Virus record (IMG/VR): IMGVR_UViG_3300033143_003837
Location: 1-33,533 of that record
Direction: 5' to 3' (one strand)
Source: a virus
Length of the DNA: 33,533 nt
Shown: positions 1-33,533 of the stretch, in pieces
Layout of the letters: the number at the start of each line of letters is the position of its first letter
Position numbering within the stretch: the stretch's first letter is position 1
Made by a program: the position numbers and the translations under genes
Notes under the pieces: generated by a model
Database searches by the model: none
Told to the model about the DNA's origin: nothing
Seen by the model: the letters and a program-made list of their open reading frames with translations, nothing else

Positions 1-114
1 AATACTATACTTGGAGCCAAGCAATAACTATAAACAATCCATCTGCCACTGATAGTTCTTTTACTCTGAGTGGAAATGAAACAGCTAAATTTAAAGAAGG
101 TTGGAGGGTATTTG
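1..114. repeat. 114-bp terminal direct repeat, left copy
   Basis: These 114 bases are identical to bases 33420-33533. The open frame at the right end of the window continues unbroken through this copy into the tail gene that ends at 1952, so the repeat is best read as the overlap of a circular assembly. The non-redundant genome is then 33,419 bp. It could also be a real short terminal redundancy of a linear virion genome. Its lying inside a coding frame argues against an attachment site or transposon end. Confidence 0.93.
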
Positions 115-1952
115 ACTTCATTGACTCAGATCCTTCAATAGGTGATGAATATTTCTCCTATCTTATTCTTAAAGTAGTTTATGACTCTGATGAAGATGAG
201 ACTAATGTTTGGATGGATGAACTCTTCCATACTAATGAACCAGAAACTGTTTATGGAGATATAAACCTATCTACTACTCACGATAGTCATGAAACTGTTG
301 GTGAGCAGGAGATATACAATAAAAATATTTATAAGATACTTAATGACTGTAGAGATGTGTTGTTACGATTAGGTTTACGACGTGCTGATATACCTGTTGG
401 TTTGTATGAAGGTGATACTATGCCTGATTATTTTTCTCATAGTGAGCCAACACACGCAGAATTAATAACATATATAAATGAAAATGCTGCTAATTGGTAT
501 AGAGGAGAAGAGAATACTGGTAGTACAGTAACATGGACAGAAGAATTCTCTATTGCAATAGGAGGATTAACTGCTGGTGACACAAGCATAGAACAAACTG
601 TTTCTCATTGGGCAAAAGCCAGTATACTTTTAACTTTGCCATTTGATCTTAGAGGCACTTCAACAAAAATATACACATATATGAAAGCATATCCAGTCAT
701 TGCGGATAAAGGCCCAGGCATTACTTTGCCTATGTGGAGCGTAAAAGGAGTTCTTAATTTAGATTTGGACAGCCCTCCCGCATCATGGTTAGCAGAAAAG
801 CCATTTACAGAGTTTATCAGTTATGGAGTTGTAGAACTTGCTGACAATGCTAATTTAGACTTCTCTACTTATAACCCAGACGATGGCACTTATGACTTTA
901 GATACCTTGTCGATCAAGAATATGAATTCTTTCCCTCAGAATTTCTTGGAGGAGTTAATTTTCAGGAGAGTCAAGCTGTTTGTTCATTATATAATAGTAA
1001 CAATATAGCTATCTTACCTGATTTGGATGAGGTAGGTGAAGTATTTGGACGTGGATACGAGAGGGCTGATTATGGCCTAGAAGACTCATCTGCTGATACT
1101 ACACCTCCAGCAGGAGAACCTGAATGGGAGATAGAACCATACATTTATGCTAGAAATTATGATCCATCTGGGCAATCATTAACATTCTTTAAAGATGTAG
1201 AGCCAGAGTGGGGAATAAAAGCTAAAGCACAAATACAATCTGATCTACAAGGTAATGGCGTATTTTACATATTTGACTATAATCAACAAGATCCATCTTC
1301 TGAAACCCCAGTCTATCCTGACAAGATGGACTTAGAACAAATAGAGCAAGGATATGATGAGATACTCGACATGGGAGTAGGAGCTTCTCCTGGAGACAAT
1401 GACGATGCATGGTTAGCATTTGATAATTTTATAACTACTTGGCAAGCTACACTCAATAGTAGAGATAACGCTAGCCAATTTATAGGTAATCCAGATGACA
1501 ATTATAATACTCCAACAGATCCTATTCCTTTAGCATTTGGTTCACCTATAGAAGATCCATCTTTTGATTTAGGTGTTGTCCCATTTTTCCCTTCTGTAGG
1601 GAGATGGAAAACTGTTGAAGGACTGGGTACTAGTCCATTAGAAGAAACTTTTGATTTCGTAGACTATTATTGGGTGGCTACAGATTTGCCTTATACTGAT
1701 TATCCACAGTTAGAATTTAAAATAGAATATTTTTATATTGGCGCTCCTCTTCCTATCCCTGGATGGAATACCCTCTTCGACTACGGAGATGCTGTCCCAA
1801 CTCCACCAGCAGGTGCTCCAGCAGAGAGTAAGACAGCTGGGAACTACTGGATACCTACAGCAGATATACCAATGGTGGCTGCACCTGCATTTAGAATAAC
1901 ATTTAGAAATGCTAATCAAACAGAAGGTATGTCAATAGAGGATACACCTTAA
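1..1952 (+). CDS. Large tail protein, C-terminal part (gene crosses the contig join)
   Basis: This is the 3' part of a gene that starts at 31238 (TTG) near the right end. Codons here begin at base 3, and the frame is open from the window edge to the TAA at 1950-1952. With the right-hand part it gives one protein of 1377 residues. An internal ATG at 213 would give 579 residues, but there is no reason to start there because the frame continues upstream. The product is acidic, rich in Tyr, Trp, Asp and Pro, with no signal peptide, membrane segment or known catalytic motif that I can see. It sits directly after the tape measure and two tail-tip genes, which is the place of tail-tip or receptor-binding components. 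A structural tail role is inferred from position and composition, not from a recognised domain. Confidence 0.85.
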   Translation, partial: YYTWSQAITINNPSATDSSFTLSGNETAKFKEGWRVFDFIDSDPSIGDEYFSYLILKVVYDSDEDETNVWMDELFHTNEPETVYGDINLSTTHDSHETVGEQEIYNKNIYKILNDCRDVLLRLGLRRADIPVGLYEGDTMPDYFSHSEPTHAELITYINENAANWYRGEENTGSTVTWTEEFSIAIGGLTAGDTSIEQTVSHWAKASILLTLPFDLRGTSTKIYTYMKAYPVIADKGPGITLPMWSVKGVLNLDLDSPPASWLAEKPFTEFISYGVVELADNANLDFSTYNPDDGTYDFRYLVDQEYEFFPSEFLGGVNFQESQAVCSLYNSNNIAILPDLDEVGEVFGRGYERADYGLEDSSADTTPPAGEPEWEIEPYIYARNYDPSGQSLTFFKDVEPEWGIKAKAQIQSDLQGNGVFYIFDYNQQDPSSETPVYPDKMDLEQIEQGYDEILDMGVGASPGDNDDAWLAFDNFITTWQATLNSRDNASQFIGNPDDNYNTPTDPIPLAFGSPIEDPSFDLGVVPFFPSVGRWKTVEGLGTSPLEETFDFVDYYWVATDLPYTDYPQLEFKIEYFYIGAPLPIPGWNTLFDYGDAVPTPPAGAPAESKTAGNYWIPTADIPMVAAPAFRITFRNANQTEGMSIEDTP

Positions 1953-1964
1953 AGGAGAAATATT

Positions 1965-2060
1965 ATGAGCGGCTGTGGATGTGGTAGGACTAATAATAAA
2001 AGAAAAAAGTTAAAAAGAGAAATTCGAGAAAAGAATAGAATTAAAAGAGAGAGAAAATAA
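1965..2060 (+). CDS. 31-residue Cys/Gly then Lys/Arg-rich peptide
   Basis: A short frame begins 12 bases after the large tail gene, with a strong site (AAAGGAG at 1951-1957) at good spacing. It encodes a Gly-Cys-Gly-Cys-Gly start followed by about 22 residues dominated by Lys, Arg and Glu. Its stop TAA shares one base with the ATG of the next gene (TAATG), so translation is probably coupled. The ribosome site and the coupling support real expression. No function is recognised. The paired cysteines could bind a metal, and the basic tail could bind nucleic acid or be a short helix. Confidence 0.6.
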   Translation: MSGCGCGRTNNKRKKLKREIREKNRIKRERK

Positions 2061-3013
2061 TGGCAGATTTAAGATATATTAGTAAAAACTATAGAATAGA
2101 TATTCTTATTGACAAAAATGATATAGATAGTACTGACGTAGTACTTCTATATGATAATAATGATCCTAGTAATCCTACTTTATTAACTACTATAAACAGT
2201 GTAGAAACAGATGATGATCCTTCTTTTGGAGATTCATATCTTTTTTCTTATACTGCTGTAGCTAATAAACCTGGAGTATTCTCATTTTTCTACACGACAA
2301 GAGATCTCTCCAACAATGAGGGCAGTATAGCTTCTTCACTTTCTCAGGAAATATGTTTAACTCCTCAAGCGCCTAGTGTATTATTATTTGATGATTTAAT
2401 TTTTGGAGGAAATACTTCAGGAGATTTTAGTTCAGAAGAAGAGTTCCAAACAGTATTCCATTATGAGATTTCAAATATTTCAAATATAGAAATAGATGGT
2501 GACTACGCTATAGATGATACAGATATAGGAGTAGATACTCCGTCAGATGGAGACTACATCTATTATAGAACGTATACTAATACTACCTGCTCTACAGAGA
2601 GTGCTGACAGTGATGACTTAGCTATTGTTATAGATACATCTGTCCCATCTCAAGTACCTCTTGCAGATGCTACTAACGTATTCTTAGATAACTCTATTGA
2701 CGGATCATTTTTGCTGAGATGGAACTACAATGATCCTACAGGAGATCCTATTGATTCATTTAACATATATGTTGATAGTGATGGAGATCCTAGTGCGGAT
2801 AATTTTACTTTAGATGGCACTGCAAATTTCCATACTATTACAAACCAATTTACTTACACAACTACGACTAATCCTGATGGATTATTTGTTTATTACAAAA
2901 TCGTACCTGTCTCTGGTGTAAATGAAAGAGATAATGATGTTATTATTTCAGGGATTGCTGATGCAAACCCTCCAGTCGTAGTGAACCAAGAAATGACTTT
3001 AACAATACTTTAA
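2060..3013 (+). CDS. Beta-rich (Fn3/Ig-like) tail protein
   Basis: 317 residues, with no Cys cluster or membrane segment, rich in Asp, Ser, Thr and Tyr. The sequence falls into about three segments of roughly 100 residues (near 1-100, 100-195 and 195-310). Each has alternating hydrophobic strands and Pro/Asp turns; the third has the pattern of an Fn3 domain (FLLRWNYNDPTGDPIDSFNIYVDSD is its core, around residues 213-237, given here as a position guide). It starts on the overlapping stop of the 31-residue peptide and is the last gene of the rightward tail block, before a terminator-like hairpin. A role as a tail-tip appendage or adhesin is inferred from fold type and position. Confidence 0.6.
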   Translation: MADLRYISKNYRIDILIDKNDIDSTDVVLLYDNNDPSNPTLLTTINSVETDDDPSFGDSYLFSYTAVANKPGVFSFFYTTRDLSNNEGSIASSLSQEICLTPQAPSVLLFDDLIFGGNTSGDFSSEEEFQTVFHYEISNISNIEIDGDYAIDDTDIGVDTPSDGDYIYYRTYTNTTCSTESADSDDLAIVIDTSVPSQVPLADATNVFLDNSIDGSFLLRWNYNDPTGDPIDSFNIYVDSDGDPSADNFTLDGTANFHTITNQFTYTTTTNPDGLFVYYKIVPVSGVNERDNDVIISGIADANPPVVVNQEMTLTIL

Positions 3014-3015
3014 TT

Positions 3016-3088
3016 TTTGCCAATAGGCAAATTCTTTTCTCTCTCCTATGCGGATAGGTGCTTTTTTTATAGGCCTATCCGTATTTTT
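3016..3088 (+). terminator. Two hairpins ending the tail transcript
   Basis: First hairpin: TTTGCC (3016-3021), loop AATA, GGCAAA (3026-3031), followed by TTCTTTTCT. Second: CGGATAGG (3051-3058) paired with CCTATCCG (3074-3081) over a 15-base loop, followed by TATTTTT. The U-run lies only on the rightward side, so this would end rightward transcription from the tail genes. The loop of the second hairpin is long, so strength is uncertain. Confidence 0.55.
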
Positions 3089-3099
3089 AATAAAGGAAT

Positions 3100-3128
3100 A
3101 TATCTTTTTTTCTCGAAATAAAAGATAT
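3100..3128 (+). promoter_or_regulatory. Inverted repeat over the start codon of the sigma-like gene
   Basis: ATATCTTTT (3100-3108) and AAAAGATAT (3120-3128) form a perfect 9-bp inverted repeat around an 11-base centre. The right arm covers the first two bases of the ATG at 3127 and the only purine-rich stretch upstream of it. As RNA it would hide the start codon; as DNA it could be a dyad operator. No good Shine-Dalgarno site is otherwise present. Confidence 0.45.
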
Positions 3129-3732
3129 GAGAAAAGAAAATAAACATCCTAATAATATTGTACCTACTCAACATGATCTAGATATACTTGACATGGCCGT
3201 ATTTTCTTATATAAAAAAGTATACTAATCATGCATCTTACAATGATCTAATAGGTGATTCTTATATTAGACTAATAGAGATCCTAGAAGAATATGATCCA
3301 AGTAAATCTAATAACAAAGATGCTTATATCATTCTTAAAATAAAATGGCATCTTTCAGATCTCCGCAGAAAAAAATTTAAAACAAGAAGAAAAACCAAAT
3401 TAAAGATATATTCTCTTAATGACACCTTAGATGAAGAGAATGAGTACCTCATAATGTTAGAGAGTAGTGATAAAACTATGGAAGATATCCTTTATGAGCA
3501 ACAGATTGTTAGGATAGTTAAACAAACTTTTGGAAAGATAAAGAAAAAGCGAAAGAATGATTGGAGTGGTAGAGATATGTTTGATGCTCTTATGTTGAGA
3601 ATGGAAGGATATACCTACAAAGAGATAGGAAATATGACTGGTTATTCTGAAAGTAGAATTTCACAGATATTCTCTACTATAATTATGCCTAAGTTAGAAG
3701 AGGTTCGTAATAAGCTCTTAAATGCTCTGTAG
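3127..3732 (+). CDS. Sigma-70-like transcription factor (rightward)
   Basis: 201 residues, the size of a small sigma factor. Residues about 21-82 match region 2: a helix with YNDLIGDSYIRLIEILEEYD, then an aromatic and basic stretch ending in DLRRKK. Residues about 151-196 form a region 4-like helix-turn-helix (YKEIGNMTGYSESRISQIFS). A lysine-rich linker lies between them. Sigma factors bind host core RNA polymerase and redirect it to particular promoters; phage versions usually switch on middle or late genes. The gene follows the tail block after a terminator-like hairpin and so needs its own promoter or read-through. Its start codon lies in an inverted repeat. A sigma-like role is well supported; its target promoters are unknown. 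Confidence 0.8.
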   Translation: MRKENKHPNNIVPTQHDLDILDMAVFSYIKKYTNHASYNDLIGDSYIRLIEILEEYDPSKSNNKDAYIILKIKWHLSDLRRKKFKTRRKTKLKIYSLNDTLDEENEYLIMLESSDKTMEDILYEQQIVRIVKQTFGKIKKKRKNDWSGRDMFDALMLRMEGYTYKEIGNMTGYSESRISQIFSTIIMPKLEEVRNKLLNAL

Positions 3733-3803
3733 TGGATTTTATACTGTCCCTATGTAATTACACCTATTTCTTGAGATCGTGCCTGTATGCCTATGTGTTG
3801 GCC

Positions 3804-4745
3804 TTAGCCGTACCAACTGGGGTTATCTTTTACTATCTCTGCTTGTATTTCTTTAAACTTTCCTTTTATTCTTACTAAAAGATTATCTGCTGACTTATAA
3901 TCTTTTAGATTATATTTGTCTATTAGATCATTATATGAAAAACTATTAATGTTATGATCGTACCATATGTTATAATAATCTTTCCCCTTAAACCTCTTTG
4001 ATGACTCAGATTTTATGATACTTTTCTCTATAAATTTCTTTTTTATTATTTTCTGTAAATAATCTGCATCTAATTTTAGACTAGGATCTTCTTCCTTACT
4101 ATATGATATAGAAGTTACTAGACTATCATCTTCATCTTTATTTTCCGCATTAAGAGATCTTATTTTAAGTCCATTCTTAATATGTTTTGCTTGCTCTGTG
4201 CAATTATATTTACGCATTCCCCCATATTTTAGACTCAAAAAGAAAAATGCTCCCTCTGGAATTGAATCTTTATCTTTTTTTGCTTTCCATGCTCTGGCTG
4301 TTTCTAGTAGGCAAACCCACGCTTCCCCTATCATCTCATCTTTTTGTTTTCTAAATTTCCAGCAGTGCTTTGCTAAAGATATATGCATCCATTCGATTTG
4401 CTCTTCTGTAGGTTCTACTTTTCTTTCATCTAATCTATTCTGGAGGCATGTCTTGAAGGATGCGTATTTATTAATACTTTTGGACAGTCTATGATATGCT
4501 TTATTATATGGCTTGCGTTTTATAGATATCTCTTCTTTATGTTCTTCACGATATGCTTTATTATATTCTTTTCTTTTTATTTTAACTTCTGGTTTACTTG
4601 CCCATACCCTATTTCTCTCTCTTAATATTTCACCATTCTTTTTGTAATTTTCTTTTCTCTTTTGTGCAAGCTTCTCTTTATTTTTTAGGCGATAAGCTGC
4701 TGATACTTTTCTATTTTGTTCTTTTCTTTTATCTGAGTTAGCCAT
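3804..4745 (-). CDS. Sigma-like protein with basic endonuclease-type repeats
   Basis: 313 residues. Residues about 1-90 are a run of basic repeats with periodic YxxxNKEK/YNKAYxxx patterns, like the basic N-terminal segments found in many phage HNH and homing endonucleases. Residues about 119-181 resemble sigma region 2 (HISLAKHCWKFRKQKDEMIG followed by an EAWVCLLETA helix and a Phe-rich core). Residues about 258-305 resemble a region 4 helix-turn-helix. No HNH or GIY-YIG catalytic residues are present. The gene lies beyond the leftward operon terminator and starts at an ATG with no Shine-Dalgarno site, with only a TATA-like stretch (4749-4754) just upstream, so it may be separately transcribed. 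It converges on the rightward sigma-like gene. The sigma assignment here is weaker than for 3127-3732. Confidence 0.55.
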   Translation of the reverse strand: MANSDKRKEQNRKVSAAYRLKNKEKLAQKRKENYKKNGEILRERNRVWASKPEVKIKRKEYNKAYREEHKEEISIKRKPYNKAYHRLSKSINKYASFKTCLQNRLDERKVEPTEEQIEWMHISLAKHCWKFRKQKDEMIGEAWVCLLETARAWKAKKDKDSIPEGAFFFLSLKYGGMRKYNCTEQAKHIKNGLKIRSLNAENKDEDDSLVTSISYSKEEDPSLKLDADYLQKIIKKKFIEKSIIKSESSKRFKGKDYYNIWYDHNINSFSYNDLIDKYNLKDYKSADNLLVRIKGKFKEIQAEIVKDNPSWYG

Positions 4746-4763
4746 AGTTATATATCGAAATTT

Positions 4764-4809
4764 TTAAAAAGAAAAGCCAGCCAGAGCGGCTCTAGTGCTC
4801 TGACTGGCT
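4764..4809 (-). terminator. Strong leftward intrinsic terminator
   Basis: Read leftward, AGCCAG-T-CAGAGC pairs with GCTCTG-G-CTGGCT over a 9-base loop (arms 4804-4809/4797-4803 and 4775-4787), with the central T-G as a wobble pair, giving 13 paired positions. A TTTTCTTTTT run follows at 4765-4774. On the rightward strand the same position is an A-C mismatch, so the signal belongs to the leftward transcript. It closes the long leftward operon after the gene at 4842. Confidence 0.88.
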
Positions 4810-4841
4810 AAAGGAAAATAATCTTGGCTTAAGATTATTAA

Positions 4842-5372
4842 TTATCTTACTAAATTCTTCTTAGTAACTTCTTCCCAGTCACTAAGAATTTTATATACAT
4901 ATTGTGCAGGATGATCTTCATTTTGAGAATCTTTAACTGCTTTAGAACATATGTGAGAATATTCTGTAGAACCGATTACTCTATTATATGTTAAAATATA
5001 CGGGAACGTTTTTCCTTCTGGATCTGTATTTTTAAATACTTCCATACAAACATATAGATTACAACCTCCTGGATCGTCTATATTCCCTGTATATATTTCT
5101 TTTGTAAAGGGAGCTATATTATCCCTACTAACGTTCATCGCCACTTTTATTGTATCTTGTGTGTTAAAATATCTTCTGTCTATCTTATTCATTCTATCTA
5201 ATATTTTTTCTTGTACTTCTTTATCGTCATCTCCTTTTGTAACAACTACTTCCTCCTGTTTTAATTTAGCATTCTCAATATCTTTTTCTAATATCATAGT
5301 TATCATTTTCCTACCTTCAACTACTGTTCTTACTCTAAACATCTTTTTATCTTTATCATAATCAATAATCAT
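4842..5372 (-). CDS. Hypothetical protein, last gene of the leftward operon
   Basis: 176 residues, soluble and charged, with no recognised domain. The first ~36 residues (IDYDKDKKMFRVRTVVEG and onward) resemble the N-terminus of the 71-residue protein at 8129-8344 (IDHNKEKKMFRI...), suggesting a shared small domain used with two different tails. Residues 40-65 are highly charged; the C-terminal half is a mixed alpha/beta-looking segment with several Cys and Tyr. It has a strong AGGAG site (ATAGGAGAAAAGAA before the ATG) and is followed by the terminator at 4764-4809. Confidence 0.75.
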   Translation of the reverse strand: MIIDYDKDKKMFRVRTVVEGRKMITMILEKDIENAKLKQEEVVVTKGDDDKEVQEKILDRMNKIDRRYFNTQDTIKVAMNVSRDNIAPFTKEIYTGNIDDPGGCNLYVCMEVFKNTDPEGKTFPYILTYNRVIGSTEYSHICSKAVKDSQNEDHPAQYVYKILSDWEEVTKKNLVR

Positions 5373-5397
5373 TTCTTTTCTCCTATAATTTTATGAT

Positions 5398-5550
5398 TCA
5401 ATTCATTAGTTCTGACACATCTATGTCGGATTCGAGAATAAACGTCCATAGTTTATTATAGTCCTTCTCAAGCTTCTCAATGTATCTTGCTCTCTCTATC
5501 CTCTTATCTTTAATTATCTCGTCCATCCTCTTTATTGATATTTCTCTCAT
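5398..5550 (-). CDS. 50-residue helical peptide
   Basis: An ATG at 5550 with AAAGGAGACAAG upstream opens a frame of 50 codons ending in TGA at 5398-5400, 25 bases before the next gene's start. The product (beginning MREISIKRMDEIIKDKR) is strongly amphipathic and charged, likely a single long helix or coiled coil with an acidic end. Its ribosome site and fit between neighbouring genes make it likely to be expressed. No function is recognised. Confidence 0.65.
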   Translation of the reverse strand: MREISIKRMDEIIKDKRIERARYIEKLEKDYNKLWTFILESDIDVSELMN

Positions 5551-5647
5551 TTCTTGTCTCCTTTAGTTAGTTAATACTATCTGTTTCCAACACTACTTCT
5601 TAAATCCTTTTTATTTTTTATTTATTTTTATTTATCGGCAAATAATA

Positions 5648-5675
5648 TTATAAGTCTAATATCTCAAATCTATCT
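5648..5675 (-). repeat. 28-bp gene-end repeat, copy 2
   Basis: Matches 5966-5993 with one mismatch. Each copy encodes DRFEILDL and the TAA stop, at the ends of two otherwise unrelated genes. The two copies bracket the whole 5648-5953 gene. Confidence 0.9.
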
Positions 5676-5953
5676 TCTACTGGATCTGTCTTTTCATCTG
5701 CTATATGTGAGAACATGTAATTTATTTTGTTAACAGGATCTCCCCTTTTTAGTTGTTGTGGCACTCCATGCCCTGTCAGTGAATCATAAACACTTTCTGT
5801 AAGACTATTTATTTCTAAAAAAATGTTACTACATGTATACTCTTTATTATTACTCATTATCTTTGATCCTAACACAAATGGAGGTTTAACTCCTTCCTTT
5901 TGAATTTCATAAGTTAACACCATCGAGTCTTTTAGATCGATACCTCTTACCAT
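5648..5953 (-). CDS. Hypothetical protein with DRFEILDL tail, copy 2
   Basis: 101 residues, no known domain or membrane segment. It has an AAGGAGAAGGAA ribosome site before the ATG. Its last eight residues (DRFEILDL) and about 28 bases of DNA at its 3' end are nearly identical to those of the upstream gene at 5966-6337, although the rest of the two proteins is unrelated. It could have been inserted after the upstream gene with duplication of that gene's end, or the tail could be a shared functional peptide. Confidence 0.72.
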   Translation of the reverse strand: MVRGIDLKDSMVLTYEIQKEGVKPPFVLGSKIMSNNKEYTCSNIFLEINSLTESVYDSLTGHGVPQQLKRGDPVNKINYMFSHIADEKTDPVEDRFEILDL

Positions 5954-5965
5954 TTCCTTCTCCTT

Positions 5966-5993
5966 TTATAAATCTAATATCTCAAATCTATCT
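5966..5993 (-). repeat. 28-bp gene-end repeat, copy 1
   Basis: Near-identical to 5648-5675 (one base differs). It covers the last eight codons and stop of the 123-residue gene. Confidence 0.9.
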
Positions 5994-6337
5994 CTAACTG
6001 CTCCTATGTCATCCCTATTTTTCCTATACTCTTTTGGAATATTAGATATTCTTCTAAGTGACTTATCATCCCAAATATAAATATCTGGATCATCGATACG
6101 TATCTCCCTAGTCATCTTAGTGTATCTAACATAGGTATAAAGATCGAAAGCATCCTCAGATTTAGTCTGTATGCTAACTCTCAGCAAATCGAAGCCAATG
6201 TCAGCATTAGGTTCTTCTTCCCCTTGTAGGCAATCTGAGGGGCTGTACAGAGCTATATCGAAGTAGGACTTGTCTGTAGGTATATGTTTTGAAGTCCATA
6301 GCACATTTCTGACATATATTTTTACATAACTGCTCAT
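5966..6337 (-). CDS. Hypothetical protein with DRFEILDL tail, copy 1
   Basis: 123 residues, no recognised domain. It looks beta-rich in the first 100 residues, with a basic stretch (RRISNIPKEYRKNRDD) before the DRFEILDL end shared with the next gene. The ribosome site is AAGGAGAAAGAATA, a form repeated before several genes of this operon. Twelve bases separate its stop from the next start. Function unknown. Confidence 0.75.
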   Translation of the reverse strand: MSSYVKIYVRNVLWTSKHIPTDKSYFDIALYSPSDCLQGEEEPNADIGFDLLRVSIQTKSEDAFDLYTYVRYTKMTREIRIDDPDIYIWDDKSLRRISNIPKEYRKNRDDIGAVRDRFEILDL

Positions 6338-6354
6338 TATTCTTTCTCCTTTTT

Positions 6355-6410
6355 AATTCTCCCATTACCTTTGCAATTCTCCCATTACCTTTGCAATTCT
6401 CCCATTACCT
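6355..6410 (-). repeat. 20-bp tandem repeat, 2.8 units
   Basis: The unit on the top strand is AATTCTCCCATTACCTTTGC at 6355-6374 and 6375-6394, with a 16-base partial unit at 6395-6410. It overlaps the last codons and stop of the gene at 6385-6696. Because 20 is not a multiple of three, each extra unit shifts frame and brings a stop, so the repeat has grown into the intergenic space without lengthening the protein. Each unit carries a TAATG stop-start on the leftward strand. Confidence 0.92.
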
Positions 6411-6696
6411 CTATCGTTTTATCATTATGTTTTTTAATTTTCTTTATACCTACTAGATATCCGTGTCTATAATATGGTTCTCCAGAAGTTTTAATATTCA
6501 TACAAAGCTCAATTGATAATCCACTCTTTTTCATATTTTTTAATTCTTTTTTATATTTTTTATCTATTATAAAACTAACTGAAACAGGGCCATATTCTAA
6601 GAGGTAGGGGGTGACAGTCTCTATCATGGATTCTACCTCGATAGGTATCTTTTCTTTTCCTAAATAACTTTTTTGTACCATTTTTTCATTAACCAT
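6385..6696 (-). CDS. Hypothetical 103-residue protein
   Basis: 103 residues, basic C-terminal half, no recognised domain. The start ATG at 6696 overlaps the stop of the preceding gene by eight bases (ATGGTTAA), so the two are probably translationally coupled. The coding end lies inside a 20-bp tandem repeat: the last codons (MGELQR then stop) are one repeat unit. Function unknown. Confidence 0.72.
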   Translation of the reverse strand: MVNEKMVQKSYLGKEKIPIEVESMIETVTPYLLEYGPVSVSFIIDKKYKKELKNMKKSGLSIELCMNIKTSGEPYYRHGYLVGIKKIKKHNDKTIEVMGELQR

Positions 6697-7165
6697 TATT
6701 TTTCTCCTTTTCCAAAAAAATGTCTAAACTTTTTTTCATATTATTTACAACCTCTTGTAATACATCTCTTGCGTCTTCCATGCTATATTGCTTAGCAAAA
6801 GATTGTTCAATGTAGTATGCGTATGGCCTATATCTTTTATATTCATATTTAACATTCATTAAATCTATATTCAACATTACTACAGCTTGTGAGTCTCCAC
6901 TAACATCATCTGGCATCAGAGAATGCTTAATTAATATTTCATCTTTTTTAATAGTCTCTAACATAGAATATATAGAAGGAAGATTTCCTCTCACTATATC
7001 CTTCTGACTATTATAATAATCTTTTTTTGCTTCTTGTTTGACTATATTCTCAAAAGAAGATATATTATCCATTTCTCTACAGGTATCATCTATCGATTCC
7101 TTAAATTTCTTGGTTGCTACTGCTCCCCAATTTTTTTCTTTTATTATTCCTGTAAATTCATTCAT
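6689..7165 (-). CDS. Hypothetical helical protein
   Basis: 158 residues, mainly charged and predicted helical, with a Tyr-rich stretch around residues 110-122 (YEYKRYRPYAYYIEQ). No catalytic motif or membrane segment is seen. The ribosome site is AAGGAGAAAGAATT. The gene is coupled by overlap to the next gene (6385-6696). Its position in the leftward operon suggests an early-expressed accessory or host-takeover protein, which is inference from layout only. Confidence 0.72.
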   Translation of the reverse strand: MNEFTGIIKEKNWGAVATKKFKESIDDTCREMDNISSFENIVKQEAKKDYYNSQKDIVRGNLPSIYSMLETIKKDEILIKHSLMPDDVSGDSQAVVMLNIDLMNVKYEYKRYRPYAYYIEQSFAKQYSMEDARDVLQEVVNNMKKSLDIFLEKEKNNG

Positions 7166-7177
7166 AATTCTTTCTCC

Positions 7178-7525
7178 TTAAAATTCTTTAGTTAATTCTA
7201 AAATATCTTTTCTGGTACAGGGAAATACTTGAGTGCCACAAAGAGAATCTATAGTAGCTTTACAAAGTATAGTTTTATCATTTTTGTAAATAGTTATAGT
7301 CTTTTTTGATGGTATGTTTTTAGGGACATCAATATATACACTATGAATATTAAGTGTAAGCTCTTTGCCATCTCTAATAATATATCCTCTATCTACATAT
7401 CCTGTAGTCTCGTAGTCTCCACCTTCATATTCTATATATGGAGATATAGACAATGTTATCTCTGTGTATTTTACTTCTTCCCATTTATAAGATATCATTC
7501 CTGCACTTGTAGTTAAATCTTTCAT
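7178..7525 (-). CDS. Hypothetical beta-rich protein
   Basis: 115 residues with alternating strand-like stretches (TLSISPYIEYEGG; ELTLNIHSVYIDVP; KTITIYKNDKTILCKATI) and two cysteines near residues 96-104. No recognised family. The ribosome site TAGGAGAAAGAATT matches those of neighbouring genes, and 12 bases separate it from the next gene. Confidence 0.72.
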   Translation of the reverse strand: MKDLTTSAGMISYKWEEVKYTEITLSISPYIEYEGGDYETTGYVDRGYIIRDGKELTLNIHSVYIDVPKNIPSKKTITIYKNDKTILCKATIDSLCGTQVFPCTRKDILELTKEF

Positions 7526-7601
7526 AATTCTTTCTCCTATTTGTAATATTTTTCTTTTCTATTATCTCTGTTTCTGACTATCTTTTTTAATCCCTCTAAA
7601 A

Positions 7602-8093
7602 TTATTCATTTATTTTTTCAAGTTGTTTTATTTTTTTAAAAAAGGATGAGCCAACCAAACATATTTCTAAATACTGCTTACCTACAAACAATTCTATTAG
7701 TCCTTGTCTGTGTAGATTTAACAACGTTAATTCTAAATCTTTATAATTTTTTCCTGGTAAAATTAATCTACTTAATATATGAGAAGTTATTTTTTCTTTA
7801 TTATGTTCTATCATATACTTCACAATCGAACAATAGTCAGAATAATCTTTTGCTGTTAGTCTATCTATCTGATTAGAAATGCGGCGAGGATAAGGTAGAA
7901 CATTCTCAAGTATTTCAATAGTAGCAATTAATCTTTCTTTTAATTGATTAACATGTCCTATCAATATCTCATTCTCTTTCTTTACTGATCTAAACTCTTT
8001 TATTTCTTCTATTTGTGATCTAGCAGTTTTTAATTGTATCTGAAGTGCTGTTATCTTTTTTGCTTCTAATGATCTTTCCTTTTGTTTTGCCAT
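7602..8093 (-). CDS. Coiled-coil protein with possible winged-helix C-terminus
   Basis: 163 residues. Residues about 1-70 are charged with heptad spacing and look like a coiled coil. Residues about 85-155 alternate helices with a beta-like hairpin (SHILSRLILPGKNYKDLELT then GLIELFVGKQYLEICLVG), as in winged-helix DNA-binding domains. The ribosome site is ATAGGAGAAAAGAAA. A DNA-binding regulator is plausible but not shown; it could equally be a scaffold-like protein. Confidence 0.6.
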   Translation of the reverse strand: MAKQKERSLEAKKITALQIQLKTARSQIEEIKEFRSVKKENEILIGHVNQLKERLIATIEILENVLPYPRRISNQIDRLTAKDYSDYCSIVKYMIEHNKEKITSHILSRLILPGKNYKDLELTLLNLHRQGLIELFVGKQYLEICLVGSSFFKKIKQLEKINE

Positions 8094-8117
8094 TTTCTTT
8101 TCTCCTATAAAAATTTC

Positions 8118-8136
8118 TATTTATTATATTAAACTT
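8118..8136 (-). repeat. 19-bp direct repeat, downstream copy
   Basis: TATTTATTATATTAAACTT on the top strand, identical to 8372-8390. This copy includes the stop codon of the 71-residue gene; the other lies between that gene and the upstream nuclease gene. The pair brackets a 254-bp segment. Confidence 0.88.
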
Positions 8137-8344
8137 CTACTACGTTTATATAGCAGTCAGAAGCTATCAAAGAACCATCTTTTTTAGTTGGTTCTTTTTT
8201 AACAAGTCTATAACCATATGTTTTTTTCTTAGCAGCTTCAATAAGATCTTCAGTAACAATAATTTGAAATTTTACATCTTCTAAATGTGCAGTTATTCTA
8301 AACATCTTTTTTTCTTTATTGTGATCTATTTTAATTTCTTTCAT
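8129..8344 (-). CDS. 71-residue protein sharing a domain with the 4842 gene
   Basis: 71 residues, no known family. Its first ~37 residues align by eye with those of the 176-residue protein at 4842-5372 (shared pattern ID-x-x-K-[DE]-KKMFR and E-x-x-I-E-x-A-K-x-K). The remainder differs. The ribosome site is AAAGGAGATTTAC. A perfect 19-bp direct repeat flanks the gene, with the downstream copy holding its stop codon, consistent with insertion or duplication of a one-gene cassette. Confidence 0.7.
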   Translation of the reverse strand: MKEIKIDHNKEKKMFRITAHLEDVKFQIIVTEDLIEAAKKKTYGYRLVKKEPTKKDGSLIASDCYINVVEV

Positions 8345-8371
8345 GTAAATCTCCTTTACTTTGTAAATACT

Positions 8372-8390
8372 TATTTATTATATTAAACTT
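8372..8390 (-). repeat. 19-bp direct repeat, upstream copy
   Basis: Identical to 8118-8136. It lies about 20 bases past the stop of the PD-(D/E)XK-like gene and before the ribosome site of the 71-residue gene. Confidence 0.88.
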
Positions 8391-8409
8391 TATTGTTTCG
8401 CATTCCTCT

Positions 8410-8805
8410 TTATTTTTCGACAAAAGAAAGAAATATATCCAACATCTGCTTGACTGTCTTACCTTCCCAAAGTTTTTTCTCTATATACCCATGACTTCCA
8501 TAGACTCCTTTTACTAATGCTCCAGCTCCATCTATGTCTTCTTCCACAGGTGTGTCGTGAGACGCTAGGATAAGCACTGACGGCTTTAACTGGTTAAGAT
8601 CATCAACTAACCTCTCGAATGCTATTCTTTGTCCTGTGGGCATTGTAGTGTCTCTATACTTATACTCAATAAAGATATATGCTTTATCTTTGTACTCTAT
8701 TACTGCATCAAAATCTGTTGGAGTTATCTTCTGATTTATTTTTACTCCACTAAAATCAATCTGCTGTCTGGCCCTATCGTAATTATATATTTTTCCTCTT
8801 TCCAT
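8410..8805 (-). CDS. PD-(D/E)XK-like nuclease (VRR-NUC/resolvase type)
   Basis: 131 residues. The core reads D31-F-D33-A-V-I then IFIEYKYR, giving the conserved acidic residue, the hydrophobic strand and the E47-x-K49 pair of the PD-(D/E)XK fold, followed by a Gln (Q59) and a helix, as in VRR-NUC and Holliday-junction-type nucleases. Such enzymes cut DNA with bound Mg2+, in recombination intermediates, packaging substrates or host DNA. It has a strong AAGGGAGG ribosome site. It is the only non-homing nuclease seen in the leftward operon. Family membership is read from the motif; the substrate is unknown. Confidence 0.62.
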   Translation of the reverse strand: MERGKIYNYDRARQQIDFSGVKINQKITPTDFDAVIEYKDKAYIFIEYKYRDTTMPTGQRIAFERLVDDLNQLKPSVLILASHDTPVEEDIDGAGALVKGVYGSHGYIEKKLWEGKTVKQMLDIFLSFVEK

Positions 8806-8853
8806 AAAAAAACCTCCCTTAATAATATATCAATACATACATATTATTAAAAG

Positions 8854-8868
8854 AGGTAGGAAATACCT
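8854..8868. other. Small hairpin in a leftward intergenic gap
   Basis: AGGTA (8854-8858), loop GGAAA, TACCT (8864-8868). On the top strand it is followed by TCTTATTTTTT; on the leftward strand by CTTTTAATA. The stem is only five pairs. It could be a weak attenuator between the genes at 8890 and 8410. Confidence 0.3.
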
Positions 8869-8889
8869 TCTTATTTTTTGGAAAAATAA

Positions 8890-9054
8890 TTAAAAACTTC
8901 TTAATCTTCTTTTTCTTATAATAAAACTTCTACGATTCTCTACAAAATCATTAAACTTACGAAGCTTCTCAACTCTTCTTATTTCACTGTTTATTATTGG
9001 TGCTGCTAGATCTTGTGGAATTTCTATCATTGAATCTTGTATCTTTAGTAACAT
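8890..9054 (-). CDS. 54-residue basic protein overlapping its neighbour
   Basis: An ATG at 9054 with AAGGAGAATAACC immediately upstream opens a 54-codon frame that stops at 8890-8892. The product is amphipathic and ends in a strongly basic segment (RRSFIIRKRRLRSF). It overlaps the end of the 62-residue gene (8984-9172) by 71 bases in another frame. The ribosome site is as good as that of any operon gene, so I take it as real. Function unknown. Confidence 0.6.
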   Translation of the reverse strand: MLLKIQDSMIEIPQDLAAPIINSEIRRVEKLRKFNDFVENRRSFIIRKRRLRSF

Positions 9055-9172
9055 GGTTATTCTCCTTATTTCTGTAACGTTTTATGGCCATCTTCCTTAT
9101 CATTTCACTGTCAAAGTTTTCTTGCTCTTCTTTCTTATATGTTTCTATACGTTCTTGCTCAGTTGTTCTCAT
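8984..9172 (-). CDS. 62-residue charged protein
   Basis: The ATG at 9172 overlaps the TGA of the HNH gene (ATGA), with AAAGGAG twelve bases upstream inside that gene, a typical coupled start. The first ~40 residues are Glu/Lys/Arg-rich helix; the last ~20 are Asn/Ser/Thr-rich low complexity, and this part overlaps the 54-residue gene in another frame. Function unknown. The low-complexity end may be a consequence of the overlap. Confidence 0.58.
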   Translation of the reverse strand: MRTTEQERIETYKKEEQENFDSEMIRKMAIKRYRNKENNHVTKDTRFNDRNSTRSSSTNNKQ

Positions 9173-9750
9173 CTGTATTCTCCTTTACAGTCGTTATTTA
9201 ATGCAACCATTTTATTATCATTTACTAGACTATCTATTTTATTTTTTAACAATGTGTTCTTTAAACATATAAATCCATTTCTGGATAAGGATATATATTT
9301 ACAAGTATTATTCCCACAATTTATTTTACATATATTTTTTAACTTTGATCTATTAATTAAATTATCAGGTTTTTGTATTCTTCTTGTAACAGATTTTTTG
9401 AATATCTTTTTGCGTTTCCTACTTTTTTTAATCTTTTTTAATTTGACTTTATGTTGCGGGTGAAACTCTAAATGACAATCCTTGCAGACAGCTAGAATAT
9501 CTTCCCTTAATTCTTGTCCAAGATTATCATAACATAAATGATGACAATGTAATTTATCTGTCTTATTACATTTCTCACATTTATAATTACAATCAAATAA
9601 AATAGATCTTCTCACCTTATTCCAGTAAGAAGATTTTAAGTATATGTTTTGATACCATTTCTTTGGTATATGTTTTGTATTTATTTTTTCAGAAATAAAT
9701 TTTAACATACTCCTATCAACATTTTTATTTATTATATCTTTAGGATTCAT
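9169..9750 (-). CDS. HNH endonuclease with C-terminal zinc-ribbon-like segment
   Basis: 193 residues. Residues 58-97 carry an HNH nuclease with structural zinc: C58-x2-C61, catalytic HH at 70-71, C89-x2-C92 and H93/H97. The C-terminal half is very basic (KLKKIKKSRKRKKIFKK) and has a second Cys cluster near residues 138-160 (ICKINCGNNTC ... ICL). HNH enzymes nick or cut DNA; in phages they are usually free-standing homing enzymes or help packaging. It lies second in the leftward operon, its ATG adjoining the stop of the sigma-like gene, and far from the terminase, which favours a homing-type role. Confidence 0.8.
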   Translation of the reverse strand: MNPKDIINKNVDRSMLKFISEKINTKHIPKKWYQNIYLKSSYWNKVRRSILFDCNYKCEKCNKTDKLHCHHLCYDNLGQELREDILAVCKDCHLEFHPQHKVKLKKIKKSRKRKKIFKKSVTRRIQKPDNLINRSKLKNICKINCGNNTCKYISLSRNGFICLKNTLLKNKIDSLVNDNKMVALNNDCKGEYR

Positions 9751-10454
9751 TATAGACTTTTCTTAAGATATTCAGAAACATAATGCTCTTCTTTTTGGTT
9801 GTCTGTTAGATCTTCTACATTAACTTTAACTGGTTTTCTTATTTTTATAGGTTTGTCTTTTGGGGGCATACCTTTAACTGGTTTTTTATTTCCAGTCTTA
9901 ACTAGACTAATTTTATTATTTGGGAAATCTATTAAGATATCATTGTTAATATGTTTATATTTAATTCTCTCCCAAAGTCTATACATATTGTCTAAAGAAC
10001 TGCCCATCTCTTTAGATATCTCTCTAATATTCAACTTCTTATAAAATAAAAGATATATAAATCTCTTCTCTCGGTCCTTAAGACATTCTATAAATAATAT
10101 TATTTTAATATGCTTTTTGTCTGTTACTACTTCTCCATCTCCTGATATACTATCTATTGCCAAAGCAATGTCCCATTCTTTTTTCTCAGTTTCAGAGAGT
10201 TGACTATAATACTTCATATCTATTTTATTCTTCTTTAGTTTATCACTCCAGTAATGTTTCTTAATTTTAGTTAATCCTTTTTTAAGATATTTTTCTATCT
10301 TTATTCCGTCCATCTTTCGGTAGTTATTAAGTAAAGAATAAAACTTACTCTGATAACTATCTCTTTCCTCTTGATCACAAATACCGTACTGGTTAAAAAA
10401 TGAATATAGGACATGCTTATATTCTTTGATTCTTTTTTCTAAAACTTTACTCAT
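9750..10454 (-). CDS. ECF-like sigma factor, first gene of the leftward operon
   Basis: 234 residues. Residues about 13-76 resemble sigma region 2 (a helix with SFFNQYGICDQEERDSYQSK, then KKHYWSDKLKKNK). Residues about 120-167 are a clear region 4 helix-turn-helix (LKDREKRFIYLLFYKKLNIR, then EISKEMGSSLDNMYRLWERI). A basic, Pro-rich tail of about 55 residues follows. It has an AAGGAGAAC ribosome site and a promoter-like sequence at 10490-10518. As first gene of the early-looking operon it could steer host RNA polymerase to later phage promoters. The sigma-like fold is well supported by region 4; the role is inference. Confidence 0.72.
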   Translation of the reverse strand: MSKVLEKRIKEYKHVLYSFFNQYGICDQEERDSYQSKFYSLLNNYRKMDGIKIEKYLKKGLTKIKKHYWSDKLKKNKIDMKYYSQLSETEKKEWDIALAIDSISGDGEVVTDKKHIKIILFIECLKDREKRFIYLLFYKKLNIREISKEMGSSLDNMYRLWERIKYKHINNDILIDFPNNKISLVKTGNKKPVKGMPPKDKPIKIRKPVKVNVEDLTDNQKEEHYVSEYLKKSL

Positions 10455-10489
10455 TTTTGTTCTCCTTGTTTAAATTATTTACTATTTTT

Positions 10490-10518
10490 ATGATATAACT
10501 ATTACTTTCACTTTTCAA
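10490..10518 (-). promoter_or_regulatory. Leftward promoter of the main operon
   Basis: Read leftward: TTGAAA (10518-10513), 17-base spacer, TATCAT (10495-10490), about 35 bases before the first start codon at 10454. The spacer begins AGTGAAAGT, almost the same as in the promoter at 12001-12029. The match to a sigma-70 consensus is good. Confidence 0.6.
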
Positions 10519-10780
10519 ATCTATTTTATATATTTTACTTATTATATATATTACTAACTATAGTATAGAAATCCTTTAAAAATTATGAAAAATATAAAAA
10601 TAAATATTTATTTTATAAGTGCTTATAAATACTATACTTATGATTATGGAAAAATAAATCTTTAATAAATTATTATTTTTTTCTCAAAACTGTCCAAAAT
10701 CAGGTACAAAAAACAGTTTATATTAAAGAAGGGACTATCATATAATCAATAGTATCATATTGATAGGACTAGGGACTAAT

Positions 10781-10883
10781 CATGTTTTTATTGCTGACGT
10801 TCGTTTCACTCACTGCAAAAAAACATGGGTAAACGACTGAATTAGAACAAAAAGCGTTCTAATTTGTTAAGTCGTCTACCATG
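10781..10883. other. Two adjoining large hairpins
   Basis: Hairpin A pairs 10781-10794 with 10815-10827 (one bulge) around a 20-base loop. Hairpin B pairs 10824-10848 with 10856-10883 around AAAAAGC, with CATGG, ACGACT and AATTAGAAC helices. They share CATG at 10824-10827, so they could compete. Read leftward, one A-C mismatch in B becomes a G-U pair. This could be a structured RNA, a transcription boundary or part of an origin. Confidence 0.55.
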
Positions 10884-10963
10884 CTCTTTTCTCTCTTTAT
10901 CTTATTTACATTCTTTGTACAACGTACAGAGAGAATGAAAAAGAAAAGAAGAAAACTAATTCA

Positions 10964-11057
10964 CACAAAATGTTGTTTATTTTGTGGGGATTTAGTGTTT
11001 TTTGAAGTAGCATGGATGCTACTGAGAAAAACGCTTCTTACTCATAGGCCTAGGCCT
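10964..11057. other. Cluster of short perfect hairpins and palindrome
   Basis: CACAAAAT (10964-10971)/ATTTTGTG (10979-10986), seven-base loop; AGTAGCAT (11006-11013)/ATGCTACT (11016-11023), two-base centre; AGGCCTAGGCCT (11046-11057), a perfect palindrome. They continue the structured stretch beginning at 10781. Confidence 0.55.
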
Positions 11058-11127
11058 CTAGTCCAATAAGTACGTCCACATTTTCTGGGAAAAGAATAAT
11101 CATTTATAAGAGTTTATAACTAAGATT

Positions 11128-11141
11128 GGTATAATTATACC
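11128..11141. promoter_or_regulatory. 14-bp palindrome containing TATAAT on both strands
   Basis: GGTATAATTATACC is a perfect palindrome with a TATAAT reading on each strand. It could be a repressor operator, a bidirectional -10 element or both. No well-placed -35 is visible on either strand. Confidence 0.4.
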
Positions 11142-11181
11142 TAATTCCTTGTAAACAGGCCCAGATCCTCTCAGATTTGTC

Positions 11182-11219
11182 CAAAAAGAAAAGCAGAACG
11201 ACTATGGAATCGTCCTGCT
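11182..11219 (-). terminator. Leftward intrinsic terminator
   Basis: Read leftward, AGCAG-G-ACGA pairs with TCGT-T-CTGCT around an 8-base loop (arms 11210-11219 and 11192-11201), including one G-U pair, then TTTTCTTTTT follows. The top strand has a mismatch there. It lies 26 bases past the stop of the 48-residue gene and isolates that gene from the control region. Confidence 0.85.
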
Positions 11220-11244
11220 CTACTTGGAAAAAAGATATAAGGAT

Positions 11245-11391
11245 CTACCAAGTCTCAGTTAGTAAATTTATTGAAATGTCAGAAGTTCGTTCAATACGTT
11301 TGTAATAACCTATTATTTTTTTCTGGTGAAAGTTAAAGATTATAGACATGAGTAATCCTATTCCTAATGTTACTATAATTATTTTATTCAT
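11245..11391 (-). CDS. 48-residue single-span membrane peptide
   Basis: The ATG at 11391 is preceded by AAGGAG at ideal spacing. The frame of 48 codons ends in TAG at 11245-11247. Residues about 3-20 form one hydrophobic membrane segment (IIIVTLGIGLLMSIIF), followed by a basic stretch (HQKKIIGYYKRIER) and a short soluble end, predicting N-out/C-in placement. It lies downstream of a structured leader (11415-11487) and is followed directly by its own terminator. It could be a holin-like, superinfection-exclusion or toxic peptide; none of these is shown. Confidence 0.68.
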   Translation of the reverse strand: MNKIIIVTLGIGLLMSIIFNFHQKKIIGYYKRIERTSDISINLLTETW

Positions 11392-11414
11392 TTCTAACTC
11401 CTTATTTAAATAGT

Positions 11415-11487
11415 TATCTCTGAGAGATAGGAGTAAAAGACGATCTGTAGTCCAAGAGCTACCGAAAACCAGTCCATCGCCTTTTAC
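11415..11487 (-). ncRNA. Structured leader before the membrane peptide gene
   Basis: Read leftward, 11487-11476 (GTAAAAGGCGAT) pairs with 11444-11433 (ATCGTCTTTTAC) over 12 positions including one G-U pair, enclosing an inner GTAG/CTAC hairpin. A perfect 15-base dyad TATCTCT-G-AGAGATA (11415-11429) follows, just before the Shine-Dalgarno site. It fills the space between the HNH-AP2 stop and the 48-residue gene. It could be a regulatory leader, a processed RNA or a barrier after the upstream gene. It matches no RNA class I recognise. Confidence 0.45.
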
Positions 11488-11493
11488 GCCATG

Positions 11494-11994
11494 TTATTTT
11501 TTATAATTAAATTCACCAAATAGTTCTTTTGCTGCCTTCTCATATATGAGATGAGCTTCGTATTCATTGGTAAACCTACCAAGTTTCTTTTGTTTTCCGT
11601 TTATTTTAATATTTGCTTGCCACTTTTTATTAGATTTGTCCCAAGAAACACCTTTATATTTACTCGAAGTATTTTTGCGTGGGGCTTGGTTGTGCTGATT
11701 CTGATTATGATTTGCTACCCTTAAATTCTCTCTTTGGTTATTTAATCCATTATGATCTCGATGATCTACTTCTATTTTAGGATCAGTTAAATCTAGTAAT
11801 TGTCTATGTATTTGAAGATATTTGTATTTCTTCTTTCCATCAAATGTTCCTAAATATTTATTTCTTCCTACATAAAAAGTATTTCTACCGTCAGAGACAT
11901 GCCATTTATACTTCATAACTTCATCGTAGTCAGCATCATCAACTAGGACAGTATGCTGGTTCCCATTTCTTTGAGTTATATTAAATGACTTCAT
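11494..11994 (-). CDS. HNH-AP2 homing endonuclease
   Basis: 166 residues. The HNH nuclease centres on VDHRDHNGLNNQRENLR (residues about 76-92), with catalytic His78, paired D80-H81 and the conserved Asn residues. Residues about 112-158 form an AP2-like DNA-binding domain (SKYKGVSWDKSNKKWQA ... LGRFTNEYEAHLIYEKAA). This is the usual build of free-standing HNH-AP2 enzymes that copy themselves into related phage genomes. There is no Shine-Dalgarno site. A promoter (12001-12029) places the predicted transcription start on the A of the ATG, so the mRNA is probably leaderless. Confidence 0.9.
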   Translation of the reverse strand: MKSFNITQRNGNQHTVLVDDADYDEVMKYKWHVSDGRNTFYVGRNKYLGTFDGKKKYKYLQIHRQLLDLTDPKIEVDHRDHNGLNNQRENLRVANHNQNQHNQAPRKNTSSKYKGVSWDKSNKKWQANIKINGKQKKLGRFTNEYEAHLIYEKAAKELFGEFNYKK

Positions 11995-12000
11995 ATTACC

Positions 12001-12029
12001 ATGTTAGAACATTTCACTTTCACTTTCAA
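12001..12029 (-). promoter_or_regulatory. Promoter for a leaderless HNH-AP2 mRNA
   Basis: Read leftward: TTGAAA (12029-12024), 17-base spacer starting GTGAAAGT, TAACAT (12006-12001). Only six bases separate the -10 from the ATG at 11994, so initiation about seven bases after the -10 falls on the start codon. Confidence 0.6.
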
Positions 12030-12078
12030 GAAAAAAATAAAAAATAAACCCAACCCAAACCCAAAGAAGGATTTAACC

Positions 12079-12132
12079 ACCTTATATAGAATATATAGGT
12101 ATGTGAGTGTTGGAGCTTCTAAAAATCTCCAA
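12079..12132. other. Two hairpins in the divergent intergenic region
   Basis: ACC-T-TATATA/TATATAGGT (12079-12100, one bulged T) and TTGGAG/CTCCAA (12110-12115, 12127-12132). They lie between the leftward HNH-AP2 gene and the rightward fibre gene, where the start signals of the rightward block would be expected. They could be operators or leader structures. I cannot pick a convincing rightward promoter here. Confidence 0.3.
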
Positions 12133-12234
12133 ACTATAAATATGAAAAAATAAATAGGACGATCTTAGATGTAACTCCAATACTTACATTTTATTAATAT
12201 AAAATATAGAAACTTACAAAAGAAAAGATAATTA

Positions 12235-15200
12235 ATGGAAAAACCTGATATTAATATTAAGAAGAATTCAAAAGGAGAGGTTGTTGGTATGGACATAGAT
12301 GTCTCTAAATCTCTTTTAGTTAAAAAGGTTGTAGGACCTCGAGGAGAGCGTGGGACTGACGGAACGGATGGGAAGGATGGGTTGACGGGAGAACAGGGGG
12401 CTACGGGGATCACAGGGGCTTGTGGAGAACGTGGGGAATCTGGTAAAGACTACAATCCAGAAATAGAGAAACAAGTATCAGAGAATACTGATTTAATTTC
12501 TTCTTCCAAAAAAACAATAACAGAAGATCTTTTACAGTTAGATTCTAATCTTCTACAGCACGAGGATAACGAAGATGTGCATTTCGTAGGTAACGAAAAG
12601 GAAGAATTTAAAAATAAATTAGAAAAAGAAGTAACACAGATTGTACAAACAGGTAACACTCCACCTCATAATTACCTTCAGAAGCTTGATGGCGGTAAGA
12701 AAATACCTAAAGAGTACTTCCACCTAAATGAAAAGTATTTTACTGATATACAGATTGATGAGGCCCTTCTCTACCGAGATGGCCATCTCCCAATGACTGG
12801 GATTCTCAACATGGACGATAATGGTATTATAGATAGTGAATTTTTAACTTATACATTATCTCCAAATACTCTTCCTCTTTCTCAAGAAGGTTTAACCTAT
12901 TGGAATGATCAAGAACATACTCTTAATATAGATTCTGGGCTAGGGCCAGTCCTTCAGGTGGGCCAGGAATTGTATATCATAGTTTATAATGGAACGGGTG
13001 AAACTATTCCTAATGGTTCTGCCGTTTATCCAGTAGGAGGTTTTGAAGGAAGGCCTTCTGTAGCTTTAGCATCAGCAGAAACTCATGTAACATTTGCAGG
13101 AGATGTAATTATTGCCACTATGGACATCCCAGATGGTACGGAGGGAATAGCTAGTAAATTTGGAGTAGTTCGAGGCATAGATGCAAGTATGTGGAACTTA
13201 GGAGATACTCTTTGGCTTTCTGCTGAAAACCCTGGCGAGCTAACTAATGTAAAACCAGAATTTCCTGATTATATAGTGCAAGTAGGAGGAGTTACTAATA
13301 ACTCTGAGACAGAAGGTTCTATTATCGTAGATGTTATTGGTAAAGCAATTGATACTATTCAGAATTTCTGGAATGGAACATTTAGAGAAACTATTAATTT
13401 TACAGTAGATAGTGATGGGAATACTATTTTAGGCACATTGGATGTCGATAATGGGCATGAAGATATGACTATGATGTTTAGTGATGGGTTTAGTATGTTT
13501 AATGTTGGTTCTGATCCTTCATTGTTTAATAATATTATTGAATTAACACCAGGAACAGATTCCCTACCAGTCACTAATTATATCTATGTTTTAAAATCTA
13601 CAAAAGAATTAGAGGTATCTACTGACTCATGGCCATTCTCAGTAGAGCATATCAAAGTTGCTCAGGTATTTTTACAGTCAGCAGTAACAACACAAACAGC
13701 TGGAGCATTAAGAAACCAAAATTGGAATGATCATATAGAAAGCACACAAACTTTCCAAGGGCATTTATCTCATATAACGGAAAAAATTAGACAGTTCGAA
13801 TGTCAGTGGGATAGTGGTACAGAAGGAAGCATGACTGCTCCTATAGTCGGAGGAGGTACTGATACAGATGTATTGGTTACAGTTACTTCAGGAACAACTT
13901 ATCAATTACATAGACATACATTTCCTAGTCAAGTGATGCCTACTAATGATATCCATATTGTAAATGATATATCTACTCCTTATGAGAGAGTTAATAATCT
14001 AAATACTCAAACTACGTCAGCAGCTTCTGTAGAAAATCCAGCAGGAGTAACTCTTACTAATAGTTCATTCTCGTTTGTTGTGTGGGGCGTGCAGAATAGA
14101 GTTGGTGAAGAATCTCACATAATGTGTAATTTACCTACTGGAACTTATTTAAAGAACCAACCAGATAGTGCTATAGAAGATGCGAAAAACTACTCAGTTT
14201 ATACTATACCGAAGGCATTCCAAGGAGTAGGTTTCCTTATTGCTCGCTTCACAATGATACTGCAAGCGAACGGAACTGACTGGACTTTACATGCAGTAGA
14301 AGATTTGAGAGGGAGAATCCCAAATACTTCAGCTGGTGGTGGTTCAGGTGGAGGAGGGGCTACTTCATTCTTGGGCTTAGATGATACTCCATCAGGTTAT
14401 GTTGGAGAAGCATTAAAAATAGCTCAAGTAGATGCTACAGAAAATTTCTTAGAATTTACTAATAGCCCAGTTTTTGATAGTTTATCTATAACTAATAATT
14501 TAACAGTCACAGGAGATATAACTGGAGATAATCTAAGTGGAACAAATACAGGAGATCAGGATCTAAGTGGATTAGTCCCTTATACTGGAGCGACTGCAAA
14601 TGTTGATTTAGGAGTTAGAACTTTAGAGACAGATGGTTTACTTTTACATGATAATGGTGAGGACAAGACTCTTACATTTTTACATGATACAGTTTTTGGA
14701 GGATTAAATGATGCTACAATTACTATAGCTTCAAATGATGAAGATGGTGAGCATAGTATATATCTTAGTAATTGGGATGACAAAGTAATCGGGCTAGATC
14801 AAGATGTCAGACATACTGCTAGTCCAACTTTTGTTGGGTTAATGATTACAGGAGTATTGCCAACTAAGATTAGGACATTGCAACTAGGTGATACAGATAG
14901 GGCGTCTACAAGTGGCAAATGGTTAATAGACGCTGTAGGAGATCTTCTCGATCCTGTTGTAGCTCAACCTGGTACAGATGGTGAGGGAATGTATCTTTAT
15001 TGTAATGATGGACAAGCCACTCAGTTCTTTGGACAGTCAGGTGATGGGGGAAGTTGCCTAATAAGAATCGGAGAAAAAGGTATTGGGCAAAGTGGGGGGA
15101 CTGATGGTGTAGATGGTATGTTTGCTGTAGGAGGAACTACTGACTACGTCAAAGTAACACCAACAGGAGATATGTCATTCAATGGTTCAGCAGGTTTCTA

Positions 15201-15360
15201 CCCAAGAACCCTATCCCAGGACGGAGAGCCAGCAGCAGGCACAGGAGCAACTCAGATAGACGATCTAGAGCAATTGATATGGATTGACACTAATGACTCA
15301 GATAGAACATACATGATGTTTAATAACGGCACAAGTGTAGTTAAGACAGAATTAACTTAA
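12235..15360 (+). CDS. Tail fibre protein with collagen-like repeat
   Basis: 1041 residues. Residues 34-72 are thirteen Gly-X-Y triplets (GPRGERGTDGTDGKDGLTGE ...), a collagen-like rod that would trimerise. Middle and C-terminal parts have fibre hallmarks: a Gly/Ser hinge (GGGSGGGG near 703), a LGLDDTPSGYVGEALK-type repeat and the widespread LSGLVPYTGATANVDLGVRT motif. The end (WIDTNDSDRTYMMFNNGT) is also typical. Such fibres bind the host surface. Its start has only a weak purine-rich site (AAAAGAAAAGA). It is the first gene of the rightward block, before a second fibre gene and the terminase genes, an unusual place compared with fibres downstream of the tape measure. Confidence 0.85.
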   Translation: MEKPDINIKKNSKGEVVGMDIDVSKSLLVKKVVGPRGERGTDGTDGKDGLTGEQGATGITGACGERGESGKDYNPEIEKQVSENTDLISSSKKTITEDLLQLDSNLLQHEDNEDVHFVGNEKEEFKNKLEKEVTQIVQTGNTPPHNYLQKLDGGKKIPKEYFHLNEKYFTDIQIDEALLYRDGHLPMTGILNMDDNGIIDSEFLTYTLSPNTLPLSQEGLTYWNDQEHTLNIDSGLGPVLQVGQELYIIVYNGTGETIPNGSAVYPVGGFEGRPSVALASAETHVTFAGDVIIATMDIPDGTEGIASKFGVVRGIDASMWNLGDTLWLSAENPGELTNVKPEFPDYIVQVGGVTNNSETEGSIIVDVIGKAIDTIQNFWNGTFRETINFTVDSDGNTILGTLDVDNGHEDMTMMFSDGFSMFNVGSDPSLFNNIIELTPGTDSLPVTNYIYVLKSTKELEVSTDSWPFSVEHIKVAQVFLQSAVTTQTAGALRNQNWNDHIESTQTFQGHLSHITEKIRQFECQWDSGTEGSMTAPIVGGGTDTDVLVTVTSGTTYQLHRHTFPSQVMPTNDIHIVNDISTPYERVNNLNTQTTSAASVENPAGVTLTNSSFSFVVWGVQNRVGEESHIMCNLPTGTYLKNQPDSAIEDAKNYSVYTIPKAFQGVGFLIARFTMILQANGTDWTLHAVEDLRGRIPNTSAGGGSGGGGATSFLGLDDTPSGYVGEALKIAQVDATENFLEFTNSPVFDSLSITNNLTVTGDITGDNLSGTNTGDQDLSGLVPYTGATANVDLGVRTLETDGLLLHDNGEDKTLTFLHDTVFGGLNDATITIASNDEDGEHSIYLSNWDDKVIGLDQDVRHTASPTFVGLMITGVLPTKIRTLQLGDTDRASTSGKWLIDAVGDLLDPVVAQPGTDGEGMYLYCNDGQATQFFGQSGDGGSCLIRIGEKGIGQSGGTDGVDGMFAVGGTTDYVKVTPTGDMSFNGSAGFYPRTLSQDGEPAAGTGATQIDDLEQLIWIDTNDSDRTYMMFNNGTSVVKTELT

Positions 15361-15372
15361 ATAAGGCATAAA

Positions 15373-16635
15373 ATGAAAGATAAAATAAAAAAGTTAAAAG
15401 ATTTAAGAGATAACCTTGTAGGATTAAAGAATGAACCTTTAATTTCCGCGGAAAAAAAACAACAAGAAGAAATAGATAAAAAGAATGAGCAATTTGAAAG
15501 ACTTAAAAAAGAAAAATCTATAACAGAAGCATTACTAATATCTACAAAACATCAAAAAGATATCAATGCACATATTAGTTTAGATGAAAAACAACAAATA
15601 GTAAAGAATGAAGAACATACAAAAGAATACCATATAGAAGAAAAACAAACAGATGCTATGATAGATGCTGTTAATCAAAATACTTCTCATAGTAATAATA
15701 ATTCTATACATTTTGATAGTGCAGAACAGAAGAAGTTGGTAGTTGACTCTGCTAATACTCCTGCAATAATTAGTACAGGTGGAGCAGGAGGAGCAGGAAG
15801 AGCAGATAAATTTATAGATCATAGTCTTTTGAAAAATACTAATTGGGATGTTGCAGGACATACTATTAATACTAGTATCCTACCTGAAGCAGATAATACT
15901 CATGATTTAGGTAGCGAAGAGTTTGCTTTCGCAGAACTTCACTCTAAAAAGATAATAGCGGTAGAAGGAATAAATGCAAATGCTACAATATCTTCTGACA
16001 CAGGAATGATTATAGGAGATATAGATGAAACTTCTGCTATTACTGTAACAGGAGATGGAGGAATTGGATTAGGAGAAGCTACAGTATCAAGTAGCATTAC
16101 TGCTGGAGCAATAGGAGCTATTGCATCAGGAGATGTTGATTCTGGTGGAAGTGTAACGGCTTCGAATGTCGGTTCTCTCGCCAAGGGTAGTGCTGTTTTT
16201 AGTGGCTCAATTACAGCTTCAGGTGTTGGAGCAACTGCTCAGGGAGATGCTGCCGATGGCACTTCAATTACAGCATCAGGAGATGGTTCATTTGCTCAAG
16301 GTTGTACCGATCAGTCAGGAACAATTACAGCAGGAATAGGAAGTATTGCATCAGGTACTTCAAATAATAGTGGAGAAATAGAAGCAAATAATGGCTCTCT
16401 TGCAATTGGAACAGTTACAGCAGGTAATATAAAAGCATTAGCAGCAAGCACCGTCCAAGTAGGAGAGGGAACAAATTCACAACCTATTAGTATTCAAGTA
16501 GGAAGTGGTATAAGAATTAATGGAACAGTTGATGCACCTGCATCAGGCCTACATAATGGAGATATGTGGGTAGACTCTTTCGGTAATGTTTGGGTAAGAA
16601 CAGGTGGAGTTTCTAAAAATATGTCAAATATATAA
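15373..16635 (+). CDS. Trimeric fibre/adhesin with coiled coil and beta-roll
   Basis: 420 residues. Residues about 1-95 are a charged coiled coil. Residues about 140-185 hold a common fibre motif (SILPEADNTHDLGSEEFAFA). Residues about 215-370 are repeats of roughly 20-23 residues, G-S-[LF]-A-x-G-x(5)-G-[ST]-I-T-A-S-G-x-G, like the left-handed beta-roll heads of YadA-type trimeric adhesins. The C-terminus (HNGDMWVDSFGNVWVRTG) is a widespread fibre end. It follows the collagen-like fibre by 12 bases and probably makes a second fibre part or its tip. Receptor binding is inferred. Confidence 0.82.
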   Translation: MKDKIKKLKDLRDNLVGLKNEPLISAEKKQQEEIDKKNEQFERLKKEKSITEALLISTKHQKDINAHISLDEKQQIVKNEEHTKEYHIEEKQTDAMIDAVNQNTSHSNNNSIHFDSAEQKKLVVDSANTPAIISTGGAGGAGRADKFIDHSLLKNTNWDVAGHTINTSILPEADNTHDLGSEEFAFAELHSKKIIAVEGINANATISSDTGMIIGDIDETSAITVTGDGGIGLGEATVSSSITAGAIGAIASGDVDSGGSVTASNVGSLAKGSAVFSGSITASGVGATAQGDAADGTSITASGDGSFAQGCTDQSGTITAGIGSIASGTSNNSGEIEANNGSLAIGTVTAGNIKALAASTVQVGEGTNSQPISIQVGSGIRINGTVDAPASGLHNGDMWVDSFGNVWVRTGGVSKNMSNI

Positions 16636-16705
16636 TATTTGGCCAAAAAGGGAAACTTTAAGAAATACAGAATAAGATAATATATAATTAAAAAGAGCAA
16701 CCAGA

Positions 16706-16724
16706 TATGACTACGATAGTCATA
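16706..16724 (+). other. Hairpin before the small membrane gene
   Basis: TATGACTA/TAGTCATA with a CGA loop, 23 bases before the ATG at 16747 and not followed by a U-run. A leader hairpin or operator is possible. Confidence 0.4.
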
Positions 16725-16746
16725 CAGTTTAATAAGGAGTATAAAA

Positions 16747-16860
16747 ATGGGTTTCATAAGCGGAATCGTAATCGGCGCAGTATTTTCACCAATCTTGATC
16801 AGATTAGCAAAAGTAGGTTATAACGCAATAAGTAGAAAAGTGAAAAAGCTTGAAAAGTAA
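16747..16860 (+). CDS. 37-residue membrane peptide
   Basis: It starts with AAGGAG at ideal spacing. Residues about 2-20 form one hydrophobic segment (MGFISGIVIGAVFSPILIRL), followed by a basic amphipathic end (RKVKKLEK). Small glycine-rich peptides of this kind occur in many tailed phages and are sometimes suspected of helping lysis or membrane attachment. It shares its stop with the next start (TAATG). No lysis enzyme is recognisable nearby, so a holin role is only a suggestion. Confidence 0.7.
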   Translation: MGFISGIVIGAVFSPILIRLAKVGYNAISRKVKKLEK

Positions 16861-17021
16861 TGTCAGATAATAATTATTATGAACTAGTGCTTGAGATAAG
16901 GCAAATGATGGTAGTTGGAGAACTAACAGAAGGAGAATGCCATCATTTGTCAGAACTCATAGATCTTGTACATGATAGCCAAGAGAAAACAAGAAAAAAC
17001 AGGAGAGAGAATAATGAATAA
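16860..17021 (+). CDS. 53-residue hypothetical protein
   Basis: The ATG overlaps the stop of the membrane peptide (TAATG), and the end overlaps the next gene by eight bases (ATGAATAA), so three small genes are chained by coupling. The product is acidic at first and basic at the end, with LEIRQMMVVGELTEGECHHL in the middle, and looks like two helices. Function unknown. Confidence 0.65.
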   Translation: MSDNNYYELVLEIRQMMVVGELTEGECHHLSELIDLVHDSQEKTRKNRRENNE

Positions 17022-17274
17022 TTTAAAAAATAGAATAGGTGTTATAAAGATATCAGAAGAATGCTATAAAGATTTAGAAGTTATGCAAAAATTATTTGTA
17101 TATTTAAAATTTATACCATTAGATATAAGATTTGATAATCAATATGGGACCTATAAAATTAAAGGATACTCTGAAAAATTTAATATTGCTGAAGAAGGTA
17201 AGAATATTCTTTATGATGTAACAGTAAAAGAATCAGGAAGAGGGATCAGTTTTGAAATTAATAATAAGGATTAA
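17014..17274 (+). CDS. 86-residue hypothetical protein
   Basis: I choose the ATG at 17014 because AGGAGAGAG lies at 17001-17009; the longer form from 16966 (102 residues) has no ribosome site and overlaps the upstream gene more. The product is alpha/beta in appearance, with no recognised domain. It lies two bases before the terminase small subunit, a common spot for a DNA-binding or packaging accessory, but no motif supports this. Confidence 0.65.
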   Translation: MNNLKNRIGVIKISEECYKDLEVMQKLFVYLKFIPLDIRFDNQYGTYKIKGYSEKFNIAEEGKNILYDVTVKESGRGISFEINNKD

Positions 17275-17276
17275 TA

Positions 17277-17753
17277 ATGTTAGATAAAGAAATATTCCAG
17301 GAAAGATATAACACTACATACTCACAGATGCACCCAGAATCTTTCTTAGAAACTGTAAGTGATGAAGACAAAGAGACTTATGAAGAATTTGAAATTTTAT
17401 CAGGAAAAAACAGAAATGGTAAGGTAAATAAATTCAATAATTTCGGAAAAAGTAATAAGGGTAAAAAATACAATACAAGAAGAAGACAGTTAGATGCTGT
17501 TCTTAATAAGGTGATAGATGGAGCAATAGAAAATGATAATGTAGAGAAGATAGTAGAGAAGATGATTCAACAAGCTCAGAATGGAGATTTTAAACAACAA
17601 CAGTTCCTTATGGAGAGATGGTACGGAAAAGAACCTGAGAATATCAACATGAAAGTTGAGGGAGATGTCACTTTTGAGATAGCCCTTGATGATAATTCTA
17701 AGAAAAGACAAGAAGATAATTTAAAAGAAGATGATAAAATAAGTGAAAATTAA
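17277..17753 (+). CDS. terS: Terminase small subunit
   Basis: 158 residues. The N-terminal third is acidic. A basic stretch (GKKYNTRRRQLDAVLNKVID near residues 62-81) leads into helices ending in QNGDFKQQQFLMERWYGKEP (around 109-128), the helix and Y-G-K/R-P signature common to small terminase and DUF5681-type DNA-recognition proteins. A beta segment and acidic tail follow. Small terminases recognise phage DNA for packaging and pass it to the ATPase subunit. The gene lies directly before the large subunit and overlaps it by 11 bases. Confidence 0.75.
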   Translation: MLDKEIFQERYNTTYSQMHPESFLETVSDEDKETYEEFEILSGKNRNGKVNKFNNFGKSNKGKKYNTRRRQLDAVLNKVIDGAIENDNVEKIVEKMIQQAQNGDFKQQQFLMERWYGKEPENINMKVEGDVTFEIALDDNSKKRQEDNLKEDDKISEN

Positions 17754-19089
17754 CTATCATAGTCCTAAATGGTTTTACGATAAGCAACAAGATATCTTTG
17801 ATTGTCCTAGTCGTTTTACATTAACTATGGCAGCTAATAAAGTCGGAAAAACCGCTAGCCACGTATGCTGGATAAATGAACAAGCGATGCTTGGATCTAA
17901 AGGAAAAGAGTTCGCTTGGGTTGCTCCGTTTATAAAAACCTCGGAGATAGCGTTTAACCTATTGAAGAAGATGATTATAAATTCAGAATTATACAAAGCA
18001 TTAGAAGGCAGTCCTAATCAGTTCCATTTTAATAATAGTAAGATGAGAATAATCTATCCAAACAAAAATGTTCTCAATTTCTTTTCTGGGGAAAATACTG
18101 ATGCAATATATGGTTTTGAGATACATGCAGCAGTTGTAGACGAGGCGACAAGACTCAAAGAAGAAGCATGGAATGCTCTATTATCTACTATGTTAGCCAC
18201 AAAAGGGCCTATTAAGGCAATTAGTAATGCTACAGTAAAGAATAACTGGTTCTATAGAATGTGGGACAAGGCAATGAAAGAACAGGTAGATGAGACTACT
18301 GCCTTTAAACTTACTGCCTTAGATGCGATCAGGAATGGAATAATGGATCAGTCTGTTTTTGATTTCGCGAAAAAGAATTATAGTCAAGCTATTTTTAAAA
18401 GAGATTTTCTTGCCGAGGTCCCAGATTCTGAGGTATCTGTATTTAGAGAAGATAAGATATATGATTGCATAGATGATGATATAGTTAAGAATATGGGTAA
18501 GGTGAGATACTTAGGTATAGATCTTGGGTTCACAGAAGGACAGAAGAGTGATTTTACAGTTGTAACAGGACTAGACAAGCATTGTAAAGTTAGGTTCTTT
18601 AAAAGATTTAAGGCATCAGGGCAAGAGCTTATTGATAAGTTAAAAGCTTATATAGGAGATAAAATTGCCTATATAGATAAAACAGGTGGTGGAATTACTG
18701 TCTATGAATTACTCAAATCTGACTGTCCTAACTTGGAACCCTATACATTCAGTAATCCTAGTAAAACTCTATGTATCGAGAATTTAGCTCATTACATACA
18801 TAGTGATAAAGTAAAATATCCTAACCACAAAGAACTAGTAGGAGAACTGCTGGGTTATGAAATCGATTTTACTAAAACTGGTAAGACTACATATAATAAT
18901 AATCATAAGCTATCAGATCACGATGATGCTGTTATTTCCCTTGCTCTAGCAGTTCTTAAATACAAAGAAAAGATGGACAATGGTGATGAACCTACAGGTA
19001 ATATGTATACCATTGAGATAGAAGATAGTAATGAAGATGATGGATGGACATCCTTAGATAATTTGTCATTTGATTATACCCCCTTTTAA
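17743..19089 (+). CDS. terL: Terminase large subunit
   Basis: 448 residues from a GTG that overlaps the small-subunit gene. Walker A-type loop AANKVGKT (residues 30-37), Walker B AAVVDEA (129-135), coupling motif ISNAT (about 160-164). The RNase H-like nuclease follows: LGIDLGFTEGQKSDFT (about 255-270), an acidic/glycine-rich site (AYIDKTGGG, about 308-316) and SDHDDAVISLALAV (about 395-408). It cuts concatemeric DNA and drives it into the prohead by ATP hydrolysis. All expected motifs are present. No strong ribosome site is visible, so translation is likely coupled to the small subunit. Confidence 0.95.
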   Translation: MKINYHSPKWFYDKQQDIFDCPSRFTLTMAANKVGKTASHVCWINEQAMLGSKGKEFAWVAPFIKTSEIAFNLLKKMIINSELYKALEGSPNQFHFNNSKMRIIYPNKNVLNFFSGENTDAIYGFEIHAAVVDEATRLKEEAWNALLSTMLATKGPIKAISNATVKNNWFYRMWDKAMKEQVDETTAFKLTALDAIRNGIMDQSVFDFAKKNYSQAIFKRDFLAEVPDSEVSVFREDKIYDCIDDDIVKNMGKVRYLGIDLGFTEGQKSDFTVVTGLDKHCKVRFFKRFKASGQELIDKLKAYIGDKIAYIDKTGGGITVYELLKSDCPNLEPYTFSNPSKTLCIENLAHYIHSDKVKYPNHKELVGELLGYEIDFTKTGKTTYNNNHKLSDHDDAVISLALAVLKYKEKMDNGDEPTGNMYTIEIEDSNEDDGWTSLDNLSFDYTPF

Positions 19090-19097
19090 AAAATAAA

Positions 19098-19164
19098 ACT
19101 ATGCCAAAAAGGATTTTTACTATTTATTCATAATAAAGATTAAGAATACAAAAAAAGGATATAT
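19098..19164 (+). promoter_or_regulatory. Possible phage-type promoter or leader before portal
   Basis: GCCAAAAAGG (19103-19112) followed about 13 bases later by ATTCATAATAAAGAT. The same arrangement (GCCAAAAAGG at 16643-16652, then ATACAGAATAAGAT at equal distance) stands after the second fibre gene. Two copies in comparable intergenic positions hint at a promoter for an alternative sigma factor. No sigma-70 consensus is present. Confidence 0.35.
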
Positions 19165-20856
19165 ATGCTTAATATTAAAAATTTATTTAATAAACAAGAT
19201 AACATGCAAGTAGATACAGGGCCAAATACAAAGCCAGAAGGACTTGCTCATGTAACAGGAACTTATGTGGCTCCTAGATTCAATAGAAAATTTGCTGTAA
19301 GAAACTACACAGAGAGTGGGTACTGGGGAGCAGCTATAGATATTAATTCTGTGGCCTGTGCAAATGGTATACTTAGATTACATGCTAAACCAAAGTCTAA
19401 TAGTAGAATAGGGACAAAGGAAGAGTGCCTATATCCTACAATTAAACATAATGATATATATCAAAGAAGATATATTAAAGGACAACTCTCAGATAAACCT
19501 AGTCAGGATATTCTTTATAAGCAGATGTCTAGTCCCGATGGTTTCGAGGTTGTCCTAGAACATCCTGTAACAGATCTATTTATAGCTCCTAACCCTATGC
19601 AAAGCACATACCAATTCCTCCTAGATGCATTCCAAATGATATTTATTACAGGAGATATATTTATACATGTAGTAGATGCAGCAAATGGTATGCCTGAACA
19701 GATGTATGTCCTACAGTCTCAAAATATTAAAATTATTACATCTAAACGAGGAGATGGAACGTTAATAGATAAATATGAATATATGGGTAAAAATGGAACT
19801 ATAATAAATTATAAACCTGAAGAGATAATGCATATTAGGTATCCTAACCCTGATGACTTCTGGTATGGCATAGGACTCATTCAGAAGGGCTTTGAGAGCT
19901 TTTTACTTAATAAGTATAGTCATCAGCACCAAACTGCTACATATGCTAATAATGGGGTTCCTAACCATTATATCACAAATAAGAGTGGAGCAAGTGTAGA
20001 AAAGAAATCCTGGTTTAAAAAGTTTAGGAGTAGGAATAGAGGCCCTAAAAGAGCAGGAGGAGTAGATATCCTCGATGGTGATTTTGATATTAAAACAGTT
20101 ACTTTTAGTCCTAAGGACTTAGGAGATATCAAGTTTAACGTACAAGAGATTTCAGCGGTTTCAAAAGTTCCTTTGAATATGCTCATAGGGGGAGACGCTA
20201 TAAAAGCCAATTCACCTGCTCAAAATATCAACTGGTTAAGAAATCAGGTGCATCCTATGATGAGATTAGTTGCTAGTGGACTATCACAGCAATTGCTAAA
20301 TAGATATGGCATAGAACAGGCAGATGCTTTCCTTTCATTTGACAACCCAGTTCCTGAGGATCGTAAAGAGATAAGAGAAGAACATGATGCTTATCTTAAA
20401 AATGGTAGCATAACTAACAATGAAGTTAGAATAGATCTAGGAAAAGAGGTTGGGCCAGAGGAATTAGATAAGTATTATTATAATGGTGTAGAGCTTGGAA
20501 CCACAAAGACTACAACTACAGAGACTATAACTAATGATTCTATTCCCGAAAAAAATATTAATGTAGAAAATGACGTGTTAGACAAAATGACTAAACAGAT
20601 AGATGATATTATTAATGATATAGTTGAGAATGAAGAAAAAGATAATAGCACTTCTCCTATAACAATTAATTTTAAAAGTGATGTCAATGTAACAGAAGAG
20701 ATAGTGGATGATGCCCAAGAAGGAATAGTTGAACAAAATATTGAATATAATGAAGTAGATGATACCCAAAAAGGAATCTCTACAGAAAAAGATAATATAA
20801 ATAAAGATAATCTATCAGATAAGATTGCTAATAGGATTAAGGAACAAAATGGATAA
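19165..20856 (+). CDS. Portal protein, HK97 family
   Basis: 563 residues. Residues about 30-420 follow the HK97 portal pattern: an N-terminal wing (NYTESGYWGAAIDINSVACA), a stem segment with NPMQSTYQFLLDAFQMIFIT and GDIFIHVVD, the PEEIMHIRYPNPDDFWYGIG stretch, the SAVSKVPLNMLIGGD region and the NPAQNINWLRNQV-like clip and crown. The last ~110 residues are acidic and of low complexity, with two similar DDAQEGIVEQN/DDTQKGISTEK segments. Twelve portal copies form the packaging channel and head vertex. It has an AAAGGAT site; its end overlaps the protease gene by eight bases. Confidence 0.93.
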   Translation: MLNIKNLFNKQDNMQVDTGPNTKPEGLAHVTGTYVAPRFNRKFAVRNYTESGYWGAAIDINSVACANGILRLHAKPKSNSRIGTKEECLYPTIKHNDIYQRRYIKGQLSDKPSQDILYKQMSSPDGFEVVLEHPVTDLFIAPNPMQSTYQFLLDAFQMIFITGDIFIHVVDAANGMPEQMYVLQSQNIKIITSKRGDGTLIDKYEYMGKNGTIINYKPEEIMHIRYPNPDDFWYGIGLIQKGFESFLLNKYSHQHQTATYANNGVPNHYITNKSGASVEKKSWFKKFRSRNRGPKRAGGVDILDGDFDIKTVTFSPKDLGDIKFNVQEISAVSKVPLNMLIGGDAIKANSPAQNINWLRNQVHPMMRLVASGLSQQLLNRYGIEQADAFLSFDNPVPEDRKEIREEHDAYLKNGSITNNEVRIDLGKEVGPEELDKYYYNGVELGTTKTTTTETITNDSIPEKNINVENDVLDKMTKQIDDIINDIVENEEKDNSTSPITINFKSDVNVTEEIVDDAQEGIVEQNIEYNEVDDTQKGISTEKDNINKDNLSDKIANRIKEQNG

Positions 20857-21607
20857 TTCAATACAATATAAGAATTTAATTATAAAATCTGCTGAAGTAG
20901 ATGAAGATAAAAGGATTTTTAAGGCAGTGATTAGTTCATCGGACATGGATCTGGCTAATGAAGTCCTATTACCTACTGGAGCAGTTCTAAAAGGATTCAT
21001 AGGGACTATTCTTTTTAATCATAACCAAGATAAGGCAATTGGTAAATCCTTGCAGATAAATAGAAGAGGCAATGAGCTAATAGCCACTGGGCAGTTAGCA
21101 GAGCCAGGAACTGACGGAGAGATAGATAAGATATGGAGCTTGATGAAGCAAGGCATTATACGTGGTATTAGTGTTGGTTTCAAAGTATTGAAAGATGGAA
21201 TTAGGCCTGCTAGCAAGAAGGACTTAAAAGAGTTTGGTAAAGATGTTATTTCGGTGATTACTCGCTGGAAGCTCATTGAATTTTCAGTTGTGACTATCCC
21301 TTGTAACCAATCGGCTACAGTTATTGCTATGAAGTCTATAGGACTTAATCCTAATGACTATGGAGTAGAAATCGAGGAAGCAGAAGTAATTGAGACAGTC
21401 GTAGAAGATCAGGATGATAAAGTTAAAGAGATGGAAGATAAGATAGAAAAACAGATAGAAGAATTAGATATAGAGATTAAACAAGATACTAAAGATAAGA
21501 TATTAGAATCTGTTAAAGAAAAAGACATTGATATGGATAATGTCATGAAGTATTTCAAAGATAATGTCTTGAAACAGATAAGAAAATCAAAGGGAAATTT
21601 ATATTAA
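20849..21607 (+). CDS. Prohead protease, HK97 (S78) family
   Basis: 252 residues from the ATG at 20849 (AAGGA five bases upstream); an earlier in-frame TTG at 20825 is less likely. The catalytic His lies in ILFNHNQDKAIGK and the Ser in IIRGISVGFKVL, followed by the usual LIEFSVVTIPCN segment. The last ~70 residues are an acidic/basic coiled coil, which may act as scaffold. The enzyme cleaves the capsid protein's delta domain during maturation. Start and stop overlap with portal suggest coupling. Confidence 0.93.
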   Translation: MDNSIQYKNLIIKSAEVDEDKRIFKAVISSSDMDLANEVLLPTGAVLKGFIGTILFNHNQDKAIGKSLQINRRGNELIATGQLAEPGTDGEIDKIWSLMKQGIIRGISVGFKVLKDGIRPASKKDLKEFGKDVISVITRWKLIEFSVVTIPCNQSATVIAMKSIGLNPNDYGVEIEEAEVIETVVEDQDDKVKEMEDKIEKQIEELDIEIKQDTKDKILESVKEKDIDMDNVMKYFKDNVLKQIRKSKGNLY

Positions 21608-21658
21608 TTCCCAAAAAAAAGAATATTAGGTTTATTTTACGAGAACAAAGAAATACTT

Positions 21659-21671
21659 GAGAGTAGCTCTC
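21659..21671 (+). other. Weak leader hairpin before the capsid gene
   Basis: GAGAG (21659-21663), loop TAG, CTCTC (21667-21671), followed by TTTTGTG. It lies in the 146-base leader of the major capsid gene and may be a weak attenuator or an mRNA end. The rest of this gap shows no gene. Confidence 0.3.
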
Positions 21672-21753
21672 TTTTGTGAGTTTAGAGTTAGGTTTGATAA
21701 ATAATATTTATAAGTACAAGAAAATTTATAATTTATTATGGAGGATTCATATC

Positions 21754-22977
21754 ATGGATCTAAATGAAAAAGAAGTTTCAGTAGATAATACTGAGGTTAG
21801 TGAAAAAGAGAAGGCAATGGCCGAAGCAATGGGCAAAGCATTCGCTGCTGAGATGAAAGATGCTCAGAAAGAAGTTAAAGAAGTTAAAGAAGTACCTGCT
21901 AAAGTAGCTGATTCTCATAGGATTGAAGTTAAAGCTCAGAAGTGTGATGGTTTTGATAGCAAAGAACAAATGGAGTCATTTGCTCTAGAGTATGTTCCAA
22001 AACATTTGCTTGAGAGTTTTGGCAACAAAGCAGCTCTAAGCACCTATCAAAATATCGCAACCGATGCAGATGGTGGGAGTTTTGATCCGATTGATGCTAA
22101 GGGCATATTGGCTAATAGCACAGAAATTTATCCTAGTTATGTAGAAGATACTCTTCAGGTTAAGATCTTTAATAGTGTTGGAACATTTATAGATCATACT
22201 TCTGATGCTACAGCTTATGTTATTGGTGAAGGTGTTGCTGGTACACAGTCTAAACCTGGTAACACAACTAGGACTTTGACTCAAAAGAAGATTATTACAA
22301 TTTGCCCAGTTACAAATGAAGTTTTCCGTTTCGGAACTCTTGCAGATGTGGCTAGCGAAACTGTGAAGTCTATGAGAGCAGCAACTAGTAAGAAGAAACA
22401 GCATTTGATCTTCACAGCAGATGGAACTGTTGACACAAATGATGGTGGTGTATCAGGTACAATTAAAACTATCACGGATGTTGGAACCACAACTGCAACG
22501 AATAAAGCGATTTATGAAGTTGCTGGCAACTGGGGTGCTCTTGATAACGATGATATCAGTTCAATTGCTACTTCTATAGCGCCTTGGGCAAATCCTGCTA
22601 AGTATGCATGGTACTGTAACCAGACAATGTGGGGATATCTTGAGTCTATCGCAAGAGCACTTGGTGGAAACCAGTACCTTGTTCAGACTGGGCAACGTCC
22701 AATTCCTATGCTTTTCGGATTCCCAATTAAGTTCGTTAATCAGATGCCTTCTGCATTTGCCGAGGACGAGGTTGGATTGCTATTCGGTGATCTTAGCAGC
22801 ATGACTGCTACAGGTTCTGATGGTAATATGTATATGGATTCAAATGCGGGGCAGTGGTTCGATCAAGACGTTACAGCTTTACGTCTTGTAGAGCATATGG
22901 CAGTTAACACTTTCCAGCCAGGATCGGCTTCAGTGACACCTGGAATGAGAGCAGTTATATTTGGCGAAAATAGCTAA
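21754..22977 (+). CDS. Major capsid protein, HK97 fold
   Basis: 407 residues from the ATG at 21754, chosen for its GGAGG at 21740-21744; a GTG at 21676 would add 26 residues without a ribosome site. Residues about 1-75 are a charged helical delta domain (EKEKAMAEAMGKAFAAEMKD), the built-in scaffold removed by the prohead protease. The remainder has the HK97 pattern: ATDADGGSFDPIDAKGILAN, a beta-hinge region (SVGTFIDHTSDATAYVIGEG), a spine helix (FRFGTLADVASETVKSM) and P-domain/A-domain strands. It forms the icosahedral head. A stem-loop follows the stop. Confidence 0.94.
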   Translation: MDLNEKEVSVDNTEVSEKEKAMAEAMGKAFAAEMKDAQKEVKEVKEVPAKVADSHRIEVKAQKCDGFDSKEQMESFALEYVPKHLLESFGNKAALSTYQNIATDADGGSFDPIDAKGILANSTEIYPSYVEDTLQVKIFNSVGTFIDHTSDATAYVIGEGVAGTQSKPGNTTRTLTQKKIITICPVTNEVFRFGTLADVASETVKSMRAATSKKKQHLIFTADGTVDTNDGGVSGTIKTITDVGTTTATNKAIYEVAGNWGALDNDDISSIATSIAPWANPAKYAWYCNQTMWGYLESIARALGGNQYLVQTGQRPIPMLFGFPIKFVNQMPSAFAEDEVGLLFGDLSSMTATGSDGNMYMDSNAGQWFDQDVTALRLVEHMAVNTFQPGSASVTPGMRAVIFGENS

Positions 22978-22987
22978 TATTATTAAT

Positions 22988-23025
22988 ATAGTAGGCCGTG
23001 GGATTAATTTCTCACTGCCTGCTAT
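22988..23025 (+). terminator. Stable stem-loop after the capsid gene
   Basis: ATAGTAGGC (22988-22996) pairs with GCCTGCTAT (23017-23025), and GTGGGA (22998-23003) pairs with TCTCAC (23010-23015), with two G-U pairs in rightward RNA and a 6-base loop. No U-run follows, so it is more likely an mRNA 3'-stabilising or partial-stop element that sets capsid output above downstream genes than a full terminator. Confidence 0.5.
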
Positions 23026-23043
23026 ATATATCTTGGGAAAAAT

Positions 23044-23379
23044 ATGTCTGAAAAATACGAAATAGTTTTACTCGAACCATGGGGTGGTTCCAATATAGGT
23101 GATATAGCTGTAGTAGGAAGAGGTATATATAATACTCTTATAAATCTGAAAAAAGGACTACCTATTGGTTGTTATGACAGTGAAGCAACAGATAAACAGA
23201 AGTTAGTAATTACTATTAAAAATCTAGAAGAGGATAATAAAGAAGTGAGAGAATATAGTTCTAAATTATATGATGAGAATGAGAAGTTGAAAAAAAAGTT
23301 AGAAAAACTATCAGAGAGAAGTTCTTCAGATAAAAATAGCTGTGGCTATAAAAATAAGATGATGACTACATCAGAATAA
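23044..23379 (+). CDS. Small head-region protein with coiled-coil tail
   Basis: 111 residues. Residues about 1-45 look like a small beta domain (YEIVLLEPWGGSNIGDIAVV, then a short helix and GLPIGCYD). Residues about 55-95 are a charged coiled coil (KNLEEDNKEVREYSSKLYDE). Position just after the capsid gene suggests a head-decoration or connector-associated protein, which is inference. The ribosome site is weak (GGGA). Confidence 0.65.
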   Translation: MSEKYEIVLLEPWGGSNIGDIAVVGRGIYNTLINLKKGLPIGCYDSEATDKQKLVITIKNLEEDNKEVREYSSKLYDENEKLKKKLEKLSERSSSDKNSCGYKNKMMTTSE

Positions 23380-23384
23380 ATGAT

Positions 23385-23681
23385 ATGAATGATATCAATA
23401 ACATCAACAAACAGAAAAGAGCTACAATGGAAATTTCAAGAATATCTGCATCGCTATTGGTGACAGTAGTTATTGCTTTTGCGACATTCACATATACTAC
23501 TGGTATATATAGGAATGAACTGAAAAATGTTAAAGAGCAACAACTAACAATTAAAAAAGATTTAAAAGAAGAGATAAGGACTAAGGCAGATCAAAAAGTA
23601 GTTGATCTTATATTCCAAAAATTAAATGCTGTGGACGAGAAATTAGATAAACTAATAATAAGCAAAACTAAGGGAAAATAA
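23385..23681 (+). CDS. Membrane-anchored coiled-coil protein
   Basis: 98 residues (84 if the better-placed ATG at 23427 is used; neither has a strong ribosome site). One hydrophobic span at about residues 18-40 (ISASLLVTVVIAFATFTYTT) is followed by about 55 charged residues with heptad pattern, ending in VDLIFQKLNAVDEKLDKLII. Phages often carry such a single-span plus coiled-coil protein, sometimes a holin/hemolysin XhlA-like or spanin-like product. No lysin gene adjoins it and the domain order differs from XhlA, so the role is open. Confidence 0.65.
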   Translation: MNDINNINKQKRATMEISRISASLLVTVVIAFATFTYTTGIYRNELKNVKEQQLTIKKDLKEEIRTKADQKVVDLIFQKLNAVDEKLDKLIISKTKGK

Positions 23682-23685
23682 TAAT

Positions 23686-24270
23686 ATGAGTTTAGTTTCA
23701 ATACAAGATCTTGAAGAATACTTACAGATTACAATTGATGGGACTTCTAACCAAACCAAATATGAGTTTCTTATAGTAGCTGTACAGGCCTTGGCTGATA
23801 AACTAACATTTAGGACATTAGAAGAAGACACTTTTGTGTCTGAGTTACATGATGGGAATACTACTAATCTTGTATTTTTAAACAACTCACCTATAACTAA
23901 TGTGGAGAGTGTTGAGTATGGCCATGTTCTTAATGGATGTAGTCGAAGTGAGATAGCTTCTACTGATTATCTTGTATATAATGATGAAGGTTATTTGGCA
24001 TTTGCATTTGAGAGTCCAGAAGGTAATCAGTTATTTGAAATTACCTATACTGGCGGTTTTAGTGCTGATCCTTCCAACTATACTTTGCCTGAAGATCTTA
24101 GACAGCACCTCTTAGATCAGGTGCAAATTTCTTATAATACCAAATGGGCAGATCCTGCTCTTAAGAGTGATAAACAGGGAGATGCTAAGGAAGAATACAA
24201 AAGTTCTTCTGAATTAGGAGATATCTCTATGTTTGAAATGAAATTAGGAAAATATATAAAGAGCATATAA
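23686..24270 (+). CDS. Head-tail connector, gp6-like
   Basis: 194 residues. It begins with VSIQDLEEYLQITIDGTSNQ, then a helix and a YxxL/TFRTLEEDTF stretch, and a C-terminal LPEDLRQHLLDQVQISYNTK helix: the head-tail connector (HK97 gp6/SPP1 gp15) pattern of a helical bundle with an inserted beta domain (residues about 45-125). It builds the ring beneath the portal. It stands first of four connector and completion genes in canonical order. AATAATATG start with weak site; stop and next start nearly touch. Confidence 0.8.
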   Translation: MSLVSIQDLEEYLQITIDGTSNQTKYEFLIVAVQALADKLTFRTLEEDTFVSELHDGNTTNLVFLNNSPITNVESVEYGHVLNGCSRSEIASTDYLVYNDEGYLAFAFESPEGNQLFEITYTGGFSADPSNYTLPEDLRQHLLDQVQISYNTKWADPALKSDKQGDAKEEYKSSSELGDISMFEMKLGKYIKSI

Positions 24271-24272
24271 AA

Positions 24273-24599
24273 ATGGATAGAACAAAATGGTTTAAAAATT
24301 CAGTTAGTACTTTGAGACTAGTCACTACCTTAGATAGTGGTAGAAAACCTATTTCTACTTTTTCCGAAAATTTATCTTCTGTAGAATGCCTGATCCAGCA
24401 GTTTAAAGGAATGGAACCAATAAAAGGTGGTAGGAAGCACTCAGAAATAAAACATGTTCTCTATTGTAGATATAATGAAGACATTATAATGTCAGATCTA
24501 GTAAAATTTAATTCTGAGAATTTTGAGATCATTGAGCAACAGTTTGAAGGTAATGGAAATAGTTATATGAAACTACTTTTAGCAAAATCAGAAAGATAA
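24273..24599 (+). CDS. Head closure (stopper) protein
   Basis: 108 residues, beta-rich: NSVSTLRLVTTLDSGRKPIS, SVECLIQQFKGMEP, HVLYCRYNEDIIMSDLVKFN and FEIIEQQFEGNGNSYMKLLL. This is the strand layout of head closure proteins such as SPP1 gp16. It follows the gp6-like connector by two bases and precedes the gp10-like protein, the standard place for the stopper that seals the packaged head. Assignment rests mainly on position and length. Confidence 0.7.
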   Translation: MDRTKWFKNSVSTLRLVTTLDSGRKPISTFSENLSSVECLIQQFKGMEPIKGGRKHSEIKHVLYCRYNEDIIMSDLVKFNSENFEIIEQQFEGNGNSYMKLLLAKSER

Positions 24600-24600
24600 T

Positions 24601-24909
24601 ATGAGTTGGACACCTAACCCAAATATAAAAAGAATAATAAAGCAAGCATTAGCATCAGGTAATAATGATGCTATCGAAGTTTTAAAAGATAAAGTTGTAA
24701 GTAATGCTCCTAAAGATACAGGCAAAATGGCAAATAGTGTAGAGACAGAGAGTAGTGAAGGGGGATTGACTCAGACTGTTGAAGTTAATGTTCCTTATGC
24801 TCAAGCAGTTGAGTTTGGGACGAGCAAACAAGCTGCTAACCCATTTGTTAGAACAGCCATAAAGAGTAGTAAAGAAAAGATGTTAAGGCAGTTTCGAGGA
24901 AAATTATAA
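24601..24909 (+). CDS. HK97 gp10-like tail completion protein
   Basis: 102 residues with the family signature: an N-terminal helix, then LKDKVVSNAPKDTGKMANSV, a strand pair, and PYAQAVEFGTSKQAANPFVR followed by a C-terminal helix. The A-P-x-D-T-G and Y-A-x-x-x-E-F-G motifs are diagnostic. These proteins help join head and tail. Its stop and the next start are adjacent. Confidence 0.9.
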   Translation: MSWTPNPNIKRIIKQALASGNNDAIEVLKDKVVSNAPKDTGKMANSVETESSEGGLTQTVEVNVPYAQAVEFGTSKQAANPFVRTAIKSSKEKMLRQFRGKL

Positions 24910-25311
24910 ATGGCATATATTTCTAGACAAAATATTTTAGATAGTTTAGGCAGTTTTATAGTTGCTTCAGTAGGTACTGAACTTTCTAACAGAATTTATA
25001 ATACTACCGAAGCTCCACAAAACGAAGCTTATCCTAACTGTATTTTCTTTGGAGTAGGTGATGCTCCTGTTTATGCGATGGGAGATAAGGAATTTTTAGA
25101 TGCGAACTATCAGGTTTCTTTTTTTATAGAAAAAGATAGTAACACATCTTTGAGAGATATAGTTGATACTTTAAATGCTGATTTAACAAGAGCAGATATA
25201 AGTATTACTGGCTTTGATAATGAGGATATAACTCTTATAGAGACAGGAAGAGAAACGATAACAGATGATGTGTTACAAATCATCATAGAATTCCGTATTC
25301 AAGGGTTTTAG
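24910..25311 (+). CDS. Tail terminator/completion protein
   Basis: 133 residues, alpha/beta: an N-terminal helix (RQNILDSLGSFIVASV), IYNTTEAPQNEAYPNCIFFG, a central strand (YQVSFFIEKDSN), a helix (TSLRDIVDTLNADLTR) and a final strand pair. This matches the tail terminator fold (SPP1 gp17, lambda gpU). It caps the tail tube and sets the tail end. Its last codons (IQGF and stop) are repeated at the end of the endonuclease gene that follows. Confidence 0.75.
   Translation: MAYISRQNILDSLGSFIVASVGTELSNRIYNTTEAPQNEAYPNCIFFGVGDAPVYAMGDKEFLDANYQVSFFIEKDSNTSLRDIVDTLNADLTRADISITGFDNEDITLIETGRETITDDVLQIIIEFRIQGF
25297..25311 (+). repeat. 15-bp repeat at the endonuclease insertion, left copy
   Basis: ATTCAAGGGTTTTAG matches ATACAAGGGTTTTAG at 25852-25866 (one mismatch). 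Both encode IQGF plus the stop. They bracket the HNH gene and are probably a target duplication. Confidence 0.85.
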
Positions 25312-25314
25312 AAC

Positions 25315-25866
25315 ATGAATAAAACAGGAAATAGAAAAGGTATAAAACACTCTGAAGAGACAAAAAAGAAAATGAGTGAAGCCCATAAGGGTAAGAAATA
25401 TGCTTTAGGCAGCAAACATTCTGATGAAAGTAAGATGAAAAGATCTATAAGTATGAAAGGTAATAAATTTGCTTTGGATATGAAACATTCAGATAAAACT
25501 AAAAAACAGATGAGTGAATCTCATAAGGGATTAGAATTCTCTGACGATCATAGGATAAAAATAAGTATGGGACAACAACATGTTATTGGCATCAAAGACT
25601 GGAAAGGTTTTATTACTCCAGAAAATGATAGAATTAGAAAATCTCCAGAATATGCAGCATGGAGAACAGAAGTATTTAAAAGAGATAATTATACTTGTCA
25701 AGATTGTGGAGAAAAAGGTGGTAATTTACAAGCTCATCATATTATGAGTTTTTCAGAATATCCTAAATATAGACTAATAGTTGAGTTTGGACATACTCTT
25801 TGCAAAAAGTGTCATAAAGAGTTACATGAGAGATTAAGAGAATATAAAAAAATACAAGGGTTTTAG
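25315..25866 (+). CDS. NUMOD3-HNH homing endonuclease inserted in the tail genes
   Basis: 183 residues. Residues about 9-90 are three to four NUMOD3 DNA-binding repeats (GIKHSEETKKKMSEAHKGK, SKHSDESKMKRSISMKGN, MKHSDKTKKQMSESHKGL). The HNH nuclease follows at about 110-172, with C128-x2-C131, catalytic H141-H142, C163-x2-C166 and H167/H171. It lies between the tail terminator and tail tube genes, which are normally adjacent, and its last five codons repeat those of the preceding gene. The ribosome site is poor, while that of the next gene (AGGAG) uses bases from the repeat, so the insertion keeps tail-tube translation intact. Confidence 0.92.
   Translation: MNKTGNRKGIKHSEETKKKMSEAHKGKKYALGSKHSDESKMKRSISMKGNKFALDMKHSDKTKKQMSESHKGLEFSDDHRIKISMGQQHVIGIKDWKGFITPENDRIRKSPEYAAWRTEVFKRDNYTCQDCGEKGGNLQAHHIMSFSEYPKYRLIVEFGHTLCKKCHKELHERLREYKKIQGF
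25852..25866 (+). repeat. 15-bp repeat at the endonuclease insertion, right copy
   Basis: Pairs with 25297-25311. Its TAG runs into GAG to form the TAGGAG ribosome site of the tail tube gene at 25878. Confidence 0.85.
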
Positions 25867-25877
25867 GAGATAAATAA

Positions 25878-26273
25878 ATGGGTAATAGTTATATATTAAA
25901 AAATGCTACATTAACATTTGATAATTCAGTAGATTTTGCTGATGGAAGTTGGGTATTAACAGATGTTACTATGGACATCACAAGTTCAGTAGATGAGTTT
26001 AATAGAATGGGTGGAGATGGTTGGACAGAAAGAATAGAAAGTTCCAAATCAGTTTCTTATTCTTGGACTACTAATTTAAGTATTGCAGATGGTATAGATC
26101 TTGACAACACGGTAGGAACTGAAGGGACTTTAGTGTTCGACACTATAGACGGGCTTGCTTACACTTCAGAAGTGATTATAACGGGAGCAACTCCTTCAGG
26201 AGACTCGACTACTATAGCTTCAGTGGCATGGACTGCTGATGCAAATGGGGATGTCACAGAAAACGTTAGTTAA
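25878..26273 (+). CDS. Major tail (tube) protein, paralogue 1
   Basis: 131 residues, almost entirely beta: ILKNATLTFDNSVDFADGSW, VTMDITSSVDEFNRMGGDGW, then a Gly/Thr-rich C-terminal half ending SVAWTADANGDV. It is followed by a close paralogue of nearly equal length. Position after the terminator and before the chaperone pair marks the major tail tube gene, whose product polymerises into the tube. AGGAGATAA ribosome site. Confidence 0.8.
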   Translation: MGNSYILKNATLTFDNSVDFADGSWVLTDVTMDITSSVDEFNRMGGDGWTERIESSKSVSYSWTTNLSIADGIDLDNTVGTEGTLVFDTIDGLAYTSEVIITGATPSGDSTTIASVAWTADANGDVTENVS

Positions 26274-26311
26274 TTTTAAAAAATAAATAATTCTTTTTAA
26301 GGAATAGTAAA

Positions 26312-26698
26312 ATGGGAGATAGTTTTATAGCAAAGAATGCTACAGTTACTTTTGATACAACAGATTTTGATTCTGCTGTTACATGCACTACAGATTTTAC
26401 AATAGATATTACATCTACTGTAGATGAGTTTAATTGTTTTGGTGGAGATGGTTGGACAACTCGCCTACAAGGTGCTAAATCTTGGAGTGCTTCTTGGACA
26501 TCAAGTTTAGATGATACAATAGGTATTAATCTTGCTTTGACAGTAGGAACTTCTGGAACTTTAGTTATAGATACAGTAGACGGAAAAAGTTATACAGGAA
26601 CAGCTATTATAACAGGATCAAGTCCTTCAGGTGATGCTACTACAAGAGCCGTTGTATCTTGGACTGCTGATGGCAATGGAGCATTAGTAGAAGCATAA
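26312..26698 (+). CDS. Major tail (tube) protein, paralogue 2
   Basis: 128 residues, similar along its whole length to the protein at 25878-26273: both share N-A-T-[LV]-T-F-D, DITS[ST]VDEFN-x2-GGDGWT, TEGTLVFDT/TSGTLVIDT-D-G-x-x-Y-T, IITG-x2-PSGD-x-T and WTAD-x-NG. A tandem duplication has kept both genes intact. One may form the tube and the other a terminal ring or minor tube subunit, or they may mix. AAGGAAT ribosome site. Confidence 0.8.
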   Translation: MGDSFIAKNATVTFDTTDFDSAVTCTTDFTIDITSTVDEFNCFGGDGWTTRLQGAKSWSASWTSSLDDTIGINLALTVGTSGTLVIDTVDGKSYTGTAIITGSSPSGDATTRAVVSWTADGNGALVEA

Positions 26699-26758
26699 TA
26701 GTTTTACAATTAAAAAATAAATACAGAGAAGATCCGTTTAAAAATAGGAGAAAAGAGA

Positions 26759-27181
26759 ATGGCAAAGAGTTTTACAACAGATGTTACTATCGGTGAAAAA
26801 GTTTATAAGTTTAAGTCTTTAACTTTAGATGGTTTTGGAGAGTTCCAAGATTGGTGTAGTAAGAAATTAAGAGTAGAAACTAAAGAATTATGTAATTCTT
26901 TAGGTGAAGATATATCTAGAGAAGAATTGCAGGAGATCAAAGCTTCTGATACTTATGTAGACACAGAAATGAAAACTGTAAAAGGTATGATCCATTCTCT
27001 TTATATTATTTTCAAAAATAATAATGTAGATGTTGATGAAAAATACATTAAGCAGAATTTAACATTAGAACAAATCGTAGAATTAGCAGAAGAAGCTGTG
27101 GCAGAACTAAAAGAAGAGAATGTTAAAGGTAAAAAGACTCAACCAAAAAACCAGAAAGCCAAGTCCCAGAAGAAGAAATAG
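26759..27181 (+). CDS. Tail assembly chaperone (gpG-like)
   Basis: 140 residues, helical after a short beta start (KSFTTDVTIGEKVYKFKSLT), ending in a Lys/Gln-rich segment. It lies between tube and tape measure, with A AAA AAC at 27145-27151 in the correct frame, where ribosomes can slip back one base and enter the 27193-27435 frame. The unshifted form ends at TAG 27179-27181. The chaperone pair coats the tape measure and recruits tube subunits. AGGAG ribosome site. Confidence 0.85.
   Translation: MAKSFTTDVTIGEKVYKFKSLTLDGFGEFQDWCSKKLRVETKELCNSLGEDISREELQEIKASDTYVDTEMKTVKGMIHSLYIIFKNNNVDVDEKYIKQNLTLEQIVELAEEAVAELKEENVKGKKTQPKNQKAKSQKKK
27145..27151 (+). promoter_or_regulatory. -1 ribosomal frameshift site A AAA AAC
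   Basis: The heptamer A_AAA_AAC is in frame with the chaperone codons CCA AAA AAC. After slipping, reading continues CCA GAA AGC and joins the downstream frame without a stop. This is the same device as lambda G/GT. No strong downstream pseudoknot was identified by eye. Confidence 0.88.
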
Positions 27182-27435
27182 ATCCATGGGACTTGGCTAA
27201 ATGCCAAATATGTCATTTTTACCAGGCATATACATTGGATTTAGTAGGTAAATTAACGTTTGGAGAATTCTTTGCTTTGTATAAGGGTATGGAAGTTATT
27301 TATAAAATGGAAAACCCTACAGGAAATAGTGAAGGTTCAGGAGAACCTAAATCTGAACCTAAACCATTATCTTCTGCGAATCTTCCTAAAGGTATAACGC
27401 GAAGAAGGCCAAAAAAAGAAAAAAGGAGTAATTAA
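27151..27435 (+). CDS. Frameshift extension of the tail chaperone (gpT part)
   Basis: Translated only as an extension of the gene at 26759 after the -1 shift at 27145-27151. The fused product has 131 residues from the first frame plus 94 from this one, 225 in all. The frame has no ribosome site of its own; a TTG at 27193 is not a credible start. The segment includes a CxxC (KCQICHF) followed by a helical part and a Pro/Ser-rich, then very basic end (RRRPKKEKRS), as is usual for the GT chaperone tail that contacts the tape measure and tube. Confidence 0.85.
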   Translation, partial: PESQVPEEEIDPWDLAKCQICHFYQAYTLDLVGKLTFGEFFALYKGMEVIYKMENPTGNSEGSGEPKSEPKPLSSANLPKGITRRRPKKEKRSN

Positions 27436-27436
27436 A

Positions 27437-29620
27437 ATGCCTGATCAAACTCTTGGATCTCTTGGGGTTGATTTTAAAATTGACTGGAGAAAGATCAATA
27501 GATCTTTGGATAAAGTCAATTCTGCTATCGGGAAAGTATCAAAAAGTATTGGTAAAAATATTAAATCTGCCTTAGGAGGTTTAGCATCTGTTGCTACCTC
27601 TGTTACTAGAAGAGTTGTAAGAATTTTTACAAGAGCTTTTAGCAAGATAGTTCAGATAGTCAAAAGAGCTATGTTGCTATCTGCTGCTGCTATAACTGGA
27701 TTTCTTGCTGTTTCTACTAAGATGGCTATTGATGTAGAAGAAATGCAGAGTTTATTTGATATCTCTTTTGGAAAAATGTCAGATGACGTTAGGGACTGGT
27801 CCACAGAATACTCTAAAAGCGTTAGGACTAATAGATTTGAGACGGAGAGTATGGTTACTACTATGTTTAACATAGCTAGAGCCATGGATCAAACAGGAGA
27901 GGCAGCAACGAAGACTGCAAAAGACTTAGTTTCCATGTCAAATGATTTAAAATCTGCTTTTAACTTAAGAGGAGATATTGCTTTTGAAAAAATCCGTAGT
28001 GGAGTGGTTGGAATGGCAAAACCATTGCTAAATCTAGGAATAGATCTTAGAGTAGCAAAAGTTGAAGAGTTCGCATTAGCACAAGGTATGGAAAAAGTAA
28101 ATGGAGAGTTAACTAATCAACAAAAGATAATTGCTCGAACAGGACTTTTAAAACAGATATTAAAAAATATTGACGTTATCGGAGATATGGAAAGAACTCT
28201 TGACTCATCTCAGAATAGAATTAGAGCATTAACTGATGGCTTTAAAGAGTGGTCCGTTACTATGGGTGATGTGATAAGAAGCTCTGAATCATTTAATAAC
28301 GTATTAATGTTATTAGAAAAGAATGCTGGGGCATTGCAGGGCATCCTTCAAGGTGGATTACAAAGAGCAGTTAATGCTATTGATGATCACTTTGCTAATG
28401 AAGATAATATAGATAATTGGATATTTGGTTTTCAACAAATAGGCAAAGCAGCTGCTTTTTTAAGAGATGAAATCGGTAGATTAATAAACATAACTCTTGA
28501 TTGGTTGAGTGTCTCTGAGAATCAACAGAAGTTAAGAGATATGTGGGAAAGTATAAAAAGTGCTATCATAGCTATACCTCCTTTGGTAAGTGATTTAACT
28601 AAAAAAGTTAGAAAAGCTATACCACTTATAAAACAAGAATTTAGTAATTTAGTAACAATATTTAATGAAATTAGAAAAAAACTAAATTGGCTTATTGGGC
28701 CTATTATAAAAATCATAGATTTCTCTCTAAAATTGTTAGGATTAAACGGAAAAGTTTGGGATTCTCTGTCGGCAAAAATAATAAAAGTATTTGTGGCTTT
28801 AAAATTACTACCTGGATTTTTACGTTTATTAGGCAAATGGTTTACTTTTGTTTTCTCAGGCAAATTATTTGCTTTGTTGGATACTGTCTTTTTTAAGATA
28901 AAAGGCCTTGGCAATATCATGATGAAAACTCTGCCTAGTATAAAATCATTTGGATCTATTTTTACAGGCGCTTGGTCCTTAATACAAAACTCTATAATTT
29001 GGGTTTCTACAGCATTGACTAATTTAGTAGGAATTTTAGCAGGGCCTGTCTCAGCTGCCTCAGCGGGGCTTGTAGCAGTCCTTTCTGTTATTGCAGCAGC
29101 AGTAGGATGGTTTGCGGGTAAGGGAATACTAGGGATAGTTAAATGGGGGCTAAAAGCCGTAGGTGTATTTGACGTAGTTAACGACTCATTAGATGCCCTA
29201 ATTACAAAACTATTAGAGTATGGAGAAACAATAGCATTTATATTAAATCCAATAGGAGCATTAGCTACTAAAACTATTGTAGAAAAAACAGGACTTCAAA
29301 GAGTAGATCCTAATGCAGGTTTTGCTCAAAAAGAAGGTAGCATAATGAGCAGGACAATTGAAAGAGCAAATCTTGCCAAGATGTTAGCACCTATAGCTCC
29401 AGTTGCTCCATCTATACCTTTTACCTTCCCTACAGCACCATTTGCACCTGTAACACCTGTAACACCTGTAACACCTGTAACACCTGTTCCTACTACTAGC
29501 AATATAAGTGGAACACGTAAGGGGCAAGAACAAATAATAGTTCTATTAGCCAAATTAGTACAAATATCAGCGATGCAACCACAAAGAGATAATATGCTTA
29601 GAAAAAATTATTCAGGATAA
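27437..29620 (+). CDS. Tape measure protein
   Basis: 727 residues. It has a charged helical N-terminus, a hydrophobic span near residue 80-95 (MLLSAAAITGFLAVSTK), then the classic conserved block (EMQSLFDISFGKMSDDVRDW ... LRGDIAFEKIRSGVVGMAKP and LLNLGIDLRVAKVEEFALAQ). Later hydrophobic stretches (about 520-575) are typical. The C-terminal part has a Pro-rich linker of TPV repeats (9-bp DNA repeat at 29445-29488). At about 0.15 nm per residue the tail would be near 110 nm. AAGGAG site; the start is two bases past the chaperone frame. Confidence 0.92.
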   Translation: MPDQTLGSLGVDFKIDWRKINRSLDKVNSAIGKVSKSIGKNIKSALGGLASVATSVTRRVVRIFTRAFSKIVQIVKRAMLLSAAAITGFLAVSTKMAIDVEEMQSLFDISFGKMSDDVRDWSTEYSKSVRTNRFETESMVTTMFNIARAMDQTGEAATKTAKDLVSMSNDLKSAFNLRGDIAFEKIRSGVVGMAKPLLNLGIDLRVAKVEEFALAQGMEKVNGELTNQQKIIARTGLLKQILKNIDVIGDMERTLDSSQNRIRALTDGFKEWSVTMGDVIRSSESFNNVLMLLEKNAGALQGILQGGLQRAVNAIDDHFANEDNIDNWIFGFQQIGKAAAFLRDEIGRLINITLDWLSVSENQQKLRDMWESIKSAIIAIPPLVSDLTKKVRKAIPLIKQEFSNLVTIFNEIRKKLNWLIGPIIKIIDFSLKLLGLNGKVWDSLSAKIIKVFVALKLLPGFLRLLGKWFTFVFSGKLFALLDTVFFKIKGLGNIMMKTLPSIKSFGSIFTGAWSLIQNSIIWVSTALTNLVGILAGPVSAASAGLVAVLSVIAAAVGWFAGKGILGIVKWGLKAVGVFDVVNDSLDALITKLLEYGETIAFILNPIGALATKTIVEKTGLQRVDPNAGFAQKEGSIMSRTIERANLAKMLAPIAPVAPSIPFTFPTAPFAPVTPVTPVTPVTPVPTTSNISGTRKGQEQIIVLLAKLVQISAMQPQRDNMLRKNYSG
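29445..29488 (+). repeat. 9-bp tandem repeat in the tape measure gene
   Basis: CACCTGTAA repeated almost five times, encoding V-T-P units of a Pro-rich linker. Nearby PIAPVAP/FTFPTAPF segments extend the Pro-rich zone. Unit number changes keep the frame, so linker length can vary without breaking the gene. Confidence 0.92.
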
Positions 29621-29623
29621 AAT

Positions 29624-30655
29624 ATGAGTATTAGAATATTAGAAAAAAGTTTTGCAGAACATCTTACAATAGCAAATACAACTTCTGTAGTAATGATGTC
29701 TATGACTTGGAACGACTACTATAACCAAGGAGGGGATCTCGTGACTGGAGTTGGTGAATTTCTACAAACAATAAATCTACCCTTCATAGGAGATAGCTAT
29801 TCTCTATATTTTGGCACATGTTATTTAAATGATTTAGTTTTAACAGACATATCAATGGAACCAACTTCAGCAATCGAAAATCCATTCGATACTACTTCCA
29901 TGGATCTCGATAAACAAATTACGATTTTTTATACATGGAGTAACGAAGGATCTGATGAAAGTCCTAAAGTTAATGAGAGTGGAAGTTGGCAGATTTCTTA
30001 TGATACATCACTTGATGATGAGAGTGTTGATACATATATAGATCTTCTTACCAAGAAAACTGTATTTTGGCCTGATATATATTTAACAAAGTTAGATCCT
30101 AACATAACAATAGATTTACCTAGTGGATACACAGGACTTTATAGTGGTGGATCAGATACTGATAAAAAAGAATACCAAGATGCAATATCTAGTGAGATAC
30201 CAGTGTTAAATAAAAAAACACCTCACCTTACTGCATCTATTATTGCTTATGGAAGCGCAATAATAGATGAGATATATGCTAGGAATCATGGATCAATAAA
30301 TAGTGAAAACTTCCTTTCGAGAATATATGAACAGAAAAAGCAAGCTACTGTGGCGAAGAATAAACTTCCTACAGATACGGGCAACTCATGGGACAATTCT
30401 AATGACGTTCATCGCTGGTTATTCGTAGATCATACTATGGAACCTGTCAATGGGACGGCATTTTTTAAGTATACTCTTATCTTCGAGTATAATGATCTAC
30501 AAGATCCAGGTGAGTTTGGTAACTGGGATACATACTTAAACGCAGATCTTCCTGGAGGCCTTATAGATCTAAATATTTATAAAGAAATTGACTTTTATAC
30601 AGTATTGTTTTCAGGTATGGATGCTGTCTTACCTAATACTAGAGGATGCAGATAA
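29624..30655 (+). CDS. Tail-tip protein, first after tape measure
   Basis: 343 residues, no recognised domain. Acidic and aromatic, with strand-like stretches near the start (SYSLYFGTCYLNDLVLTDIS) and a Trp/Asp-rich second half. The place directly after the tape measure is usually that of the distal tail protein, which joins tube to tip; this protein is of that length class, but I cannot see the distal tail signature. AGGA site. The stop overlaps the next ATG by one base. Confidence 0.7.
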   Translation: MSIRILEKSFAEHLTIANTTSVVMMSMTWNDYYNQGGDLVTGVGEFLQTINLPFIGDSYSLYFGTCYLNDLVLTDISMEPTSAIENPFDTTSMDLDKQITIFYTWSNEGSDESPKVNESGSWQISYDTSLDDESVDTYIDLLTKKTVFWPDIYLTKLDPNITIDLPSGYTGLYSGGSDTDKKEYQDAISSEIPVLNKKTPHLTASIIAYGSAIIDEIYARNHGSINSENFLSRIYEQKKQATVAKNKLPTDTGNSWDNSNDVHRWLFVDHTMEPVNGTAFFKYTLIFEYNDLQDPGEFGNWDTYLNADLPGGLIDLNIYKEIDFYTVLFSGMDAVLPNTRGCR

Positions 30656-31215
30656 TGGGTGATAAACTAAGAGATTTCAGATTAAATGAGAATCCAACTA
30701 GCACTAGCTTCACTAAAAATTTAAATCAAATAGTTGCTCAAGTAAAAAAAGCTAATAACATTAAATTAAAAGTAAAAGGTGGTACTGGAGGGAAAAGACA
30801 TAGCAGAAAAGGAGATACTCTTCAAGTCAATATCCCTAAAACAAAAAATGTAGGAGACACTACTCAATGGGCAATAGTTATAACTCCTCCAGAGTATGAT
30901 AATCCAGTAAGGAATAACTGGGTTGTTCAAAAAGCTTCAGTAAATACATCTGATGAATGGGAAGGTGATGGAGACGACATAACTATTGAGCGAGTTCTAG
31001 GTTATGAGGGATTCGATTCAAATGCCGAGGATGTTCGCAATTGGACTAACTGGCCTTTGACTGATGGGATATGTAAGATAGTAAATAGATTTGATGAGGC
31101 AGAAGGTGATAATATATGGTACATGGACATGCCAATGATGTATACTGGTCCTCCTGACGAAGCATCACTAAGATTTAGTCAGAAAGATGGCTACACACAA
31201 GCAGTTTGGATTTAA
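30655..31215 (+). CDS. Tail-tip protein, second after tape measure
   Basis: 186 residues from the ATG at 30655 (TAATG overlap, GAGG nine bases upstream); an ATG at 30646 is too close to that site. The N-terminal part is basic (LKVKGGTGGKRHSRKGDTLQ), the C-terminal part acidic and aromatic (WTNWPLTDGICKIVNRFDEA, then NIWYMDMPMMYTG). Function unknown; the context suggests a tip subunit partnering the 1377-residue protein next to it. Confidence 0.7.
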   Translation: MGDKLRDFRLNENPTSTSFTKNLNQIVAQVKKANNIKLKVKGGTGGKRHSRKGDTLQVNIPKTKNVGDTTQWAIVITPPEYDNPVRNNWVVQKASVNTSDEWEGDGDDITIERVLGYEGFDSNAEDVRNWTNWPLTDGICKIVNRFDEAEGDNIWYMDMPMMYTGPPDEASLRFSQKDGYTQAVWI

Positions 31216-31237
31216 AATATTTTGGAGAGAATAGAAA

Positions 31238-33533
31238 TTGACTACACCTTGGGAAAAACATTCCTGGCCTTTAGAAAAAGGACAGATAATAACACATGAA
31301 GCAATAAGAGATGTTAGTAAAAGAGGATTCCTACTGTCTATAGGAAAAAATGCGTCTGAAGAAAGAGCAAAAAGAGAACCATCTATACCATTCGAAGATC
31401 CACAAAAATTCGCTTTTAAATGGGAAGATGTCATGCTTCCATATCCTACAGAAGATATAGAATATGATACAGATGCTACTCCTCCAGATGTTAGTCAATG
31501 TGAAAAGAATACAGAACAGGCAGGAATAATTCCTGGCTCACTAACAGTGTGGTTCGAACGTTCATTCTCACATGATCTACTAGGAGTAGTCCAAACAGGA
31601 GATGACTTTGAATTTAAATTTGCAGCAACATCTGTTACCTTATATGCTTTATATCATCAAAATGGTTGTACTATACTAGTAAAAGATGGAACAGCTACTG
31701 CCTCAGAACAAGAAACATTCTTTAGAGAACAGGATGACTTTAGGCCTGGAACTCCTTTTATAGTTCAAAACTGTGATGAAGCATCAAATGATGGCTTCTA
31801 TCGAGTTAGAGAGGTTAGAAACGATGGAAGTAATGTCTTCGTCATAGTGGACAACAACTCGTATGAACAGCAAACCTTAGTGGCTACAGCAGTAGCTCAA
31901 GGGACTGCTACCTGTGACTTTGGAGGAGATTGGTATACATTAAGATCAGGAAATGGCAATAGCACAAACTCAGGCATAGGTAATGGAGGTAAATTAAATA
32001 ATTTCTTTTCTAACTATGGAGATTCAACATATGAGAGAGGCCCAGATCAGACAGGCCCTGTTGTAGATTTTTGGTTCTCACAGAAGGATTTATTCCACAG
32101 ATACGAACCTATTGCCTACGCTGTTCCGCCAGATGAGAATCCATCAGGAGTTTATGAGAGTTATCAGCCAAACTGGGGGCCTAATGACTCTAGGTGCCCA
32201 GACGGTGGCCAATTATCAAAAGACTTTAATGGGGAATGGGTTAGGACAGATAACCCTAATTTATATTCTACATATGATGATAACTGTCATAGATTTCATA
32301 TAGAAGCTGATAGTGAAGGTTCATATATATCACTCCCTTCTTCTACATATGAGCAATTTTCCTATTTAGTAGAAACTTCTGAGTTTTTAAATGAGCAAAC
32401 AGATCCTAAAGAGATACATAGTCCTTTCAAATACAAAGACACAAATGCGAGTAGGTGGAAATATAAAGGTAAAGTAAGATTTAAGAAAAGTCAAATTACT
32501 GATCATGAAAACCTTGGTACTTTTGGTTATCCTATACGCACAGGATACGTCACAGAATCCAATACAAAGGTAGGAGCAAGCACTGATCACCAATATGTCT
32601 CTACTCATAGTTTTGACGCTGGTGGTAGTAACACGGGTTCTAGAACACAAGATGGATACCTTCCTCCTTCAGATACTTCTGTTCCATTAGAAAAATGGAT
32701 AGATCAGAGCTATAACGATGCAGTTCAAAACATGGTTAGCAGAGTTTGTGGTTCTGAGAAATGGTTACACGAACCAACTGATCAATATATAACGAATTGG
32801 TTTGATATCCATAGCCAAAATTTAGTAGCTCCAGTAGAGTATGGTGCATTTTTCCACCTTAATGGGGTAGAGGAGTGGTTCTGGTACGGAACTTTTACAG
32901 GGACAGAAACATACGAAGATTTATTTGCAGCAGAAGGATTAAATGCGTGGAAACCAGAGATGAATCAGTACATGAATCCTTTTCCTCCTATGGATGACGA
33001 GCTTTTTGGAGAGAACGGATCTGCCCTGGAATTAATTTTATCTCAGATACCTGACTCCTACGATTGGTGGTTTGATAGCCATACTTTTGTTTCGAAAAGA
33101 GTTTGTGATGACGGCATCATATGGCTCTTATCTAGGGGAGTTACATGGGACGATGACAACTTACCAGGTGTATTCAACGGAGTAAGCTGTATCACAGCAG
33201 GAGACGTTTTAGAGGCATGCTGGCCAATGACGTCCGCAGCAGGTACATGGCGTCGCACGTTTAAGAACTCACTAGGCAGAGTAAGCAATTCTAAAATGAG
33301 AGATGGGAATAGGAGTGATCCTATTAGTGATGAGTATATAAACTACTCTATACATCCAGATACCTCAGTTCCTCAGATAATGTATGGTAGATTTAAGATG
33401 GAAGAACCAGAGCCAGATGAATACTATACTTGGAGCCAAGCAATAACTATAAACAATCCATCTGCCACTGATAGTTCTTTTACTCTGAGTGGAAATGAAA
33501 CAGCTAAATTTAAAGAAGGTTGGAGGGTATTTG
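31238..33533 (+). CDS. Large tail protein, N-terminal part (continues at base 1)
   Basis: A TTG at 31238 with GGAGAG at 31224-31229 starts a frame that stays open to the window end. Base 33420 equals base 1, and the frame runs on to the stop at 1952, so the full protein has 1377 residues. The N-terminus (TTPWEKHSWPLEKGQIITHE) is soluble. The part shown is rich in Trp, Asp, Gly and Tyr with scattered Cys, and resembles no enzyme I know. As the largest tail gene after the tape measure it probably forms the tip, central fibre or receptor-binding part. A TTG start is rarer than ATG, but there is no ATG near the ribosome site. Confidence 0.85.
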   Translation, partial: MTTPWEKHSWPLEKGQIITHEAIRDVSKRGFLLSIGKNASEERAKREPSIPFEDPQKFAFKWEDVMLPYPTEDIEYDTDATPPDVSQCEKNTEQAGIIPGSLTVWFERSFSHDLLGVVQTGDDFEFKFAATSVTLYALYHQNGCTILVKDGTATASEQETFFREQDDFRPGTPFIVQNCDEASNDGFYRVREVRNDGSNVFVIVDNNSYEQQTLVATAVAQGTATCDFGGDWYTLRSGNGNSTNSGIGNGGKLNNFFSNYGDSTYERGPDQTGPVVDFWFSQKDLFHRYEPIAYAVPPDENPSGVYESYQPNWGPNDSRCPDGGQLSKDFNGEWVRTDNPNLYSTYDDNCHRFHIEADSEGSYISLPSSTYEQFSYLVETSEFLNEQTDPKEIHSPFKYKDTNASRWKYKGKVRFKKSQITDHENLGTFGYPIRTGYVTESNTKVGASTDHQYVSTHSFDAGGSNTGSRTQDGYLPPSDTSVPLEKWIDQSYNDAVQNMVSRVCGSEKWLHEPTDQYITNWFDIHSQNLVAPVEYGAFFHLNGVEEWFWYGTFTGTETYEDLFAAEGLNAWKPEMNQYMNPFPPMDDELFGENGSALELILSQIPDSYDWWFDSHTFVSKRVCDDGIIWLLSRGVTWDDDNLPGVFNGVSCITAGDVLEACWPMTSAAGTWRRTFKNSLGRVSNSKMRDGNRSDPISDEYINYSIHPDTSVPQIMYGRFKMEEPEPDEYYTWSQAITINNPSATDSSFTLSGNETAKFKEGWRVF
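33420..33533. repeat. 114-bp terminal direct repeat, right copy
   Basis: Identical to bases 1-114; see that entry. It should be counted once in the genome. Confidence 0.93.

Follow-up and report, generated by a model that had tools for sequence, protein, structure and literature searches.

In a survey of 4,350 phage genomes, 86.6% were found to be without a sigma homologue, and 1.1% and 0.7% were found to encode two and three, respectively (PMC9429907). Three sigma homologues are seen in the Bacillus phages SPO1 and SP10: in SPO1, gp28 belongs to middle and gp33/gp34 to late transcription, and gp2.21 is sporulation-like; gp28 and gp34 are established sigma factors (PMC9429907). These proteins are so strongly diverged that the general profile, TIGR02937, misses gp28 altogether and scores gp34 below its cut-off. 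In phiEco32 and phage 7-11, a single phage sigma factor (gp36 and gp47, respectively) brings the host core polymerase to late promoters (PMC8948821). The cyanophage P-SS2, a siphovirus with a genome of more than 100 kb, codes for two sigma factors, recognizable as group 2 and group 3, that are thought to modulate the host RNA polymerase (PMC2784084).

Here we describe a viral sequence from IMG/VR (record IMGVR_UViG_3300033143_003837), the whole 33,533 nucleotides of which are called the window below, that codes for three known or probable relatives of sigma factors, named P0001, P0002 and P0003. Like SPO1 and SP10, and unlike phiEco32 and 7-11 with their single factors, the window phage would thus possess three sigma homologues, and these are strongly diverged like those of SPO1. 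However, the SPO1 genome is 132.6 kb long and includes replication genes, whereas that of the window phage is 33.4 kb with no replication genes recognized. Moreover, the positions of the genes differ between the two phages, and the roles of gp28 and gp34 are proven, whereas those of the window proteins are putative. P-SS2 differs both in its genome size and in that its sigma factors can be assigned to groups. With the ECF-type sigma factors (TIGR02937) the window proteins have in common the presence of a region 2 and a region 4 with no region 3; yet no specific subfamily is reached, P0003 being under the cut-off of that family and P0002 not being found by it. Phages with three sigma factors are known in kind from SPO1 and SP10, both of which are large, and what is unusual in the present case is the small genome and the architecture of P0002.

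A complete genome of a small siphovirus

The first 114 bases of the record recur at its end as a direct repeat, and one large tail ORF crosses the join of the record (31238 to 1952), from which we conclude that the genome is complete, with a unique length of 33,419 bp. It contains about 42 genes, with PHROGs matches to a terminase, a portal, a protease, a major head protein, connectors, a major tail protein and a tape measure; a match to a tail sheath was not obtained. Genes for a tape measure, a major tail protein and connectors in combination with no sheath match fit a siphovirus, and the sequence-only reading of this DNA as a 33-kb siphovirus is upheld, also with respect to its length. Neither replication nor lysis genes were recognized in the complete genome by means of Pfam and PHROGs, a search for known RNA families found none, and no tyrosine integrase was found (PF00589, a search whose control gave matches in 14 of 14 genomes).

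That reading had also stated that no RNA polymerase gene is present. For the host-type enzyme this stands, since genes for the beta and beta' subunits are absent and the same models match in all 14 control genomes. For the single-subunit T7-type enzyme there was no match among the proteins scanned against Pfam, and its absence is read from this lack of Pfam matches because the control of the dedicated search matched nowhere.

Three sigma-like proteins

The three ORFs in question are present at 3127-3732 (+), 3804-4745 (-) and 9750-10454 (-), as had been noted before. The proposal that all three have sigma regions 2 and 4 is partly confirmed by our searches, in which P0001 and P0003 appear as clear sigma-like copies and P0002 as a probable and highly diverged one.

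P0001 (201 aa; 3127..3732, +) is, by its profile matches, a protein of the sigma-70 superfamily, with region 2 at about residues 24-87, region 4 at about 136-187 and neither region 1 nor region 3. It obtains 44.5 bits with NCBIfam TIGR02937 (sigma70-ECF superfamily) over residues 24-186, where the curated cut-off is 42.9 bits, and matches FliA/WhiG of the same collection with an E-value of 6.8e-12. Pfam recovers both its sigma region 4 (E 2.6e-5) and its region 2 (E 8.8e-5), PHROG sigma families are matched as well, and WhiG and FliA are among the solved structures that it matches. Both of the regions claimed for it are also recovered when the halves are searched apart (E 1.7e-5 for region 2 and 1.2e-4 for region 4). 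The spacing between the two regions is too short for a region 3; hence, P0001 displays the two-domain layout of the ECF type.

With a home-built sigma HMM, for which sequences of plasmids, E. coli and phages were combined, P0001 scores 33.5, P0003 25.1 and SPO1 gp34 20.1 bits, which suggests that P0001 and P0003 resemble sigma factors no less than SPO1 gp34 does. SPO1 gp28, a proven sigma factor, was found neither by this HMM nor by TIGR02937. We also inspected the core-contact positions in region 2.2, which we take to be numbered as D403, Q406 and E407 of sigma-70. In the profile alignment these are occupied by D, G and D in P0001, by D, Q and S in P0003 and by E, G and E in P0002; the core-contact residues of sigma-70 are kept in part in each of the three proteins and complete in none.

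Gene order, terminators and leaders

P0003 is the first gene, with a good ribosome site, of a leftward operon of small orphan genes that extends to a terminator (4842..9750, -); most of these genes have AGGAG-type ribosome sites, and by Pfam or PHROGs none of them was assigned a function except for an HNH gene at 9169-9750. Upstream of P0003 lies a stretch of about 1 kb with no credible gene (10455..11493), delimited by the ORF list, the sequence and a turn in GC skew, which is likely to be the control hub of divergent early and late units. The leftward operon is closed by a strong terminator with a 13-pair stem and a T-run (4770..4810, -), 25 nt before P0002. Unlike most of the leftward genes, P0002 has no Shine-Dalgarno sequence; directly ahead of its ATG there is TATATAAC (4720-4810, -), which could be a candidate promoter for a leaderless message.

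On the other side, two terminator-like hairpins separate P0001 from the tail gene that ends the late unit (3016..3088, +), one at 3016-3031 and the other recognized from the sequence and fold of 3049-3088. A highly structured leader (3010..3150, +; MFE -42.7 kcal/mol, z -6.1 against shuffles) covers the Shine-Dalgarno sequence and the start codon of P0001: UUCUUUUCUC pairs with GAGAAAAGAA immediately past the start codon, and the Shine-Dalgarno sequence is itself paired with UCCU. Shorter leaders are predicted to form a different hairpin, in which the start codon is again paired. On this folding model, P0001 is probably not translated from read-through transcripts of the late operon. P0001 and P0002 are thus placed tail to tail and outside both operons, each lying past a strong terminator. 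An earlier sketch, with one factor heading the early operon and another after the late genes, describes the positions of P0003 and P0001 correctly, but it has to be amended in that P0001 and P0002 are found beyond terminators and not within the operons.

The DNA itself offered little on promoters: sigma-70-type sites number 58, against 57.9 expected in shuffled DNA, and the dyad motifs common to the intergenic regions are A/T tracts or Shine-Dalgarno matches. In both searches no distinct promoter class stood out from the AT-rich background, in which such classes are thus not readable, and the sigma cascade is therefore a hypothesis. The late promoters of phage 7-11 were likewise not predictable and were mapped by experiment (PMC8948821).

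A sigma set that would redirect the host RNA polymerase

As the best explanation, and one that we consider rather probable, we propose that the phage redirects the RNA polymerase of its host by means of a small set of two-domain (region 2 and region 4), ECF-like proteins of the sigma-70 superfamily. P0003, as the product of the first gene of the leftward operon, would be made early from a host promoter, bind the host core polymerase and open phage promoters; its most likely targets are the promoters of the neighbouring structural genes, which run rightward from there. The related but diverged pair of P0001 and P0002 would be later or accessory specificity factors under separate control, P0002 having gained a basic arm of a DNA-binding type. 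For all three proteins, it is core binding, promoter choice and timing that we infer. We think it improbable that they constitute a full three-step relay on the host RNA polymerase of a 33.4-kb siphovirus with no other recognized regulator, in which P0002 is a new kind of factor with an HNH-type arm on a sigma body. If all three factors do work in this 33-kb phage, it would devote about 7% of its sequence to the redirection of the host polymerase, and the phage would provide a minimal system for the study of temporal sigma switching.

A competing reading, to which we give a smaller chance, is that a single working specificity factor of the phage (P0003 or P0001) drives the late genes and that the others come from moron-like accessory genes, being either degenerate or directed at genes of the host. 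The same has been proposed for the sigma factors of sporulation type in SPO1 and SP10; indeed, SP10 g120 and SPO1 gp2.21 are dispensable (PMC9429907). The location of P0001 and P0002 past terminators and outside both operons, along with the missing Shine-Dalgarno sequence of P0002, points the same way. However, the reading frames of P0001, P0002 and P0003 are all open and intact, and the leader fold of P0001 is elaborate, as if its expression mattered; both observations argue against this reading.

The origin of P0002

P0002 (313 aa; 3804..4745, -) consists of a basic helical arm (residues 1-92) and, at about 106-307, what is probably a very divergent sigma part made up of regions 2 and 4. Whether searched whole or in pieces, it has no match in Pfam, PHROGs or NCBIfam; the PDB sequences gave none either, and its match to home-built sigma profiles is at noise level (hmmsearch E 0.35-0.47; hhalign 0.5%). 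Regions 2 and 4 were thus not recovered by any profile in this protein, and what speaks for them is its reciprocal relationship with P0001 and a ranking of fold matches that is headed by sigma factors. On these grounds we regard a derivation of P0002 from sigma factors as quite probable.

The three proteins had been said to show little likeness to each other, and for P0003, which resembles neither of the others, this is so. P0001 and P0002, on the other hand, match in BLASTP across region 2 and the linker with an E-value of 7e-4. Their Smith-Waterman score is 80, against 39 +/- 7 for shuffled sequences, the score of 80 being reached by none of 3000 shuffles and by 2 of 3000 window shuffles, and the local alignment runs collinearly from residue 11 to 198 of P0001 through region 2, linker and region 4. 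In phmmer searches among 418 sequences, the C-terminal 220 residues of P0002 and P0001 are reciprocal best matches (E 5e-4 and 2e-3), with a reversed decoy at E 0.015, less than tenfold off P0002, when P0001 is the query.

The structure of residues 93-313, predicted from the single sequence with no alignment, has a C-terminal four-helix part of fair confidence (pLDDT mostly 72-84), with low confidence for the remainder, region 2 included; the predicted fold of the full-length protein is poor. Compared with the PDB, the 93-313 fold retrieves sigma or transcription-initiation chains at all of ranks 1-10, and in BFVD sigma factors occupy ranks 1-3, none of these matches being individually significant (E 0.09 and above).

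We consider it unlikely that P0002 is instead a DNA-binding or homing-type protein derived from an HNH arm, with a plain helix-turn-helix, and that its likeness to P0001 stems from a lysine-rich composition. The arm does contain 31 K/R against 12 D/E residues and resembles those of HNH endonucleases that two phage contigs (L004 and L006) encode; this reading would also accommodate the lack of a sigma profile match, and the lists of fold matches include DnaA domain IV, KorA and DeoR (generic helix-turn-helix proteins) and HNH endonucleases. Nevertheless, Pfam and PHROGs detect no HNH catalytic domain in P0002, the arm being the sole part in common with HNH proteins, and the collinearity with P0001 across both regions and the linker, together with the rarity of equal scores in window shuffles, speaks against composition as its source. 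Should P0002 indeed combine a sigma body with an arm of the endonuclease type, it would represent a new way of tethering a specificity factor to DNA.

Two further lines were set aside. A presumed likeness of its region 4 to Bacillus sigma-H found no counterpart in a search for TIGR02859 at E-values up to 10. A joint profile of P0001 and P0002 matches sigma at 74%, and was discarded as evidence for P0002 because P0001 alone gives 96%.

A firm region 4 and a weak region 2 in P0003

P0003 (234 aa; 9750..10454, -) appears from its profile matches to be sigma-like, with a weak region 2 (residues 5-77), a firm region 4 (about 116-165; Pfam E 1.8e-4) and a C-terminal tail of about 70 aa. Its score with TIGR02937 is 33.7 bits, under the cut-off of 42.9, for which a yardstick is provided by the 34.6 bits of SPO1 gp34, a proven phage sigma factor. 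Both regions had been ascribed to this protein; the match across its full sigma span and the firm region 4 speak in favour of this, with the reservation that the score is below the cut-off and region 2 weak. We consider it quite improbable that P0003, with nothing but a region 4-like domain, is an ordinary regulator of the helix-turn-helix kind, for although nearly the whole score comes from region 4, and region 2 alone reaches 13.2 bits (E 0.051) with TIGR02937 and scores -0.5 bits with our own HMM, the TIGR02937 match is a single unbroken stretch over residues 5-165, PHROG 1740 likewise covers 5-165, and TIGR02937 is the only NCBIfam family matched by the region 2 piece.

Relatives and further genes of the window

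IMG/VR contigs were searched with P0001, P0002, P0003, the portal, TerL and the tail protein, and with alignments of TerL and of P0001/P0002. These searches yielded no relative with a gene for P0001, P0002 or P0003; scans of genome contigs gave no matches, and neither phage records nor plasmids contained a relative of the three proteins by tblastn, with one plasmid match at E 3. What the IMG/VR search did yield, in addition to the HNH-arm matches, is two TerL relatives, L002 (83% identity) and L003 (69%), which are short contigs of mainly head genes that end short of the sigma region.

Three genes of the genome code for HNH-type endonucleases (9169-9750, 11494-11994 and 25315-25866), of which one adjoins P0003, one has an AP2 domain and one is found amid tail genes. 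Within the leftward operon, the C-terminus (MEDARDVLQEVV) of a 158-aa protein (6689-7165, -) resembles sigma region 2.2, and a piece of it weakly matches the model of a type III-E CRISPR-associated RpoE-like sigma factor (E 0.0074), a likeness too weak for us to claim a further sigma factor. Finally, the proteins of the adjacent genes at 5648-5953 (-) and 5966-6337 (-) have an identical C-terminal peptide, DRFEILDL, a common ending that may be a sign of duplication or of a shared tail.
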